Below, piece after piece: positions 1 through 61,577 of a DNA stretch of 61,577 nucleotides (position 1 is its first letter; each line of letters starts with the position of its first letter). The stretch spans positions 1 through 61,577 of IMG/VR virus record IMGVR_UViG_3300033153_010015; one strand, written 5' to 3'. The notes beneath the pieces were generated by a model. The model did not search any database and had not been told where the DNA came from. It saw nothing but the letters and a program-made list of their open reading frames with translations. Made by a program: the position numbers and the translations under genes. Source of the DNA: a virus.

Positions 1-114
1 TCGGCCTGCTTGGGCATGAGCCGGAACCCTTCAGCATACGCCTCTGCCAGTATATTCATCTGGCTGTATGCCTCGACCTCCTCCGGGGCGAGGGGGAGGC
101 AGATAGGCAGCTCC
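1..114. repeat. Terminal direct repeat, left copy
   Basis: These 114 bases are identical to 61464-61577. The repeat lies inside the coding sequence of the junction helicase and reads through in frame, so the window is most simply a linearised circular assembly with an end overlap. A true short terminal repeat of packaged DNA is possible but less likely inside a gene. Confidence 0.95.
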
Positions 115-143
115 AACACCCTCTTCACTTCGTCCGACTGCAT
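1..143 (-). CDS. Junction helicase, N-terminal part (continues at 61577)
   Basis: This is the start of the SNF2/DEAH-type helicase whose main part lies at 59588-61577; the gene crosses the window ends. Translating upstream of the internal ATG at 59 (equal to 61522) stays open and protein-like. An ATG at 143 preceded by AAGGA three bases away gives an N-terminus starting MQSDEVKRVLELP and a 672-residue protein. A GTG at 227 that overlaps the stop of the preceding small gene (GTGA) would add 28 proline-rich residues, but its Shine-Dalgarno sequence is poor. I prefer 143; the choice is uncertain. Confidence 0.7.
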   Translation of the reverse strand, partial: MQSDEVKRVLELPICLPLAPEEVEAYSQMNILAEAYAEGFRLMPKQA

Positions 144-223
144 CGATCCTTGCTGGATGGCGAAGGCGGGCTGCTGCGGGGGTGGAGGGGCTATTGCTAT
201 TCTTGGTACGGCGTCGAACAGGC

Positions 224-382
224 TCACTGGGCAAGTACCAGGTAGTGGCGGACAGCCCAGCATATTGCTCCAACGGCAATCGTGGTGACTACAGCACCTG
301 CAGCTATTACGATATAGATGCAGCCTACGCATCCATTGGCGCAGCCGTTCACTAATTTATCCTCTGCCTCGTTGCTGATCAT
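224..382 (-). CDS. Small membrane protein
   Basis: A 52-residue protein with one clear transmembrane stretch (about residues 22-44, rich in V, I, A and G) preceded by two closely spaced cysteine motifs (CANGCVGC). The ATG at 382 overlaps the stop of the gene at 379-690 as ATGA, a coupling arrangement used throughout this operon. Its own stop touches the possible GTG start of the junction helicase. No family was recognised; a role at the host membrane is inferred only from hydrophobicity. Confidence 0.7.
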   Translation of the reverse strand: MISNEAEDKLVNGCANGCVGCIYIVIAAGAVVTTIAVGAICWAVRHYLVLAQ

Positions 383-690
383 TGGCTTTTCCCCTGAATA
401 ATGCCTTCGAGTTCTACGTTGGCCTTCTCGATAGCTGCGGCCGATCGGAGGCACAGATCCTTGAAGCTGCCCTTCTCGTGCTTGTTCTGATGTTTCCAGT
501 TGGCCTTGACGACCCGGGAGGCAGCCTGGAACGTCTTCTTGGTCATCTGATCCATGTAGAGGCTGTTCTCGAATCGTGGGCGGGCTGTTACGTCGCCTCC
601 CTCGTGATCCTTCGCGAGGGCCAGGAGGACTTGCCGGCGGGCTGACGCCTTGGCCAGGCGGGTGAAGAGTCTTTTGTCTGCTTTTTTCAT
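379..690 (-). CDS. Hypothetical basic protein
   Basis: A 103-residue lysine/arginine-rich protein, probably all-helical, with no recognised domain. The start at 690 is chosen over an upstream in-frame ATG (717) because AGAGGTAG lies directly before it and the preceding gene stops at 692. The charge pattern (KKADKRLFTRLAKASARRQ at the N-terminus) could suit nucleic acid binding, but that is inference only. It sits between the nuclease/primase genes and the junction helicase in the leftward operon. Confidence 0.75.
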   Translation of the reverse strand: MKKADKRLFTRLAKASARRQVLLALAKDHEGGDVTARPRFENSLYMDQMTKKTFQAASRVVKANWKHQNKHEKGSFKDLCLRSAAAIEKANVELEGIIQGKSQ

Positions 691-691
691 G

Positions 692-1228
692 CTACCTCTG
701 GAAGTGTTTTCGGCCAACGCCGCCGAAGGTTCGACTGTGGTGGCCCTTGGAGGGATGCTTCGGGACGGGGTGGTCGTGCGGGTCGCAGTAAGGCTCCCTG
801 TACTCGAGCGTCAAGCTCTTAAATGCGTCTGTGGAGATGGGTGCAGCCTCGTCTCGGATCATCTTCAAGACCTCCAGTCCTTGTTCCTCAGTGGTGCTTT
901 CAGGAAGCGTGTCGACAACCGCCACATCAATGCCTTTCAAAGATGCTTCGAGGTAGAGTCGATGGAAGGCTGAGCCCGACAGGTGAGGGTTTCCGCAGAT
1001 TAGAACTTTGATTCTCCCTGGGGGACGAACGGGCATTCCGATGCCTTTAACACCTTTAAGTCGCGACACGGCCTCTGTCGTGGCCTTTGCGGACGCCTCT
1101 ACACGACTCTTGGCCAATCGGCATTGGATTGCGTAGATATTCTTACCTGCACCTGCCTGTAGAAGCGCCTTCTGGCTGACTGTCAGCTCTAGGCCCATAT
1201 GTTTTTCTGCGAATTCTTCAGCGTCCAT
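692..1228 (-). CDS. Hypothetical protein after the structured RNA
   Basis: A 178-residue protein of unknown family. The N-terminal half is helical and alanine-rich. The centre (RIKVLICGNP, then VAVVDTLPESTTEEQG) looks like alternating strands and helices of an alpha/beta fold. The C-terminus is rich in His, Pro and Gly. The ATG at 1228 has a strong ribosome site (GGAGGGAGTT). It is the first gene downstream of the pseudoknotted element at 1252-1403, so its expression may depend on that element. Confidence 0.8.
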   Translation of the reverse strand: MDAEEFAEKHMGLELTVSQKALLQAGAGKNIYAIQCRLAKSRVEASAKATTEAVSRLKGVKGIGMPVRPPGRIKVLICGNPHLSGSAFHRLYLEASLKGIDVAVVDTLPESTTEEQGLEVLKMIRDEAAPISTDAFKSLTLEYREPYCDPHDHPVPKHPSKGHHSRTFGGVGRKHFQR

Positions 1229-1251
1229 AACTCCCTCCAGAGTTAAAAAGA

Positions 1252-1403
1252 TTGGCGAGGATCGGTGCCTTCAGGATGGCGAATCACAAGGAGAGAAGGC
1301 ATTGAATGTTAAACTCTCATGACCATCTTGGTTGTGATAAGGAAGTCCTTTACCTATTGAGGCTGCTGCTCCTGCAGCTACGACTTCCTGTGATCCTCGC
1401 CAA
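1252..1403 (-). ncRNA. Candidate structured RNA with pseudoknot
   Basis: A gene-free segment between the stop of the nuclease gene (1409) and the gene at 1228. Perfect complementary pairs are: P1 1252-1263/1392-1403 (12 bp); P2 1340-1347/1382-1389 (8 bp) capped by 1362-1366/1374-1378 (5 bp); P3 1283-1289/1332-1338 (7 bp); and P4 1266-1272/1295-1301 (7 bp). P4 pairs the loop of P3 with sequence outside it, forming an H-type pseudoknot. Linkers between P1, P2, P3 and P4 are only 1-2 bases. On the minus strand P1 is followed directly by ATCTTTTT. It could be a riboswitch-like leader, an antitermination element or a processed small RNA; orientation is inferred from the flanking genes. Confidence 0.5.
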
Positions 1404-1408
1404 AGTGT

Positions 1409-2344
1409 TTACTTGGTGCCGACGACGACCAGATCGGCGTGGGGCATCAGCGACTCGATGAACGTGTTGTAGTCCGTCGCGCCTGTGCCGACCTGGATCG
1501 CTACGACCGCACCGCCGAGGATCTGCTCCACGACTGCCGGGGCGTAGGATACGATAGCATCCCGACGCTTGAACGGATCGAGGTGCATGAAGTGCTCAGC
1601 GCCGTAGTGTGCAGCGATTGCTGCCTTGGTGTTCTCGAACAGCACGAACGCGTCCTGAGGAGCCTTCTTGCCGGACCCTGCCATACCTTTATGGGGCATG
1701 CAGTTGATGAACAGGGTGATCCGATCCTTGGCCTTCTTATCGCCAACGCCGGTAGGCAGGGCCTCAGTGGCGGCTTGAGGTTCGACCGGAGCAGCTGCGA
1801 CCGGAGTAGTGGGAGCAGCAGGCTCGACAGGAGCGACGGGCTCGGCGGCGGCAGGGGCTACCGGCTCGGGGGTAACAACCGGAGTCTCGGTGTCCTCGAG
1901 GGATCCTTCGCAGATGCCTGCAGCTACAGCTTCGGGGCTGGTGGCACGAGCACTGGTCGGAGTCCAGACGATGCGGTTGCCCTCGACCTTGATCTCGTAG
2001 TCCTTGGACTCGATGTCCTGGGACTTCCGCTGACGCATGTCGCAGATGTGGCAAGGGCCGCCATTACTGTTAAAGCCCCGGATCTTGTTGGTTGTACATG
2101 CGGTACAGCCCTCGTTTGCCCAGGGAGCAGCACCGATCTGGACGATGGGTGCCGAAGGCGGTGCCGGGGCGGGTTCGGGAGTTGGTGCTGCGGCGGGTGC
2201 TGCGGCTACCGGCGATGCTGGAGAGGCGACTTCACCTCCTGCGAAAATGCCTGTAGTTGCGGGAGCTGCCGGCGCTTGAGCTACCGGAGACGCGGGAGCT
2301 GCGTTGCCCGTCTGCTCGCCCTTTGCTTTGTCGAAAATGCCCAT
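1409..2344 (-). CDS. Possible internal-start product of the nuclease gene
   Basis: Residue 415 of the nuclease is a methionine (ATG at 2344) preceded by AAGGAACCAGT, a good ribosome site. The product would be 311 residues: MGIFDKAKGE, a long Pro/Ala linker, a Cys4 motif near CTACTTNK/CHICDM and a folded C-terminus. The start resembles MGLFGN of the Pro/Ala-rich protein at 58475-59197. It may be a separately translated protein, or two ancestral genes fused in frame. The C-terminal function is unknown. Confidence 0.4.
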   Translation of the reverse strand: MGIFDKAKGEQTGNAAPASPVAQAPAAPATTGIFAGGEVASPASPVAAAPAAAPTPEPAPAPPSAPIVQIGAAPWANEGCTACTTNKIRGFNSNGGPCHICDMRQRKSQDIESKDYEIKVEGNRIVWTPTSARATSPEAVAAGICEGSLEDTETPVVTPEPVAPAAAEPVAPVEPAAPTTPVAAAPVEPQAATEALPTGVGDKKAKDRITLFINCMPHKGMAGSGKKAPQDAFVLFENTKAAIAAHYGAEHFMHLDPFKRRDAIVSYAPAVVEQILGGAVVAIQVGTGATDYNTFIESLMPHADLVVVGTK

Positions 2345-3586
2345 ACTGGTTCCTTGTTTTTCGTTGTGTTGTCCAATTTGCGGTATATTTAACTTATCCC
2401 TTTTACAGGATACTTCAAATCGCTTCTCAAAACTTTCCTCGTTGATTTTTCCGTCGCAGATATCCTGAAACTCACAACCCCGGTACTCATCGCATACCGT
2501 CTGGTTGCTGGGCTCCGGGATGTCGAAGGCCGACCGGGCGTTCTCCCGTATCCTGGCCATCTCAGCAATGGCCGGCATGATGCGGGTTACCCAAAAGTGG
2601 GCTACCTTGACGGCCGGTACCGATGCGGTTGCTTCGGTGACGCTGGGCTTTCCTTTGAGGTTGTTGTCACGGTCCCGGGGGATGATGAACTGGTTGTGAC
2701 GCAGCTCGATACTGTCTGGCCACTCGCTCTCCTCCTGCCCGAACAGCTTGACCATAAATGCGTACATGAGCATGGGGACGTCTTCGGCGAGGTCCTTGGA
2801 CTTCTTGAGCCACTTCTTGTCCTTGGTCGTCTTATGGTCTTCGATTCCGTGAGGAGAGGAATAGTCGACGTCGCCCCAGAAGTTGACGTTGATGTTCTTG
2901 GCGCCCGTGCCTTTACATGCAGCACATGGCCCTGCCGTGGGGATGGGGTGGTCTCCCGCGGAGTAGGTCTCGCCCTTGCCGGCGCATTCGCGGCACTTGA
3001 CCGATACTGTGGTGATCTGGCCGCGAAGCTCTACCTCTGCAACTCCACCGTGCTGCCGGCGGATGATGCCCTCGTCGACTGCTGCCTGGAAGACTGCGCG
3101 CAGGACCAACTGCTCCCCGGGGGAGAGGGGATCGGCTCCCTCGCTGCCGAACTTCTCTTCAGGCTGCTCCCAACCGTCGGGGAAGCAGTCGACCGGGAGG
3201 TTGGTCTTGACGTCCCGGCCGAGGCCGTCGGCGCTCAGGTGTCGTTCTGCTACGGAATGCAGGCAGGTGCCGAAGGCTTGAGACTTGTTCTGCTTGCCCC
3301 GGAGGCCTCGCACCTTACTGAGCCACCACCATCGGTGGCAGGACTTATTCTTGCCTGATCCGATGAATCTGCTCATTGCCGACGGGGAGACGGTGAAGGC
3401 GGTGCCGTCGAGGACTTTAAGGAGCCATTCGCGGCGGGGGAATAAGTCCTCCTCGGAATCGTTCTCGTTGTTGATCGTCGCGTAAGCGTGCTTGGTGCAA
3501 CACCAGATCAGATCGGGTGCCCCTTCGATGTAGGCTCCGCATCCTGCAGGAGCCGGTTTGCCGCAGTGGTAGCAGGTTCTACTCAT
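1409..3586 (-). CDS. Cas4/AddB-like PD-(D/E)XK nuclease with zinc fingers
   Basis: A 725-residue protein, probably an Fe-S exonuclease of the Cas4/AddB/RecB type acting in phage recombination or replication. An N-terminal zinc-binding motif (CYHCGKPAPAGC, then WCCTKH) is followed by C83 in an SCHRWWW context, H110, and the nuclease motif GDVDY (239-241) with IEDHK (to K252). C365, C371 and C377 together with C83 fit a 4Fe-4S site. A DnaJ-type finger pair (CRECAGKG, CAACKGTG) sits at 198-228, between H110 and the catalytic Asp. From residue 415 there is a Pro/Ala-rich linker, another Cys4 motif and a globular tail. Ribosome site GGAGGAAG; the ATG overlaps the preceding stop. Confidence 0.8.
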   Translation of the reverse strand: MSRTCYHCGKPAPAGCGAYIEGAPDLIWCCTKHAYATINNENDSEEDLFPRREWLLKVLDGTAFTVSPSAMSRFIGSGKNKSCHRWWWLSKVRGLRGKQNKSQAFGTCLHSVAERHLSADGLGRDVKTNLPVDCFPDGWEQPEEKFGSEGADPLSPGEQLVLRAVFQAAVDEGIIRRQHGGVAEVELRGQITTVSVKCRECAGKGETYSAGDHPIPTAGPCAACKGTGAKNINVNFWGDVDYSSPHGIEDHKTTKDKKWLKKSKDLAEDVPMLMYAFMVKLFGQEESEWPDSIELRHNQFIIPRDRDNNLKGKPSVTEATASVPAVKVAHFWVTRIMPAIAEMARIRENARSAFDIPEPSNQTVCDEYRGCEFQDICDGKINEESFEKRFEVSCKRDKLNIPQIGQHNEKQGTSMGIFDKAKGEQTGNAAPASPVAQAPAAPATTGIFAGGEVASPASPVAAAPAAAPTPEPAPAPPSAPIVQIGAAPWANEGCTACTTNKIRGFNSNGGPCHICDMRQRKSQDIESKDYEIKVEGNRIVWTPTSARATSPEAVAAGICEGSLEDTETPVVTPEPVAPAAAEPVAPVEPAAPTTPVAAAPVEPQAATEALPTGVGDKKAKDRITLFINCMPHKGMAGSGKKAPQDAFVLFENTKAAIAAHYGAEHFMHLDPFKRRDAIVSYAPAVVEQILGGAVVAIQVGTGATDYNTFIESLMPHADLVVVGTK

Positions 3587-3720
3587 CGATCTTCCTCCAG
3601 CCTCTTTAAGCGCCTTTCAAGGCCTGCGACTCGGAGTTTAGCGGCCCCGATGTCTGCATCCAGCATCAGGCCTATACCCAAAGGGATCACGAGTGACATC
3701 AATATAAATAGCCAGATCAT
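3583..3720 (-). CDS. Small membrane protein with coiled-coil tail
   Basis: A 45-residue protein read from the sequence. A hydrophobic N-terminus (about residues 2-20) is followed by a short charged helix (LRVAGLERRLKRLEEDR). The ATG at 3720 overlaps the preceding gene's stop as ATGA, and its own TGA overlaps the nuclease ATG in the same way, so translation is probably coupled on both sides. Together with the next gene upstream it forms a pair of membrane-anchored coiled-coil proteins; their job is unknown. Confidence 0.65.
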   Translation of the reverse strand: MIWLFILMSLVIPLGIGLMLDADIGAAKLRVAGLERRLKRLEEDR

Positions 3721-3944
3721 TTACGGTCTTCCTCGCTTGATGTTTCCAGCTGCGCTGGCTTACGAATACCCGCCAGCATTTGAATGTACTGTTCCTGCTC
3801 TTCCTGCTTATCTTCCAGCTTCTTAACCTTGTCAGCAAGCTCCTGGTTGTTGCTGTTAAGGACCTTCTGGGCCTTCTTGATCAGGTGCTGCCCCGCGATG
3901 CTGATGAGCATGTACAGGAAGAATATGAGTTCAATGGGTGTCAT
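3717..3944 (-). CDS. Membrane-anchored coiled-coil protein
   Basis: A 75-residue protein with an N-terminal transmembrane segment (about residues 4-18) and a long amphipathic charged helix (residues 22-58, heptad-like). The ribosome site AGGAGGCC lies before the ATG at 3944. The architecture is that of PspB-like or inner-membrane spanin-like proteins, but no lipoprotein partner or lysis gene is adjacent, so I do not assign a lysis role. It overlaps the neighbouring genes on both sides. Confidence 0.7.
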   Translation of the reverse strand: MTPIELIFFLYMLISIAGQHLIKKAQKVLNSNNQELADKVKKLEDKQEEQEQYIQMLAGIRKPAQLETSSEEDRK

Positions 3945-4299
3945 TCCTGGCCTCCTGGTAATCTTCTGGACGGCAGTACGGGCAGGGGCACTGGTACCAC
4001 ACCACCCCTATCTTTTCCGTCCGAGGGTTGGTCTTTCCGTGTCCTGTGCCCCTACAGTACGGGCAATAGTGGTCCTCAGGTAGGACGTCCTGGACCTTGT
4101 GGACGATCTCGATGTTGCTCTGCTGGAGAGTTCTTGTAATCTCAGGATTGACTCCAAACCCGAGCTGCAGCACCTTGACGTTGTGTAGCCCGTGACAGTA
4201 TTCCGGACGGCTAAGGTATTTCCACCTGCCTCCAGACACGTCTTTAGATTGCATCACTCGGTGGGCGTGTTTATACGATTGCGCAATTACGAGGATCAT
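3931..4299 (-). CDS. Hypothetical protein with C-terminal zinc ribbon
   Basis: A 122-residue protein. The N-terminal part (MILVIAQSYKHAHRVMQSKD) is alpha/beta-like. The C-terminal part holds a four-cysteine site, CPYCRGTGHG and CPCPYC, resembling a DnaJ-type zinc knuckle. The start at 4299 is chosen because GGAGGAGG precedes it and the upstream 58-residue gene ends there with ATGA overlap; a longer frame to 4422 is the shadow of that gene. No specific family was recognised. Confidence 0.75.
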   Translation of the reverse strand: MILVIAQSYKHAHRVMQSKDVSGGRWKYLSRPEYCHGLHNVKVLQLGFGVNPEITRTLQQSNIEIVHKVQDVLPEDHYCPYCRGTGHGKTNPRTEKIGVVWYQCPCPYCRPEDYQEARNDTH

Positions 4300-4472
4300 T
4301 TCTCCTCCTCCGGTATCCAGCACCTGAAGCAGCAGCCGCCGTTCTTGTGGCTGCCGTGGTACATGTTCCCGCACTTGGGGCACCGATGGCAGTACTCCTG
4401 AAGCTTCGGGCTTACTGGCCAATCGTGCTCGGTCCTGCGTTTACTGGTTCTCGCTACTTTCTGCATGCCCAT
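4296..4472 (-). CDS. Small zinc-ribbon protein
   Basis: A 58-residue protein read from the sequence: a basic N-terminus, then CHRCPKCGNMY and CCFRCW, two Cys pairs expected to bind zinc. It starts at 4472 (or at 4466, two codons later), two bases after the primase-helicase stop, and its TGA overlaps the next ATG. The upstream ribosome site is weak (GGAAA), consistent with coupled translation. Such ribbons commonly bind nucleic acid or protein; the target is unknown. Confidence 0.7.
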   Translation of the reverse strand: MGMQKVARTSKRRTEHDWPVSPKLQEYCHRCPKCGNMYHGSHKNGGCCFRCWIPEEEK

Positions 4473-4474
4473 GT

Positions 4475-7081
4475 TTATTTTCCGTAGTTTTGGTGTTGCT
4501 CAATAAGCTTGCGAAGCTTCTTGCACTGATGCCCGTACCGCTCTGCTTCCTTCAGCAAGAGGTGCAGGTCGATCTGGTGCCAGAGGTGCTTGCCTTCATC
4601 TTCGTGCCCCGGCATGATCATAGGTACCGTCTTGCATGTGACCAGGTTGCAGAGGACTTTATCGATCGTCTTGATATTGAGTTTGAAGTTGGTCTTGTCG
4701 GCGAACCTGCAGTGGTACAGATTGTCGATGGCCGTGGTCAGTACCCATACGCCATTGCTGCCAATGAACACGCCGCGGTCGACGTTGCTGGGATTCTCGA
4801 TCATGGCGATCAGGCACTCGACTACCGGGGTGGTGTGCCCTGAGGTGAGCATTCGGTGCATGAGGTCGGTGTGCCCTGCCACGTTGCCCTGCATGACGAA
4901 GCGGTTGTCCTTCTGGTATCGATGGCGATTGTGGTACAGGTACATGAAGTGCTGGGCCACGATATAGTCGCTCACGCCCGTTCCGTCGCCGCGTACCCAC
5001 CTGTTGCCTTTCTTGGCGGTGTATTCCCGCCCTCCGAGGCTCTGGAGGTAGTCGCCAGCCTCGTTGGTGTTCTCAAAGTGGTACAATCTATCGGCGATTG
5101 CCCGCCGGTCTTCAGGAGAGAGATCCTTATTGCCCGCCAGCTCCTGGACCATCTCATCGTTGTTGGCGGTGAGGAGGATCCTGACAGGATTATTTATTTG
5201 CATGAGAGGCTTATGCTTCTCGTCGACCGTAATGGTATCCCCTCCTGTGAGCTCCCGGAAGACTCCGCTGATCTCTCTGTCCTTCTTGGCAGGCCAGCTT
5301 TCGTTGACCAGCAGGAAGGGGCTCTTCAGCAGGCCTGACTGGTACTGCCCTACGATGTCCCGGGCCGACGCAAGGAACGGCTCCTGAAGGCATTCAACGA
5401 GCCCCTCAACGAGCATCTTCTTGCCTACCCCTGGAGGTCCGACGATAGACATGGCGCACATTGGCCCGTCTTCGAAGCTGAGGGAGTAGGAGATCCACTT
5501 GCACAGAGCCGAGTAGTGCTCCCCTCCGAGCAGCTGGAGCCAGGTGTCGACCTCCTGGTTGAATACCGGCTGGACGTTCTCGCTTCTGCGGTACGCTGGC
5601 AGGACCAGGACGGCGTGGTCGGTGTTGGCGTCCTTGATGTACCCTCCCCGGATCTGGGGGACTCTGCGGATCTCTCCTACCAAAGTGGCGTGGTCGTTGA
5701 TGATCTGGGTGGGGCTCTTCTGCCGGCGGTCCCCGTCTTTGGTATAGATGTAAGGGTCAATGACGTCGGCCATGCCGGATGTGAGGATTCGGGGAATGAG
5801 GCTGTTGGCCTGCAGGAACATCTTCTCGTAGGTACCCTCGCCGGTCATCAGGCAGTAATAGGATCCGAAGCAGGCGATAGCGTGGCGCTTGATGAGGTCG
5901 TCCCTCTGTCCTTCAGGGTAGGCGGACAGATCAACCCCGGTCCACTCCTTCATGCCACTGGCCATGGCTGCCAACTTGTCGCCTGCCTCCAGCTGAGTCT
6001 CTTCGGTCTTCACGGCCTGGAGCTCCACCTTCTGGGACTCGACCTCCCACATGCGGGTGATCATGCTCCAGAGGATCTCCATCCAATCCTGATCGGGATC
6101 CAGCTCGGCTGCAGCGTCCTGGAAGATGGCGAAGATGTGCTCTGGAGTGGTATCCTGGTGGCCGTAGAGCATGCTTACCGCCTCTCCCACGTACTGCAGC
6201 ATGGTCGTATCGCGGTCGCCCGGTAGGGCCATGATGGTGTGGTTGAAGATGATGTCGAAGCATGTCCGGCCGCGGAGCCTTTTCTTGGCCCACTTATACC
6301 ACTCGGTCTGGACGGTGCGATTGTTGGAGAAGCATTCGATGAGGCACTTAGCCGTATGGTAGTCGGGGGAGTTGCCTGCGTAGGTCTTGGGAGCCGTGGC
6401 CACGTTGCCAGCCTTGATGGCTGCAGCCTCCAGCGAGTTCTCGGATACCGGCGAAAGCTGAGACAGGCTGAGGACCTCCTCCTGCCATTCAATCATAAAC
6501 CAGGGATCGTCTGACGATGCGGCTCCGTCGCGGACTACTCGAGGTGCCCGGAACAGTCTGTTCCACTCGGACGCCTTAGTATCCGGGTCGAGGCCTTGGC
6601 GTTGGAGCTCCATGTGCAGGCCCCTGATGTAGTCCTCAGTCTGCAAGGCCCTCGTCGGCTGGTCAAACATGTAGACGAGCCTGGCGCCGTGCTTGGTGGT
6701 GTAGTGGCAGGACCACTGGGCGGCTGCTCCCTGGAGGTTGGCCACCTGCTCCATCCAAGCGTAGAACAGCTCTTCGGTCATCGGTGCGTGGCCGGCGTTG
6801 TCGAAGTCGACGGCGAAGAAGTGGCAAAGGGGCGGGTGCCCTGCGGCCTCCAAAGGAAGGAGCGCCGACTTATTGATCCGAGGCCAGGAAGCTTCCCCGG
6901 CCACGTGATAGCAGCAGAAGTGGGCGTCCTGCGGGTAGTCGCTCTCAAGCACCTCCCTCAAAGTGCCGGTTATCATCGTTTTGACTTGGTTGACGTCTTC
7001 TATCCGGGAGATCCCCGGAATTGCCTTGTGAGGCAATACCCCTACCAGGAAGCTATTCATGATCCTATCCGCCTGCTGCAC
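4475..7081 (-). CDS. Primase-polymerase / SF3 helicase fusion
   Basis: An 868-residue replication protein. The N-terminus carries archaeo-eukaryotic primase-type motifs: FAVDFDN (about 89-95), TKHGARLVYM (129) and NRLFRAPRV (174-182). The C-terminal third is a D5-like superfamily 3 helicase: Walker A GPPGVGKKML (548), Walker B PFLLVNES (588) and sensor LLTANND (636). It probably primes and unwinds at the phage origin. I chose the GTG at 7081 because AGGAGG stands directly before it and the preceding gene ends at 7093; the longer open frame to 7288 is antisense-like shadow sequence. Confidence 0.9.
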   Translation of the reverse strand: MQQADRIMNSFLVGVLPHKAIPGISRIEDVNQVKTMITGTLREVLESDYPQDAHFCCYHVAGEASWPRINKSALLPLEAAGHPPLCHFFAVDFDNAGHAPMTEELFYAWMEQVANLQGAAAQWSCHYTTKHGARLVYMFDQPTRALQTEDYIRGLHMELQRQGLDPDTKASEWNRLFRAPRVVRDGAASSDDPWFMIEWQEEVLSLSQLSPVSENSLEAAAIKAGNVATAPKTYAGNSPDYHTAKCLIECFSNNRTVQTEWYKWAKKRLRGRTCFDIIFNHTIMALPGDRDTTMLQYVGEAVSMLYGHQDTTPEHIFAIFQDAAAELDPDQDWMEILWSMITRMWEVESQKVELQAVKTEETQLEAGDKLAAMASGMKEWTGVDLSAYPEGQRDDLIKRHAIACFGSYYCLMTGEGTYEKMFLQANSLIPRILTSGMADVIDPYIYTKDGDRRQKSPTQIINDHATLVGEIRRVPQIRGGYIKDANTDHAVLVLPAYRRSENVQPVFNQEVDTWLQLLGGEHYSALCKWISYSLSFEDGPMCAMSIVGPPGVGKKMLVEGLVECLQEPFLASARDIVGQYQSGLLKSPFLLVNESWPAKKDREISGVFRELTGGDTITVDEKHKPLMQINNPVRILLTANNDEMVQELAGNKDLSPEDRRAIADRLYHFENTNEAGDYLQSLGGREYTAKKGNRWVRGDGTGVSDYIVAQHFMYLYHNRHRYQKDNRFVMQGNVAGHTDLMHRMLTSGHTTPVVECLIAMIENPSNVDRGVFIGSNGVWVLTTAIDNLYHCRFADKTNFKLNIKTIDKVLCNLVTCKTVPMIMPGHEDEGKHLWHQIDLHLLLKEAERYGHQCKKLRKLIEQHQNYGK

Positions 7082-7092
7082 TGCCGCTCCTC

Positions 7093-7329
7093 CTAATTCA
7101 TCACTGCCTCGTACGGAGTCAAGATGCTTTGTAATTGATTTTTGTAGTTGCGCCACGCTCCCAGCACCCTCTCGGCCTGGATATCGTCGTCCAACTTGAG
7201 CATGAGCCCTCGGCAGTGGACCACGTAATCGTCCTGAGGTTTCATGTAGAACACGCGCACCACGTTGGCAAGGTCGATGTACTGCCAAGAGCCGTCCTTG
7301 TATTCAACCCTGAACAGAGGCTCTTGCAT
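7093..7329 (-). CDS. Hypothetical protein
   Basis: A 78-residue protein without a recognised domain. Its predicted beta-rich N-terminus (FRVEYKDGSWQYIDL, VVRVFYM) is followed by a helix. It may be a small single-domain protein that works with the primase-helicase encoded 12 bases downstream. The start overlaps the stop of the preceding gene as TAATG, so translation is likely coupled. Confidence 0.75.
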   Translation of the reverse strand: MQEPLFRVEYKDGSWQYIDLANVVRVFYMKPQDDYVVHCRGLMLKLDDDIQAERVLGAWRNYKNQLQSILTPYEAVMN

Positions 7330-7544
7330 TACTCTGCCTCAACCTCAAGAACCCTCAGTAGGGTGCGACTCAACGCCATAGTCAGGCAGAGTGCGGTCAG
7401 ATCATCGTCGGCGAGGATAGACATCACCACCCCCTCCGATGCGTAGGCTGCCCGCCTCAACTGCTTCTGGACGTCCGAGGGGAGGAGGCTCAGTGCGGTC
7501 TCCTGGTCGGCTATTTGGGCCTTGACGTCTTCGAGTTCGGTCAT
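7329..7544 (-). CDS. Hypothetical helical protein
   Basis: A 71-residue, mostly helical, acidic protein with no recognised family. GGAGGAGGT directly precedes the ATG at 7544, a near-perfect ribosome site. It overlaps the genes on both sides by a few bases within the leftward operon. Confidence 0.75.
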   Translation of the reverse strand: MTELEDVKAQIADQETALSLLPSDVQKQLRRAAYASEGVVMSILADDDLTALCLTMALSRTLLRVLEVEAE

Positions 7545-7912
7545 ACCTCCTCCGTCGGCAGGTACTGGTCCAAGTGCGAGGCTGCAGCTTCCAGCTCTTC
7601 GAGGACTTCCTCAGGCAGGTTAACGGACTGCAAGCGGGTGAGTCGGCCTTTTAGCGCCGAGATGGCGCACGTTCGCCGAATGAACAGCTGTTGCTCCTCG
7701 ATCGCCATATCCCCCGGGACTCGCAGGAGGGTGAACCCGTAGGCTTTATTGCCCTCCCTGGTGGCCTTGGTGATGTAGCTGAGGATCGACCGCTCTTCGG
7801 CGGGTGCGACGTCGTTGTTGTACATTTCCCGAGCCACGAGGCTGAGTGATGGGTAGAGTTCCGCACCGCCCGAGGTCGGGTCAACGACAATAATCTGGGT
7901 ACTTCTTTTCAT
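7541..7912 (-). CDS. Hypothetical protein
   Basis: A 123-residue protein. The N-terminal part (STQIIVVDPTSGGAELYPS) looks like beta strands; the rest is helical and ends in an acidic amphipathic helix. No family was recognised. The start at 7912 is preferred over 7951 because GGAG lies nine bases before it; the extra upstream residues are encoded by a CGTAT tandem repeat and look non-coding. Confidence 0.7.
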   Translation of the reverse strand: MKRSTQIIVVDPTSGGAELYPSLSLVAREMYNNDVAPAEERSILSYITKATREGNKAYGFTLLRVPGDMAIEEQQLFIRRTCAISALKGRLTRLQSVNLPEEVLEELEAAASHLDQYLPTEEV

Positions 7913-7991
7913 GGGTGTATGCTCCGTATCGTATCGTATCGAGGAAGTCACTGTAACTTGGATAATTGATTTTTCAAGACTATCAGCGTTT
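7913..7991. other. Short gene-free spacer with CGTAT repeats
   Basis: Seventy-nine bases between two leftward genes. Near 7925-7942 the 5-base unit GTATC is repeated about three times in tandem. The minus strand has a TTGAAA hexamer but no good partner -10 element at 16-18 bases, so I do not call a promoter. No terminator-like stem is obvious. Confidence 0.5.
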
Positions 7992-8225
7992 TTAAGGCAC
8001 CATCAAGGCGATAGGCCAGAGGAGGAAGGAGCCCCACCGAAGCTTGGCAGCAGTCCGAAAGACCCCGTCGATCTGATCCTGCGTGGCGTCCTTCGGCAGC
8101 TCCTTGATCTTCTCCTTGAGCCAATACTGGATCTTGTGGTCGGTCTTGGACCAGACCCAGGCCCCCACCATCACCCAGGGGATGATGAAGTTGATGACTC
8201 CTGTATCGGCGATGAACTTAATCAT
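7992..8225 (-). CDS. Membrane protein, two hydrophobic segments
   Basis: A 77-residue protein with hydrophobic stretches near both ends (about residues 10-26 and 65-76) flanking a charged central helix (KEKIKELPKDATQDQ). This looks like a helical hairpin in the host inner membrane. It overlaps the preceding gene by eight bases. A small-holin role is conceivable but nothing specific supports it. Confidence 0.7.
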   Translation of the reverse strand: MIKFIADTGVINFIIPWVMVGAWVWSKTDHKIQYWLKEKIKELPKDATQDQIDGVFRTAAKLRWGSFLLWPIALMVP

Positions 8226-9075
8226 CGGCCTGTTCCTTACCCTTCAGCAGTTCCTCGTACCCCTCGACCAGGCGGATGGATTCCTCGGTGCGCTTGGCCG
8301 CCCCCATCGTTCCGTTCCGGGTCTGGTGGCCCAGGTCGCGCCTCAGGTTCTCCAGGTGATCGCCGACTTCCTTGCGTCGTTCTTGGAGGGCTTGGGCTGG
8401 AGTCTTCTTGGGGGTGAGGGTGATGTATCCGATGAAGGAGCAGGTCCCGTCTTTGCAAGACTGCGTCAAGGCGCTCTTGTCGATGGTCGGAACAAGCTCC
8501 TTATCTTTCAAGTATTCAGGAGTGGGCAGCGCCGGCAGGAGCTGCTCCAGGACGTCGATCGGGTAGCCGAAGACTTCCAAGATCGAGAAGGTGCCGTCTC
8601 CGTGGTCCCGGTACCGAACGGCAACGTTGTTGAGCTCGGTAAGTTGGTTGTGGTTGACCGGCGTCTGGGGTACTCCCGCATCCTTCTGGACGTACTCCTG
8701 CCCCATGGAACTGCACACCATCCCCCGGAATTCGGTATTAGTCAGCCTCTCGTTGACGGCGTTGACCTTGATAAATTCGTTGATCGATTTCGACTCAGCA
8801 ACATCTGCCCTCATCGTCTGAATGACCTCGTAGGCGGTCGGCCCGTCGTCGTTGCGCCCCTCGTTGACGCCGAGGGTGGCGCACACCTGTTTGTGTTGGC
8901 CGATGGCGTACTTGTCTTGGTTCTCTTTTTCGAACTTGTTCATGTCGTCTCCTTGGTCGGTCGCGTTTAATTTGGCTAATCGTGCCGCTGCTTTCTTGAG
9001 TGCTGCAGGGCCTAGCGTCATGGGGTAGTACATCGGCGGGATGTCCAGCCGGGGCTCTACGAGGCCCCCGCTCAC
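8218..9075 (-). CDS. Hypothetical protein with two plausible starts
   Basis: A 285-residue protein from the GTG at 9075, which overlaps the preceding stop (GTGA) and follows GGAGGAGG. An in-frame ATG at 8943 is also preceded by a strong site (AAGGAGACGAC) and gives 241 residues starting MNKFEKENQDK. Both products may be made. The sequence is soluble, with a central CKDGTCSF pair and a helical C-terminus. No domain was recognised. Confidence 0.75.
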   Translation of the reverse strand: MSGGLVEPRLDIPPMYYPMTLGPAALKKAAARLAKLNATDQGDDMNKFEKENQDKYAIGQHKQVCATLGVNEGRNDDGPTAYEVIQTMRADVAESKSINEFIKVNAVNERLTNTEFRGMVCSSMGQEYVQKDAGVPQTPVNHNQLTELNNVAVRYRDHGDGTFSILEVFGYPIDVLEQLLPALPTPEYLKDKELVPTIDKSALTQSCKDGTCSFIGYITLTPKKTPAQALQERRKEVGDHLENLRRDLGHQTRNGTMGAAKRTEESIRLVEGYEELLKGKEQADD

Positions 9076-9602
9076 TTGCCCTCCTCCCAGTAATGAACCG
9101 GCAGCAGGTCGGCGGACCCCGGGACGATCAAGGCGTACTTCCGGCCGTCAATGGGAACGATGAAAGCAACCTCCCCCTCCTTGCCCGTGTCGGGGTTGAT
9201 CTGCTCCAGGATGCGGAGCTCCTGCCTTGAGTGGTAGGAGGTATCCCGGCCGTGGGTATTGCCCCGGTCGTCGGCGAGTCGGAAGCGTGGCAGTAGGTGT
9301 GATCGGCTGTCGGTATTGGTGACGGCCACAGTCAGGACCAGCCTATGACCTTCCACCCCAGATCTTTCGAGGCGTACGTGCATACCCCTGTCGGCCCTAG
9401 CGGACCACCTTGTAGCCTTCCGCACCCTTGCTGCCAGTAGTTGGCGGGGTGTTGGCTTGAGGGCCTGCTTGGCCGGTTTACGTGGTGGACCTGCTGGTGG
9501 GAGGATCTTGTAGAAGGCTACCACCAGTAGGCAGATGATCATTGTCGCCATCAGTGCGGCCAACAGGTCGCCGAGGGTGTGCTTTTCTTTGTAGTCGTTC
9601 AC
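9072..9602 (-). CDS. Membrane-anchored protein with Ig-like outer domain
   Basis: A 176-residue protein with a transmembrane helix at about residues 11-31. A basic Pro/Lys linker follows, then a beta-rich domain (HRLVLTVAVTNTDSRSHLLP, then FRLADDRGNTH) of the kind seen in DUF4352-like Ig folds. It probably sits in the envelope with the beta domain outside the cytoplasm. The GTG at 9602 overlaps the preceding stop (GTGA) and follows AAGGAG. A role in exclusion or host surface change is inference only. Confidence 0.7.
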   Translation of the reverse strand: MNDYKEKHTLGDLLAALMATMIICLLVVAFYKILPPAGPPRKPAKQALKPTPRQLLAARVRKATRWSARADRGMHVRLERSGVEGHRLVLTVAVTNTDSRSHLLPRFRLADDRGNTHGRDTSYHSRQELRILEQINPDTGKEGEVAFIVPIDGRKYALIVPGSADLLPVHYWEEGK

Positions 9603-9835
9603 TTGCTGCGCTCCTTGAGTGATTGGTGTGCCTTGGTGATAAATGCTCCAACGGGGTCGGGTCGCATGGTGCGGCCTAACTCCGACAGGCTCCACGACCT
9701 GCTCAGGTTGTAGTGGTTGAACGTGACGGTGGCTTGGACATGGTCGCAAGCCTTGTTGACGATAATTACCTCGGTGGCCTTGTCAATGAGTCCAAGGCTG
9801 TTGGCTGTTTCCAGTACGGTTTTCGTTCGGTTCAT
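9599..9835 (-). CDS. Hypothetical protein
   Basis: A 78-residue soluble protein with no recognised family. The start at 9835 overlaps the previous stop as ATGA; the longer open frame upstream is a shadow of the preceding gene. Its end overlaps the GTG of the membrane-anchored protein downstream. Confidence 0.65.
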   Translation of the reverse strand: MNRTKTVLETANSLGLIDKATEVIIVNKACDHVQATVTFNHYNLSRSWSLSELGRTMRPDPVGAFITKAHQSLKERSK

Positions 9836-10197
9836 GTGGCGATCCACATGAAGTTGGTAGGCTGGTAAAAATCGTAACTGTAAAGGCCGTATGTTCTCAC
9901 CTCCACAGGCTCGTAAGGCTGATGCTTGACGACTGCCAACCGGCGGAGGGCCTTCTTGCGTGAGTAGTACACTTCGTGATCGTTCCACCGCTTCTGCCCG
10001 GGTACGATGTTGCAGTCACCCAAGCAGCAGGACCCTGCCCCGCCGGCACTCTCCACGTACCGGATGTTTGCTGGACTTATCTTGACTTGGGAGAGGACTC
10101 TTATTGTGGCGATGTGGGACCGCTCCCCGAGGGCGTATACCTTGTAGATTGTCTGCCCCTGCCTGAGGCTTCGTAGTGTTGGTTTCTTCTTGGCCAT
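9832..10197 (-). CDS. Hypothetical basic protein
   Basis: A 121-residue basic, probably beta-rich protein (QTIYKVYALGERSHIATIRV). It has a GSCCLGDC motif near residue 55 and repeated tyrosines near the C-terminus. Ribosome site GGAGCTGGAG. No family was recognised. The frame is well separated from its neighbours except for a four-base overlap downstream. Confidence 0.7.
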   Translation of the reverse strand: MAKKKPTLRSLRQGQTIYKVYALGERSHIATIRVLSQVKISPANIRYVESAGGAGSCCLGDCNIVPGQKRWNDHEVYYSRKKALRRLAVVKHQPYEPVEVRTYGLYSYDFYQPTNFMWIAT

Positions 10198-10208
10198 TGC
10201 TCCAGCTC

Positions 10209-10454
10209 CTATACTGCGACTAAGTCGCAGAGTTTATCAGTTCGGCAGATTTTCCCGCCGGTAAGGTTCAGGTCTCGGGATACGTCGGCGAACACCTCCC
10301 CCCGTACCGTACGGAAAGCCTTGATGTCGTAGAGGAATACGGCGCCCGAAGGGGCCGCAGCGGTGACCAAGTCGCCTACGTTCCAGACCTTGCCCGTATC
10401 GGGACAGGTGGTGGCCTGTTCGGTTAATTGCGTATCGTGGTAGTTGCTGATCAT
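10209..10454 (-). CDS. Hypothetical protein
   Basis: An 81-residue protein of unknown family, with two cysteines near the C-terminus. The ATG overlaps the preceding stop as ATGA and follows GAGGT. It belongs to a row of small, tightly coupled accessory genes. Confidence 0.7.
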   Translation of the reverse strand: MISNYHDTQLTEQATTCPDTGKVWNVGDLVTAAAPSGAVFLYDIKAFRTVRGEVFADVSRDLNLTGGKICRTDKLCDLVAV

Positions 10455-10675
10455 GATCTGTTGACCTCGGTGCCGTCGTCGTTGTACAGTTCGACGGATA
10501 CAAAGTTGAGGCTTGTGCCTACAGCCCGGGTTATGCTTTCAACGTCGGATTGTTCCAGCTTGGTTGCATCGTTGAAGGTGTTGTTGTAGATACTGCATGC
10601 GGCTAGTTGCCCATTGTCGTCCTTCTTGATCCACCTGTTCATGGTGTCCGAGTCGCCTATAATGCAAGCTTTCAT
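10451..10675 (-). CDS. Hypothetical acidic protein
   Basis: A 74-residue acidic protein with a strand-rich pattern (LNFVSVELYNDDGTEV at the end). No recognised family. Its ATG lies one base after the stop of the 59-residue gene upstream and the ribosome site is weak (GGTAG), so coupling is likely. Confidence 0.65.
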   Translation of the reverse strand: MKACIIGDSDTMNRWIKKDDNGQLAACSIYNNTFNDATKLEQSDVESITRAVGTSLNFVSVELYNDDGTEVNRS

Positions 10676-10676
10676 G

Positions 10677-10856
10677 CTACCAAGCCCCCAGCTGTTTATG
10701 GTTAATGGCCTTAGTCCCGGTCAAGGCCCTCTTAAAGGCCTCCCACGCGTCCGCTACCTGTTCTTTGGTCTTGTCGCCCGTGTAGCCGTGTACGGCTCGG
10801 AATTGTCGGGTTGCCTGTCGGCGTGTGAGTCGGTGGGTGTGTTTACTGTTGCGCAT
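10677..10856 (-). CDS. Small basic protein
   Basis: A 59-residue protein read from the sequence: a basic N-terminus (MRNSKHTHRLTRRQATRQFR) followed by an amphipathic helix. GGAG lies just before the ATG at 10856, within the end of the preceding gene, and the two genes overlap by 14 bases. No family was recognised; small basic helical proteins of this kind often bind nucleic acid. Confidence 0.6.
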   Translation of the reverse strand: MRNSKHTHRLTRRQATRQFRAVHGYTGDKTKEQVADAWEAFKRALTGTKAINHKQLGAW

Positions 10857-11052
10857 GCTCCAGCTCCTCGATTACGGTGTATCCGGTTAGGGTGTAGGTG
10901 TCGGCCCATGAGCCCTGGCAGTCAAGGCAAAACGTCTCTTGACTGGCCCCGCCGCAGGACATTACGACCTCCAGCCCCTCGATCTGTTCACTGCCGCAGA
11001 AGGGGCAACAGGTGCCTCCTTGCTCGGCGTGCTGTTCGGGTGTATTAGGCAT
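10843..11052 (-). CDS. Zinc-ribbon protein, Lar-like
   Basis: A 69-residue protein with CCPFCGSEQ and CLDC separated by a short loop, the layout of Lar-type restriction-alleviation and related zinc ribbons. The start at 11052 is chosen because GAGGG precedes it and the upstream methyltransferase stop overlaps it; an in-frame ATG at 11076 lacks a ribosome site. Lar-family proteins are known to modulate type I restriction. The link here is only by pattern, though the methyltransferase gene next door fits that theme. Confidence 0.6.
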   Translation of the reverse strand: MPNTPEQHAEQGGTCCPFCGSEQIEGLEVVMSCGGASQETFCLDCQGSWADTYTLTGYTVIEELEHAQQ

Positions 11053-12042
11053 GTTCCGGACCCTCGATCTGTTCATCGGTCAGGGCTTCGTATCGTTCAA
11101 AGAGGGATGCGGGGAGAGTATCCGAACGATGGCTATCCTCGTCGTACAAGCTTTTAAGGACAAATGCAACGTAATCCTTCTTTGCCATGTACTGGTTCTT
11201 CTGCCGACTCAGCTCAAAGCCGTATGACCCCTCGTGAACCAGGCTAAAGATGAATTCAAAGAATGACCCGTATCCGCAATGTTCCTGCATCTTGTGAGAC
11301 TCTTTACTCAGGTTGATGCAGTAGGTACCGATCATGGTCCCCGAGGCCTTGAACGCCCCGCGGTCGATACGGAAGACGTCTTGGGCGTGCATGGCCACGA
11401 ATTCGCGGAACTCCTCGAACCGCTTCCCCTCCTTTGACTCCCAGCCTTCGGGGATAATGGCGACCAGTTCGCCCCCCCCGGCTTGAGGAACTTAAACGCG
11501 TGGTAGATGTGCGTCATGTACGCTTGAGGGTCCCCGGCCACACTAAAGGGGGGATTCATGGCGGCGAGGTCGTAACGAGGCCACGGCTTGACGTCAAGAA
11601 AGTCCATATCCCAGACATTGTACTTTTTCCGCTTGAGTATTGCGGAATTGATATCAAGACACCCCACGCAACAGACCTGCACATCTTCCCACTTATCGGT
11701 GCAGGCATCGGCAATAGCCCCTTGACCCGCACTAGGCTCCAACACGTGCTGAGGGCATCCCCTTACCGTACAGAGCATGTCCTCGATCACCTCTGAAGGC
11801 GTGGGGAAATAGGCGGTTGCGTTCTTCGGTGGGAGCGCTCCGCTTGCGACGTATTCGGCGATGGCGTCGGTAGGGTCGTAGGTGAACTCGTGAACCCGTT
11901 GGCGACCCTTCCACTTGCCCCAAAGGCGTTTCAACACTTCATCAACCTTCTGGTAGGTGTCCCGGTCAAGGTCCCCACAATTCAACTTGAGAGTGTGGCC
12001 CTTGATCTCGGCACCTTTCAAAATGTTCTGTACTGTATCCAT
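11045..12042 (-). pseudogene. DNA adenine methyltransferase split by a frameshift
   Basis: An N6-adenine-type methyltransferase in two frames. The first frame (11332-12042) has the SAM motif LEPSAGQGAIADAC (101-114) and catalytic NPPF (163-166), but after FKFLKPGG it turns into shadow-like sequence. The second frame (ending at 11045) carries the matching C-terminus (AMHAQDVFRIDRGAFKASG). Removing one base from the G8 run at 11472-11479 joins them as LKPGGELVAIIPEGWESKEG and onward, about 331 residues. It may be a sequencing error, a recent mutation, or phase-variable slippage. Confidence 0.8.
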
Positions 12043-12045
12043 GGT

Positions 12046-12285
12046 CTATTGCTCTTTGCTTGGTTGCTTGTTGATCCACTCCCCGAGGTTTTCCCCGGTG
12101 CCGTATCGGTTATCGAAGAGGAACAAGGCATCTACGACTTTTACCACAAGTCCACGGTCAGCGGCCATATCAAAATCGAGTTTCCAAGACTGGTGAGGGT
12201 GCCGGACCGCAACGCAATAGTTTTGTGGCATCTGGCGGACCGTATTGGACCCTTTGCAGTAAACTAGGTGGTTAGGCTTGGCCAT
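12046..12285 (-). CDS. Hypothetical protein
   Basis: A 79-residue protein of unknown family, mixed alpha/beta by appearance. The leader AAAGGAGCAATAGAAC resembles the shared leaders of the genes at 13-16.6 kb. It lies just upstream of the methyltransferase gene and may be co-expressed with it. Confidence 0.7.
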   Translation of the reverse strand: MAKPNHLVYCKGSNTVRQMPQNYCVAVRHPHQSWKLDFDMAADRGLVVKVVDALFLFDNRYGTGENLGEWINKQPSKEQ

Positions 12286-12288
12286 GTT

Positions 12289-12582
12289 CTATTGCTCCTT
12301 TACTGGCGGCAACAGTACCGCCTTGCCCGTTTCAGTTAATCCGTGAATCGCCAGCCACTCAAGGCGAGGCGTACCGTCGAAGGTGTAGGTAGGGTCCGTT
12401 TGTGCTTTGATGATGTTTCCGAAGAATAGCCCTATTAGGATCTCAGAGAAGGAATGTAGAACGACCCTAGAGCCGACCATAACCCGCCAGTGATTAGGGT
12501 AGCCTCCGCGACGGTTGGCGTCCCGGTTGGACTTGCGCCGCCTTCTGACTTCCCTCCTATGCCAGTCGATTACCATAACCAT
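12289..12582 (-). CDS. Hypothetical protein with hydrophobic segment
   Basis: A 97-residue protein with a strongly basic N-terminus (RREVRRRRKSNRDANRRGG) and a hydrophobic stretch near residues 44-58 (SEILIGLFFGNII). GAGGAG precedes the ATG at 12582, and a second ATG lies two codons later. No family was recognised; it could be a peripheral membrane protein. Confidence 0.65.
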   Translation of the reverse strand: MVMVIDWHRREVRRRRKSNRDANRRGGYPNHWRVMVGSRVVLHSFSEILIGLFFGNIIKAQTDPTYTFDGTPRLEWLAIHGLTETGKAVLLPPVKEQ

Positions 12583-13031
12583 ACATACTCCTCAGGGTCG
12601 GCGGTCTGAGGTTCACCGTTGCCACATTGCCGAATGGTGCCGTCCTTCTCAACGTGCCAGCGTTCACAGATATCAGGCCTCATTGTATCCTGCCGATAAA
12701 AACAAGCCACCGTGCGCCCCTTCAAGGCTTCGTCCATGAGGTACTGAAGCTTGATAGTGGTACGAAACCTGCGCTTTTCGATAAGGCTAAAAGTGCCGTG
12801 CCGTTGAGTGAGTCGGAAGCGTGCCAGTAAGTCCTCGCCCTTGGCCTCCTTACGGTCGGCAATGGCCTGCAGTGCGTCTCCCTTCGTGACTTGCTCCCCG
12901 GAGGCCTCCCAATGCTTGTATCCATCTTCCATAATCTCCGCCTCTTTACAGAACGAGAGGACGAAGGGGGCGCCGCTTGCATAGATGGAGATGCGCCGGC
13001 CTGTAGTGGTTCTGCGTACCTTGCGTGCCAT
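12570..13031 (-). CDS. Hypothetical basic protein
   Basis: A 153-residue soluble protein of unknown family. It has a basic N-terminus, a likely beta hairpin around residue 80 (RLTQRHGTFSLIEKRRFR) and an acidic C-terminus. GAGGG stands nine bases before the ATG at 13031. Confidence 0.7.
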   Translation of the reverse strand: MARKVRRTTTGRRISIYASGAPFVLSFCKEAEIMEDGYKHWEASGEQVTKGDALQAIADRKEAKGEDLLARFRLTQRHGTFSLIEKRRFRTTIKLQYLMDEALKGRTVACFYRQDTMRPDICERWHVEKDGTIRQCGNGEPQTADPEEYVWLW

Positions 13032-13034
13032 AGT

Positions 13035-13355
13035 CTAGCCCTCGACCGTTACGGGGTGATTCTTGAGCATTGCGCGGTATTCCGCTGTAGTCGTTTTGAT
13101 CGTGCCAAGTTCGACCGATGGAAAGACGATCGATTTCCGGTACTTATCGGGGATGCAACTGCGGCCCTCGTATCCTTCATCATATACGCCGACGATAGTG
13201 CCGTCCTCGTGCATGTCGTAAACCACGTAGCATCGCTTGGGATTACCGTTAGGGGTGTGGCCTGCGTTGAGGTGCACGATTGCGTATCGTGTGCGTTTCT
13301 TGCGCTTCTGCTCTGCAACCTCGGGATGCTCTTTAGTTCCGAATTTATAAGCCAT
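13035..13355 (-). CDS. Hypothetical protein
   Basis: A 106-residue basic protein with likely beta structure (RYAIVHLNAG, RCYVVYDMHEDGTIVGVYDEG). It uses the shared leader AAGGAGCAAGTATT before the ATG. No family was recognised. Confidence 0.7.
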   Translation of the reverse strand: MAYKFGTKEHPEVAEQKRKKRTRYAIVHLNAGHTPNGNPKRCYVVYDMHEDGTIVGVYDEGYEGRSCIPDKYRKSIVFPSVELGTIKTTTAEYRAMLKNHPVTVEG

Positions 13356-13380
13356 AATACTTGCTCCTTAGTTGAGCGGG

Positions 13381-13455
13381 TTAGATTGACGTCGCGATAA
13401 TGATGATTAATCCAATGCCCGCCATTACAGCGGGAATGATGTTGTGAATGTTCAT
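13381..13455 (-). CDS. Transmembrane microprotein
   Basis: A 24-residue reading frame, almost entirely hydrophobic (IIPAVMAGIGLIIIIATSI). Its ATG overlaps the stop of the 209-residue gene upstream as ATGA, the same coupling seen between established genes here. At this length chance cannot be excluded. If real, it would be a single-span inner-membrane peptide. Confidence 0.4.
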   Translation of the reverse strand: MNIHNIIPAVMAGIGLIIIIATSI

Positions 13456-14081
13456 CGTTGGAAAGCCGGATAATCCTTTTCGAGGGAGTGATCGCCAAAC
13501 TCACAGTAGGGTACCACGATGCTCTCGGCAGTCTCATAGTCGGTGACCGAATCGAGTCCTACTCCCGTCCCCATTGCCTGCATGGCAAGGTAATGGCCAA
13601 AGTGTTCTTCATCGGCAGGACAGTCTCCCCCTTCGTTCTGTTGGCACTTCAGGAGCAATTGAGCGACGCTAGTCCTATTAGCCCTCTCAACGTCAATAAT
13701 GCAAGTGCGGGCTGCATGGTACGCCGCAGGGTCGATCTCTTCCGGCATATGGTCCATAATCTCCAGACCACCAAATGAATCGGCGTCCTCGTTTTCCTCC
13801 TGCATACAGGCCCATGCTGAAGCAAAGAAAGCCTTTGCTACGTTCTCTCGGATTTCGTCGGCGTCGATATCCTCAACGGTGGGGACTTCTGCCAAAAAGA
13901 ATTCGCTTTCTTCACCGTTCAAGGTTACGCCGTCTGTCCACGTGAGGCCGATAGAATGAGCGTTAGAGCTACAGCGGATGAAGTAGCCGCCTTTCTTGCC
14001 CTTCATTACGTCGTAACCCTCGTGCGTCCAGTGTACCGACTTGCCCGCGTCTACTGCGGTTTTGATTTCCTGTAAGTTCAT
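13452..14081 (-). CDS. Hypothetical acidic protein
   Basis: A 209-residue acidic protein. The N-terminal half (VHWTHEGYDVMKGKKGGYFIRC) is beta-like; the centre has a cluster of Asp and Glu. No family was recognised. It starts at 14081 after the shared leader CGAATAAGGAGCAAG; an in-frame ATG at 14129 lies within that leader and is rejected. Confidence 0.75.
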   Translation of the reverse strand: MNLQEIKTAVDAGKSVHWTHEGYDVMKGKKGGYFIRCSSNAHSIGLTWTDGVTLNGEESEFFLAEVPTVEDIDADEIRENVAKAFFASAWACMQEENEDADSFGGLEIMDHMPEEIDPAAYHAARTCIIDVERANRTSVAQLLLKCQQNEGGDCPADEEHFGHYLAMQAMGTGVGLDSVTDYETAESIVVPYCEFGDHSLEKDYPAFQR

Positions 14082-14166
14082 GGTGCCTTGCTCCTTATTC
14101 GTGTTATCGTTGGTTAATCGTGCGACCATTAGCCCCTACGGTTGCAAGGGCTAGGGGGTCGATCGA

Positions 14167-14604
14167 CTAGCGGCAGTCTTTACAGGTGCAAGGATCACCA
14201 CAAACCAAAGTGTCCCATAGTTCCGCGTACGCCCATTGCCGAAGCTTGCCAACGGTGGGGCCTAGGCGCCGATTGCTTACCTCCCGCATGAGTGTCTGCT
14301 TATCCTGCCGAAAGTCAACGATTTCGTCAAGCCTCATGGCCTGAATACGTGCCTCATGCTGGATAGGGGCATGGGCGACCGCAAAACCACTGGCAGTGTG
14401 CGTAACCGTATAGTTGCCGTCTTGGTTAACCGACTTATGAACCGCCAGGCCGTTGAAAGTCAAGGCATCGACCGTCCGCACCTTCCCCCCTTTCGGTCCC
14501 GCAAGGTCGACCGATCCTTTCTTGAATCGAATATTGCGGACCTTGCTCTTGAGGTGATTCTCGTGAGCGTCCCGCTCGATTAGTTCGCGTGTCTTGGTTT
14601 CCAT
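14167..14604 (-). CDS. Hypothetical basic protein
   Basis: A 145-residue basic protein ending in a CGDPCTCKDC cysteine cluster that may bind metal. The centre looks beta-rich. It uses the shared leader AAGGAGCAAGTACC. No family was recognised. Confidence 0.75.
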   Translation of the reverse strand: METKTRELIERDAHENHLKSKVRNIRFKKGSVDLAGPKGGKVRTVDALTFNGLAVHKSVNQDGNYTVTHTASGFAVAHAPIQHEARIQAMRLDEIVDFRQDKQTLMREVSNRRLGPTVGKLRQWAYAELWDTLVCGDPCTCKDCR

Positions 14605-14645
14605 GGTACTTGCTCCTTATTCGTGTTGTCGTCGGTTAATCGGTA

Positions 14646-15080
14646 CTAGCTCAAAATCCAAGTATACGCAGTCTCCCCACAATCCGACAACTTGACCGCC
14701 ATGGAGCTGTTATTCGAAATGCCAATGACACCATCCATCTCCCCAGATGCAACCCGCATGCATTCGGACATGTCCCAAAGGATATGCTTTTCGGGGTCGT
14801 CGGTTTCTTCGGGTTCAAGGTAGAGCGTCTCCTCTGCCAAGTCGTCGAGGTTGCTATCGGCTACTGCCTGCCATGCTTCGGAAAGATCGCAGTAGTGTAC
14901 CACGGGGCGTGCCTTGAAGGTCGGCAGGTTGATGATTGCCAAAGCGTCTACAATGTCGCTTTCGGTAGTGAGGCATGTAAAGTCCTGAATGTATTCGGTC
15001 AATTCCTGCAGGTTGCTGGCGTCGCGCCCTTCATCCTTGAAGCTTTCGAGTAGTCCGCTGATTTCTTCTAGTCGTGCCAT
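14646..15080 (-). CDS. Hypothetical acidic protein
   Basis: A 144-residue, strongly acidic helical protein. Acidic small phage proteins sometimes mimic DNA or bind host factors, but nothing specific supports that here. It uses the shared leader AAGGAGCAAGTACC before the ATG. Confidence 0.75.
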   Translation of the reverse strand: MARLEEISGLLESFKDEGRDASNLQELTEYIQDFTCLTTESDIVDALAIINLPTFKARPVVHYCDLSEAWQAVADSNLDDLAEETLYLEPEETDDPEKHILWDMSECMRVASGEMDGVIGISNNSSMAVKLSDCGETAYTWILS

Positions 15081-15108
15081 GGTACTTGCTCCTTATTCGT
15101 GGTTTCGG

Positions 15109-15294
15109 TTATTTGTTCAGATCGTTAACGAGTGCGAATTCATCGAAGCTTACGGTCCACTCATTACCCCGAATACGTGAGTAGAGGCGGATTTGTTGCC
15201 TCTGCGTATCAATCCAGACCACCCCTTTAGCAGAGTTCCGAACCCTACGCATTACGGTCTTGATTTTCTTGGCGGTAAGTATCTCGTTTTCCAT
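15109..15294 (-). CDS. Hypothetical small basic protein
   Basis: A 61-residue protein with a basic helix (TAKKIKTVMRRVRNSAKG) followed by beta strands (VVWIDTQRQQIRLYSR). It uses the shared leader AGGAGCAAGTATT. No family was recognised. Confidence 0.7.
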   Translation of the reverse strand: MENEILTAKKIKTVMRRVRNSAKGVVWIDTQRQQIRLYSRIRGNEWTVSFDEFALVNDLNK

Positions 15295-15327
15295 AATACT
15301 TGCTCCTGTCTTGTGGTTTCGTTTCGA

Positions 15328-15483
15328 TTACTTGATCGTATGCAGTGCAGCGTCGAAGATGATTCTACTACCCTGATAGATGCGCGCTACGGGTTGGGCC
15401 ACCTTGATACCCTTGCGAGCCATTACGGCTTGGAGGTAGCTGGTATGCTTCGAAGTGGTGGTAGTGTGGTAGGTGGTGGCCAT
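15328..15483 (-). CDS. Hypothetical small protein
   Basis: A 51-residue protein read from the sequence: a Thr-rich N-terminus (MATTYHTTTTSKHTS) and a basic C-terminal half. It uses the shared leader AAGGAGCAAGCACC, which strongly supports the start. Function unknown. Confidence 0.7.
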   Translation of the reverse strand: MATTYHTTTTSKHTSYLQAVMARKGIKVAQPVARIYQGSRIIFDAALHTIK

Positions 15484-15495
15484 GGTGCTTGCTCC

Positions 15496-16287
15496 TTACA
15501 TTTTCCAGTCGTTTACAGTTACAGTCACTCTCCCCAGGCTGCGGACTTCGTCCCGCACTTCGGCCATGGATAGATCTGCTTTGAACGTGTGTCCCATCCT
15601 AGCCTCTGCTTCGACGTACTGGTCGAGCAGCTTCGGGTTGTGCTGTCCTGCCAGGACCAGGGCGCTTTTGGGTGCGTAGATGCAGAAGCAACAAGAAAGC
15701 CGAGGCATCCCCAGGTCGTAGGCGAAGTGGTGCGGAACGCCAGAGGCTTTGATATTTGCCCACACGTCGCCGACGGGCCAGGCTTGAATGGCCAGCCAGT
15801 CGTCTACCTTACGTTTACTGGTCTTCGTGCTGGCCCTGGTGTTACGCTTGAAAGGTTCAAGCTTTGCCCTGGCTGGTGATTCTTCGGCACGCATACCCAT
15901 ACAGTTCAAGATTCGAATATCAGACGCCAGGGTGCGGGAAAGTTCAGTAAAGAGCTTGTTGATCTGGTCCCGCTTCAAGTCGCTGGTGCACCATCTGTTT
16001 GTCGGGGAGGGCCACTTGCCTCTGGCCTCGGCGTATTCGAGTAAATCACCCTTAGGCCTGGCCATGTGCCAGAAGGGGACGTCGTAGAGCTTTGCCTGGT
16101 CTTCTGCCAGGTCTTTGCACCCTTCCCACTCAATGCGCCCCAGGTCGGCGTGTGCGGCGACGATTTGGCCCTTGAAGCGTTGAGACTCTGCCAGGGTGGC
16201 CACGTAGTCCAGTAACGTCTGAGAGTCCTTGCCTGAGCTGGTATTGATCACCAGGACGTCGTAGTCGTTGAGGTCTGGTACCAACAT
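15496..16287 (-). CDS. PP-loop ATPase, PAPS reductase family
   Basis: A 263-residue protein with the PP-loop motif SSGKDS at residues 17-22, an HADLGR segment and a late cysteine cluster (RLSCCFCIYAP, about residue 200). These are typical of the phosphoadenosine phosphosulfate reductase / ATP pyrophosphatase superfamily. Members activate a substrate with ATP, often for sulfur chemistry. In phages their substrates are mostly unknown; sulfur metabolism or a DNA/RNA thio-modification are possibilities. Its ATG overlaps the stop of the first gene of the operon (TAATG). Confidence 0.8.
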   Translation of the reverse strand: MLVPDLNDYDVLVINTSSGKDSQTLLDYVATLAESQRFKGQIVAAHADLGRIEWEGCKDLAEDQAKLYDVPFWHMARPKGDLLEYAEARGKWPSPTNRWCTSDLKRDQINKLFTELSRTLASDIRILNCMGMRAEESPARAKLEPFKRNTRASTKTSKRKVDDWLAIQAWPVGDVWANIKASGVPHHFAYDLGMPRLSCCFCIYAPKSALVLAGQHNPKLLDQYVEAEARMGHTFKADLSMAEVRDEVRSLGRVTVTVNDWKM

Positions 16288-16568
16288 TATCGAACCCTCA
16301 CGGCCAGGACGTATTCGCGGATATCCTCTACACGCTCGACATTGATGCCTGTATCCTTCGGCAGGTTGAAGTAGACCGGGTTAGAGGAGAGGCTCTTGTG
16401 TCGATACATACGCAGCAACTTGTCGCCGTCCCGTACCTGGGACAATACGCATTGGGTGTCCAGCCCGTCGAGGACGTTCAACACGGCGCGCTTGTCGGCG
16501 TTAGTGTTAATGTGTAGGGGGCTGCCTGTCAGCATTGCGGCTACTGTTGCTGTTTCTCTCTGATTCAT
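16287..16568 (-). CDS. Hypothetical protein, first gene of the leftward operon
   Basis: A 93-residue protein of unknown family. The shared leader AGGAGCAAGCAGA precedes the ATG at 16568. It is the gene nearest the strong leftward promoter at 16624-16652, so it is probably made early and abundantly. Confidence 0.75.
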   Translation of the reverse strand: MNQRETATVAAMLTGSPLHINTNADKRAVLNVLDGLDTQCVLSQVRDGDKLLRMYRHKSLSSNPVYFNLPKDTGINVERVEDIREYVLAVRVR

Positions 16569-16623
16569 TCTGCTTGCTCCTGATTCGAGTTGCGGTTAAG
16601 CCAGTGTGGCCTGTTCATACCCC

Positions 16624-16652
16624 ACTATACAGGCACCTTTTGTATCTGTCAA
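16624..16652 (-). promoter_or_regulatory. Sigma70-type leftward promoter
   Basis: On the minus strand TTGACA (16652-16647) is followed by 17 bases and TATAGT (16629-16624), an almost perfect sigma70 promoter. It points to the first leftward gene (ATG at 16568) and probably drives the leftward operon. Confidence 0.8.
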
Positions 16653-16750
16653 CGTGTTTAGTGTAATTAATTGTATCTCTTATCAAAAGCACCCTGAAAG
16701 CGCTCTCGCCGAATAGTCTCCCCCTATATAGACTATAGAGGATATGTATC

Positions 16751-16787
16751 TATTGCTCTGGGATACCTAATCCGTATGGTGAGACTG
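16751..16787 (+). repeat. 37-base direct repeat, copy 1
   Basis: Ends TATTGCTCT and GTATGGTGAGACTG enclose a 14-base centre. Copy 2 at 16856-16892 has the same ends (one mismatch) around a different centre, exactly 105 bases away. Confidence 0.7.
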
Positions 16788-16855
16788 AAAGGTAGATTTC
16801 TGTATTTTTTATACATTTAATCGGATAATACTATATGTATAAAAAATATTTGTTA

Positions 16856-16892
16856 TATTGCTCTCAGGTAGTGAATTTGTATGCTGAGACTG
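16856..16892 (+). repeat. 37-base direct repeat, copy 2
   Basis: Copy 2 of the repeat at 16751-16787. It overlaps the left arm of the 20-base inverted repeat and continues into CTGAGACTGCTCTCAG (16884-16899), itself a 6-bp dyad. Confidence 0.7.
16859..16878 (+). repeat. 20-base inverted repeat, left arm
   Basis: These 20 bases are the exact reverse complement of 17041-17060. The arms flank 162 AT-rich bases. Confidence 0.85.
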
Positions 16893-17040
16893 CTCTCAGT
16901 GGAAAAATGGGAATCGCTCCAAAAGAGTTTGGCCGAGAAACACGAAAGTTTATCGGACCCTGTGGAAGAATACATATTTTAATAATTTATATAGAGTCTC
17001 TCTTATATAATCTAATCTAACATGGTTTTAACAAAAGTGG

Positions 17041-17060
17041 AAATTCACTACCTGAGAGCA
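17041..17060 (-). repeat. 20-base inverted repeat, right arm
   Basis: Exact reverse complement of 16859-16878. Immediately to the right, GC composition rises and a series of hairpins begins (17058-17260). Confidence 0.85.
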
Positions 17061-17260
17061 CTTGCCCTCCGACGGCATATCTCCGCCGTATGGCCACCAT
17101 CCTGAAGTGCGCGGGATACGCCGACTCAAATAGCTAAGTGCCTGGTAATGAACCACTTAGAGTTATACATATCATATATTATGCGACGTTAGGGAATCCG
17201 TAGGCAATAGACTTGATCAAGACCTAGGTGTGGGATCACTCATAGTAGCACGATGCGTGC
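17058..17260 (+). other. Hairpin-rich segment with two adjacent palindromes
   Basis: Possible stems: 17058-17063/17105-17110 enclosing 17072-17076/17085-17089; 17134-17140/17154-17160 (7 bp, 13-base loop); and 17248-17252/17256-17260 (3-base loop). A perfect 10-base palindrome CTTGATCAAG (17212-17221) abuts the 8-base palindrome ACCTAGGT (17222-17229). It may be a structured leader RNA of the rightward transcript, operator sites, or both. Confidence 0.45.
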
Positions 17261-17277
17261 CAGGAGGGAGGCATAGC

Positions 17278-17463
17278 ATGAACCGTGCCAGAGAAACCGC
17301 TACGTGGAGCAAAGGAGTCAAGAGGGGTGGGAGCCTCCACAGAATATACCCAACTTTCCACAACAATACTTTTTATATTATCAAGATTCAGCACAATACT
17401 ATTTGTTCCCCGATCCCGCCGTACAGGCAATTACGGTATTCGAAATACTTATCATACTTATAG
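17278..17463 (+). CDS. Doubtful 61-residue frame with strong ribosome site
   Basis: The ATG at 17278 follows AGGAGGGAGG at ideal distance, a very good ribosome site. The protein (MNRARETATWSKGVKRGGS and onward) then runs into AT-rich sequence and looks unlike the other genes. It may be a genuine leader peptide or a remnant. An overlapping frame from GTG 17304 encodes two hydrophobic stretches before running into the next gene; neither is firmly supported. Confidence 0.3.
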   Translation: MNRARETATWSKGVKRGGSLHRIYPTFHNNTFYIIKIQHNTICSPIPPYRQLRYSKYLSYL

Positions 17464-17619
17464 TACCTCTACCAATAATACCAGATCCCCAAATACCTTT
17501 CATACTTTTAGTTACTTTAAAGAAATACCATAAACTTATACAGAGCACCCTTGCACTTATCCCTTTTACGGTTACCTTAGCCACTCACCTACAACGATAC
17601 TTCGATACGGAGGAACACG

Positions 17620-17829
17620 ATGACAAAACCCAACCCCAGACGATACTTCGGCAAAAGACGGCAGGCAACCTACGCCTGGACTGCAACGTGTGCTGGAGAC
17701 ACCCTCAGCGGCATAGGCAGGACACGCCTCCGAGGGGAAGGCGCCTTCGACGACCTCCTCAGCAGGCTCGAGCAATCCAATGGCGTCTACAGCGTAATCA
17801 TCACTTCATTAACCAGGATAAGGGGATAG
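17620..17829 (+). CDS. Hypothetical small protein, first of the rightward block
   Basis: A 69-residue basic protein of unknown family. The leader CGATACGGAGGAACACG before the ATG is almost the same as that of the gene at 18059, which supports both starts. It is the first convincing gene of the rightward arm. Confidence 0.7.
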   Translation: MTKPNPRRYFGKRRQATYAWTATCAGDTLSGIGRTRLRGEGAFDDLLSRLEQSNGVYSVIITSLTRIRG

Positions 17830-17832
17830 CAC

Positions 17833-18039
17833 ATGACCTATTTCTTTTCGGCAATCATCTCCCCGAAGAACAAACCTGAAGCGGTCTGTGCGAGGGTAGA
17901 CGGCACCCTCAGGATGCACTGCAGCAGCAACCCCTACACTGAATGCAAGGCTGAGATCCGGAGGCTCATCGCAGAGGACGACCCTTCCTTGGATGCCGAA
18001 GAGTCGGTTATTCAGCTCGTGGCACTTAACAGAATCTAA
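17833..18039 (+). CDS. Hypothetical small protein
   Basis: A 68-residue protein with a strand-helix pattern (MTYFFSAIISPKNKPEAVCA). AAGGGG lies eight bases before the ATG. No family was recognised. It lies three bases after the preceding gene. Confidence 0.7.
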   Translation: MTYFFSAIISPKNKPEAVCARVDGTLRMHCSSNPYTECKAEIRRLIAEDDPSLDAEESVIQLVALNRI

Positions 18040-18058
18040 ACGATACGGAGAAAACACG

Positions 18059-19267
18059 ATGGCTTACCCCACCAACCCGATCCCAGTACAGCCGGAAGGA
18101 TTCATACTCGTAGGACCTTTCGGTGCGGACCAGGCAGCAGAAGCAATCGTCCCTGAGGGCTCGAAGTTCCTCCTCCAGAATGGAAGCTGGTGGCCCTCCG
18201 ACAGCGTCGGCAGGAGGCCTGCGGCCAAAACACGCTACGCCGTACCAGTCGGAACGGGCATGTTCGCCGACGATCGGCTCAAAGAGCCCGCCGAGGAGCC
18301 CGCCAAGGAAACCCTGACCTTCGCCCAACTCAACCCTGATCTGCTGGAGGTACAGCACAACGGCAGGTTCCTCACCAGGCTGATCAGTGGACAGGTTCCC
18401 TACTCTTGGAAAGACGGCAGCACGGCAGCTCTTCGGAACCTTTGGCCTGATTGGTACCAGGAAGGGATCGATAATAAACTCGACGAGTTGAATAAGGTTC
18501 CGGAGCCCACGAAGCAGGAGGAACGCCTCAAGGAGGCTTTGAATGGGGCTACGCCCGAGGTGACCGAGAAGGGTTCGACCCTGCAGCCTGGGGGCTTTAG
18601 CGACCACTTCGACGCAGACTGCAGCGGAGACTTCGAAGCTCGTTGGTCCTCAACCGACCTCGACGGCCCGAAGCTGGTCAACTACGAGGATGCCTACTAC
18701 AAAGCAGCCGACCGGGTAATGGAGCAGGCTCGGAAGATCGAGCAGTTGAAGCTGACACCCAAGGTCGTTCCCTGCAAAGGCTGCGGGTGCGAACTCCTGA
18801 CCGAGAAGGACGAGCGGATCAAGGAGCTGGAAGAAACGGCCGAGCTCCTTAAAGCGGCCCTGGAGACGTCGAAAGAATCCTACCTCTCCATCCTGAAGGA
18901 TCAGAAGAAGTTCCTCGACCTCTTTGGCGAGTACAAGATGGAGCACCTTGAGACGATCATGGCCGCCATGCCAAGTCCGGAAGACTACGACCGAGCATCG
19001 ATAACCATGTACTACACCCTGGCCGAGGAGTACCTCTCTCCCGAGGAGATCACAGACGAGCTGGTAGCAAAGCACGGCCGGATCCCTGTAACGAGTTACG
19101 TGTACGGAGGCAAAGACCGCGAGGGCGGATTGCTCGTTGGTGCCTATAAAGACACGACCGACGTAATGGTGGCGGTAGTCCTGTCGCCGGATCTCGGTAG
19201 AACCGAACACGTATATGCTGGCACCATCAAGATTAAGAAATCCGACTTGCCGGGAGAGCCCTCATGA
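18059..19267 (+). CDS. Hypothetical coiled-coil protein
   Basis: A 402-residue protein. The N-terminal part is mixed; a CKGCGCELL motif near residue 237 precedes a coiled-coil (about 245-300); the C-terminus is beta-rich (RIPVTSYVYGGKDREGGLLV). No family was recognised. The start at 18059 has the CGATACGGAGAAAACACG leader; the open frame begins earlier at 17993 but overlaps the preceding gene. Confidence 0.75.
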   Translation: MAYPTNPIPVQPEGFILVGPFGADQAAEAIVPEGSKFLLQNGSWWPSDSVGRRPAAKTRYAVPVGTGMFADDRLKEPAEEPAKETLTFAQLNPDLLEVQHNGRFLTRLISGQVPYSWKDGSTAALRNLWPDWYQEGIDNKLDELNKVPEPTKQEERLKEALNGATPEVTEKGSTLQPGGFSDHFDADCSGDFEARWSSTDLDGPKLVNYEDAYYKAADRVMEQARKIEQLKLTPKVVPCKGCGCELLTEKDERIKELEETAELLKAALETSKESYLSILKDQKKFLDLFGEYKMEHLETIMAAMPSPEDYDRASITMYYTLAEEYLSPEEITDELVAKHGRIPVTSYVYGGKDREGGLLVGAYKDTTDVMVAVVLSPDLGRTEHVYAGTIKIKKSDLPGEPS

Positions 19268-19458
19268 GTAAAGACCTCCCGTTGGAGGTAGGATCTCCAG
19301 AGTCATTCGGGTGGTTGACGACGGACTACAAGCAGGTGACTCCGGAGATCTTCTCGATAAAGTGCCCGGAATGTGCCGGCACGGGAGTGTTCCTACTTCC
19401 TGACGACGAGGGCGTTCCCTGTAATTATTGTAAGACGAAAGGAGAGGTCTTTGTATGA
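19264..19458 (+). CDS. Zinc-knuckle protein
   Basis: A 64-residue protein with a DnaJ-type pair, CPECAGTG and CNYCKTKG. It overlaps both neighbours as ATGA. Similar knuckles occur in several other proteins of this genome. Confidence 0.75.
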   Translation: MSKDLPLEVGSPESFGWLTTDYKQVTPEIFSIKCPECAGTGVFLLPDDEGVPCNYCKTKGEVFV

Positions 19459-19715
19459 GTAAAGAGCAAATAACCTGCGGCGACTGCGGCTACGTCTACC
19501 ACGGCTGCACGGCCGTGGATCACTGCCCCAAGTGCGAGGAAGACGTTGCTCTCGAACAGCAGGTCAAGGTCCTCAAGGGGCAGAAAGCGAAGCTTGTAGA
19601 GGCGTTGGAAGAGATCGCAAGCACGAAGACGTTAGACGAGAACGACTACCACTACTGTGGAACTTGCGTGGACCTGGTGGCTACTGCATCAAGAACGCTC
19701 AAGGAGGTCGGGTAA
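19455..19715 (+). CDS. Zinc ribbon with coiled-coil
   Basis: An 86-residue protein: zinc ribbon (CGDCGYVYHGC, CPKC), a central coiled-coil, then a second Cys pair (CGTC). Start and stop overlap the neighbouring genes (ATGA, TAATG). Probably a small regulator or adaptor; the partner is unknown. Confidence 0.75.
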   Translation: MSKEQITCGDCGYVYHGCTAVDHCPKCEEDVALEQQVKVLKGQKAKLVEALEEIASTKTLDENDYHYCGTCVDLVATASRTLKEVG

Positions 19716-19972
19716 TGGACAAATACTTCGAGCTGATGGAGAAGATACGGGCCGGAGGTCAGGAGTTTATGAGGAAGTACGGGAGCGAGCCCAACGTCGT
19801 CGTGATCTACCCAAAGACCCTGTACGAGGCATGCGACTGCGCTCAAGCAGCAAACCTCTTCCGGAGCCAGGAGAGGGTAGTGAAAGGGCCTGTGATCCAA
19901 GGCCTCCGGGTCATTGAGTGCCCGCACCAGGAAGAAGGCACTGTGAGTGTGGGGGTGCTGCAGTGCCCGTAA
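19715..19972 (+). CDS. Hypothetical protein upstream of the endolysin
   Basis: An 85-residue protein (MDKYFELMEKIRAGGQEFM start) with an alpha/beta pattern and no recognised domain. AAGGAGG precedes the ATG. Its end overlaps the endolysin start by ten bases. Confidence 0.7.
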   Translation: MDKYFELMEKIRAGGQEFMRKYGSEPNVVVIYPKTLYEACDCAQAANLFRSQERVVKGPVIQGLRVIECPHQEEGTVSVGVLQCP

Positions 19973-20352
19973 ACCTCTCCGTACTCCTCGCAGCAATCGC
20001 CATGGTCGAGTCGGGCAACGACCCGAACGCCGTCGGCGACAAGCACCTCAAGAACCAAGCCTACGGCCGGTACCAGATACGCAAGCCGTACCTCGACGAC
20101 GTAAACCGCGTCCTGCACTCGGACTTCACGATGGACGACGTTCGCAAGCACGACGTAATCGGCAAGTGCGCCGTCCTGAACTACCTCCACTGGTGGGGGC
20201 AGAAATACACGAACAGGACGGGCCTGAAGCCGAGCTACGAAGTACTGGCCAGGATCCACAACGGAGGCCCCAGAGGCTACCAGAAGCAGAGCACCGTGGC
20301 CTACTGGTTCAAGGTGCGGAAACACCTAATTAAGGCGGGAGCGATCCAGTGA
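19963..20352 (+). CDS. Endolysin, lysozyme/transglycosylase fold
   Basis: A 129-residue muramidase/transglycosylase-like protein expected to cut peptidoglycan at lysis. It shows the SLT-type order: catalytic Glu in AMVESGN (E16), AYGRYQI, and the late ARIHNGGPRG motif. The GTG at 19963 with GGGGGTG upstream is preferred; earlier in-frame codons lie inside the previous gene. There is no signal peptide, so a holin would be needed for release; none is next to it. Confidence 0.8.
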   Translation: MPVNLSVLLAAIAMVESGNDPNAVGDKHLKNQAYGRYQIRKPYLDDVNRVLHSDFTMDDVRKHDVIGKCAVLNYLHWWGQKYTNRTGLKPSYEVLARIHNGGPRGYQKQSTVAYWFKVRKHLIKAGAIQ

Positions 20353-21131
20353 GCACCAAAGAAACAGCATACACCCTCGAAGCCCGGCAGCTGCACCGCC
20401 TACCCAACAAAGACTCGTATTCAAACGACGAGATGTTGGAGATAGCCACCTACTTCGCGGCCTACAGCCCCCGGCACATCAGCCTCGACGCCAAGAGCCG
20501 CACGGTGACGGTGACCGACCACAAGACTCGTTGCCGGCTGTCGGTCAGTCGCTGGCTGCATATGACGGTCAGGCACCAGCGCAAGACGTCCGGCAAGTTG
20601 ACGTTCGAGAACGGCACCCTCTCCCCTCTTGGGGAGTACCAGTACTTGGCCATCGTCAGACTCGGGGGCGGCAGAGGCCAGCCAAAGTACCGGCAGCCGA
20701 TCCACAAGTGGGTTCTGAAGGATCTGTACCCGAAGTCCCGCCGGCAGGTGGTATTCGTCGACGGAGATCACCACAACCTGGTCGAAGCGAACATCGTACC
20801 TCGGCCATATAGCAGCTTCTTCCCCGGACTGCGGATGCACGCCACCGTGTTCCCTGTGCGAAAGTTCTGGGACTGCGCTGACTATGTAACAGGTCAGGCC
20901 ATTCAGGGCGAGAACGAGAGAGGTTTATATCAAGCCCTCGCCAACGAGAAAGTAACACTCAGGCCTACCAAGAAGGTAACAGGAGAGGCGCTAATCGACG
21001 TAGAGCTGGAGTGGTGGAGGCTCGGCGAACGAGCCAAGGTACTCGACGCCATCCACGACACCGATCGAGGCGTCGACGGATGGTTCACAGACAACGGACG
21101 GCAGGCACACGGCCTGGCGCCGATTAACTAA
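20349..21131 (+). CDS. Hypothetical protein with weak HNH-like segment
   Basis: A 260-residue basic protein. The segment VVFVDGDHHNLVEANIVP (about residues 136-153) resembles the core of HNH endonucleases (D, N and N spacing), but the first His is missing, so activity is doubtful. It starts at GTG 20349, overlapping the endolysin stop (GTGA). It may be a degenerate or divergent HNH protein, or another DNA-binding protein. Confidence 0.65.
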   Translation: MSTKETAYTLEARQLHRLPNKDSYSNDEMLEIATYFAAYSPRHISLDAKSRTVTVTDHKTRCRLSVSRWLHMTVRHQRKTSGKLTFENGTLSPLGEYQYLAIVRLGGGRGQPKYRQPIHKWVLKDLYPKSRRQVVFVDGDHHNLVEANIVPRPYSSFFPGLRMHATVFPVRKFWDCADYVTGQAIQGENERGLYQALANEKVTLRPTKKVTGEALIDVELEWWRLGERAKVLDAIHDTDRGVDGWFTDNGRQAHGLAPIN

Positions 21132-21149
21132 CAACGAGAAGGAAGACCA

Positions 21150-21743
21150 ATGGCACAGATGAGAATCAACAACGCAATGCGCGAACGGGCGGCATTTGCC
21201 GTAGTAGTCGAGAAATTCGAACAGAAGCACAAAGCGGCCTTGGAGGGGATCCGAAAGGAGGCGCGTGACCGACACGAAAGACTCCTGGGAAACTGGACAA
21301 ACATCATCGAGAAAAACGAGGCGCAGAGGTTCGTCTCGCACACCAGCACTACACACGTGGAGTTGCCAATCAATTACACGTACAAAGGCCTCACGGGCAT
21401 ACGTGCCAAGAAACTTCCCGGATATTATATCCATCTCCAGGTAGAGCTGGATCGACCTCTTGCAACTGCAACCAACATGCGGGAGCTGTCCAAAGACCTT
21501 CGGCGTATAAACCTGGATGCCCGCATCGCTGAATTCATCAGCCTGGACAAGCAGGCCCGCGAGTGCTACACCAACGTCCTCAGCTTCCTCAAGCAGTTCC
21601 GGACCTACGAACGGGCGCAGGAAGAGTGGCAGGACCTCGGACGCTACCTGCCGCGCACGGAGCCGGAAGCCAAGGGCAAGAAGACTGAGACCGCTCTGAT
21701 CCTTTCCGGGCAGTCCCTGAACAAGTACCTCAAGAACGTTTAA
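21150..21743 (+). CDS. Hypothetical helical protein
   Basis: A 197-residue charged, mostly helical protein with no recognised family. The central part (ATNMRELSKDLRRINLDARIAE) is helical and the C-terminus is basic. Leader GAGAAGGAAGACCA. It may belong to the early rightward group with its neighbours. Confidence 0.7.
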   Translation: MAQMRINNAMRERAAFAVVVEKFEQKHKAALEGIRKEARDRHERLLGNWTNIIEKNEAQRFVSHTSTTHVELPINYTYKGLTGIRAKKLPGYYIHLQVELDRPLATATNMRELSKDLRRINLDARIAEFISLDKQARECYTNVLSFLKQFRTYERAQEEWQDLGRYLPRTEPEAKGKKTETALILSGQSLNKYLKNV

Positions 21744-21761
21744 CTGAGAAGGGCAGCAAAC

Positions 21762-22481
21762 ATGATCCACGCAAGACAAGATTACAACGAACGAGTTCAA
21801 GACAGCGCTAACCTGATCCCAGACGATGAGCCTGTAGTGCTCCTCCGAGGGCAAGACGCCTTGGCGATCGAGGCAATTCGGGTCTACGCAAACCTCTGCC
21901 GAATGAACCAAGCCCCTGATGTTGCAGCAAAGATGGAAGCCCATCTGAAGCTCATGGAAGAGTGGCCGAAGAAGAAGATACCGGACCTGCCGGCAAGTGA
22001 GTCCGAGGAAGACTGCCCCAGCAAGTGCGCCAACTGCGAGGACGTGCTCAGAGAGTGCTGTAATTGCGGCTACCGATGGTGCTTTAATGAGGGGTGTTCC
22101 CAATACGACGGAGACGAGTGGTGCGATCAGTGCAGCTCCCTGGCCACTGACCAGATCAAGGATCTGGAGGAGGACATGAAGAAAACAGACGAGCGTGCGA
22201 CGACACAAGGCAAACAGGTCGACCTCCCCGTGGCCCTGCAACTGTTGAGCACCTCGTTCCACAACATCCGTGAGAACCGCCTCCGCCAGAAGCAGGCTGC
22301 AGGCTACAGGGGCTGGGACGACCCACACATGATCCCCAAGCTGGAGAGTGCACTGATAGATGGCGTGCAATGCCTGTGCGATCACGACGACCACGTGCAG
22401 GACATCGACATCGCCAACCTGGCCATGATGATTGGGGCCATGAAGCGTGTGGAGGATCCTGAATATGGAAATAAAGAGTAA
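21762..22481 (+). CDS. Cysteine-rich hypothetical protein
   Basis: A 239-residue acidic protein with a dense cysteine region (CPSKCANCEDVLRECCNCGY, then CFNEGC and CDQC; about residues 83-130) that could bind two or three zinc ions. The rest is helical. GAGAAGGG precedes the ATG. The zinc region recalls RING/treble-clef spacing, but I cannot assign a family. Confidence 0.7.
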   Translation: MIHARQDYNERVQDSANLIPDDEPVVLLRGQDALAIEAIRVYANLCRMNQAPDVAAKMEAHLKLMEEWPKKKIPDLPASESEEDCPSKCANCEDVLRECCNCGYRWCFNEGCSQYDGDEWCDQCSSLATDQIKDLEEDMKKTDERATTQGKQVDLPVALQLLSTSFHNIRENRLRQKQAAGYRGWDDPHMIPKLESALIDGVQCLCDHDDHVQDIDIANLAMMIGAMKRVEDPEYGNKE

Positions 22482-23025
22482 GCAGCTCGGCAAAGAGCTC
22501 TACTCCTCCGGGTTCTTCGGAAATACCCTGCGCAACTGGGCGTCTCCGGAGGACCTGAACAAGGAGTTGCAGGAAGGCAAGAACCCTCCTGTGAAGCTGG
22601 TCCTGAGGCAGGCAATGGTCCAAGGCGGAGGCATCTGCGTCTACGACCTTGAGCCTAACGAGGCCATCAACCAATACGTCTGCCTCCAGGAGCATGGACA
22701 GCAGCATCTGTACCTGTCCGAGCAGTTGCCGGGGCAGCCGGGTAACATCGTGTTTCAGGGAGAGTATTGCTTGGGGTCTGACGGGGAGTTCCTTCGGGCA
22801 TCGACCGTCAAGGACTTCCACAGACCGGCCATGGTCATGGCCGAGGAGTTCAAGTACGCGGCATGCCGGCCGGTTCTGAACCACTACTTGGACTCAGGGT
22901 CGTATCAGCGTCTGATGGACCTCGCAGAGGCCTTCCCGGACCACGTAATCGAGTTCACGCTCTGCAACGAGAGTGTGGGCAGTGAAAGCAAGCCCATGAT
23001 CGTATGGGAAGTAAGGAAATACTAG
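22465..23025 (+). CDS. Hypothetical protein upstream of thymidylate synthase
   Basis: A 186-residue protein, alpha/beta in appearance, of unknown family. The start at 22465 follows GGAGGATC and overlaps the preceding gene. It ends one base before the thymidylate synthase ATG, so the two are probably co-translated, but a shared pathway is not shown. Confidence 0.7.
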   Translation: MEIKSKQLGKELYSSGFFGNTLRNWASPEDLNKELQEGKNPPVKLVLRQAMVQGGGICVYDLEPNEAINQYVCLQEHGQQHLYLSEQLPGQPGNIVFQGEYCLGSDGEFLRASTVKDFHRPAMVMAEEFKYAACRPVLNHYLDSGSYQRLMDLAEAFPDHVIEFTLCNESVGSESKPMIVWEVRKY

Positions 23026-23026
23026 C

Positions 23027-23857
23027 ATGAAAGCATACCTCGACATTCTGAAACACGTACTCCAGAACGGAGAACGCAAAGAAAACCGGACGGGGATCGA
23101 TACCCTCGTCGTTCCGCCCCAGATGCTCACCTGCGACCTGCGCGACGGCTTCCCACTCCTGACAACAAAGAAGATGGCCAAGAAGTCCATGCTCGTGGAA
23201 CTGGAGGGCTTCATCGGCGGGATCACCGACAAGCGGTGGTACCAAGAGCGTGGCTGCAATATCTGGAATGAGTGGTCGAATCCGACCAACAACCTCGACA
23301 ACGACCTCGGCCCTATCTATGGGCACCAGTGGAGGAGGTTCGGACACACCCTACCTTCCATGTGCAAGCAGAATCCTCTGCTCCGACCGGAAGATCAGTT
23401 GGCAACAATCATAAACTCACTGAAGACTAATCCCAACGACCGGCGCATGGTCTGCATGGCTTGGAATCCTACGCAGAATGCTGAGATGGCCCTTCCCCCC
23501 TGCCACCTCGGCTTCGTCCTCCAGCATATCAACGGCGTCTTGCATCTGGCGCAGATCCAGCGCAGCTGCGATATGTTCCTCGGCGTCCCGTTCAACTTGG
23601 CCAGCTACGCCATGCTCCTGACCCTTCTGGCCAAAGAAGCAGGCATGGCAGCAGGCACGTTGAACATCCAACTGGTCGACTGCCACGTCTACGTCAACCA
23701 CTTGGATCAGTGCCACGAGCAGTTGAGTCGCACGGAGCGTCCACTCCCTGAAGCACTTATCGGCGACTGGTCAAGTATCTGGGATTGGACCCATAAAGAT
23801 GTGATCTTCTCAGGATACGACCCACATCCTCCGATCAAAGGAAAGGTGGCTGTTTAG
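23027..23857 (+). CDS. thyA: Thymidylate synthase
   Basis: A 276-residue ThyA-type enzyme that methylates dUMP to dTMP using methylenetetrahydrofolate. Visible are the catalytic LPPCH (C159), QRSCDMFLGVPFN (with N190) and DCHVYVNH. The Asn in PFN is kept, which argues against a dCMP hydroxymethylase; a dUMP hydroxymethylase making modified bases cannot be excluded from motifs alone. No thymidine hypermodification kinase was recognised nearby. It supplies precursors for replication. Confidence 0.93.
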   Translation: MKAYLDILKHVLQNGERKENRTGIDTLVVPPQMLTCDLRDGFPLLTTKKMAKKSMLVELEGFIGGITDKRWYQERGCNIWNEWSNPTNNLDNDLGPIYGHQWRRFGHTLPSMCKQNPLLRPEDQLATIINSLKTNPNDRRMVCMAWNPTQNAEMALPPCHLGFVLQHINGVLHLAQIQRSCDMFLGVPFNLASYAMLLTLLAKEAGMAAGTLNIQLVDCHVYVNHLDQCHEQLSRTERPLPEALIGDWSSIWDWTHKDVIFSGYDPHPPIKGKVAV

Positions 23858-23864
23858 CTGCCTC

Positions 23865-23893
23865 TGGACTGATCGGGTATTAGCTGCTATATT
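23865..23893 (+). promoter_or_regulatory. Rightward promoter giving a leaderless mRNA
   Basis: TGGACT (23865-23870), 17 bases, then TATATT (23888-23893). The expected start point, 6-7 bases after the -10 element, is at or next to the A of the ATG at 23899. Confidence 0.6.
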
Positions 23894-23898
23894 CTACA

Positions 23899-25074
23899 AT
23901 GAACGCAGCAGTGGCAAAAAGAGATCTATACCAGATTTTTAAGCGAGATCGCCGCCTCAGAAATGAGGCGGTTGATCCTGTTATGGACCTGCAGCTGCAT
24001 GAACTGGCAGACCCCGGCTCCGTTGTAAAGAAGATCAACGGGCACGCCCAAAATACGCCCACTCCAGAGTGCGTCCCGTCGAAAGAGCGCCACGAAGCGG
24101 TAGAGATGCTTACTGGATTTGGAGACTTCGACCCTTCCGTCGCCGTGACCGATCCTAGGGAGGCGGAGAATCAGCGCCGAAAGCTGCTGGAGCTCAAAGC
24201 AGCACGCATGCAGGCCCGGATGAACACTGAAATCACCGTCGGGCAGACTACCGCCTACAGAACCCTGTGCGTCTACCGCATAATCCGGGAGCTGGCACGC
24301 ATAAAATCGTGCATCAGCCCCGACGAGATCCTTGCAGACGTCGATTTTTGGAACGATCCACCCCCGATGCCGGTCACCGTGGCCCCCGAGCCCATGTACA
24401 AGGCACGGTACCAGGTCATCCAGCCCGTCCGGGCCATGATCCTGGAGTTTGAGCAGCACCTTGGCCGACCGATCCCCTTCGAGCCCCCTAAAGACGATGA
24501 GGAGGCCTGCAAGTACTTCTGCTACGTCATGGAGGAGGTATCCAACAGCCTGTACGTGGAGCGGGGCTCAACGATGATGCCCGATTACGGTATATTTGGC
24601 ACGAAAGGGCTCTTCGACCACCGCACAGCACATCTGGTGTGGCCCTCCCGGCACGAGTTGATCTCCACCGAAGAGCTCCTCATCGAGGAAGTGCTGAGGA
24701 AGTTCACACAAGACGGAGACAGGGCGTCCAAGGGCCGACTTATCAGCAAGTACGGCCTCCTGCGCCACGAAGCCATCGAAATACAGCATTTGACGTTCTC
24801 CTACAGTAAGAATATGATCAGTTCTGACCTCGAGCTGGTGCGTACCAAGGTCCTCATGGGCCTCCAGCACACGGTCGACGAGAGCCTGCTGGTAGGCGAC
24901 GTCAGGGCGCAGATCACGGCATTGACGCAGATAGCCAAGATCTCAGGCCTCTTGGAGGATCATGAAGACGACTTCAATGAGGAGATGAGCCGCACCCTCC
25001 GCGATATGCGTGGCAAAGTGTTCAAGAAGCCTCAGAAGCCGGAAATCCCAATCAGATCAGTAGAGGTAGAGTGA
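23899..25074 (+). CDS. Large hypothetical protein, probably leaderless
   Basis: A 391-residue protein, mostly helical, with no recognised family. A helix-turn-helix-like stretch lies around residues 275-305 (RASKGRLISKYGLLRHEAIE), so DNA binding is possible, for example as a packaging or regulatory protein; that is inference. There is no Shine-Dalgarno sequence before the ATG; instead a promoter -10 element ends five bases upstream. It is followed directly by a lipoprotein-like membrane gene. Confidence 0.75.
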   Translation: MNAAVAKRDLYQIFKRDRRLRNEAVDPVMDLQLHELADPGSVVKKINGHAQNTPTPECVPSKERHEAVEMLTGFGDFDPSVAVTDPREAENQRRKLLELKAARMQARMNTEITVGQTTAYRTLCVYRIIRELARIKSCISPDEILADVDFWNDPPPMPVTVAPEPMYKARYQVIQPVRAMILEFEQHLGRPIPFEPPKDDEEACKYFCYVMEEVSNSLYVERGSTMMPDYGIFGTKGLFDHRTAHLVWPSRHELISTEELLIEEVLRKFTQDGDRASKGRLISKYGLLRHEAIEIQHLTFSYSKNMISSDLELVRTKVLMGLQHTVDESLLVGDVRAQITALTQIAKISGLLEDHEDDFNEEMSRTLRDMRGKVFKKPQKPEIPIRSVEVE

Positions 25075-25682
25075 TGAAGTCGGTTGACATTCAGGCAAAT
25101 ACGTATAGAGTAGTGACCACACGTACCCGTATCGTAGCCGCCCTTTTAGGGGCGGCCTTTCTATTTGGGTGTAAAGAGGTCTCATTACCAGATATCTCCG
25201 GAGACAGCTTCAAGTTGCCTCCTAAGGTGCGCGCCTTTCCTGCACCGCCAGCAGAAGATCCGAAATACCCGAGGTACGACCCGTACCAGCCCCTGTACCA
25301 GGGAAACAGGTTCTGGAGGGACCGGAAGAGTGCCCCTCCGACAAAGAAAATCGACTGGAGGGAGCAGCACAAGATCGAGCTCAGCAACCTGGGGTTCGAT
25401 ATGCTCAAGTGGGGAGCCGTCGGGGCCGTCTTAGGCATAGCCTTCTGCCTTTCAGTTCAGAACGAATTAGCGGACGCTGCAGGGGCCTTCGTGGCCGCGG
25501 CAGGACTCATATCGATCGGCTTCGGTATGGGCTTCCTGTGGATCACGGAAATCTGGCAGTGGATGGTCTACGCGGCGACAGCAGGTGCAACCATCTGGCT
25601 GGTCATGAGATTCCGAGGCAGGGGACTGAAGTTTCGAAAGCCGAAACCTTCTTGCAAAATACCCCCTGAACCTGTAGAGTAA
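25071..25682 (+). CDS. Lipoprotein-like membrane protein
   Basis: A 203-residue protein. The N-terminus has a hydrophobic stretch ending in a lipobox-like LLGAAFLFGC (Cys near residue 34), then a Pro-rich segment. Two to three transmembrane helices follow (about residues 113-185) and a basic tail. Lipidation plus later membrane spans is an unusual order. It lies between an unknown gene and the tail genes; a link to lysis or DNA entry is only a guess. ATGA overlap with the preceding gene. Confidence 0.7.
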   Translation: MMKSVDIQANTYRVVTTRTRIVAALLGAAFLFGCKEVSLPDISGDSFKLPPKVRAFPAPPAEDPKYPRYDPYQPLYQGNRFWRDRKSAPPTKKIDWREQHKIELSNLGFDMLKWGAVGAVLGIAFCLSVQNELADAAGAFVAAAGLISIGFGMGFLWITEIWQWMVYAATAGATIWLVMRFRGRGLKFRKPKPSCKIPPEPVE

Positions 25683-25707
25683 CGCAGGTAAAATCAAGGA
25701 GAAAACG

Positions 25708-26073
25708 ATGTCTAAAGATTTTGTTATCAGACCCCTTCCGCTCATTGAAGAAGATTTGGTCATTGCCCAGAGCGCGTCCGTCACCCTCGACCCCGTGAAG
25801 TTCACCACCAACGACAATGCCAAGGGCGTTCACGGATCGTTTGCTCTGCACATGAAGACCGTCGGGGCGGGCTCAGTAGACGTCACTATCGAGACGTCAG
25901 GCAACGGGGGCGAAAGCTTCGTGCCGCAGCCGACGAAAGTAGTCACGGCGCAGGCAGCCGGCGAGATCCACGTAGCGTTTACCACGCCCCTGAGCTCGGA
26001 TGTCCAACTCAAGATCACTGAGACTGGCGTCGGGGAAGCAACCGTTGAATCCATCTATTTCATCTTCCAATAA
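25708..26073 (+). CDS. Small structural protein, beta-rich
   Basis: A 121-residue protein made almost entirely of predicted beta strands (SADVTL-type spacing; GSVDVTIETSGNGGESF). Position directly before the distal tail genes suggests a tail or baseplate-hub component. AAGGAG precedes the ATG. No family was recognised. Confidence 0.7.
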   Translation: MSKDFVIRPLPLIEEDLVIAQSASVTLDPVKFTTNDNAKGVHGSFALHMKTVGAGSVDVTIETSGNGGESFVPQPTKVVTAQAAGEIHVAFTTPLSSDVQLKITETGVGEATVESIYFIFQ

Positions 26074-26922
26074 ATGACCGTAGCTGAAGGCAGAATCGTC
26101 CAGAACGCGGTACTCCTGTCGTTTGACGCAGGAGACTCCAATGCCGAGTTCGACGGGCCATTGCTTGTAACCAACCAGGCACACTCCATCGTCATCGACT
26201 CAGGTGTCGGTGCTGGTACGTATCTGCCGTTCCCTGAGCTGGAAGTGAAGCTGCCGGACAGATCTGGGGGCTTTGAAGAGAAGGAACTCCTCATAAACAT
26301 CGCGCTGGAGGGCGTCCCCCTTCTCGCGCGGATAGTCGACGGCTACCCGTTCGCCCCCGTCACTGTGAACGTCTACGAATACCTCTTCAACGACATCACG
26401 GGCGAGGTGCCGGAGATTCGGCACTTGTACAAGGGCAGGTTGTCGACAGCGACGAACAACTTCAACAAGATGAAGAACGTCATCCGGGTGTCCGTCAATA
26501 ACGACAAGGGAAAATTGAACTTCCCCCTCGGAGTCACCGCCAACGTTCAGTGCAGCTGGGTGTTTGCCGACACCACGTGCAAGGCCACCAAGATCCAGCT
26601 CGTCAGCACCGTCGACTTCATCAGCGGGACAGTCATCTCTCTGACAGAAGCCCCCAACCCGATCACCTACCCTTCAGGCCTGTTCAATAAGGGCTACGTC
26701 GAACGCAACGGCGTTCGCATCCTGATCAAGGACTGGATCTCTGGGGAGCTTGTCTACTGCGCGAAGCCGGTACCGCCCGAGTGGGCGGGGGAAGACATCA
26801 CCCTCAACAGCGGGTGTGACAGGTCGCTTGAGACATGCATCGGAATCTACGACAATCAGAACAACTTCGGCGGACTCGGGTACCTCATGAGCGCACACAA
26901 CCCGTTGTACGAGGAACCCTAA
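26074..26922 (+). CDS. Distal tail protein, DUF2163/BR0599-like
   Basis: A 282-residue tail protein. The C-terminal motif (CDRSLETCIGIYDNQNNFGG, then YLMSAHNPLY) matches the pattern of the phage BR0599/DUF2163 family, found between distal tail and NlpC/P60 genes in many siphoviruses. It probably forms part of the tail tip hub. It starts directly after the preceding stop and is followed by NlpC/P60 and the large tip protein, a standard gene order. Confidence 0.85.
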   Translation: MTVAEGRIVQNAVLLSFDAGDSNAEFDGPLLVTNQAHSIVIDSGVGAGTYLPFPELEVKLPDRSGGFEEKELLINIALEGVPLLARIVDGYPFAPVTVNVYEYLFNDITGEVPEIRHLYKGRLSTATNNFNKMKNVIRVSVNNDKGKLNFPLGVTANVQCSWVFADTTCKATKIQLVSTVDFISGTVISLTEAPNPITYPSGLFNKGYVERNGVRILIKDWISGELVYCAKPVPPEWAGEDITLNSGCDRSLETCIGIYDNQNNFGGLGYLMSAHNPLYEEP

Positions 26923-27395
26923 TGCGCTGGCAGCACCTTGACCCTAAAATCGAGAGCCGCATCGCTGGTGCCATCCGCCCCTGGAGCGGCACCCCCTACA
27001 TGCCTGGGCAGCAGAAGAAGGGCATAGGCGTCGATTGCGTCAGGTTCGTCACCGGAGTCCTCGACGAGCTCTACGGCATCCATAGGGACTACAAGGCCCT
27101 CCCCCTTGACGTGTGCATGCACGACCCGAAGAAGGCAGTCAAGACCATGCTCACCATCCTTCACCTGTACCCGAACGAAGTGTTGGACGACCTGTCGGTC
27201 GTAGAGCCGGGAGATGTCCTCCTCACCGGAACATCCGAGGCACCGGGCCACGCCATGCTGGCGGGAGTGCTTGACAATCGCCTCTGGCACGCGGATGGTA
27301 AAAGAGTGGTTTCCACAGCACCGAGGTTCGGCAGAGGATCGCTGAGCCGGCTGTATAGGATAATTCGTCCGGACAACAAAGAGAGTTGGGTATAA
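26922..27395 (+). CDS. NlpC/P60-type tail peptidase
   Basis: A 157-residue cysteine peptidase-like protein. The catalytic Cys is in GVDCVRFVTG and the His in APGHAMLAGV; a later conserved position is less clear. In siphovirus tails these enzymes sit at the tip and open the cell wall during DNA entry. The ATG at 26922 overlaps the preceding stop (TAATG), as does the next gene. Confidence 0.85.
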   Translation: MRWQHLDPKIESRIAGAIRPWSGTPYMPGQQKKGIGVDCVRFVTGVLDELYGIHRDYKALPLDVCMHDPKKAVKTMLTILHLYPNEVLDDLSVVEPGDVLLTGTSEAPGHAMLAGVLDNRLWHADGKRVVSTAPRFGRGSLSRLYRIIRPDNKESWV

Positions 27396-30300
27396 TGGCA
27401 ATCTTCACGATCCCCAATCTAGTCAAACTGGCCATGGCCGTGGCGTCTTCAGCGTACTCCTACTACGCCAACAAGAAGATGATGGACGATAGGAAAAAGA
27501 AGCCTACTTCGGACGACCGGCCTACTACCACCACCACACGAGGGGCCTACCTGCCACTCTTGATAGGCCGCCGCAGGCTGGGACCAATCGTAGCGTGGGT
27601 GGTCGACCGGCAGACGGTGGGGGAGACGGTGACCGAGACCGCTGGACACCTACTCTGCGTAGGTCCTGCCAGCAGGATTTATCGGATTTTCGAGAACGGT
27701 AAGATCATCTTTTCGCAGCAGTTGGAGAGGTACTCGGGGACCTCAGGGACACTCTCCGGATCTACGTTCAACACATCAAACGGTAGAAGTTTCACAATCT
27801 ACTGGGGAGAGAACCTCCCTCCAGCTTCGGGAGCCCCTCCTGAATTGGGATCTGAGCTTCCTCGAGTCTGCTACATTGTGTGGACAGCCTTGGAGCTTGA
27901 AGGCAACCTGTGGCCTGAATTCACCTACGATATAGGAGTCGACCCCCTCCCGAACGGAGACGGTATAGGTACCTCAATCGTCGGCAGCCCACCCGAGGTA
28001 GGCGACTACGAGGATATTCAGGACACCCAGAACGGGTTCCCTGGGGCGAACTACGTGGAGATCCTCGGAGATCACTCAGCTGAATACACAGGCGCCAACG
28101 CACTCATCAGATTTGACCAGGTTCCGGAGGATCAGACTTCAGGCAGTTGGATAATCACGATTACAAACAACGGAACCCCTCCGCCAGTAATCACGAACGC
28201 CTCCACTTTGACTCGGCAAAGTACGACGTGGGACGGGGAAGTCCTGTCCTTCGACTTCAACAGGTGGTACGTCGTGGCGGCATACCAAGACCTTGGCCCA
28301 GGAGACCTCTACTTCACGACGACGATGCTTGCGGAATACACCCTTCAGAACCTGCCTGCAGAGGGCAAGACTATCCGGATCTCGGTAGATATCGCCACAG
28401 GAAGGGGCGACAGATTAGACAACTTCAACCAGATCTCCATCATCTCAAATGCCGTAGTCAAGGGCAGCATTAAACACCTCGGGTACCTCTACGACAATCC
28501 GGAAAGTGTTACAGGCGAAGTGATCACAGGTGACGTCAGATTCACCAAGTACAATGTCGAGATCGAGGGATCTGCGTGGGTACACTACGACATCGTATAC
28601 ACGATCCAAGACAATGATGACCTCGAAGAAGATTGGAAGTTCAGTTTCGAGGCTCAGGCAGACGAGGCGACGATACCTCCGCCTAGAGTGTTTGTTTGGG
28701 ACATCGCCAACCTTGAAGCGCAGGCAGGCACCGAATACGACATCCGCAGAGTCTCTCTCCTGAACAACTTGTCCCCGACAGGCCTCGGAGAGGATATGAC
28801 CCTCTGGGACACTGTCGACGACACCAATGGCACCATCGAGTTCATAGACAGTGGGCCGTCGTACAAGACGCCGCCGGCGGAAGCCTCCGGGACCTACCAG
28901 AACCGATTGGACGTTACAGGCACGCCTGCTCCTGCAGTCGCGGTACTGTCGAGGGATCTCAGGACAGTCTACCCGAACGAGGGCGACTTGATCCAGTACT
29001 CCTTCTTCATGGCCGTGGTGGAAGGCGTCCTGAAAGTCTCCGTCGACGGAGGTGCTGCAGACTACTGGAGCGCCACAATCACGGCCATAGGCGGAGGGAT
29101 ATCCTACGTCACATCCGACACCAATACGGTCCTTCTCATGGAAGCCACGTCAGACCCTGACTGGTTGAAAGTGACGGTGCAGCACGAAGTCCAGCCCGCG
29201 GAGTCCGGCTTCGTCGGACTGGACTACTACGTGCAGATAGCACTCACAAACACGTCCTCCCCCTCAGAAGTGTACATCCAAGATTTGGATTCTGGAGAAG
29301 GATCCGACAAGAAGACTCGCGTAGAGCTCAACGATGAGATCACGATCCTTACCGACTTCACAGGGGAGATGGCCCCGGTCATTCCTGAAGTGATTGGTGG
29401 GGCAAACGCCGCAGGCGTTATCCATCAACTACTCTTCGAGCCGTACCCATACGGAGCCAACCTGGACCCCGCGGATTACGACCTCGACACCCTCAGTGCC
29501 TTGAGTCAATTGATGGCCTCAGAAAACTTGCCGGCATCGGTCATAGCCGACGAGGGCAAGGACCTCGAGGCCGTCCTGGCAAACATCCTGCAAGACATTG
29601 GCGCCATGATGTACTGGGACTCCTCTGTAGGTCAGTACAGGTTCAAGGCCATCCGGGCCGACAGCCTCGAGGATGAGATCATAGACATTACCGCTCTGAC
29701 CCAGAATCCCCAGACTACGGTGGTCCACGACGAGACCTTGACCAATCAGCTCGTCTTCTCGTTCTCCGACATTGCGAGGAAGTACAAGGAGACCACACTT
29801 CTTTACGACAACGACGCGGTGGTAGAGGAGGGATACGGGCAGACAAAGAGATCGCGGCAGGTACGTATACCTACGGCCATCGACTTCGAAACTGCTAAGG
29901 TTATCGCAGAGAGACGCAGTCAAGAAGAGCTCGGCCGTCCAAGCTCTTTCAAGGTATACACCTCGAGAGGCGTCGTCAGAAACCCTGGAGATGCGATCCA
30001 GATCCCGGATAATAGTCTTGTTTTGAGAGTCCTGGGAGTGCTCGACAACACTGAGACGAATGAGGTAGTCCTTGAAGCTGTGACAGAGTTCTACGGCATC
30101 CCCACGTCGGTATCCAACGTCCCTCCAGGAGGAGGCACGGACACAGACGGACTGCTACCGGACAAAGACATCGCATTCAACATCATTGAGCTGCCGAGAA
30201 GACTATCCACGGAACTTAACCGGATATTCTCCCCACGCATCCGGGGAGCATTGGATACCGTGGCAGCACACCTCTGGTTTTCTACCGACGGATCCACCTA

Positions 30301-31126
30301 CTTCCAGGACAACGTGTCGTCTAGGGCCTTCGCAGGGGGCAACTTAAATCAGACCATGTCTGCGGAGGGGTACATCATCGAAGAAGGCCCTGTCATCAAT
30401 ATTGAAGGCCCTGACAGCATCGAAGTCCTCGACCTGACAGGAGCGGACAAAGATTGGCGCCGAGGCCGGCAGGTAGCCCTGATAGGTCATGAATGGTTTT
30501 TCGTCCAGAAGGTCACCGTACTCAACTCCCAGCAATTCAGACTCGACAATTTGATCCGGGCAAGGTACTCCTCTGAGGCTCAGTCGCACGCGGTAGGCAC
30601 TCAGGTCTATATCTTCGAGGACACCAAACTCACATGGGCAATCACCCAACCCGCCGCCGGCACATCCCTGTCGCTGAAGACGCAGCCGTTCAACGCCTTC
30701 GGGTCGCTTGACCTTGCCAACATCGTTCCCGATACCAAGATCGTCCTCGGAGACGGAACCCGCCCAGCCCCGCCGTACGGCATCAACACGCCCGAAGGGG
30801 CCTCTGCATGGCTTACAGGAGGTGATGCAGTCCTCTCGTGGCAATACCGCAACGGCATTGCTCCAGGAGCAGGAGAGACACCTGCAGGCGTTCCGGTAGG
30901 TACTGCAGCGCCCGAGGGGACCTTTACATTACAAGTTTGGGATGATACATTTACTACACTGAAGCGGACGGAGACCGGATTGCTGACCGCGGCGTATACG
31001 TACACCCAAGCGAACCTCGTGAGCGACTTCGCGGGAGAGCCCTCAGCATTCGGAGTCCGGGTGATAAACATCTCAAGCGCAGGACTCACTTCCGATCAGG
31101 CGCAGGCAGTAATCAATTTAGCGTGA
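27395..31126 (+). CDS. Tail tip / central fibre protein
   Basis: A 1243-residue protein with a short hydrophobic N-terminus (LVKLAMAVASSAYSYYANKK), a basic linker and a tail-hub region with LLIGRRRLGPIVAW. A long beta-rich mid-section follows, with a C-terminal fibronectin-like stretch. Size, position after NlpC/P60 and the N-terminal architecture match gpJ-like tip proteins that contact the host. Residues 200-650 contain several strand-rich segments that may be receptor-binding or carbohydrate-binding insertions. Confidence 0.85.
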   Translation: MAIFTIPNLVKLAMAVASSAYSYYANKKMMDDRKKKPTSDDRPTTTTTRGAYLPLLIGRRRLGPIVAWVVDRQTVGETVTETAGHLLCVGPASRIYRIFENGKIIFSQQLERYSGTSGTLSGSTFNTSNGRSFTIYWGENLPPASGAPPELGSELPRVCYIVWTALELEGNLWPEFTYDIGVDPLPNGDGIGTSIVGSPPEVGDYEDIQDTQNGFPGANYVEILGDHSAEYTGANALIRFDQVPEDQTSGSWIITITNNGTPPPVITNASTLTRQSTTWDGEVLSFDFNRWYVVAAYQDLGPGDLYFTTTMLAEYTLQNLPAEGKTIRISVDIATGRGDRLDNFNQISIISNAVVKGSIKHLGYLYDNPESVTGEVITGDVRFTKYNVEIEGSAWVHYDIVYTIQDNDDLEEDWKFSFEAQADEATIPPPRVFVWDIANLEAQAGTEYDIRRVSLLNNLSPTGLGEDMTLWDTVDDTNGTIEFIDSGPSYKTPPAEASGTYQNRLDVTGTPAPAVAVLSRDLRTVYPNEGDLIQYSFFMAVVEGVLKVSVDGGAADYWSATITAIGGGISYVTSDTNTVLLMEATSDPDWLKVTVQHEVQPAESGFVGLDYYVQIALTNTSSPSEVYIQDLDSGEGSDKKTRVELNDEITILTDFTGEMAPVIPEVIGGANAAGVIHQLLFEPYPYGANLDPADYDLDTLSALSQLMASENLPASVIADEGKDLEAVLANILQDIGAMMYWDSSVGQYRFKAIRADSLEDEIIDITALTQNPQTTVVHDETLTNQLVFSFSDIARKYKETTLLYDNDAVVEEGYGQTKRSRQVRIPTAIDFETAKVIAERRSQEELGRPSSFKVYTSRGVVRNPGDAIQIPDNSLVLRVLGVLDNTETNEVVLEAVTEFYGIPTSVSNVPPGGGTDTDGLLPDKDIAFNIIELPRRLSTELNRIFSPRIRGALDTVAAHLWFSTDGSTYFQDNVSSRAFAGGNLNQTMSAEGYIIEEGPVINIEGPDSIEVLDLTGADKDWRRGRQVALIGHEWFFVQKVTVLNSQQFRLDNLIRARYSSEAQSHAVGTQVYIFEDTKLTWAITQPAAGTSLSLKTQPFNAFGSLDLANIVPDTKIVLGDGTRPAPPYGINTPEGASAWLTGGDAVLSWQYRNGIAPGAGETPAGVPVGTAAPEGTFTLQVWDDTFTTLKRTETGLLTAAYTYTQANLVSDFAGEPSAFGVRVINISSAGLTSDQAQAVINLA

Positions 31127-31133
31127 GGATAAT

Positions 31134-31886
31134 ATGGCAATCAGACCAGTATTAGCGGATGTCCTGTCAGGGGCAGAGAGCTGGGACACGACGATCAATC
31201 AGAACAACGCCAAGATTGCCACGGCGCCGTTCCCCCTCCTGCTCGAGTCCAGCAAGACGAACCTCGACAACAACTGGGACCCGGCACTGTTCGATGCCTG
31301 CATCGCTGTCGTATGGGACGGAGTGGCTGGCAACCCGGTAACCATGTACGCCTCCCGCCACGACGCATGGGAGCCGGTCTCCACGTTGGCCAACACAGGC
31401 GTCCTCTCGACAGATAAGCTGCTTCACTTCTCGGACGCCCAAGGGGACAGTCTCGCCAACGGAGGCATCACCGCAGGCGTTTGGACTCCCAGACCGTTCA
31501 GAACAGCGCATGTGACCAACATTGCCGGCGCCGTACTGAACCTCAACCCCACAGACACTGTGGAGCTGCCTGAGGCAACCTTCTGGGTCGAGGCACTTTT
31601 CAACGGGTTCGAGATCGATGACACCGTCGGCAGGCTTCGGCAAATATCCGGCGTTGCGGCCGACATCCTCATGGGCCGCCGAATGTTCACATCCTCAGGG
31701 CATGTGACACCGACCACACAGACAGGCCTCTGCGGGCTCTTCACCAACGCCACGGGGTCTGCGCAGACATTCCAGATCCAGCAGATCTGCACGCTAACCA
31801 ACGCCGTCGACGGGTTCGGCCCTGCATCCACGCTGGGCGGAGCCAACACGACATACGCTGACTACAAAATCTGGCAGGTATCCTAA
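31134..31886 (+). CDS. Tail or fibre structural protein, DUF2793-like
   Basis: A 250-residue protein starting MAIRPVLADVLSGAESWDTT, with later strand-rich sequence (TVELPEATFWVEALFNGFEI). Short proteins with this N-terminal pattern follow tip proteins in many phages and are taken to be structural. The ATG follows GAGGATAAT. Identification is by position and pattern only. Confidence 0.65.
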   Translation: MAIRPVLADVLSGAESWDTTINQNNAKIATAPFPLLLESSKTNLDNNWDPALFDACIAVVWDGVAGNPVTMYASRHDAWEPVSTLANTGVLSTDKLLHFSDAQGDSLANGGITAGVWTPRPFRTAHVTNIAGAVLNLNPTDTVELPEATFWVEALFNGFEIDDTVGRLRQISGVAADILMGRRMFTSSGHVTPTTQTGLCGLFTNATGSAQTFQIQQICTLTNAVDGFGPASTLGGANTTYADYKIWQVS

Positions 31887-32188
31887 TGAAGAAATACTAC
31901 GAATGGGTCGGCGAAGACGTGCCTGTTGAGTTCTCCGGAACTGCAGAGGAGGTCGAAGCGTTCGAGGCTGAGAATGCTCAGCTGACGCGCGTACTTAAAG
32001 CGCGGCACGACGTGCTGGCAGCGAGGACGGAGGGTGCTCGTAAACGTCGGAAGCGCCTCAAGAGGTACTCCCTCGGCAAGCAGCTCAAAACGATCTGGAG
32101 CGCCTTGGAGTTCATGCGCGACACAGGCACTGAGTTCCCCTCGAACGTGGCCGAGATGATGGATAAACTGAACCAAGAGGAGTCATAA
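31886..32188 (+). CDS. Hypothetical helical protein
   Basis: A 100-residue helical protein with a strongly basic centre (GARKRRKRLKRYSLGKQLK). TAATG overlap with the preceding gene. Its size, near the terminase, would allow a chaperone or small packaging role, but there is no motif for it. Confidence 0.65.
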   Translation: MKKYYEWVGEDVPVEFSGTAEEVEAFEAENAQLTRVLKARHDVLAARTEGARKRRKRLKRYSLGKQLKTIWSALEFMRDTGTEFPSNVAEMMDKLNQEES

Positions 32189-32190
32189 TC

Positions 32191-32436
32191 ATGGCCAAAA
32201 GCAAAGGCAAGAAAGTTACCATCAACCTGTTTCCGGAGGGTGAGCTTGAAATCACCACAGCAGACGCCGAAACGGTCACGCCCTTCTGCAACTACGCGCA
32301 CCCCGACACGCGCGCTTCGATCACACACAGCAAAGTCACTACCAAGGACGGGAAGGCATACAGAACGCTTCAATCCGTGGAAGATGTTAAGCTTCTGATC
32401 AAAGAAGCCGGCGGAAGACTTCGCGGCCGCAACTAG
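32191..32436 (+). CDS. Hypothetical protein, last of the rightward tail operon
   Basis: An 81-residue basic protein of unknown family. It ends six bases before the convergent terminase stop; no obvious terminator lies between them, so the two transcripts may overlap. Confidence 0.65.
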   Translation: MAKSKGKKVTINLFPEGELEITTADAETVTPFCNYAHPDTRASITHSKVTTKDGKAYRTLQSVEDVKLLIKEAGGRLRGRN

Positions 32437-32442
32437 CCGGTA

Positions 32443-33837
32443 TTAGCCGGAGAACTGCATTTCAAGCTCGGTGTTGTCGTAGTAGCACATCTGGAAGGCA
32501 TCCGAGCGGTCAGGGGAGTCAAAGCCCCTCTTCTTGTGCTCGTCCTTGGTCTCTAGGCAGATCTTGCCCTTCTTGGTCATGTTGTAGACCCTGGACGTCA
32601 GCTGGCTGATGAGGAGCGAATCATCCGGCATCCACAGAGTACCCGCCTTGGCCAGATCTTTGATCCTGAATGCCGCCTCGGTCGCCGCGTTGTCGTACGT
32701 CTTGTAGTCGAACGCGCGGTGCTGGGTATGAAACTCATGGATCTGCTTGCCGGCGTCTCCAAACATGTGCATGACGCCCTGACCGATGCCCCCAGCATCT
32801 CCGACGTACAGAGTATCCCTGTCGGTCCATCCAGCCTGCTTCTGAAGCTTGAAGCCGTGCCGCACGCAAGTGCTTGGATCTTCGTGTGCCCAGAACTTCC
32901 AGTCCTTCACCCCGAAGCCCTGACGCATGAACAGTACGTTCTCGTCTCCTCCGAACCTGGCAAAGTCGAGACCGAACTGCCTGTCGAGGATGCCCTTCGA
33001 GTTGACCGTGCCGAACATCTTGAGCTTCCGGGATACGTCGAAACAGTCCTGCAAGTCCTCGATCGAGAGTACGCAGTTCGGATCGCTGTGAGGGAATTCC
33101 CCGAGAACACGCACGCGGTAGACGTCGGAGTCCCTGCCGTACTTCTCTTCCAGCTCATGGTTGCGTCGGGTGGAGAACCACTTCGATTCCGGCGTCTCTT
33201 CAGCGTTCCAGGTAAAATGCGCCCATTTAGCCTTGTCCTTGTTGAAGCAGTCGAAGAACTTACAAGCCCGGGTGTTGGGATTGCCGATCTTGAAAAACAG
33301 GGCGTTCGGATTGGACATCGTACCTTCGTACTGCTCCTCGATATCGTGACCGATGCCGGAAGCCTCCTCGAAGAAGACATCCATGCTTTCAGCGTGCTGC
33401 CCCTGGACCTTCTCAGACGACGTTGACGCGGTGTACAGCATGGCGCCCCAGTTCTCTGCGCGATGCCCTAAGACGCCGATGTTGGTGGCTGAGAACTGGT
33501 AGATCTTCCTGAGTGCAGGGTGGGCATTTTGGCCGTATACCAGCTTGCGACATTGGGCCAGCCAGACGGTCTTGGCCTGGGCCATGGTGGGAGCTACGAG
33601 GAGGATCTTGTGTTCAGGGTTGAGTAGTCGCCATAATCCGATGACGGCGGACACAGCACTCTTCCCCGGCCCCTGACCTGACTTGATGGCGATCCGCTTC
33701 TCCCCACGTTGAACAGCATCCATGGCCTGCCACTGCTGCCACGTGGGTTCGAACCCGAGGAGGTGAGCGAAGATGAATATATCGCTTGCGATCATCCGGA
33801 TAAATTCGGATGAGATTTGTGAAGACCTGCTTGCCAT
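32443..33837 (-). CDS. terL: Terminase large subunit
   Basis: A 464-residue packaging motor. ATPase: Walker A SGQGPGKS (53-60), Walker B MDVFFEE (152-158). Nuclease: GLDFARFGGD (289-298), YVGDAGGIGQG (344-354) and a late SPDRSDAF (441-448) supply the acidic residues. It pumps DNA into the prohead and cuts concatemers. A small terminase was not recognised. It is the last gene of the leftward structural block and faces the tail operon. Confidence 0.92.
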   Translation of the reverse strand: MASRSSQISSEFIRMIASDIFIFAHLLGFEPTWQQWQAMDAVQRGEKRIAIKSGQGPGKSAVSAVIGLWRLLNPEHKILLVAPTMAQAKTVWLAQCRKLVYGQNAHPALRKIYQFSATNIGVLGHRAENWGAMLYTASTSSEKVQGQHAESMDVFFEEASGIGHDIEEQYEGTMSNPNALFFKIGNPNTRACKFFDCFNKDKAKWAHFTWNAEETPESKWFSTRRNHELEEKYGRDSDVYRVRVLGEFPHSDPNCVLSIEDLQDCFDVSRKLKMFGTVNSKGILDRQFGLDFARFGGDENVLFMRQGFGVKDWKFWAHEDPSTCVRHGFKLQKQAGWTDRDTLYVGDAGGIGQGVMHMFGDAGKQIHEFHTQHRAFDYKTYDNAATEAAFRIKDLAKAGTLWMPDDSLLISQLTSRVYNMTKKGKICLETKDEHKKRGFDSPDRSDAFQMCYYDNTELEMQFSG

Positions 33838-33855
33838 ACTGCCTAGGGAAGAAGA

Positions 33856-34209
33856 TTATTTCTTTGGGACTTTGTCGTACACCTGTACAAAATACAGGAC
33901 CCAGCCTCCGATGCTGGCGAGGGTTGCCCCTGCAACGAGGGTGAGGATGCCGGCCACAACCCTTATCTGGGTGGCGAGGGTGTTGTGCTTCATTTTGATG
34001 CCAGGGTCGTTGCCGTCGCCCCACATATCCTTAGCGAGGGCGGCTTGAGTCTCTTTGGCGTTAGCGCAACGCTCTTTCTGAACCCTTGTGTGGGTCTCGA
34101 GACTGCCCTTGACTGCGGAGATCTCGAGGGTCTGGGCTTCCATCTTGCTCAGTAGGCGGACCTCCATCGCGCTTACTGCTTCCAGGACGTCTTTGTTTGG
34201 GACACTCAC
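33856..34209 (-). CDS. Holin-like membrane protein
   Basis: A 117-residue protein: an N-terminal coiled-coil with two cysteines, then one C-terminal transmembrane helix (about residues 86-109, VAGILTLVAGATLASIGGWV) and a basic end. This is the layout of XhlA-type hemolysin/holin helpers. The GTG at 34209 follows GAGGAG. It is the best holin candidate in the genome, but the endolysin is far away. Confidence 0.6.
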   Translation of the reverse strand: MSVPNKDVLEAVSAMEVRLLSKMEAQTLEISAVKGSLETHTRVQKERCANAKETQAALAKDMWGDGNDPGIKMKHNTLATQIRVVAGILTLVAGATLASIGGWVLYFVQVYDKVPKK

Positions 34210-34224
34210 TGCTGATACTCCTCG

Positions 34225-35535
34225 TTATTGGTAGATACTCAGTTCTGCTGCGTCTTGAGAGAGCTCTTCGGAATCTCGCACATACCCATGTATTCGGGCT
34301 TCTGTAACGTCGGCACCCAAACCGGCCTCGATCAAGTCAATGCTAGGGAGGGTACCGCTGCCGATAGATCCGGAGGCTTTTTGCACATCGTCAATATACA
34401 AAGAGGTGGCTCCTGACTCCGCAGTAGCTTGGACGACTAAGAAGTTACTCACACCCGTAGGCACCTTCAAAGGCTGCCCTACATCATTCAGGGCATAGAA
34501 GTCTTTTGCAGTGCAATACCACTTAGTCCCAGAGGGGAGCACAAAACCGGGCGAATTGTTGATATTTATCAGGATTCGTGATATCGTCGCGCTTGGAGTT
34601 ATAGCGTAAGTGCCTTCAAGCACTCCGTTATAGTACGCTTTTAGATTATTCCCTTCGCGTGTGATCTTATATTTAGCGTCCGTTTCATCAAGAGATCCCG
34701 TCGCAATTACACCTATCTGCCCCGAATCAGTACCTACCTTGATACCCTTCTTGGGAGCAGGCTCATTTGCCGCGCCGCGTTGTCTATGTAGAATTCGAAT
34801 GTATTTCCCGTCTGACATCTTTACATAAAAATAATAGTCTACCCCACCCTCAGTTGATATCGCCGCGACGTCTTCGGAACTAAACGTTATTCCTACTTCG
34901 AAATCCCTGGTTCCGTATGAGGCCAGAGAATCGTTCGCCCCATTAAATTGGTACGCTACTGACAAGTGACCGTCGGCCGCAGATTCCATCGTGTATTTTG
35001 TGCCACCCGCCCCGCCAGCAACAAGAGCCTCAACAGGCTTGGTAGTGCTAGTGTCTAAGATAGTATCTGGAAGCGTAAGCGTACTGAAGTCGAAATCAAT
35101 AGGTTCGTGACCTGTAGTCACGTCTGTAGTCCCCTCAACGCCTACACCTCCGAGGTCGTTTCCGATGAACCCGGAAGACGTTATGTAGATGCCTCCGGTT
35201 CCAGCCTTTCCTAGAATGTAGCTCTTAGATCCAGGCTTAGAGGGGACCTTTACAGCAATGGCCATCGTCCACGGAAGAGGGAGAACCAGTAAGGCGTTGA
35301 GTACGTCAGTAGCGTCGAATCGCGCACCTGCGTGGCCGTTGCCATCGATGTCGGCTATGAGTGCCGGTCGGTTAGCTACGACAGCTTGCGTAGGGTCGTA
35401 TTGGGGGGTGGTTTTGTCAATCCAAGTCTGGATCGGATTGGTAATGCCAATACTGTCAGGGGCGACCCAAAGCAGTGCCTGTATGACAGCCTTCCCTTGT
35501 GCGGCGATGGCACCTAAAAGGCCACTGAAAAACAT
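34225..35535 (-). CDS. Lectin-like fibre protein with inserted domain
   Basis: A 436-residue protein, probably a receptor-binding or decoration fibre. Residues about 20-140 and 375-436 look like the two halves of one LamG-type lectin fold; the end reads SLYIDDVQKASGSIGSG, then EARIHGYVRDSEELS. Residues about 150-360 look like a second, complete jelly-roll domain placed between them (FYVKMSDGKYIRIL, KITREGNNLKAYYNGVLEG). The DNA of the inserted part appears more AT-rich than its surroundings. The ATG overlaps the preceding stop (TAATG). Confidence 0.7.
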   Translation of the reverse strand: MFFSGLLGAIAAQGKAVIQALLWVAPDSIGITNPIQTWIDKTTPQYDPTQAVVANRPALIADIDGNGHAGARFDATDVLNALLVLPLPWTMAIAVKVPSKPGSKSYILGKAGTGGIYITSSGFIGNDLGGVGVEGTTDVTTGHEPIDFDFSTLTLPDTILDTSTTKPVEALVAGGAGGTKYTMESAADGHLSVAYQFNGANDSLASYGTRDFEVGITFSSEDVAAISTEGGVDYYFYVKMSDGKYIRILHRQRGAANEPAPKKGIKVGTDSGQIGVIATGSLDETDAKYKITREGNNLKAYYNGVLEGTYAITPSATISRILININNSPGFVLPSGTKWYCTAKDFYALNDVGQPLKVPTGVSNFLVVQATAESGATSLYIDDVQKASGSIGSGTLPSIDLIEAGLGADVTEARIHGYVRDSEELSQDAAELSIYQ

Positions 35536-36029
35536 TAGATGTCTCCGAATGCGAGCCAGGAGTTGGTGGCGATTTTACGCAAGGCCACGACGCCGTACTG
35601 GTGGGCGATCGGGAGCGATGCTCCGTCGACGCCGTTGAGCAGGACGCCGGCAACCGCGGTGATCGTAGTAACGCCGGCACCGAGTTGGGTGATCAGAGGA
35701 ACTGAGGCGGTCGGGAAAGGCACAGTAGCGTGTAAGGGGATGGTCAGTACGTTGGCTGCTGCGTTGGTCATGTCCACCGAGGCAGTCTGATCGATCCTTA
35801 CAAGCTCGTAAGCAGTGCCGGTCTGAGTGTTGACGTAGGCAATATCACCAAGACCCTGCTGGTAGGGAACGTCGGCCCATTCGTCGACGCCGTTGCCGAT
35901 CTTACCTAGCCATGCGTCTCCGACCTGCTCCATGCCGATCTCAAACAACGCCAAAGTGGGATTGGTCGTATTCCATGCAGCGGTAGTCCCGCCCTTCTGT
36001 CGCATGCGCCTGATTTCTTCTGATGCCAT
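35535..36029 (-). CDS. Tail fibre-type structural protein
   Basis: A 164-residue protein. The N-terminus (MRQKGGTTAAWNTTNPTLAL, then GNGVDEWADVPY) matches the repeated adsorption-module pattern seen at the start of tail fibre and major-tropism-determinant-like proteins (RGTTAxW followed by GDGxxxWxxLPY). The rest is beta-rich. It probably attaches to the tail and presents or anchors the next protein. Confidence 0.7.
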   Translation of the reverse strand: MASEEIRRMRQKGGTTAAWNTTNPTLALFEIGMEQVGDAWLGKIGNGVDEWADVPYQQGLGDIAYVNTQTGTAYELVRIDQTASVDMTNAAANVLTIPLHATVPFPTASVPLITQLGAGVTTITAVAGVLLNGVDGASLPIAHQYGVVALRKIATNSWLAFGDI

Positions 36030-36038
36030 GTGTAGCTC

Positions 36039-37889
36039 CTACGGCGTGCCGCCGAAATATCCATTCAGTGTGTATACAGTATCGGGGAAACCGCCAAAAA
36101 CAAAGTCAGACATCTCGAACGACGGAGGTCCGCCCCAGATGGAGTCGAATCCGGTACTCAAGAGTTCGATCAGGGTGTATGAGACTTCGCACACCTCCCG
36201 GTTGGTCCAAACCTCTCTGATAGCGTCAGCTGCGAACCGTACGAGGTGCGCGGAGGTTAAACCCTCGAAGGCCGAGGACTCGTCGAATGCGGCCCCCGTG
36301 AGGATCACGAAATTATCGCCCTCTGCCGTCACTTGGGCAACCGTCGTGATGATCGGATCCTCGTTCGGCACCTTGATGGCCACGTGCTCGAAGAAGTCCA
36401 TGATGTCGTCAACCGACTCGGTCGACCCTTTGATGACGATCTCGTTGGGTCGCAGCTCGACGATCTCCCAGAGAGTCTGGGGGTTGACGAAGAAGAACGG
36501 AGCCAGCCTGCCTCGAGCCCAGTCGAAGAACCTCAGGAAGTAGAAAGCCTCCGCCCTGCTCATGGAAGACTTCAAGCCCCACTTCATCTGAGGGCGGTCG
36601 GAGTCGACCTCTACGAGGCGCCCTCTGCCGAATTCAACCTTGGTTCCATATCGGAACACGCTATTGGTCGGGTCGGTGCTCCAGTTGTGCGGAATGTCGA
36701 AGATAGGGTACCCTTCGAAGGTGTCCGGGTTGAACTCGAAAAGCCTCATGGCCAGATCGTAAATCTCGACCTCGTTAACGAGGATGTCGACGTCTGCGCC
36801 GGCACCTGCAGTCAGGGAGGTTCCGTCGAACTCTCCAGCAATGTCCGAGGTAAGGTAAGCAATAATACCAGAGGTGCCGAGGATCATGAGCGCTGATGAA
36901 TCCTGCCTGCGGACGAATTGCAGGCTGTCCGTATTGCCGCTAAAGGAAGCAGTCGCTACGGTCGATGCGTTGACTTTTACGTCATATCGCTCGGCACCTC
37001 CGGAAACTCGTTCGAGAACCACTTGGTTCGCGTTGAAATCCAGAGTGATGGAGTAGGCAACTTTCTCGCCTACGACAGGGGTGTTGATCGTGTAATCGGT
37101 CACCAGGTACAGGCTGCCGGCGCGGTCCAGCTCTTCACTGGTCACGGAGTCGCCGTTCTGCAGATTCAGGTGCTGGGACACGATCGAGGGCGATCCAACC
37201 TGCACAGGCCACTTGACGGGGTCCACAGCAAGGTCGTTGAAATCGTCTTCAAAGAGCGTCGTACGTCGGTCGGAAGTGAGGGGCACCAGGGCCGACTCGT
37301 CGATGTTCTCGTTGACGTTGATGTCAACCTGGAACTTGTCGTCGGTGAATAAGGTCTCCTGCAGGCTGGCGAGCTCGATGTCGACGTCGAGGGTGGGGAT
37401 TATCGAGTTGACGCTGCCACCAAGATCGACGATAGCTTCGGTGACCATCACGAAATCGTCAGCGACAGCCTCTATGGTGTAGTATCCGACGTCTTCCACC
37501 CCGCAGTACCCCTGAGCCACGAGAAGCAGCCGTGCGCCCACGAAGAACCTTGTGTTGGAGAAATCCCCGAGGAAGACGTTGTCTTGGAAGGAATCCACGT
37601 TGGTGACGTCGGAATAGAGGGGGATCGGCACAGGCTCATTGGCCATGCGCTGGATGAACGTCGTCAGCTGGCTGCAGTCCCGTTGATCCATGGCGGTGAG
37701 CCGGGAGAAGAGGAACCTGCGGGGCCGGACCTGCAGACCCTTCCTGTATTCGGTGCCGTCGGTCAGCGCCTTAACGCTGGTCCTGTAGGCAGTCTCTACG
37801 TCAACCTTGCGGGACCAATTGTTGACGAGCTGCTTGGGGTAGTGCGTCAGAGGCGCCGGGACGATCTGGAGTGAATCTACCTGACTCAT
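36039..37889 (-). CDS. Distal tail protein with inserted lectin-like domain
   Basis: A 616-residue protein following the tape measure. The outer parts (RPRRFLFSRLTAMDQRDCSQ; MSRAEAFYFLRFFDWARGRL) resemble distal-tail/DUF2460-like proteins that form the ring at the tail end. Residues about 215-395 (LFEDDFNDLAVDPVKWPVQV onward) look like an inserted LamG-type jelly roll, which could bind carbohydrate. TAATG overlap with the tape measure gene. Confidence 0.65.
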   Translation of the reverse strand: MSQVDSLQIVPAPLTHYPKQLVNNWSRKVDVETAYRTSVKALTDGTEYRKGLQVRPRRFLFSRLTAMDQRDCSQLTTFIQRMANEPVPIPLYSDVTNVDSFQDNVFLGDFSNTRFFVGARLLLVAQGYCGVEDVGYYTIEAVADDFVMVTEAIVDLGGSVNSIIPTLDVDIELASLQETLFTDDKFQVDINVNENIDESALVPLTSDRRTTLFEDDFNDLAVDPVKWPVQVGSPSIVSQHLNLQNGDSVTSEELDRAGSLYLVTDYTINTPVVGEKVAYSITLDFNANQVVLERVSGGAERYDVKVNASTVATASFSGNTDSLQFVRRQDSSALMILGTSGIIAYLTSDIAGEFDGTSLTAGAGADVDILVNEVEIYDLAMRLFEFNPDTFEGYPIFDIPHNWSTDPTNSVFRYGTKVEFGRGRLVEVDSDRPQMKWGLKSSMSRAEAFYFLRFFDWARGRLAPFFFVNPQTLWEIVELRPNEIVIKGSTESVDDIMDFFEHVAIKVPNEDPIITTVAQVTAEGDNFVILTGAAFDESSAFEGLTSAHLVRFAADAIREVWTNREVCEVSYTLIELLSTGFDSIWGGPPSFEMSDFVFGGFPDTVYTLNGYFGGTP

Positions 37890-40800
37890 TAGAATCGACC
37901 TCCGCGATCCGCTCGAGGACCTGAGATGGCGATGGCATCTTGGTTGTCTTGGATGCCCTTGCGGAAAGCACTCTGACCATTGTTGATGAGCTGTTCCATA
38001 GTGTTCTCGTCGGCTATCATCACAGGAAGGATGGTGGGCTCCGCAGGAGCGAATCCGCCGGCCGGCACTGCGCCGCCAGTGGCGAAGCTCATCGTCTTGG
38101 CTCTGCGGGCCGAAGACTTGCGGAGGCCGGACAGTCCGTCGAGGCCGAGGAGGGGGTTGACGATACCGCTGTTGATGCCCTCGAAGAACCCTACGCCGAG
38201 CTTGCGGACGATCTCAGGGCGGACGACGTACTCGCCAGGGCGGAGCCATGCCGGTACCGTGTCGCGAGGATCCTTGTTGGCCAGAGGGGGGTGACTGTTG
38301 ACGGTACCACCTTCGGCAAAGCCTTGGACGTACCCTCCCTTAGCGAAGCCCAACACCGACTTGATGAAGCTGCCTGCAGCCTTTCCGGCCGAAGCCTTGG
38401 CCTCTGCTGCGAAGATCTCTTTCAGGAAGTCGTTGATGAAGCTCTTCAAGATGGTGTTCAGGACAGTGTTCGACAGGTCGAGGAAGAACTTCTTCCATCG
38501 GTCCTTGATGCTGCCCTGGGACGGATCGAGCGCCCTTGTGAGGGTATCGGAGATGGCAGAAGCAACCTGGTTGAGCACCGTCTGGATGCCGGTAAGTGCG
38601 ACCTCGAAGCCGTTGGGTAGGTCGTTGATGAACTGATTCCAGCCCTCTGAGAGTCCCATGATGACTGCTTCGGCCCCGCCCTCGGCGATAACCTTGGCCT
38701 TCTCCAGCTGGACGTTGATGGCTTCTAGTTTGGCCAGTTCGGCGTCGAGTTCGGCGTTGTACTTCTGCTGCTCCAGGGACTTGTCCTCAGATGCTGCAGC
38801 CAGACGCTCCAGTTCGGCGATGCGGATTTCGGAGGATTCCTTTTCAAGTCCGACTGCTTTGACGTCGAAGTCCTCACGGGAGATCCCGCCGGCAGCCCGC
38901 TGAGTCTCCAGTCTCGTCTTCGATGCGGCGATCTCGGCATCCTTCTTGGCGATCTCAGACTTAATCCTGAACTCTTCGCCCAGCTTGAGGAGCCGGAGGT
39001 TGGTCAGGTTGTTGGAGTCGCGCTCCAGATCGGTACCGGCCTCGAGCAGTGCGTTCTTGCGCAGCTGCCCGGCAATCTCCTGGTTTCCAGCCTGGACGAT
39101 CTCTCCAGCCAGCTTGGCAGCCTCCTGCTTGGCAGCGTTGCTGAGTTGAGTGTCTGCCAGGACTCTCTCCGCAGCCTTGGAGTCAGGACCCACCTCAACG
39201 AGGTCGTCGACCAACTCTTTTGTGGACTTGTTCAGCTTCTCGCGTTCGATGGCAATACGCTTCTGGCGTTCGAGGCTCGCGCTCTCCAGGGACAGGATTT
39301 CCTGCTGCACCTTCTTCTGCGCGTCGAGGAGCTTGAGGCTCTCCTGGAGTTGGACCTTCCGCACCTGCAGGGTCTGGGGAGGGAGATTCAGCTTGGCCAG
39401 ATCCAGCTCTTTCGACGCCTTATCCAGCGACTTGGTAAAGCCCTTGGCAAGTGCGTCGAAGTCGAGGTTCGGCTTGCCGACCACAGCACCTGTGGCACTT
39501 TCGAGGAAGGTCTTCAAGGCTGCAGCGCTGCCGGCCTTAGTGCCTGCACCCTGCTTACCGGCATTCCTGCCACCCGCAGTCTGCAGGGCAAGAATCCGGG
39601 CACTCGCACTGGTGTCTACAGCGTCGAGGTTCTTCTTCAAGTTCTTCTGCACCCTGAGCAGTGCTTTGTCGACGCGGGCGAGTCCCTTTACGGCGGTGTC
39701 TGCGGCGTCCCGTAGGCCGTCGGTCAGTACCTTCAGGGTGTCTTTTACGTCGCCTTCTTTGATGCCGAGAATGGTCCCCAGCGCGGGAAACTTTTTAAGG
39801 AGGCTGTCGATTATGTCGGTGATAGCGTCTGAAATGATATTGACGATGGCCAGAACCGTCTCTGTGGCGAGGGACTGGATGGCAATGAATGCCTGCTCGA
39901 ATCTCAATTTCACGGTTCCGGCAAAGCTGCTTATCCTGATCAGCAGTTTGTCGAGGACTGCACCCATCGTGATAGCCACAACTTGGATGGTTTCAAGGAA
40001 CGAGGCATCTCCGCCGATCTCTTTCTCAATGTCGCTGAAGCTGTCCTTGACCTTGCCCAGAGTAATCAGCATGACAGCAAGGGCGGCGACCACCGCGGCG
40101 ATAGGTATGGCCATGCCGGCAAGGGAGCCGACAAGGATCTTGAAGCCTACAGCCGCACTCGCAGCTTTACCGCTGAGTGCTGTCAGGCCTGCGATCACGA
40201 GGCCCCACGGTACGAGCTTCAAAGCGACGGCAGCGCCTATAAGTAGTCCCAGGACCCTGCCAAGCGCTTTAGAGTTCGCCCCAAACAGCCTCAGCAGTTC
40301 CGTGATCGGCCTTATAGCTATTCCGATTATTTTCACGGTGTCCAGGATGCCGATCAGTATCCCCGAGATGACTTCCAGGGTGGAGGATGCGAGGTCCAAA
40401 GCCCCTGTTATAATCCCAAGGTTGTCGCCCAGGAAGGCGTTCCGGAAGTCGGCCACAATGCCTGTCAGGGTGTCGCCAAGGTTCCTGAACGCGGCCAGGG
40501 ACTCCGGGGTGGGAGATATGGCGCCGGTCAGCTTGTCGATCACCACGAGCTCGTCACGCAAGTCTCGGAGGACGTCCTTGATGCTCTCGAAGAATCCCAG
40601 GCCCGCTTCGCCGGCAACCAGGAGCAGCGCGTCTTTCAAGTTGGTGAACAGTGCGCCGAAGGTGTTGAGGGCTTCTTCTCCAGCAACTTTGAAAGCTCCG
40701 AACTGCTCCTGAAGGAAATCGAACAGCCTGCCAGCTTCTTTCGCGTTGGCGATATCCTCGTTGGTGATGCCGAGGGATGTGGCAATTCTGGTTGTGCGGG

Positions 40801-41956
40801 ACTGGATAGTACCCTGCAGGATGGACCGGATTTCTTCCGCCAGCTGATTCTGGGGCAAGCCGATAGCTGTGGCTGCCTGACTGATGCGGACTGTGAACTC
40901 TCTGACCTGGTCGGCCGACAGTCCGGCGCCGAGGCCCGGAGCAATGGCGGTCTGGTAAGCCTGGACCAAATCGTCGAAGGTGGCAGCCGTCTTGAGGGCC
41001 TCCCGTCGGAGCTGGACGGTCTGGGCAACTGCGATCTTCTGGGCAGCGGCAAGGGCTTCAGCACCCTGCACCATCTCACCTTGGGCGTTGACGACGAAGC
41101 CTGCAGCAAGGAATAGGCTGGCGATACCCAACTTGGCTTGCTCCAGTTGGGCATTGAATGTCACCATACTCGTGACGAGGTTCTTGAACAGTTCGAGGAT
41201 CTTGCGACTGACCGCAAAGAACGCCAGAGCGGTGAAGAGTCGGAGGAAAGAGCTTTGAACTCGGTTGACCATACTGTTGAGGCCTTTCATGGTCCGAGTC
41301 AGGGCTGAGGCCCTCTTGCTGGTGTTGTCGATCTTCTTTGGGGCATCCTGCTCGAGCAATCCAAGACCCTGCGCCCGAGACCGGGAGATGCCGAGGTCGC
41401 TCAAGGCCTGCGCGTTGCCGGCAAGGCCCTTCTCCCTGGCAAAGGCAGCCAATGCCGCAAACTTCGCCTGCTTCTCCTGGAAGGATGCAATCTGCTTGTC
41501 GATGGTGAGCTGACGGGTGGCCGTGCGGAGGGAGCTGTTCTCCAGCTTGGCCCGTTGGACCTTGACTGCCTGGATGCTGCGTTCAACGGCCAGCTCGCGT
41601 TTGAGCTTGTTGAGAGACGGGTTCTTGAGGAGGGCCAACTGCCGTTCGGAGTTGACGAGCTGCTGCTGCCTGGCGAGCCGGGTCTTCTGCGTCTGGAGCG
41701 TCTTGCTGTTGAGCAAGGCCTGCTGCTTCTGGATCTGCAGTCGGGCCTTCTGCAAGTCGGTCAACTTCTTAGCGTTGGTCTGCGCCTTTTTGGAGGCAGT
41801 CCCAGAGGCGGCACGTCCACCGCCGGCCTGCAGCTTTTGAACTTCCTTCATCTCTTTCTTTATGTCATCTAGTGACTTCTTGAAGATGGTGAGGTTGTCA
41901 AAGCCTTTAGCCTTTACGGTGATCGGATAATCTATGCCGCCTCTGTCGACTGTCAT
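37889..41956 (-). CDS. Tape measure protein
   Basis: A 1355-residue protein, by far the longest. An N-terminal coiled-coil rich in Lys and Gln, repeated SRxLE helices, hydrophobic stretches (about 235-255 and 540-640) and a Gly/Pro-rich C-terminus (SFATGGAVPAGGFAPAEP) are all typical of tape measures. It sets tail length and is ejected into the cell. It lies between the chaperone genes and the distal tail gene. Ribosome site GGAGCAA. Confidence 0.92.
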   Translation of the reverse strand: MTVDRGGIDYPITVKAKGFDNLTIFKKSLDDIKKEMKEVQKLQAGGGRAASGTASKKAQTNAKKLTDLQKARLQIQKQQALLNSKTLQTQKTRLARQQQLVNSERQLALLKNPSLNKLKRELAVERSIQAVKVQRAKLENSSLRTATRQLTIDKQIASFQEKQAKFAALAAFAREKGLAGNAQALSDLGISRSRAQGLGLLEQDAPKKIDNTSKRASALTRTMKGLNSMVNRVQSSFLRLFTALAFFAVSRKILELFKNLVTSMVTFNAQLEQAKLGIASLFLAAGFVVNAQGEMVQGAEALAAAQKIAVAQTVQLRREALKTAATFDDLVQAYQTAIAPGLGAGLSADQVREFTVRISQAATAIGLPQNQLAEEIRSILQGTIQSRTTRIATSLGITNEDIANAKEAGRLFDFLQEQFGAFKVAGEEALNTFGALFTNLKDALLLVAGEAGLGFFESIKDVLRDLRDELVVIDKLTGAISPTPESLAAFRNLGDTLTGIVADFRNAFLGDNLGIITGALDLASSTLEVISGILIGILDTVKIIGIAIRPITELLRLFGANSKALGRVLGLLIGAAVALKLVPWGLVIAGLTALSGKAASAAVGFKILVGSLAGMAIPIAAVVAALAVMLITLGKVKDSFSDIEKEIGGDASFLETIQVVAITMGAVLDKLLIRISSFAGTVKLRFEQAFIAIQSLATETVLAIVNIISDAITDIIDSLLKKFPALGTILGIKEGDVKDTLKVLTDGLRDAADTAVKGLARVDKALLRVQKNLKKNLDAVDTSASARILALQTAGGRNAGKQGAGTKAGSAAALKTFLESATGAVVGKPNLDFDALAKGFTKSLDKASKELDLAKLNLPPQTLQVRKVQLQESLKLLDAQKKVQQEILSLESASLERQKRIAIEREKLNKSTKELVDDLVEVGPDSKAAERVLADTQLSNAAKQEAAKLAGEIVQAGNQEIAGQLRKNALLEAGTDLERDSNNLTNLRLLKLGEEFRIKSEIAKKDAEIAASKTRLETQRAAGGISREDFDVKAVGLEKESSEIRIAELERLAAASEDKSLEQQKYNAELDAELAKLEAINVQLEKAKVIAEGGAEAVIMGLSEGWNQFINDLPNGFEVALTGIQTVLNQVASAISDTLTRALDPSQGSIKDRWKKFFLDLSNTVLNTILKSFINDFLKEIFAAEAKASAGKAAGSFIKSVLGFAKGGYVQGFAEGGTVNSHPPLANKDPRDTVPAWLRPGEYVVRPEIVRKLGVGFFEGINSGIVNPLLGLDGLSGLRKSSARRAKTMSFATGGAVPAGGFAPAEPTILPVMIADENTMEQLINNGQSAFRKGIQDNQDAIAISGPRADRGGRF

Positions 41957-41968
41957 CGTGATTGCTCC

Positions 41969-42181
41969 TTAGCAGTTGCCAACGTCCCGCATGAAGTCCT
42001 GAATGCCTTTACGTCCGTCTGACGCAGGGCTCTTCTTGCTGGGTTTAGGTAGGATGTCCTTGAGTTTTTCGGGAGCATGCGCGGCGACTGCCGTAAGGTG
42101 CGCTTGCTGTGCGACTTCTTCAATGTATACATCAGTTACCTCTACGCAGATTGCCTGGAACTTCACCAGGTCCAGGCCCAT
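41969..42181 (-). CDS. Tail assembly chaperone, small (T-like)
   Basis: A 70-residue protein directly before the tape measure gene, the place of the second tail chaperone. Its ATG overlaps the stop of the 220-residue gene upstream as TAATG. In many siphoviruses this product is made by ribosomal frameshifting; I found no convincing slippery sequence near 42190, so reinitiation seems more likely. Confidence 0.65.
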   Translation of the reverse strand: MGLDLVKFQAICVEVTDVYIEEVAQQAHLTAVAAHAPEKLKDILPKPSKKSPASDGRKGIQDFMRDVGNC

Positions 42182-42843
42182 TAAGTATCCGAGACTTCCG
42201 TACTGTCCTCGGTTTGCGACCCAGACGTAGGCTCTTTCGAGTTCTCCGATGGGGTCGGAAGGTCCATGACTTCGTTGAGCTTTTCTTTTGCCACCTGGAT
42301 CAACGTGTCCAGGTGCTCCTCGAAAGGGCCGAGTACGCCTTTGTTCGCCTTCAGAACCCCCATGGCGCCTTGAATCAAGGTAGGGATGTCCATCTTCGGG
42401 TGGTCGAGGAAGTCGGCCTCAGAGGGCCAGTCAATGGGCTGCCCCTGCTGGTCGCGGGGGAATGCTTCCTTTAGGCTGTCCATGATGAGGAAGGCCAGCG
42501 CTTCGTGGTTGTCTTCGGAGAGGGCCATGTCCATCAAGGAGCTGAGGGCTTCCTTGCGCATAGCGTGGCGGGTGCGTGCCATGTCGGGAGTAGCAGGACT
42601 CGTAGAGGTCTCTTCGAAGAAGTTACCGTCTTTCTGTTCTTGCCGGCGGACGATGCCTTGATCGTTGCCGTCAGATCCTGCACTGATAACTCCGACGATT
42701 GCTTCGCCGGCACTCTTGGCCAAGCCGAACACTCTGGCCAGGCCGGACCCGCTGATGGGGTAGAATTTGTGCTTCTTGCCTCCGAACTTGTGCGTAACAC
42801 AAGAAGGTGCGAGGAGACCGAGTCGTTGCTGCCACTCTTTCAT
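42181..42843 (-). CDS. Tail assembly chaperone, large (G-like)
   Basis: A 220-residue acidic protein between the tail tube and tape measure genes, where the gpG-type chaperone is found. The N-terminus is basic, the rest helical. I use the ATG at 42843 with AGGAG before it; a GTG two codons upstream is possible. It should coat the tape measure during tail assembly. Confidence 0.7.
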   Translation of the reverse strand: MKEWQQRLGLLAPSCVTHKFGGKKHKFYPISGSGLARVFGLAKSAGEAIVGVISAGSDGNDQGIVRRQEQKDGNFFEETSTSPATPDMARTRHAMRKEALSSLMDMALSEDNHEALAFLIMDSLKEAFPRDQQGQPIDWPSEADFLDHPKMDIPTLIQGAMGVLKANKGVLGPFEEHLDTLIQVAKEKLNEVMDLPTPSENSKEPTSGSQTEDSTEVSDT

Positions 42844-42910
42844 GATCACTCCTACGTTTTTGTTATGGGTGAAACTGCTCTAATATACTTCGGAAGCCTG
42901 AAAATGAAAA

Positions 42911-42940
42911 TGAAAAAGCCCCTCTCCGAAGAGAAGGGCT
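42911..42940 (-). terminator. Rho-independent terminator after the tail tube gene
   Basis: Minus-strand stem AGCCCTTCTC/GAGAGGGGCT with a UUCG loop (42917-42940) followed by five T. One C/T-side mismatch is tolerated as G-U. It ends the tail tube transcript and reduces read-through into the chaperone genes. Confidence 0.9.
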
Positions 42941-42957
42941 CCTTTGGCAGCAGGATA

Positions 42958-43821
42958 TTATGCAGCCTTCTGCGTGCGGATCGTAACGTGAGGAGAGTCG
43001 GGACTCGCCTTCGTATTGGATTCCACAGTGCCACCAAACGGCATCTGGGTCCAATCGTCACCGATCATATTCATGTCGCCATCGGCACGCAACTTGACCT
43101 GGTGGAAAATGAATTCCGTAGGTTCGTCTGCGTTGGCCGGGTTGACGGCCTGGAACATCATCGCAACCTGAACAGCCGAGGTGGTCAAACCGCGGACTTC
43201 GTCCATGTCGACTGCGCCGGCATTGGCTACCAGTACGGCAGTAATACCTTCGACGTTCGTGATCGCCGTCTGGACAGCAGCACTGTCGAGCAGGCGGAAC
43301 ATGCCGCTGGTGGTGAGGACCTCGTAGTCCGTACCTTCAACGAGGGTGACCGGGGCCACGTTGGTGGTGGCCAACGTGAGGTCTGCCAACTCGATGCCGT
43401 AGGCACGCACAGCAGTCGAGGACTCAAGCTGGTACCAGACGAGTTGGGGGTCTGCATCGATTTCGCCATCGGCGATGATCGACCATTCAGCGAACCCTGC
43501 AACAGCGGCATTCGTGTAGTCGGCGGTCTCTCCCGAGAGAAAAAGCGCCAGGTTCTTGTCGTTGATCGTGTCGAACGCGAAGGACATCTGGAGGTCCTTG
43601 CTGAGCGTCACGGTCTTATCCCGGGTCTTCAGTCCTGTGCGGGACGTGAAATGCTCCAGCTCTTCCTCGGCCACATTGACCGTGAAATCGGGGACGTTTC
43701 CAACATCACGCCACTTTTTGGGAAGACCTGTGGTGGAGTCAATCTCCGATAGGTACATGACGCCGCGACCAAGGGTATAGTCGTTAGTGTCATAAGTACC
43801 TGTGGTGTCTTTTCCGGCCAT
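42958..43821 (-). CDS. Major tail tube protein
   Basis: A 287-residue beta-rich acidic protein, followed by its own terminator as expected for an abundant product. Early strands (GRGVMYLSEID, VPDFTVNVAEEELEHFTSRT, TVTLSKDLQMSFAFDTIN) match the phage tail tube pattern. It forms the hexameric rings of the tail. Leader GGAGAGCC before the ATG. Confidence 0.85.
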   Translation of the reverse strand: MAGKDTTGTYDTNDYTLGRGVMYLSEIDSTTGLPKKWRDVGNVPDFTVNVAEEELEHFTSRTGLKTRDKTVTLSKDLQMSFAFDTINDKNLALFLSGETADYTNAAVAGFAEWSIIADGEIDADPQLVWYQLESSTAVRAYGIELADLTLATTNVAPVTLVEGTDYEVLTTSGMFRLLDSAAVQTAITNVEGITAVLVANAGAVDMDEVRGLTTSAVQVAMMFQAVNPANADEPTEFIFHQVKLRADGDMNMIGDDWTQMPFGGTVESNTKASPDSPHVTIRTQKAA

Positions 43822-43868
43822 GGTGGCTCTCCGTGTTTTTGCGTTCTGTATTCTCTTTGCGTGAGAAA

Positions 43869-43874
43869 ATTATA
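43869..43874 (-). promoter_or_regulatory. Possible promoter -10 element for the tail tube gene
   Basis: TATAAT with TG directly before it on the minus strand, about 50 bases upstream of the tail tube ATG. No matching -35 hexamer was found at 16-18 bases, and the element overlaps the stop of the upstream gene. Confidence 0.3.
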
Positions 43875-44313
43875 CAGGCCTTATGCTGGCCTTGATCGTG
43901 AACCGTGCTTCGCTGCCGGCATTGGAGCCTTGAACCTCTACAGGGTGGGATGCAACGAAGTCGGTAAATGTAAGGAATATAGTCGGGTTTCCCTGACTTT
44001 GAAAATCGACTGGCACTTGAAAGTTAGAACTTAGTCTGGCCTTGAGGTACTCGAAGGTCACCATGCGTCCAAATTTGAGGACCAGATGCCACACCCATTC
44101 GCCTGGCTGACGCTGCATTCCCGAGCGTCTGGTGGGAGATTCCTCGAAAGATCCGGACACCTCCATGGTCCTCAGGTAGTCGGGCTGGATAGGATCGCCC
44201 TCGGAAAGGATCTGATTATCGTCGTACACCAACTCGGGGAATGCGCCGTCAAGCGCAAAGGACCTGATGTCGGCAATGATGTAGTTGTGCGTTATGAGGA
44301 GGTTGTTGCTCAT
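43870..44313 (-). CDS. Tail completion / terminator protein
   Basis: A 147-residue alpha/beta protein immediately before the tail tube gene, the usual place of the tail terminator that caps the tube and joins it to the head. Its fold cannot be confirmed from motifs. ATGA overlap with the gene before it. Confidence 0.6.
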   Translation of the reverse strand: MSNNLLITHNYIIADIRSFALDGAFPELVYDDNQILSEGDPIQPDYLRTMEVSGSFEESPTRRSGMQRQPGEWVWHLVLKFGRMVTFEYLKARLSSNFQVPVDFQSQGNPTIFLTFTDFVASHPVEVQGSNAGSEARFTIKASIRPV

Positions 44314-44927
44314 GGTAGGATGATCAGCCCCTCGGGAAGGTCGTCAGAGTCGTACCCTTCGTAGTTCAGGTACTGCCCCCATCGGACGATGCTGGAACCA
44401 GGGGCGTGAGGTACGTAGGTATCGGACGGGCCGATGTCGCCCACCTTGACGGAGTTGTCGCCGATGGCGCCGGTAAGATCGCCGATGATGTCTTGGATCT
44501 CTTCCCACAACGCATCACGTCGAAGCTCGAGGGTGTCCGGGTCGATGTCGCGGGTGAGGGGCTCTTTGTCCCAGATCTGCTCTGGAGGCTCGGCAGCTAC
44601 GGAGTCGTAGAGACACACGGGCAACTCGATCAGCAGGAGGTAGAGCACCCAGTTGGCTTCGAGGATAGTCGCCTGCAACCTGCTGAGGCCATCGGTTGTG
44701 GTGGGGTTCTCTTCGGGCACGATGGCCAGCAGGGTATCTACCAGGTCTTCCCCCAATGCGCCGTAGATCTTCACCCGAACATTCTGGGTGACTTTGTCGA
44801 CTACACCGTTGGTGGTGTCGGTCGTCTTCGAAGATACCAGCCTGATCATCTTCTGCAGCTCGGCCATAGAAGGAGTGATCGTTGGCAGGTCTTCGTAGTC
44901 TACGACGAATAGGGGTTCGACCGGCAT
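44310..44927 (-). CDS. Head-tail connector protein
   Basis: A 205-residue mostly helical acidic protein between the capsid and tail genes. It probably belongs to the head-completion/neck set by position; no motif confirms this. The start at 44927 lacks a clear ribosome site. Confidence 0.6.
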   Translation of the reverse strand: MPVEPLFVVDYEDLPTITPSMAELQKMIRLVSSKTTDTTNGVVDKVTQNVRVKIYGALGEDLVDTLLAIVPEENPTTTDGLSRLQATILEANWVLYLLLIELPVCLYDSVAAEPPEQIWDKEPLTRDIDPDTLELRRDALWEEIQDIIGDLTGAIGDNSVKVGDIGPSDTYVPHAPGSSIVRWGQYLNYEGYDSDDLPEGLIILP

Positions 44928-44930
44928 GAA

Positions 44931-45386
44931 TTAGGCGTCCTGGGTGAGGAACTTGATGGCCTCGACAGCGTCTTCGAACGCGGCAGGCTGGTCGAGCTTG
45001 TTGACGGCTGCGATCTCTGCGACCTTGGCGTTGAGGTCTTCGAGGGACATCTCAGCGATATCTTCGGGCTTGAGGTTCCAGACCTTCGTCAGCTTGGCTC
45101 CGGCTTTTACCTTGGCCTTCTCTTTAGCCTTGGCAGTTGCCCGAGTCTTCGGAGAGTTCATCAGCTCGGGGACGCCGTCGTCTTCGAGGTCTTCTTCGAA
45201 ACCGATAGCCACTTCCCGAATCTGACCGCCGTCGAGCCAACGCTTCTTGGCCCTCTTACCGTCGGCAGTCTTGAAGTAGGCTTCAAGCTCTTTCTGAGTG
45301 GTTTCGGGGGTGACGGTCGGACCGCTGCCTACAGTGAGGAGGGTTCCGCCGACTTCAAACTTCGTGGTTGCTACTCTTTTACCCAT
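44931..45386 (-). CDS. Head completion / neck protein
   Basis: A 151-residue protein. The N-terminus is beta-like, the middle is Lys/Ala-rich and helical (TRATAKAKEKAKVKAGAK), the end helical. It lies just after the major capsid gene and its hairpin. The start at 45386 follows AAGGAAAAG; the frame is open further to 45467, but that part covers the hairpin. Confidence 0.6.
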   Translation of the reverse strand: MGKRVATTKFEVGGTLLTVGSGPTVTPETTQKELEAYFKTADGKRAKKRWLDGGQIREVAIGFEEDLEDDGVPELMNSPKTRATAKAKEKAKVKAGAKLTKVWNLKPEDIAEMSLEDLNAKVAEIAAVNKLDQPAAFEDAVEAIKFLTQDA

Positions 45387-45421
45387 GGTGTGCTTTTCCT
45401 TGCTACCAAGTGAAAGTGATA

Positions 45422-45441
45422 GGGAGGCCCGAAGGCCTCCC
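45422..45441 (-). terminator. Hairpin after the major capsid gene
   Basis: Perfect 8-bp stem GGGAGGCC/GGCCTCCC with a UUCG loop on the minus strand, nine bases after the capsid stop. It lacks a U run, so it may stabilise the capsid mRNA rather than end transcription. Confidence 0.6.
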
Positions 45442-45450
45442 AGAGGGGAC

Positions 45451-46539
45451 CTATGCAGCGACTGCACGGAACGAGATGTTCCAGTCAGGACGCTTGGGCA
45501 AAGGCAGGGGACTCGACTTCAGGTACTGCATGTACACCGAAGGATCGTCCTTGATCTTGCTCCAGGCATACCGGCGCGTGATGTGCTTGCGGGCACGGAT
45601 GGCGCGGATGTCCAGGATGGGACCGTAGTTCAGGGTACGCATCTTGCGTGCCTTGGACGTGCGGGAAACGAACTCGATGTAACCCGAACGAATCAGTTTG
45701 GTCTTGGTACCGTCTTCTTCGGTGACGCTCTGTGCGTATTCCCAGAAGTCGATACTGTTGATCCGACCGATGTAGATAACACCTTCATCGGAGAACTGAT
45801 TTGCGAACGCACTGATGCGGCCGCCGTAGTCAACGTCACGCGTCTTGTCGAGCTTGAGGAGGTTGTCCTCAACCATGGCGTAGATGGCGTGCGCAGCAGT
45901 ACGGCTGCAGATACCGTCAGTGATCAGAGGCCCGTCGTTGTCGGACTGGACTTCTTTGACCGTCTGAAGGTCCTGGTGCGGCTTCGGAGCAGACTGGTCC
46001 CAATAGACCGCAGGCGTGATCGTGTTACCGACAGGCTTGGCGAGCGTCAGGCTGAACGCTGCACGGTTGGACACCGCGTAGGTCATCGTGCCGATGAGGC
46101 CCTGAGCTACCATCCACTCTTCACGTTCTTCGATGGAGTCGGCCAATGTCCGAGTATCGTCGAGGATCGCTTGATTGAGGTTGGTAGTGATGACGTCAAC
46201 GTCCTCACCCTCGTTGATGAGGATGGTCGACTGACCTGCACGACGCGTCAAGAGCTCTTCAGTTGCCGACAAGGGCATCTTCAAGCTAATATACGGCATC
46301 GTGACAGCATACGAGCTGCCGTCCGGGCGGGGGAGCATGACGCCCTCTTCATGGGCCTTAACGAACGGGGCCATGATAGGGTTGTAGGTCATCTCATCAA
46401 CCTGGATGGTACGGGTGGTCTGCGTCCGCCAGGTGGAGCGGGGGTACAGGAGCGCAGTGAGGAAGCGGTGATTCTTGCCATCGCGATTGACAGCAGTGGT
46501 AAGAGTCGCCGCATCAAGGGTACCGATTACTTGAGGCAT
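45451..46539 (-). CDS. Major capsid protein
   Basis: A 362-residue protein of the lambda gpE-like type: MPQVIGTLDAATLTTAVNR start, a mid-section LITDGICSRTAAHAIYAMVE and a C-terminal INSIDFWEYAQSV, then FVSRTSKARKMRTL. It builds the HK97-fold shell together with the decoration protein upstream. Strong ribosome site AAGGAGGG, and a stable hairpin follows the gene. Confidence 0.9.
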   Translation of the reverse strand: MPQVIGTLDAATLTTAVNRDGKNHRFLTALLYPRSTWRTQTTRTIQVDEMTYNPIMAPFVKAHEEGVMLPRPDGSSYAVTMPYISLKMPLSATEELLTRRAGQSTILINEGEDVDVITTNLNQAILDDTRTLADSIEEREEWMVAQGLIGTMTYAVSNRAAFSLTLAKPVGNTITPAVYWDQSAPKPHQDLQTVKEVQSDNDGPLITDGICSRTAAHAIYAMVEDNLLKLDKTRDVDYGGRISAFANQFSDEGVIYIGRINSIDFWEYAQSVTEEDGTKTKLIRSGYIEFVSRTSKARKMRTLNYGPILDIRAIRARKHITRRYAWSKIKDDPSVYMQYLKSSPLPLPKRPDWNISFRAVAA

Positions 46540-46549
46540 GGTTCCCTCC

Positions 46550-46966
46550 TTACGGGTTGGTGGACAGGCCGCCAGTTACAATGAGGTTGCGCTTACGCAG
46601 GGTAGGCGCGGCGAGAGCGGCTTCCATCTGGGGCTGGGTAGCGCCGGATGCGGGAAGCTGCACGTCTTTGTAGTCGACTTCGCCGGACATCATGACACCA
46701 GCGACGACTTCGCCTCCGGCTGCCAGGACGATAGGCTCGGGCCATGCAAAACCGACGATAACCTCTGCGGTATCTTCGGTCTGGGCGCCGTCGACGTAGG
46801 CGAACGGGGTGAAGTTCGTGCCGTCGAAGGCAACAGGCTCACCACGCTCGATCGTGCCGGAACCGGCAGCAAAGTCCCGGTTCAGGACGGAGCGAGGATC
46901 GAAGCGGAGCTGACCAACAAAGGTGTCGCTCCCATCAGTCAGCAAGTCTTCAGGTACGAGAGCCAT
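46550..46966 (-). CDS. Head decoration protein
   Basis: A 138-residue gpD-like decoration protein that stabilises the capsid: GTIERGEPVAFDGTNFTPF and the late GEVVAGVMMSGEVDYKDVQL match the family pattern. It sits directly upstream of the capsid gene, as in lambda-like heads. TAATG overlap with the protease gene. Confidence 0.85.
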   Translation of the reverse strand: MALVPEDLLTDGSDTFVGQLRFDPRSVLNRDFAAGSGTIERGEPVAFDGTNFTPFAYVDGAQTEDTAEVIVGFAWPEPIVLAAGGEVVAGVMMSGEVDYKDVQLPASGATQPQMEAALAAPTLRKRNLIVTGGLSTNP

Positions 46967-48228
46967 TACTTGGCCTCCTCATCTTCGTCCGCATACAGCT
47001 TGCCGAGCGCTTCGTCCATTTCGGACTGCTCAGAGGCTTCGCTCTTGGAGAGCGTGCGAGTACGTTGCGGTTTTTCCTCGTCAAGCTTCTTCTCGAGCTT
47101 GTCGTCGGCATCGGCTTCGGGAGCCTCACTGCCTTCGATCTTCTCGAGATACTTCTTGAGGGACTCAGGATCAGTAACGTCCACTTCAGCCTGCAGCTTT
47201 TTGAGCTCCAGTGCCTTCAGGTGGGCCTTAATGTCCTCGACCTTGGTGAGGTCCAGCGTGGGGGCTTCGGGAGCCTCCGGAGCAGGAACATCCTTGGTCT
47301 CGGGCTTCTCCACCTTTTCGAGCGTATCGAGGCGGGAGGTGATGCCCTCAAAGACGGACTTGGTGCCGTCCTGGATAGCTTTGGCCAACTCTTCAGCGGT
47401 CATGTCTATCTCCAGTTCTGGTTCGTTGTTTTGGGGCACCCTCCCGGTGAAGCTTTTGAGTAGGGCACCAAGCTGTTTGATCAGCCCAACGCTCTCCTCT
47501 TCAACCTCTTCGGTCTGGTACACACCGCCCATGGAAAGTCCTTGGAACTCTCCGCTTCTGTACTTCTCACGCAAATCTTCGTCGTCGATCTTAATGCAGA
47601 CGCCCCACCCTCCGGTCACATCGACGGAGTTGCCGGCGTAATCTTTCGAGTCGGTAAATCTCGGATCGCCAGGCTGGATGATGAAGGACTCTGCCACGAA
47701 GGCAGACCCTTTCTCCAGAGTCTTAAAGTCGTGTTTGATGTCGACGCCGTCGCCGGACTTCATGAAGCCGTGCATGATTTCCTTGATGGTATCGGCGTCG
47801 GCGAAGTCATTCTGGGAGTCGACCATGTCGGGGGCGTACATGACGCCGTAGACGAGGCCCTCCTCGGAAATATCCTGGCCTTCTTTGGTGAGGGCCGTGA
47901 CTTCAAAGTAGGTGCTGCGCTCTGCCACTTCGATCGGCTCGCCAACGAGCTCGCCCTTATCCAGGTCGTAGCCCTGCCGGTAGTTCTTGCTGTCGGCAGT
48001 GTAGACGACAGTCTTGGAGGCGGGGAAGACGTCACGCACCCAGACGTAGTCTTCGTCGGGAAACTCCTCAGATACGAGACCTTCAAGTTGGCCTCGGATG
48101 TCGTTGAACGAGGGATCGTCTTTGCCTCCATCTGCCTTGAACAAGGTCTGCAGCTTATTGGCACCCTTCGGGCAGAGGCTGATATGACTTACAGCGGCTT
48201 TTAGGATCTTGCGTTTCTTCTTGGCCAT
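46966..48228 (-). CDS. XkdF-like prohead protease with scaffold tail
   Basis: A 420-residue protein. Residues 1-240 resemble the XkdF serine protease family (VYGVMYAPDMVDSQNDFADA, then GVDIKHD and VAESFII). The C-terminal part is a charged, Pro/Ala/Glu-rich coiled-coil typical of scaffolds. It probably both shapes and matures the prohead. It lies upstream of decoration and capsid genes and 60 bases from the gene before it. Confidence 0.8.
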   Translation of the reverse strand: MAKKKRKILKAAVSHISLCPKGANKLQTLFKADGGKDDPSFNDIRGQLEGLVSEEFPDEDYVWVRDVFPASKTVVYTADSKNYRQGYDLDKGELVGEPIEVAERSTYFEVTALTKEGQDISEEGLVYGVMYAPDMVDSQNDFADADTIKEIMHGFMKSGDGVDIKHDFKTLEKGSAFVAESFIIQPGDPRFTDSKDYAGNSVDVTGGWGVCIKIDDEDLREKYRSGEFQGLSMGGVYQTEEVEEESVGLIKQLGALLKSFTGRVPQNNEPELEIDMTAEELAKAIQDGTKSVFEGITSRLDTLEKVEKPETKDVPAPEAPEAPTLDLTKVEDIKAHLKALELKKLQAEVDVTDPESLKKYLEKIEGSEAPEADADDKLEKKLDEEKPQRTRTLSKSEASEQSEMDEALGKLYADEDEEAK

Positions 48229-48257
48229 TATGCTCTCTGATTATTGGTTATGGTCAT

Positions 48258-48263
48258 ACTATA
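48258..48263 (-). promoter_or_regulatory. Possible promoter for the head genes
   Basis: TATAGT on the minus strand, the same -10 hexamer as the leftward early promoter, lies 30 bases upstream of the protease ATG in a 61-base gap. The -35 position (GTGGTA) is poor. Confidence 0.3.
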
Positions 48264-48289
48264 CCTAGAGTGCCGAGAATTACCACCCT

Positions 48290-48523
48290 CTAAGGATTTG
48301 AGGTGGGAATACCTGTCGAGAGGCCAGGAGGCAGTGCGAAGTACTCAGCAGTGACCTCGGGGTGGCCAAGGGCGACGAGAGCCCCATTGAGCTCTTCGAG
48401 GGTGTCGTGAGTTTGGCAACACACATCCTCGGCGCAGCACTCGACTGCACCCTTCGAGATGGTGATGATCGTACCTTTGGAGGGGCAGCCGATGATCATG
48501 TAGTTATGGACGGTTTGATCCAT
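48290..48523 (-). CDS. Hypothetical cysteine-rich protein
   Basis: A 77-residue protein with a VECCAEDVCCQTH cysteine cluster. No family was recognised. TAATG overlap with the head protein gene upstream. It lies inside the head gene cluster but may not be structural. Confidence 0.6.
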   Translation of the reverse strand: MDQTVHNYMIIGCPSKGTIITISKGAVECCAEDVCCQTHDTLEELNGALVALGHPEVTAEYFALPPGLSTGIPTSNP

Positions 48524-49755
48524 TAGGTCAACGCCTCCGATACGGCAAACACGTTCAGGTCGAGGGTCTGGAACGTGTTGTTCGACGCGGGGGATACTTG
48601 GATGATCAGGCCCTCACTGTCTCCGCCTTGGATGAAGTGATTCAGCCCACTACGCTTCCATGCGCCAGACTCGCCGCTCACGAGATCTGGGGCTTCAGCC
48701 TGGTCGACCAGACGTTCGGCGATTGTACCGTCTCCGGGAGTGAACCCCGTTGCCGCATAAGTCCAGCCTTCTTTCTTGTGGTGGTACAGTTTGATATCAG
48801 AAGTACTATCGGTGAAGGCGGCCAACCATCCGAAGTCAAACCCTGTGATGGTAAAGTCCTGGTTCTGGGCGTCGAGGTACTTGCTCGTGCCGTAGTTGCA
48901 CGTAAGTGCGTAAGTGGTCGCATCATCCGGTACCAGAGCGAACGTGACGTCACCGGAGTACTTGCCGATGGCTTCAGCCAACTCGTCTGCTGTGAGGTTT
49001 CGAATATCGTCGATGATAATATCGGTCTGGCCTGTTACCTGAGGGACTGTCTCACTATCCTTGATCCCTGTAACAGTCAAGGCACACACGCCGTTTGCGG
49101 TGCCTGCGGCCTGAGGCACGACGCCGGGATGTGCTGCGTAGGTCCTGCCGGAATCACCAAACACGACAGACGGAGACCCTTGGTTCAGGGCGACAGAGGC
49201 TGACACCCAGTCGTAGAATCCGGATTTATCGTAGTTGCCTGCGCCGATGCCTTGACTTGAGAAGTGATAACTAGCACTGGCATTCCGTCGGACGTTGCGC
49301 ATAATGTCGGTCTCGAGGATTCCACTAGCCCCCACCACTACAGGGCTGCCGATGATGATTCTGGCATCAGGCTCGAGAGGCTTGGTTGCCGTGACCCCGC
49401 CCTTGTTGCCGGGATCTGGATCGGCGTATACGATACCGCCCGCGTCGAAGCCTGTGAGGTCTTGAGGGATCTGCCCCCTCTTGTACGCCTGGCCGCTGGA
49501 CTCATACGGGACGGCTTCGAGGGTGAACCCGATAGGTGCCGAGGAGAACTGAGGGCTGGAGGCGTCCAGTAGGATGGCCTTAACCTCGCCTGTGGCAGCA
49601 TTGTTGCCGAACGCGTTCAGGTTAGCGCCTGCAGGGAGCTCGACGCCGGTATCGTTGTAGAACGGTGTAGGCGGAGACGGTACGGCCTTGAGAGGTTGGC
49701 GTCCGGATGCTGCGGGGCCTGCGCTGATAAGTACTGAATTAGGGTCGAGTGCCAT
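48523..49755 (-). CDS. Head-associated structural protein
   Basis: A 410-residue protein. Residues about 25-75 (FYNDTGVELPAGANLNAFGN) resemble the short barrel repeats of capsid decoration/head-fibre proteins; the rest is beta-rich. Together with the next protein it lies between the portal and protease genes. A role as capsid-attached fibre base is inferred. Confidence 0.6.
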   Translation of the reverse strand: MALDPNSVLISAGPAASGRQPLKAVPSPPTPFYNDTGVELPAGANLNAFGNNAATGEVKAILLDASSPQFSSAPIGFTLEAVPYESSGQAYKRGQIPQDLTGFDAGGIVYADPDPGNKGGVTATKPLEPDARIIIGSPVVVGASGILETDIMRNVRRNASASYHFSSQGIGAGNYDKSGFYDWVSASVALNQGSPSVVFGDSGRTYAAHPGVVPQAAGTANGVCALTVTGIKDSETVPQVTGQTDIIIDDIRNLTADELAEAIGKYSGDVTFALVPDDATTYALTCNYGTSKYLDAQNQDFTITGFDFGWLAAFTDSTSDIKLYHHKKEGWTYAATGFTPGDGTIAERLVDQAEAPDLVSGESGAWKRSGLNHFIQGGDSEGLIIQVSPASNNTFQTLDLNVFAVSEALT

Positions 49756-51059
49756 TAGATGACCTCCTCATAAATTGCTGTATTTCCTTCATGTTCAAGA
49801 TCGTTTCCGTCAAGCGTCAAAATGCAGCGACGGTCGCCCACTTCAATAACCCACAGACGCGGCGCCGCAATGAGCGTATCGTAGGCTGTACCGCATATGT
49901 ACTGAAAGGCTCCAAGCCAGAAAGTAACGCCATTGTTCGGGTTGAAATCGCGAATCGTTTCGAGCGTTATGTCGGAATAGATAGCATCGTCGCCAAACGG
50001 CCTTGCGACGTCCTCGAAGAATTTCGTCCCGATCGTCATTGCTCGCAGGTTCAAGTCGTGGCGTACCTTGATATTAGCGCAACGGCTGGCGGTTTCCAGG
50101 CAGTTCGTAGCTGCTGGTAACGTAAAGCCAGGATCAAGAATGCTGCCATCGAAGTTGAGAAGTCCCATACCGAAGATCATACCTTCCGCGTCTACCGCCG
50201 AGACCCAACTGAATCCTGGGCCGAAGTTTCTGAATCTACATTCGACCGCAAGACCTGCAACGTCAGTAACATTGGAGGTGTTCCATGCTACGAGAACATC
50301 GCCCGGCATGCCTCCAAGGTCGCACTTGAAGAACATCTCACGCATGGACTCGAGGTTGCCGCTGTTGTGGACCAGCCGGAAGTCTGCAGGCCCCTGTCCG
50401 GAAGCGACCTGGAAGAACATCTGATCGGCGATCCGCAGGCTCTCCATGGTACCGTTGGTGTGCTTCCAGGTCTTCATATTGGGAGTGCCGGCGAACATCC
50501 ACGTGGCGACCTCCAGGAGCGGGTAATTGTACGCGCCCATGTCCTTGGAGAGGGCAAAGTTGTTGGTGAACCCGAATTCGCCGTCAACGACTCTGGAGAA
50601 GTCGGGGCTGTCGATGGCGTCAACATCCATGAATGTGCAGCCGAAGAAAGCGCCGTTGAGGCTGTTCCACTTGATGGCGCCCCACTGATGTATCTTGGAC
50701 AGCTTCTCTCTGGTGCCGAGATTGTCGAACTTAAAAGGCTGGAAAACGGCAGTGCTTGAGATGCGGACATCGTAGACGTCCTCGGAGGCGTAGGTGTGCG
50801 AAATAGGCCCACTCACGCCGAGGTCAGAGTCCCCATCGCCCCAGTAGACGTCGTAAGGGCCTCCTACTGCCGGGATGGTGAACCCATTGAAATCGGCAAG
50901 GCTGAGGTCGACCTCGAAGATCATATCGTCAGCTGTAGCGCCAGGTGTAGAGGTATTGACCCCCGGATCCCAAACACCCCAGCCGGGCAGGACTCCAGCG
51001 CCTTCAGTGTCTGTACCGCTTTCCCAGCTCCTTCTATTGGTGTTGCCACTCCAAGGCAT
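49755..51059 (-). CDS. PKD and BspA-repeat surface protein
   Basis: A 434-residue protein. A PKD-like domain lies near residues 45-105 (YDVYWGDGDSD, HTYASEDVYDVRISS). After it comes a series of BspA/DUF285-type leucine-rich repeats with a MF-x-NW-TSNVTDV pattern (SLNGAFFGC, ATWMFAGTPNMKTWK, SMREMFFKC, AWNTSNVTDVAG). Such repeats form extracellular adhesion modules in bacteria and protists. There is no signal peptide, so it is probably carried on the virion, most likely attached to the head through the adjacent protein. Confidence 0.75.
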   Translation of the reverse strand: MPWSGNTNRRSWESGTDTEGAGVLPGWGVWDPGVNTSTPGATADDMIFEVDLSLADFNGFTIPAVGGPYDVYWGDGDSDLGVSGPISHTYASEDVYDVRISSTAVFQPFKFDNLGTREKLSKIHQWGAIKWNSLNGAFFGCTFMDVDAIDSPDFSRVVDGEFGFTNNFALSKDMGAYNYPLLEVATWMFAGTPNMKTWKHTNGTMESLRIADQMFFQVASGQGPADFRLVHNSGNLESMREMFFKCDLGGMPGDVLVAWNTSNVTDVAGLAVECRFRNFGPGFSWVSAVDAEGMIFGMGLLNFDGSILDPGFTLPAATNCLETASRCANIKVRHDLNLRAMTIGTKFFEDVARPFGDDAIYSDITLETIRDFNPNNGVTFWLGAFQYICGTAYDTLIAAPRLWVIEVGDRRCILTLDGNDLEHEGNTAIYEEVI

Positions 51060-51148
51060 AGACCGACTCTCCAGACTTGTTTTTAGATCGTCCTACAGTA
51101 CGTTAACGATACATATATCGATTTTCAAGGCAGAACACGGAGAGAACT
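51060..51148. promoter_or_regulatory. Divergent spacer with adjacent dyads
   Basis: Eighty-nine bases between the leftward surface protein and the rightward portal. CGTTAACG (51101-51108) and CGATACATATATCG (51107-51120) are overlapping palindromic words, likely a control site. On the minus strand TTGAAA lies 17 bases before TAACGT, a weak promoter match. GGAGAG precedes the portal ATG. Confidence 0.4.
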
Positions 51149-52585
51149 ATGTCCACACCAGAGACCGCACCCGAGCTGATGCAGGAAGTTGCCTTCATCG
51201 GATCCATAAACGGCAGAGGCCCTCAGCTCGAGCTACTCGGCCTCATAGACCTGGAGAAGTCGGTAGCCACAGAGGGCGGGGAGGAGGTCACTTCAGTCAG
51301 AGGACTGCGGGAGGGGCTGAACGAGTACCCCTTCAAGGCGTCGGGCATCAACAAGGCTACTTTCTCCAACCCCCACCACTCGAGCTGCCTGAGCGCCAAG
51401 GTCAACGCTACTGTAGGGCTGGGCTTCCTGTCCGACGAGGAGCGCAAGAACGGCCCTCAGGCCCTCAATAGCTCGGCTGTCAGTGGAGAGCAGGACCCCA
51501 AGAAGTCTGCAGCTACTTCCCTCCTGAACCCTTTCTACTTGCCGTCGAAGGTCGACGAAGTCCTCGACCCTGTTTGTGAGGTCTCCTGGAACAACACCCT
51601 CATGAGCGTCGGGCACGACTTCGTCCGGTCAGGCAATGGGTATTTCGAGGTGGCCAGAGAGAAGAGTAATCCGATCGACGGCAAGATCGTGGCTATTTGG
51701 TGGATCCCCTGGTCGAGCACTCGGCCGTACGTGGAAGACGATACCGGCAGGCATTGGCACTGGACCCTCCGCGACCTGAACTCAGGCTACATAGCCTTGG
51801 CGCAGTTCGGCAAGAAGAAAGAGATGATCGAACGCATCGAGAATAATACGTTCTCCGACGCAGGGGCCACCAACATCGGCGAGAAGGTTGATCCGTACGA
51901 CATCCATGAAGTCATCCACGTCCCCAACCCTATGGGACTGCACGAGATCTTCGGCTATCCTGAATGGTTGGCAGCATCTGCACCGATGGAACTCATCGGC
52001 GCCATGATGAAATACAAGTTTGACTTCTTCACCAACCGAGGTGTTCCGGAGTACGCACTGATCGTCACAGGCGGCAAGGTCAAGAAGGAAAACTGGGACA
52101 AGATCGTCAAGAGCCTGAATCGTCACGTAGGCGCCGGCAACAGTCATAAGAGCTGGGCACTGAACCTCGAGGACCCTGACGTTGTGGTAAAGATAGAGAA
52201 GCTGGCCATGGAGTCCACGGCCGACACAGGCATTTTCAAGGACAAGGAGAGCCTGCAGGCCGACGTCGTCACTGCCCACCGTATGCCGCCACTTTTGGGC
52301 AACATCCTCATCCCCGGCAAGCTCGGAGCATCCAACGAGTTCATCAACTCCCTGCTGTCCTTCCAACTGCTGACTATCAACTCCCTGCAGCGCATCTTCC
52401 AGCAGATCCTCTCGGCCACCCTCGGTGCCGGCGGAGGGCTCGGACTGGAGCGCAACGACTTCATCCTCCGCAAGATCACCGACCTCATCGACGTCGGCAA
52501 GGCTGAGACCATCAGCCGGATGCGTCAGGAGCTGCCTCAAGCCAAGGCCGAAGGCCGGGACGTCGACGAAGGACTTAAAGACTAA
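51149..52585 (+). CDS. Portal protein
   Basis: A 478-residue portal of the PBSX-like family: WIPWSSTRPYV region, HVPNPMGLHEIFGYPEWLAA and the late AHRMPPLLGNILIPGKLGAS are characteristic. It forms the dodecameric ring at one vertex through which DNA is packaged. It is transcribed opposite to the rest of the head genes, together with the neck protein that follows. Confidence 0.88.
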   Translation: MSTPETAPELMQEVAFIGSINGRGPQLELLGLIDLEKSVATEGGEEVTSVRGLREGLNEYPFKASGINKATFSNPHHSSCLSAKVNATVGLGFLSDEERKNGPQALNSSAVSGEQDPKKSAATSLLNPFYLPSKVDEVLDPVCEVSWNNTLMSVGHDFVRSGNGYFEVAREKSNPIDGKIVAIWWIPWSSTRPYVEDDTGRHWHWTLRDLNSGYIALAQFGKKKEMIERIENNTFSDAGATNIGEKVDPYDIHEVIHVPNPMGLHEIFGYPEWLAASAPMELIGAMMKYKFDFFTNRGVPEYALIVTGGKVKKENWDKIVKSLNRHVGAGNSHKSWALNLEDPDVVVKIEKLAMESTADTGIFKDKESLQADVVTAHRMPPLLGNILIPGKLGASNEFINSLLSFQLLTINSLQRIFQQILSATLGAGGGLGLERNDFILRKITDLIDVGKAETISRMRQELPQAKAEGRDVDEGLKD

Positions 52586-53145
52586 TGGCCATCAAGAAGT
52601 TCCCAACACGGAGGGTCGTTCAAGGGCTTGCCAAGTTGGGAGCTCTTGAGGCGAAGAAGTATTCCGTCCCGAGGATCGAATCAACAACCCTCGCAGACAA
52701 CGTCAAGGTGGAGCATCGCCGCACAGGGCCTACCAAGTCGACGTACGCGGCCCACATCCCCCACTACTGGGCCGTATTCCGCAACGATGGAACCAAGGCC
52801 AAGAAGCTGCCGAAAGGGAAGTGGTTCGCGATCTTCCCCAACCCTCTGGACGATCCTCGGCACAGAGGCCGGTACCCGAAGCGCCTGGCCAACCGGAGGA
52901 AACTGACTCTGACGCGGAAGCGCATCAAGAGGCTGAAGAAGCAGGGGAAGATGTACTTCACGAATCGGATAAGCGCGGCAGAGGGTGATCACTTCTTCGA
53001 CAACGGCCCGGGGGGCAAGATGGCCCTCTTCGCTCCTGTAGGGGCTGCGGCCATCCTGAAGCAGTTCCGGGGCGACGTACTCGAATTCCTCGGGGACGAC
53101 TTCAAGATCGATGAGTATGGGATTACCCTGAACCTCGGTCTGTAG
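52585..53145 (+). CDS. Neck protein, HK97 gp10-like
   Basis: A 186-residue basic protein. Placement after the portal and a central HIPHYWAVFRNDG with conserved-looking AxxxPKGKW region fit gp10-type neck/tail proteins, which often follow portal and connector genes. Domain assignment is by pattern only. A bidirectional terminator follows. Confidence 0.6.
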   Translation: MAIKKFPTRRVVQGLAKLGALEAKKYSVPRIESTTLADNVKVEHRRTGPTKSTYAAHIPHYWAVFRNDGTKAKKLPKGKWFAIFPNPLDDPRHRGRYPKRLANRRKLTLTRKRIKRLKKQGKMYFTNRISAAEGDHFFDNGPGGKMALFAPVGAAAILKQFRGDVLEFLGDDFKIDEYGITLNLGL

Positions 53146-53150
53146 GCACG

Positions 53151-53182
53151 AAAAAACCCTCGGGAGGTATTAAACCCGAGGG
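53151..53182 (-). terminator. Terminator between convergent genes
   Basis: Perfect 8-bp stem CCCTCGGG/CCCGAGGG (53157-53164/53175-53182) followed on the minus strand by six T. It ends the leftward transcript from the early block and, less strongly, the rightward portal transcript. Confidence 0.85.
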
Positions 53183-53208
53183 CGAAGGGATTTTGAACGG
53201 GAGCTACG

Positions 53209-53568
53209 TCAGCATCGCGGGGGCCTGAACTGACTCGCAAAGGTTACAGGCAGAGCATTCGTAGTGCTGATGGTGAAGTTGTCTTTCCCGTGAAACCTGT
53301 AAGCTATAGATCGTTCGGGTTCGAAGCGGATGGTGGTGAGGTTTTTATTATAGACCACATCCGACTGGAGGGACGACTCTGCCGGTGGCGAGACGAGAAC
53401 AGCGACCTCGAAGGCGACTGCGTAATCTGCGACCATTACCGGGCAGGTAGAGGGCATAGCTGCGATTGCACACGCTTTGCTGTCCGGAGATGCGGCGTAC
53501 ATGGTTGGAGCCATGCAGACAGCACTGAGGAGCAACAGAGCGAGTAGTGGGCGGAATCCTTTGATCAT
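53209..53568 (-). CDS. Exported small protein
   Basis: A 119-residue protein with a clear signal peptide (MIKGFRPLLALLLLSAVCMA, cleavage likely after TMYA) and a mature part with two cysteine pairs that could form disulfides. It is the last gene of the leftward early block. AAGGA lies before the ATG. Exported phage proteins in this kind of position often act in superinfection exclusion; that is inference. Confidence 0.75.
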   Translation of the reverse strand: MIKGFRPLLALLLLSAVCMAPTMYAASPDSKACAIAAMPSTCPVMVADYAVAFEVAVLVSPPAESSLQSDVVYNKNLTTIRFEPERSIAYRFHGKDNFTISTTNALPVTFASQFRPPRC

Positions 53569-53621
53569 AAGGTATCCTTGTTTGGGTTCTTCTTCTTGGC
53601 GACGTGCCTGAAAGCTATACT

Positions 53622-54005
53622 TTAGCCTTTGGCGGGTGAGTTTTCAAGTTGTGTATCGAGCTTACGGTGGTGAAACGCTCGAAGATTACAGGCCACCGCC
53701 GTCTTGACTTCCTCCGAGACTTCAGGGAACCAGACGAGGCCTTTGATGTAGTTCTCGACGACATCCGACTTGGCGATTTCTTTCTCGGTCTCCAATTCGG
53801 GAAACTCGTAGGCGTTGGAGCCTACCTCCTTAACGATTACCTCGAACTTGTCGCCATCTAACTCTACAGGAAGGAGGCACTGAGATGCACTCATCTCGAG
53901 CATGTGCTCCACCATCTTGATGGCGGCTGCACTGCCTGCTGCTTGTACTTCTTCCAACTCTTCACATATACTACTTCTCCTCTCGTTTATATCGTTTAGC
54001 TGCAA
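53622..54005 (-). CDS. Hypothetical acidic protein with unusual start
   Basis: A protein of 111-127 residues, acidic and helical, unknown family. No ATG fits: the frame opens with TTG at 54005 inside the resolvase gene, and a second TTG lies at 53957; GAGGAG at the resolvase end points instead to an ATG that is followed at once by a stop. The start is therefore unresolved; the body of the frame looks coding. Confidence 0.55.
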   Translation of the reverse strand: MQLNDINERRSSICEELEEVQAAGSAAAIKMVEHMLEMSASQCLLPVELDGDKFEVIVKEVGSNAYEFPELETEKEIAKSDVVENYIKGLVWFPEVSEEVKTAVACNLRAFHHRKLDTQLENSPAKG

Positions 54006-54597
54006 ACAGCGCCAACCCTACGCTGTCCAAAACGTGTTTCCATTCGCCTTTACCTAAGACGTGCGGAGTCTTCATGCCCTTGGCCGACACTTTAGTGCAG
54101 GTGTACTCGGCATCGATCGGCCATACGGAGGTGCCCGACTTCTCGAACTTCCACCCCATGGCCGCACAGATTCGGGCTTGGTGGATGTCCTTCGGCACTT
54201 GACCCTTCCACGCACCCGGCAGTACTAGGACGGTGTTCAGGTTGCAGAGGGCCTCAGTGATGACGGCCAGTGCCCCTGACATGGGAGCCAGGTCGACGAC
54301 GTTCTGCTTCCTGGCCTGGTTGGTCTTGCCCGTGTATGAGATGTCCATTGCTTCTACGGCTGCCAGCCCACTCAGCTTGGGGCCAGGAGCTATCATATCG
54401 TTGGCGAGCAAGACCCTGGCCAACTCCGGTACGCACTGCAGCGCACGTATCTTGCCAGGCACTTTGAACAGCACTATCTGAGGCGTATCGAACCTCCGGA
54501 GTCTCACGACGGAGATATTATGGGAGTCAGGATCGGCCCCCATAAACGTCGGACCCGGAGGAAGGTCTTCGAACTGAAAGACCTGTTTAGAAGCCAC
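53971..54597 (-). CDS. RuvC-like Holliday junction resolvase
   Basis: A 208-residue RNase H-fold nuclease expected to resolve four-way junctions before packaging. Acidic residues are in FMGADPDSHN (D22), AAVEAMDIS and the late KHVLDSVGLALF; ALPGAWKGQVPK-type loop LVLPGAWKGQVPKD fits. It starts at GTG 54597, overlapping the exonuclease by 11 bases. It belongs with the polymerase and exonuclease in one replication/recombination cluster. Confidence 0.75.
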   Translation of the reverse strand: MASKQVFQFEDLPPGPTFMGADPDSHNISVVRLRRFDTPQIVLFKVPGKIRALQCVPELARVLLANDMIAPGPKLSGLAAVEAMDISYTGKTNQARKQNVVDLAPMSGALAVITEALCNLNTVLVLPGAWKGQVPKDIHQARICAAMGWKFEKSGTSVWPIDAEYTCTKVSAKGMKTPHVLGKGEWKHVLDSVGLALFAAKRYKREEK

Positions 54598-55123
54598 AGC
54601 GCATTCTCTGAATCATGTTCGATACGTACTGAGCCTGGTGGATGGCGTCGTTCAGGGCGTTGTGGGCGTCTCCCTCGGGCATCTTGGGGCGGCGCATGAC
54701 GTCGCTGGCCAGATCGACTACGGTGCGGACGTCCCGAATGTTACGGAACTTCCAGGGGGTCTTCTTGCAGAACCCGTTGCGTTCGTACGCGTCGGTCAGG
54801 ATGCCGATGTCGAAGTTTGCGCCGTTGCCCCACACACAGGCACACGGATCGATGAAGGACCGCAGGCCGTCGAGGGCGTGCATCAGCTCTACACCGTCAT
54901 CTTTCACCATCTCTGCCCGGGCGTCGTCGGACTGCTTGAGCCACCACTTGACCGTGCTGGGGTCGAGGATTCTGCCCTCTTGGGGCTGCTCCCAGTCGAC
55001 GATGGCGTAGTACTTCTCTCCGATGTCGCTGGTGGTGCGGTCGAAGTATGCTGCGCCGATTGAGGTGATCACGGCCTTATGTCCGGTTCCCATAGTCTCG
55101 ATGTCGATCATTACGTCGTTCAT
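54587..55123 (-). CDS. DexA/DnaQ-like 3'-5' exonuclease
   Basis: A 178-residue DEDD-superfamily exonuclease: exo I in MIDIETMG (D7, E9), exo II GNGANFDIGIL, exo III GDAHNALNDAIHQ. The spacing resembles phage T4 DexA-type enzymes. It may degrade host DNA or process recombination ends. ATGA overlap with the preceding gene. Confidence 0.85.
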   Translation of the reverse strand: MNDVMIDIETMGTGHKAVITSIGAAYFDRTTSDIGEKYYAIVDWEQPQEGRILDPSTVKWWLKQSDDARAEMVKDDGVELMHALDGLRSFIDPCACVWGNGANFDIGILTDAYERNGFCKKTPWKFRNIRDVRTVVDLASDVMRRPKMPEGDAHNALNDAIHQAQYVSNMIQRMRCGF

Positions 55124-55407
55124 GCGTACTCCTGCTCGGTTAGGGTGATCCAGATGGAGTCACCGTCGATGGTGGTTGTGAGTTTGAAGCCTGCCGGCGC
55201 GGTGTAGTGGTCGGTCAGGTACGCACGGACGGCACGACGCACGTTGGACACGTCCTCGTCGTCTTCGACGTCAACGATAACGCTGCCGTCTTTCATCATT
55301 GAAGCCTCCTTCTTGTTGACGAGGTCCAGCACGTACTGGTACTTGCCTGCCGGTCGGTTGGGTCGTTTCTGCTCTCGCTTCTCGGAGATGTATCGGGGGG
55401 ACTTCAT
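55120..55407 (-). CDS. Hypothetical protein
   Basis: A 95-residue protein with a basic N-terminus and an acidic second half (MMKDGSVIVDVEDDEDVSNV). No family was recognised. The start at 55407 overlaps the polymerase stop (ATGA) and has AAGGAAG before it. Confidence 0.7.
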   Translation of the reverse strand: MKSPRYISEKREQKRPNRPAGKYQYVLDLVNKKEASMMKDGSVIVDVEDDEDVSNVRRAVRAYLTDHYTAPAGFKLTTTIDGDSIWITLTEQEYA

Positions 55408-57752
55408 GATGCTTCCTTTTCTGTCCAGGGTATTAAGTTGCCGGCGGCGTCGAATACAGGGTCGGCGTATTTGTCCCAAACGTGCATGAGTACGACTTCC
55501 GCCGATGCTCTGACGTCCGGGGTGACGGTCTGCATATTGTCGACCATGATTCTAGTGATCTCCTTGACGCAGTCCTGGAGCTTCTCGTCGTTGAGGATGT
55601 CGCCGAGGAATTCGTCATGGATAAAGATGTGGGGAATGAACCGACCGAGGAGGACGTTCCCTCTGGTCTCGTCGTAGCAGGCTCTGACCAGCTCGAAGGC
55701 TCCGAGTAGGGCTCCCTCGGCCGAAGGGCTCTGGAGGGCCATACCGTTGGCGCATGCGGTATACGTGCATCCGGATCGGACGAGGCCAAGGGGCGTGACG
55801 TACTTGTAGCAGTCAGATTCGCTGTAGCTGCCGTCGGCGTTCTTGAAGCGCTTGGGACTGTTACGGTAATCGACTTGGTCGCTGATGCCCTTGAGGTGCA
55901 ACTTCATCTCGGGAAGGGTCTTCTTCCAGAACTCTCTGAGCTTCTTGGAGGTCTCAAGGTCGAGGTCCTTGACGCCGAACGTGCCTTTGGCGTAGGTCAT
56001 GAATGTTTTGGGTCCGAGGCCTCCTGGATATCCGAGGCCCGTAGGCTTGGCCATCTTGCGCCAGTACTTGAAGAACTTCAGCTGGTCGGCGTCTCCTGCC
56101 TTCGTTATCAGGAATAGGTCGTAGAGGTCGTCGGCAGACGTCCTGCCTTGACTGTCGGCCCATGCTTTGAACTCGGGGAACATCTCGTAAGCCAGTGTGG
56201 CAGCCAGGAAGGCGTGAGGATCCCAGCCTTTGTTGATAATCTCAGCCAGCTTGCTGAAGCCGAACCGATCGATGCAGTTCTGGGCAGCTGTGCCAAGCTC
56301 CATGGATCCGTAGTCGGCTGAGAGGAGTAGGTGGCCTTCCCGAGGCACGACGGCCTTACGGACGCGGGGATCAACCTGCTGACCGTTCCAGCTGGGGTAA
56401 TGGTCGCACTTGGAGCTCGACGTGCGGCCGGTCTCTTTGATGGTGTTGAAAGGGGAGTGGATGCAGCCGACAGGGTTGCCGTCTTTGCCCTCGAGTCGGA
56501 CGAGGTAGTCTGTGACGATCTTCTGCCACTTCTGACGGTACTGGTACTCGGCCAAGACGGAGGTGTAGACGGCCTTGCCGTCATCGTCGACCGTGTCGGT
56601 GCTGATCTGGTCATCGAGGTGAGTGAACTCCTCGAGCCAATCTTTATCGGTCTTGATGTTGCCTTCTGGGTTCTTCTCGGTGGCAGGGTTGCGCCAGATC
56701 TTGACGTCTTCCTTGGCTGCGGCAAGGTCTTCGACGTACTTGATGAGGGTGGTCTTGGAGATCTTCTCCTTGACGCCCTTCTTCATCTTGACGGGGCAGT
56801 CGCAGTCTTTGACGGCCTTGTTCTTGTACTCTGGATGCTCCTTATGGCCGTGGCAGGATGGTTGGTGGTCCTTGGTGCCTGTCTTGAAGGGCTGGGGAGG
56901 GACGGCCGGGATGAGGATGCCTGCCTTGATCAGGTTGGGCATGTGCTTGTGGTCGAGGAGTTCGTCCATATCCTTACGAACTGCACGGACGGCGTCCTTG
57001 TCGACCATCGAGCCGGCCATGGTCATTAGGCTGAGGGCGAAGGCTGTCCGGACTCGGAAGTCTTCGGTGACGAACGGATCGACGCCTTCATTCTTGAGGC
57101 GGGCTGCTTTCTTCTCCTGCTCCAGGTAGATGGGAAGGACGTAGACCGAGTCGTAGACGGCGTACTCTGAAGCTTCTGGGGGATACTCGGCGGCGGGCAT
57201 GCCGGAGAGGAGGTGATAGTTCATCCGCCAAGCGTCTTCGCCGTGCTTGTTGGCCGATATGTCGATGCCGAGGTATTCCTCCACCAGGAAGTCGAGGGCG
57301 TACCGAATGCGCCGCACGCGGCCACCACGCAGGGTCTGCATCTCAAGGCTGCCGTGGTCGGTCAGGTTGAGGAGCATCTCACGGAGCATGGTGTCCTTGA
57401 CGAGGCCTTTCTCCAGGCAATCGAAGATAGCCGGCACGAGGTCCGGGAAGGTCGTAGCGATGGCGCGAAGGTCGAACCCTCCGCCGTTGTGCATGACGAC
57501 CAGGTACTTGCCGGAGAGCAGCTCCTTGCACGTCTCATAGAGCTTGTTCTCGGCATCCCCGTCAGAGATGAGGTCAGTGTCGAACGCGTCGTCCTCGGAC
57601 CAGTTCTCATGGTTCAACGTGGCCATGGAAAGGCAGATGACGTCAGGGCTGACCTGATTCTCGGCCATGAGGAAGGTTTCGACGTCGGCCCCTACGAGGG
57701 GGAGCATTTGGCCGGTTATCGTGGGCTTTTGGATCATGTTAGGGGACTCCAT
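55404..57752 (-). CDS. Family A DNA polymerase with proofreading
   Basis: A 782-residue replicative polymerase. 3'-5' exonuclease: GADVET (D23, E25), MHNGGGFDLRA (87-97), YAVYD (197-201). Polymerase: motif A LLSADYGSMELGTAAQ (476-491), motif B RKMAKPTGLGYPGGLG (565-580), motif C FIHDEF (710-715). In motif A the usual Arg after Glu-Leu is Gly. A Cys/His-rich insertion (residues 300-320) might bind zinc. It starts at 57752, overlapping the gene before it; an ATG five codons later is possible. Confidence 0.9.
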   Translation of the reverse strand: MESPNMIQKPTITGQMLPLVGADVETFLMAENQVSPDVICLSMATLNHENWSEDDAFDTDLISDGDAENKLYETCKELLSGKYLVVMHNGGGFDLRAIATTFPDLVPAIFDCLEKGLVKDTMLREMLLNLTDHGSLEMQTLRGGRVRRIRYALDFLVEEYLGIDISANKHGEDAWRMNYHLLSGMPAAEYPPEASEYAVYDSVYVLPIYLEQEKKAARLKNEGVDPFVTEDFRVRTAFALSLMTMAGSMVDKDAVRAVRKDMDELLDHKHMPNLIKAGILIPAVPPQPFKTGTKDHQPSCHGHKEHPEYKNKAVKDCDCPVKMKKGVKEKISKTTLIKYVEDLAAAKEDVKIWRNPATEKNPEGNIKTDKDWLEEFTHLDDQISTDTVDDDGKAVYTSVLAEYQYRQKWQKIVTDYLVRLEGKDGNPVGCIHSPFNTIKETGRTSSSKCDHYPSWNGQQVDPRVRKAVVPREGHLLLSADYGSMELGTAAQNCIDRFGFSKLAEIINKGWDPHAFLAATLAYEMFPEFKAWADSQGRTSADDLYDLFLITKAGDADQLKFFKYWRKMAKPTGLGYPGGLGPKTFMTYAKGTFGVKDLDLETSKKLREFWKKTLPEMKLHLKGISDQVDYRNSPKRFKNADGSYSESDCYKYVTPLGLVRSGCTYTACANGMALQSPSAEGALLGAFELVRACYDETRGNVLLGRFIPHIFIHDEFLGDILNDEKLQDCVKEITRIMVDNMQTVTPDVRASAEVVLMHVWDKYADPVFDAAGNLIPWTEKEAS

Positions 57753-58048
57753 TCCAGTTGGGCACGCTTTTCATCGGAAGTCATTGTGGGAAGGAACCCT
57801 GTAAGGCATTTCAGGCACTTCAACATTCCAAGACGCTCCTCAACCAATTGAAGCCCACACTCGGGGCAGTGGTAGGGGTGGACCATCACTCCTCGCTCTT
57901 TTAGTGTATTCTCTATTGACCGGATCTGCTCTTTGGAGTAGTCGACATCTCCGACCAACTGGAGTGTTATATTCCGCTCCTGCAGCATCATGAGCAGCTG
58001 GGCATCCGATGCCTTACTGTATGTGTGCTTGTAGTGGTCTATTTGCAT
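57734..58048 (-). CDS. Zinc-ribbon protein
   Basis: A 104-residue protein: helical N-terminus, then CPECGLQL and CLKCLTGF, a C-terminal zinc ribbon. AAGGCAG precedes the ATG. It lies directly before the polymerase gene and after the structured 58.05-58.47 kb region. Confidence 0.7.
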   Translation of the reverse strand: MQIDHYKHTYSKASDAQLLMMLQERNITLQLVGDVDYSKEQIRSIENTLKERGVMVHPYHCPECGLQLVEERLGMLKCLKCLTGFLPTMTSDEKRAQLEWSPLT

Positions 58049-58474
58049 GCTGCTGCCTTATAGGTTGAAATTAAAGCCGGTCGACAGGGTTCTTCACCTG
58101 CGTTGGCCTGTCGTGGTATCCCATTCGATATACGCCACCGACTGAATCCTCCCGGCCAAGGAGGGTATCACGACCGGACTGCCTCGGCCGGCGGTACGTA
58201 ACCGCCTGCGTTCGGACTTCTGGTCACCCGAGCAGGTCTCGAACCTGCAAAACCCTTCAGCACCCTTTTAGCAAACCTGATCAGTCATTTCAACGAGTCC
58301 TGTATAGCGCGCCACGCGCAGACTCTTCCTTTCACAGGCGGTCACGAGAATTCGGCTTTATCCGTATGTTAAGCTATCGGGCGGGAAAAGCGGAGGCGCC
58401 CCGATTGGGAAGGACGCCTCCGGGTCTGCTGCCTATCGGAACCGCTCTGGAGGGAGGAGCGGAGGAGGCACCGA
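58049..58474 (-). other. Structured gene-free region with tRNA-like T-arm
   Basis: About 425 bases with no gene between two leftward genes. On the minus strand, in order: stem 58471-58480/58431-58439 with inner stem 58457-58462/58442-58447; terminator 58385-58421; stem 58321-58325/58295-58299 with inner 58315-58319/58307-58311; hairpin 58248-58232 whose loop TTCGAGA and following TCGGGTG-A-CCA look like a tRNA T-arm and 3' end; 58206-58190; and 58113-58082. No complementary 5' acceptor strand was found, so no tRNA is called. Confidence 0.55.
58385..58421 (-). terminator. Terminator downstream of the probable ssDNA-binding gene
   Basis: Stem GGAGGCG/CGCCTCC (58415-58421/58392-58398) with an inner CCC/GGG, followed on the minus strand by GCTTTTCCC. 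Confidence 0.65.
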
Positions 58475-59197
58475 TTAGGCCTGCGGAGTAAGGACGCAAG
58501 TCCCGTCGTGTTGGGTGTAGAACTGGCTGATTGCTTCAGGGGTGAGGGTTCGAAGCAGCTCGTCGCCCGTCTTGGCACCGTGATAGTTGGTGATCACGTA
58601 CGTCTTGGACGGATCGTTCCTGTTCTGGCGGCTGACGTTGTTCACCTCGATGGTGATGTACTGGCCGTCCATCGGCTTGATGCCGTTGTACGTGCCGTTG
58701 GGATTGTACCCGCACGCTGCAAAGCCGTCGGCTTCACCAACCTCCTCGTCGGAGACGTTGTACGCAGTCGTCAGGATCTTCTTGATGTCGCGCTTGAAGT
58801 AGTCGGAGTTCTGCTTGGAAACAGAGCTGACCAATTCGCCAAGCTTATGGCTCGGCTCGCTGCCTTCGACAGAGAAGATATGAACGACGGTGAACTGCGG
58901 AATGAAACAGGTGACGCCGCCGCGGTCGGGCTTCATCTCCACCGTGTCCAGACGATACAGGTAACGCCCTGCTTTGGCGTACTCCGTACTGTGCCCGGAA
59001 CTGGTGCTGCCGAGACCTGACAACAGGTTGGGGTTGAGGTTCATCCCTCCGGCCGCAGGCATTGGCGGCATGGTTTGCTGTTGAGGCGTGGGTGCCGGGG
59101 CTGCTGCCTGGACCGGGGGTTGAACCGCTGGCGCGGGGGCTGCTGCTGCTGCTGCTGCTGGGGCGGGTGCTGGGGTGTCGTTTCCGAAAAGTCCCAT
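58475..59197 (-). CDS. Probable ssDNA-binding protein
   Basis: A 240-residue protein: a Pro/Ala/Gln-rich N-terminus (MGLFGNDTPAPAPAAAAAAA) and a globular part from about residue 70 (AGRYLYRLDTVEM, FIPQFTVVHIF, GQYITIEVNNVSRQNR) with strands suited to an OB fold. Location beside polymerase and helicase and the strong own ribosome site (AAGGAG) suggest an abundant single-strand DNA-binding protein; not proven. The start resembles the internal start at 2344. Confidence 0.55.
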   Translation of the reverse strand: MGLFGNDTPAPAPAAAAAAAPAPAVQPPVQAAAPAPTPQQQTMPPMPAAGGMNLNPNLLSGLGSTSSGHSTEYAKAGRYLYRLDTVEMKPDRGGVTCFIPQFTVVHIFSVEGSEPSHKLGELVSSVSKQNSDYFKRDIKKILTTAYNVSDEEVGEADGFAACGYNPNGTYNGIKPMDGQYITIEVNNVSRQNRNDPSKTYVITNYHGAKTGDELLRTLTPEAISQFYTQHDGTCVLTPQA

Positions 59198-59287
59198 GAC
59201 TTTCTCCTTGGATTACTCGTTCTCGTTTTGTACTTACTCACTCACGCTTTCGTGAACTTTAGAATATAAGTTACAGTATATTTTAGA
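59198..59287 (-). promoter_or_regulatory. AT-rich leader, probable promoter region
   Basis: Ninety AT-rich bases before the probable ssDNA-binding gene. Minus-strand TATACT and TATATT hexamers and a TTGAAT are present, but no pair has ideal spacing. An AAGGAG ribosome site ends the region. Confidence 0.35.
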
Positions 59288-59581
59288 CTATTCAAGCCCC
59301 TGTTCCGAACTTTTCTCGGAATCCTGCAGAGGCAACTCCAACTGCGTCATCCTGTCCTCAGGATCTAAGATCAAGAAGTCTTTTCTCTCGCAACCAAAAG
59401 AGGCACGAGACCAACGCTCCCAGAAGACCCAGAAGCCTTCGCGGCATCCGCCTACACGATCTATGTGTCCTAAATCCCCCTTACGGGCGAAGGTGCAGCC
59501 TGGGGATTCTTCGTCTGCGTCGCAGTCCAACGTGTGAAGGAACTGTATGACGTCGCCTGGTTGTGGATCAAATTTACTCAT
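59288..59581 (-). CDS. Hypothetical acidic protein
   Basis: A 97-residue protein with four cysteines spread through the first two thirds and a beta-like pattern (MSKFDPQPGDVIQFLHTLDC). No family was recognised. AGGATAACC before the ATG. Its 3' end carries a 19-base hairpin also present at the end of the helicase gene upstream. Confidence 0.7.
   Translation of the reverse strand: MSKFDPQPGDVIQFLHTLDCDADEESPGCTFARKGDLGHIDRVGGCREGFWVFWERWSRASFGCERKDFLILDPEDRMTQLELPLQDSEKSSEQGLE
59303..59321 (-). repeat. 19-base hairpin repeat, copy 1
   Basis: TTCCGAGAAAAGTTCGGAA on the minus strand, a 6-bp stem with 7-base loop, ten codons from the end of the 97-residue gene. The identical word is at 59596-59614 in a different reading frame. 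Confidence 0.8.
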
Positions 59582-59587
59582 AGCTGG

Positions 59588-61577
59588 TTATCCTATTCCG
59601 AACTTTTCTCGGAAAAGCTTACGCATCGTAGGATCGAGCGTTTCTACGTTCTCAATCTTCTCTCTGAGAACTTCCGACGGGAAGATCTTAGGGATAGGAT
59701 CGTAGTTGCCGATGATGAGCCGGTTGGGGGCCGTGGTGGTCTGGTGAATGTATAGGGCATCATTCAGGGTGGATGCAAAGATCATGTCGTCCCACGGGGA
59801 GCTGTTGGCGGTATTGGCGATGACGACGTCAGCTTTTTGACCTTTACGGTGCAGACGACCCAATACTTGCTCGGCCATGTTGGCAGATCTGGGCCACTGG
59901 AGGAACCACTGATGCTGGAAGTGTTGCAGGTTCTTTCCTTGGCCGTGCGCACGCATGCTGGCCACGATGATCCGCTTCTTATTGGCATGGTCGATTATCC
60001 TCGAGTTGTGGACTCCGCCGGCAGGGCAGTACATAACAGGCAGCCCTGCCTTCTTCAGGACCTCGTTCATCCACAGGCCCATTTCGATATGAAAGACCCA
60101 GATGATTCCGCCCTCGCCTTTGGCAGCAATCGTCTTGGCCCACTTCAGAGCCTGGTCGACCTTGAACGAGCACAACCTTACCGCGCGCTTGTGACGTCCA
60201 AACATGTCGGTCTTCGGCGGGTTGACCATCAGCATCAGCTCGGGGAAGACGGAGTCGTTCTTGGCGGCCCACTTCTCGTAAAGGTGGTAGCCGACGTCCC
60301 GGTCTCCGTGGTGATACATATTGCCTCCAACCAGTGCTGGAGTGTCGAGACCTGGCTGGTGCTTGTCGGCGAACCATCCACGCAGAGTCCTGTGGTACTC
60401 CTGCGTCTTATCGAGGTGGTTCATGGCCTGCTGGAGGTAGGACTCCGCGGCCGACTCCGGGCACTGTAAGTCCTTGGCTACGGTCTCGACGGGGGGCCAG
60501 ACTACTTCGGTGTAGAATCCGGCGCCGTAGATCTGGTACTGCCACTTCCATTTCATCATCGGATGCTCGAGCTCGTCACCGTTGGGTGTGACCATCATGT
60601 CTTCCACCTGGCTGCCCAGCTCCTGCACCCGGTCGTAGCCTGCATAGGCGGCCATCTCTCCAGCGCTCATACGATTGTTCTTTAAGAGCAGGCTCGAGTC
60701 GACGTTGAGCTGGCCGTCGGAGCATACGACTCCGGGGGTAGTGGAGAGCCGGTAGGCAAACGCTCGGCGGAAGCCCGCCACTCCAGGCGGCATTCGTTCG
60801 CGGAGGTTCTTCTGAGCCCAGCTGATCAGCGGAGTAAGTGCGCCGGGGTTCCACTGGGAGGTATCGACGTCGTCCTTGGTAACGTCGGCATCGAGGAGGG
60901 CCGACCACTCTTGAACCATGGATAGTGGGCGGGGAAGGAAAGAGTCTTTCTTGAGAGAGTGCTTCACCAGGAAGAAATAGTCCAGGATGCTCTTGCGAGT
61001 CATCGTACCGCTCATGGGTACGAACTCCGGCTGGTACTCCTCGATGTATCCCTGCAGGCGTTTGGCACGGGCAGAATCCCGGCCGGAAATGGCGTGGGCC
61101 TCGTCGAAGACGATGATCTCAGGCTTGATCAGGTTGAGGAGCTCGACGGCATCCTTGGTGCTGAGGTAGGAATCAGATAGGATGTAGAGCCCGGGGCGAC
61201 CGCGCTTGGCCACTGCCATACGCTCTTTCTTGGGTCTGCCGGCGAGCAGGTGCATCGGGTAGGATATGGGGACGCGCTTGCGCCAGTAAGGCACGTCGTT
61301 CTGCCAGAGCTGGGCGATCATGGAAGAGGGGACAATGAGCATCATCTTCCGGAGGCCCTTGCGGTAGGCCTTCTCCGGGATCATGAGGCTGATGCCTGTC
61401 TTGCCTCCGCCGACGCCAATCGGGAGGAACGGCCCGGAGAACATCTCGTAGGCCATCACGGCCTCGGCCTGCTTGGGCATGAGCCGGAACCCTTCAGCAT
61501 ACGCCTCTGCCAGTATATTCATCTGGCTGTATGCCTCGACCTCCTCCGGGGCGAGGGGGAGGCAGATAGGCAGCTCC
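59588..61577 (-). CDS. SNF2/DEAH-type helicase (continues at 143..1)
   Basis: Main part of a 672-residue superfamily 2 helicase whose first 28 codons lie at 60-143 at the window start. Motifs (numbering from the ATG at 61522): Q-like KQAEAV (18-23), Walker A GVGGGKTG (36-43), DEAH in IIVFDEAHAI, SGT in VPMSGTMT, and motif VI LGRLHRKGQ near the end, where SNF2-type enzymes have QRxGRxGQ. It probably unwinds or remodels DNA at the replication fork. The C-terminus ends in a hairpin word shared with the next gene. Confidence 0.85.
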   Translation of the reverse strand, partial: ELPICLPLAPEEVEAYSQMNILAEAYAEGFRLMPKQAEAVMAYEMFSGPFLPIGVGGGKTGISLMIPEKAYRKGLRKMMLIVPSSMIAQLWQNDVPYWRKRVPISYPMHLLAGRPKKERMAVAKRGRPGLYILSDSYLSTKDAVELLNLIKPEIIVFDEAHAISGRDSARAKRLQGYIEEYQPEFVPMSGTMTRKSILDYFFLVKHSLKKDSFLPRPLSMVQEWSALLDADVTKDDVDTSQWNPGALTPLISWAQKNLRERMPPGVAGFRRAFAYRLSTTPGVVCSDGQLNVDSSLLLKNNRMSAGEMAAYAGYDRVQELGSQVEDMMVTPNGDELEHPMMKWKWQYQIYGAGFYTEVVWPPVETVAKDLQCPESAAESYLQQAMNHLDKTQEYHRTLRGWFADKHQPGLDTPALVGGNMYHHGDRDVGYHLYEKWAAKNDSVFPELMLMVNPPKTDMFGRHKRAVRLCSFKVDQALKWAKTIAAKGEGGIIWVFHIEMGLWMNEVLKKAGLPVMYCPAGGVHNSRIIDHANKKRIIVASMRAHGQGKNLQHFQHQWFLQWPRSANMAEQVLGRLHRKGQKADVVIANTANSSPWDDMIFASTLNDALYIHQTTTAPNRLIIGNYDPIPKIFPSEVLREKIENVETLDPTMRKLFREKFGIG
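59596..59614 (-). repeat. 19-base hairpin repeat, copy 2
   Basis: Exact second copy of the word at 59303-59321, here just before the helicase stop and encoding FREKFGI. Confidence 0.8.
61464..61577. repeat. Terminal direct repeat, right copy
   Basis: Exact copy of bases 1-114; see the left copy. Confidence 0.95.

Follow-up and report, generated by a model that had tools for sequence, protein, structure and literature searches.

A 152-nt stretch on the minus strand of a phage genome, here called E1 (positions 1252-1403), is a real structured element, the exact fold and job of which are unproven. Its most plausible reading, still a tentative one, is that of an mRNA structure between two cistrons, which would work as an attenuator or an intrinsic-terminator-like barrier in the replication operon and possibly leave a stable small RNA. 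The window, that is, the whole 61.6-kb stretch of DNA analyzed here (61,577 nucleotides), is a complete circular phage genome, in which positions 1-114 and 61464-61577 are identical (114 bp).

E1 folds far better than expected by chance, with z-scores of -5.24 (plus strand) and -5.66 (minus strand), and not one of 200 dinucleotide shuffles matched it. The original prediction had described the density of pairing as typical of selected RNAs and had itself named the shuffle comparison as a possible refutation. E1 survived this comparison, folding 5 to 6 standard deviations better than the shuffles, and after GC correction no other 152-nt window of the genome is as structured, on either strand. 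Among 6,893 windows from its own and from related phage DNA, it ranks second on the plus strand and fourth on the minus strand. The folding surplus does not come from the closing helix P1 alone, since the part inside P1 reaches a z-score of -3.2 and the P2 domain one of -4.0; the P3/P4 part, scored without a pseudoknot, has a z-score of -2.2. That E1 is a chance or mutational by-product without function is very improbable. The site had been picked by eye, and closing helices of at least 11 bp are by themselves common in these phages, with about 1 per 10 kb, but top-ranked folding, a U-tract, and crossing helices are jointly improbable, and phage spacers are short as a rule.

All five perfect helices that had been described (12, 8, 5, 7, and 7 bp) are present where they had been placed. 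Read as minus-strand RNA, the closing helix P1 is a 12-bp perfect inverted repeat of UUGGCGAGGAUC (1392-1403) with GAUCCUCGCCAA (1252-1263), and P2 is an 8-bp perfect inverted repeat of AGGAAGUC (1382-1389) with GACUUCCU (1340-1347). Within P2, two hairpins are predicted in both the MFE and the centroid folds, namely P2a (GCUGC-AGGA-GCAGC, 1365-1378) and the small P2b (GCCU-CAAU-AGGU, 1352-1363), the latter being absent from the original list. P3 is formed by AUCACAA (1332-1338) and UUGUGAU (1283-1289), and P4 by UGCCUUC (1295-1301), which lies in the P3 loop, and GAAGGCA (1266-1272); both are 7-bp perfect inverted repeats, and P4 crosses P3. The spacing of 1-2 bases is as claimed, with 2 nt between P1 and P2, 1 nt between P2 and P3, and 2 nt between P4 and P1. 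The statement that there are almost no linkers went too far, as the five helices account for only 78 of the 152 nt, with a 30-nt and a 10-nt stretch of the P3/P4 part falling outside them. The interval is gene-free, as had been noted, and the actual gene-free extent is 180 nt (1229-1408).

The proposed H-type pseudoknot of P3 and P4 is a possibility only: the crossing helices exist, but the pseudoknot is not the predicted minimum, and either helix alone is predicted to beat both. Nearest-neighbor energies are -62.3 kcal/mol for the nested fold with P3, -59.5 kcal/mol for the nested fold with P4, and about -54 to -48 kcal/mol for both together, the last being a crude estimate based on standard pseudoknot penalties. 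The P4 fold thus lies 2.8 kcal/mol above the P3 fold; the two are mutually exclusive as nested folds, and P1 is kept in both. In a post hoc test, two crossing perfect 7-bp helices appeared in 0.26% of the shuffles of the 76-nt P3/P4 part. The pseudoknot is plausible but unproven, and P3 and P4 may be alternatives, because the energy favors either of them alone over both.

E1 belongs to a minus-strand transcription unit that extends from a divergent AT-rich region (16.6-17.3 kb) to position 1 and then across the circular join. A near-consensus sigma70-type promoter (TTGACA-17-TATAGT, minus 16652-16624) stands at the head of this unit. The 735-nt AT-rich divergent region, which separates two transcription units, contains a second strongly folded gene-free interval (16859-17060), in which the arms of a perfect 20-bp inverted repeat, TGCTCTCAGGTAGTGAATTT, lie 162 nt apart (z-scores of -7.6 on the minus and -6.8 on the plus strand). 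This interval may be an origin or control region, and its blastn comparison with the relatives of the phage gave no match. Past the join, the unit continues with an SNF2-type helicase (61522-59588), the gene start of which falls inside the 114-bp terminal repeat, with what we take to be an SSB-like protein, which has no profile match, and with a family A DNA polymerase.

Within this tightly packed operon, E1 fills the largest gap, and between 1 and 9.7 kb the only other gap of at least 70 nt is an unstructured one of 99 nt. Upstream of E1 lies the gene of a 725-aa nuclease-like protein (3586-1409, minus), which is assigned to the Cas4/RecB type by synteny and by weak PHROG exonuclease matches (E 0.0026-0.0027), and which aligns with the nuclease gene of the related phages L003 and L005 at 31-33% identity. 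Its UAA stop codon (1411-1409) is located 5 nt ahead of P1. Downstream lies p178, a 178-aa orphan (1228-692, minus) and the first gene of an inserted cassette, followed by orphans of 112 aa (717-379, minus) and 76 aa (454-224, minus), the latter membrane-like; the next gene, across the circular join, is that of the helicase. p178 has no match in Pfam, PHROGs, or the phage records, and the PDB gave one chance hit only; its predicted structure is unusable (pLDDT 37). Read-through or frameshifting from the nuclease gene into p178 was rejected: the two share a reading frame but are separated by a second stop, and a slippery site was not seen.

Owing to this position, E1 could be a cis-regulatory leader of p178, riboswitch-like or protein-binding, that alters access to the U-tract or to the Shine-Dalgarno sequence, with P3 and P4 as its two states. 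Its folded domain lies 23 nt before the AUG, directly upstream of p178, and the exclusive P3 and P4 folds with their small energy difference would suit a switch. In addition, UUUAACUCU (1239-1247), just upstream of the Shine-Dalgarno sequence, can pair with AGAGUUUAA (1309-1317) in the P3 loop, forming 6 bp plus 2 beyond a mismatch, which is a possible long-range contact. The start region itself (1226-1242, minus), with GGAGGG (1238-1233) and the AUG (1228), is located in a weak local hairpin, UAACUCU/GGAGUUA, of about -6.8 kcal/mol, but start hairpins of similar strength are found at other genes of the same phage. Such a leader is nonetheless unlikely, as P1 is kept in both folds and P3/P4 switching would not obviously alter the tail, E1 matches no known leader, and p178 has no known function.

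The strongest functional clue to E1 is its tail. As had been pointed out, UCUUUUUA (1244-1251), a terminator-like U-tract, comes directly after P1 in the minus-strand reading. The 12-bp helix, which contains 7 G-C pairs, stops 2 nt before UUUUU, and it does so on the coding (minus) strand only. There are only 42 runs of at least five T in the genome, counting both strands, and the one at E1 has by far the longest upstream helix (12 bp; the next best has 8). A perfect helix of at least 12 bp would end just before a randomly chosen position with a probability of about 0.001, which for 42 runs amounts to an expectation of about 0.04 per genome. The phage has ordinary terminator-like hairpins with U-runs at other sites (minus 53156 and minus 42917), and these, together with the near-consensus sigma70-type promoter that heads the unit, make intrinsic termination plausible in the host. 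A standard terminator scan omits E1 because the loop between the P1 arms is 128 nt long. On the plus strand, a predicted gene contains at 25084-25156 a promoter-like site and, about 25 nt farther on, the strong terminator-like hairpin GCCGCCCTTTTAGGGGCGGC.

From the sequence, we infer that E1 is transcribed, that transcription can terminate at it with partial read-through, and that a ribosome can influence the outcome. As RNA polymerase passes, the interior of E1, which comprises the three-way junction at P2 and the domain with P3, P4, or both, would fold and pull the two P1 arms together. P1 would be finished just when the polymerase gets to the U-tract, resembling an intrinsic terminator the "loop" of which is a folded domain. 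E1 would then serve as a partial attenuator or as a former of 3' ends, so that less transcription would pass from the nuclease gene to the inserted cassette and to the replication genes behind it. With a ribosome halted at the nuclease UAA, the outer part of the P1 5' arm would be covered, and attenuation would therefore depend on translation. E. coli offers an established case of ribosomes controlling intrinsic terminators (PMC5021804). The RNA released by termination, about 150 nt long, could survive as a small RNA.

The attenuator reading was chosen because it needs the least beyond what is seen. Besides the omission by the terminator scan and the failure to find a homologue, other points count against it. 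A full terminator at E1 would cut off the helicase, the SSB-like protein, and the polymerase, and no sigma70-type promoter was seen on the minus strand between E1 and the polymerase gene. Since these essential genes lie downstream without a sigma70-type promoter of their own, E1 would have to be either no terminator at all or one that is leaky or regulated; an attenuator of that kind fits better than a complete stop. Moreover, a terminator would hardly seem to need domains as elaborate as P2 and P3/P4. Three ideas had been put forward originally, namely a ligand-sensing leader, an antitermination element, and a stable small RNA cut from the transcript. The terminator-like tail favors a transcription attenuator or a small RNA that ends at this tail, while ligand sensing found no specific support.

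The nearest rival of the attenuator is a stable, trans-acting small RNA, for instance a decoy or an antisense RNA, that is cut out by RNase III/E or ended at the U-tract and protected by P1. The same termination event is compatible with it, and E1 has the closed ends, compact fold, and U-tail that characterize stable small RNAs. Phage small RNAs processed from operons do exist, such as DicF, which is made by termination and RNase III/E processing according to work cited in PMC12197685. However, there is no promoter directly upstream of E1, and neither a homologue nor a second genomic copy of it was found, so that a small RNA of this kind appears rather unlikely.

Relatives of the phage were found through alignment-guided searches with the helicase and the polymerase, and they are many, none being closer than about 40-43% protein identity. 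Single-protein searches with the nuclease, p178, the polymerase, and the primase returned no relatives, and no polymerase relatives were found in GTDB. The junction between nuclease and helicase was compared in L003, L005, L012, and L014, that of L013 not being cleanly readable. The two genes overlap by 4 nt in L012 and L014 and by 1 nt in L005; in L003 they are separated by about 200 nt, mostly under a short and perhaps spurious ORF on the opposite strand. In the phage studied here, E1 and the three orphan genes (cassette 224-1403) put about 1.4 kb between nuclease and helicase, and E1 marks the border of a cassette that is missing from these four relatives.

In the related records, blastn, tblastn, and a single-sequence covariance model, the last run for E1 against 41 of them, brought up neither E1 nor the cassette genes. 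This absence is a weak negative, because a model built on one sequence finds only copies that are fairly similar, many of the records are fragments, and very close ones may be missing from the collection. The view that E1 is no known riboswitch, ribozyme, or packaging RNA agrees with Rfam, which gave no family match at the gathering score, pRNA included, and at E 10 only a chance lncRNA hit (E 5.5). Only chance-like matches came from blastn against phage and plasmid collections, an exact 20-mer had no match in the viral contigs, and there is no second copy in its own genome. Two candidates were discarded on inspection: the sole exact 19-mer match in GTDB genomes, in Streptomyces tendae (L054), where the flanks do not continue E1, and L005:16301 as a second E1-like example, where the opposite strand, judged by eye, encodes a homologue of the 52585-53145 gene and the stretch is therefore coding.

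The edge of a segment absent from relatives would also suit a DNA-level element, such as a cassette scar or end, a recombination site, or an origin-like structure, the RNA fold of which is incidental, and the inverted repeats fold equally on both strands (z-scores of -5.2 and -5.7). This is quite improbable, given that inspection of the far end of the cassette revealed neither a target-site duplication nor a matching repeat, that the U-tract is strand-specific, and that E1 is present in a single copy. A transposon or MITE was rejected on the same count of copies and because no target-site duplication was seen in the flanking bases. It is distinctly unlikely, too, that E1 is the first example seen of a class of phage RNAs not yet described, compact and possibly pseudoknotted, either a P3/P4 switch or a trans-acting RNA such as an anti-defense decoy, which was brought into the replication operon together with the orphan three-gene cassette.

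If the attenuator reading is true, an accessory cassette that sits between two replication genes has a folded terminator-like RNA at its border, and cargo genes might be added in this way without disturbing the operon. Were E1 instead a stable or switching RNA, it would represent a new phage RNA class outside Rfam. E1 is one orphan example, of value mainly as a clearly delimited candidate for mapping of 3' ends and structure probing.

Several known systems share features with E1. Like riboswitches and r-protein leaders, it is a compact multi-helix domain closed by P1 and placed before a possible expression platform and a start codon; unlike them, it has no Rfam riboswitch or leader match even at E 10, and both of its folds keep P1. 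Phi29-type pRNA is a phage RNA of similar length with a terminal helix closing a three-way junction, but E1 lies in the replication operon, 31 kb from the terminase gene, and Rfam gave no pRNA match. GOLLD and ROOL are likewise structured non-coding RNAs carried by phages, but they are several hundred nt long and E1 has no Rfam match. A pseudoknot-capable RNA with a terminator-like tail, followed by the gene of a protein of about 180 aa, also recalls type III toxin-antitoxin systems (ToxI-like); E1 differs in having no tandem repeat units by eye, and such a system was rejected, as p178 matches no ToxN, CptN, or TenpN profile in Pfam or PHROGs. DicF-type small RNAs resemble E1 as structured RNAs in a phage operon with a terminator-like end, and a sequence relation to them is not expected. 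With intrinsic terminators and attenuators, E1 shares a GC-containing stem followed immediately by a U-tract, on the transcribed strand and between two genes, the 3' stem arm being made last, right before the U-tract. It differs from them in that 4 nt separate the last G-C pair from the U5 run and in that the stem closes a folded domain of 128 nt where a short loop of 3-8 nt is usual. E1 can be filed as an unusual variant on a known theme, set apart from the classical terminator by its large folded loop.
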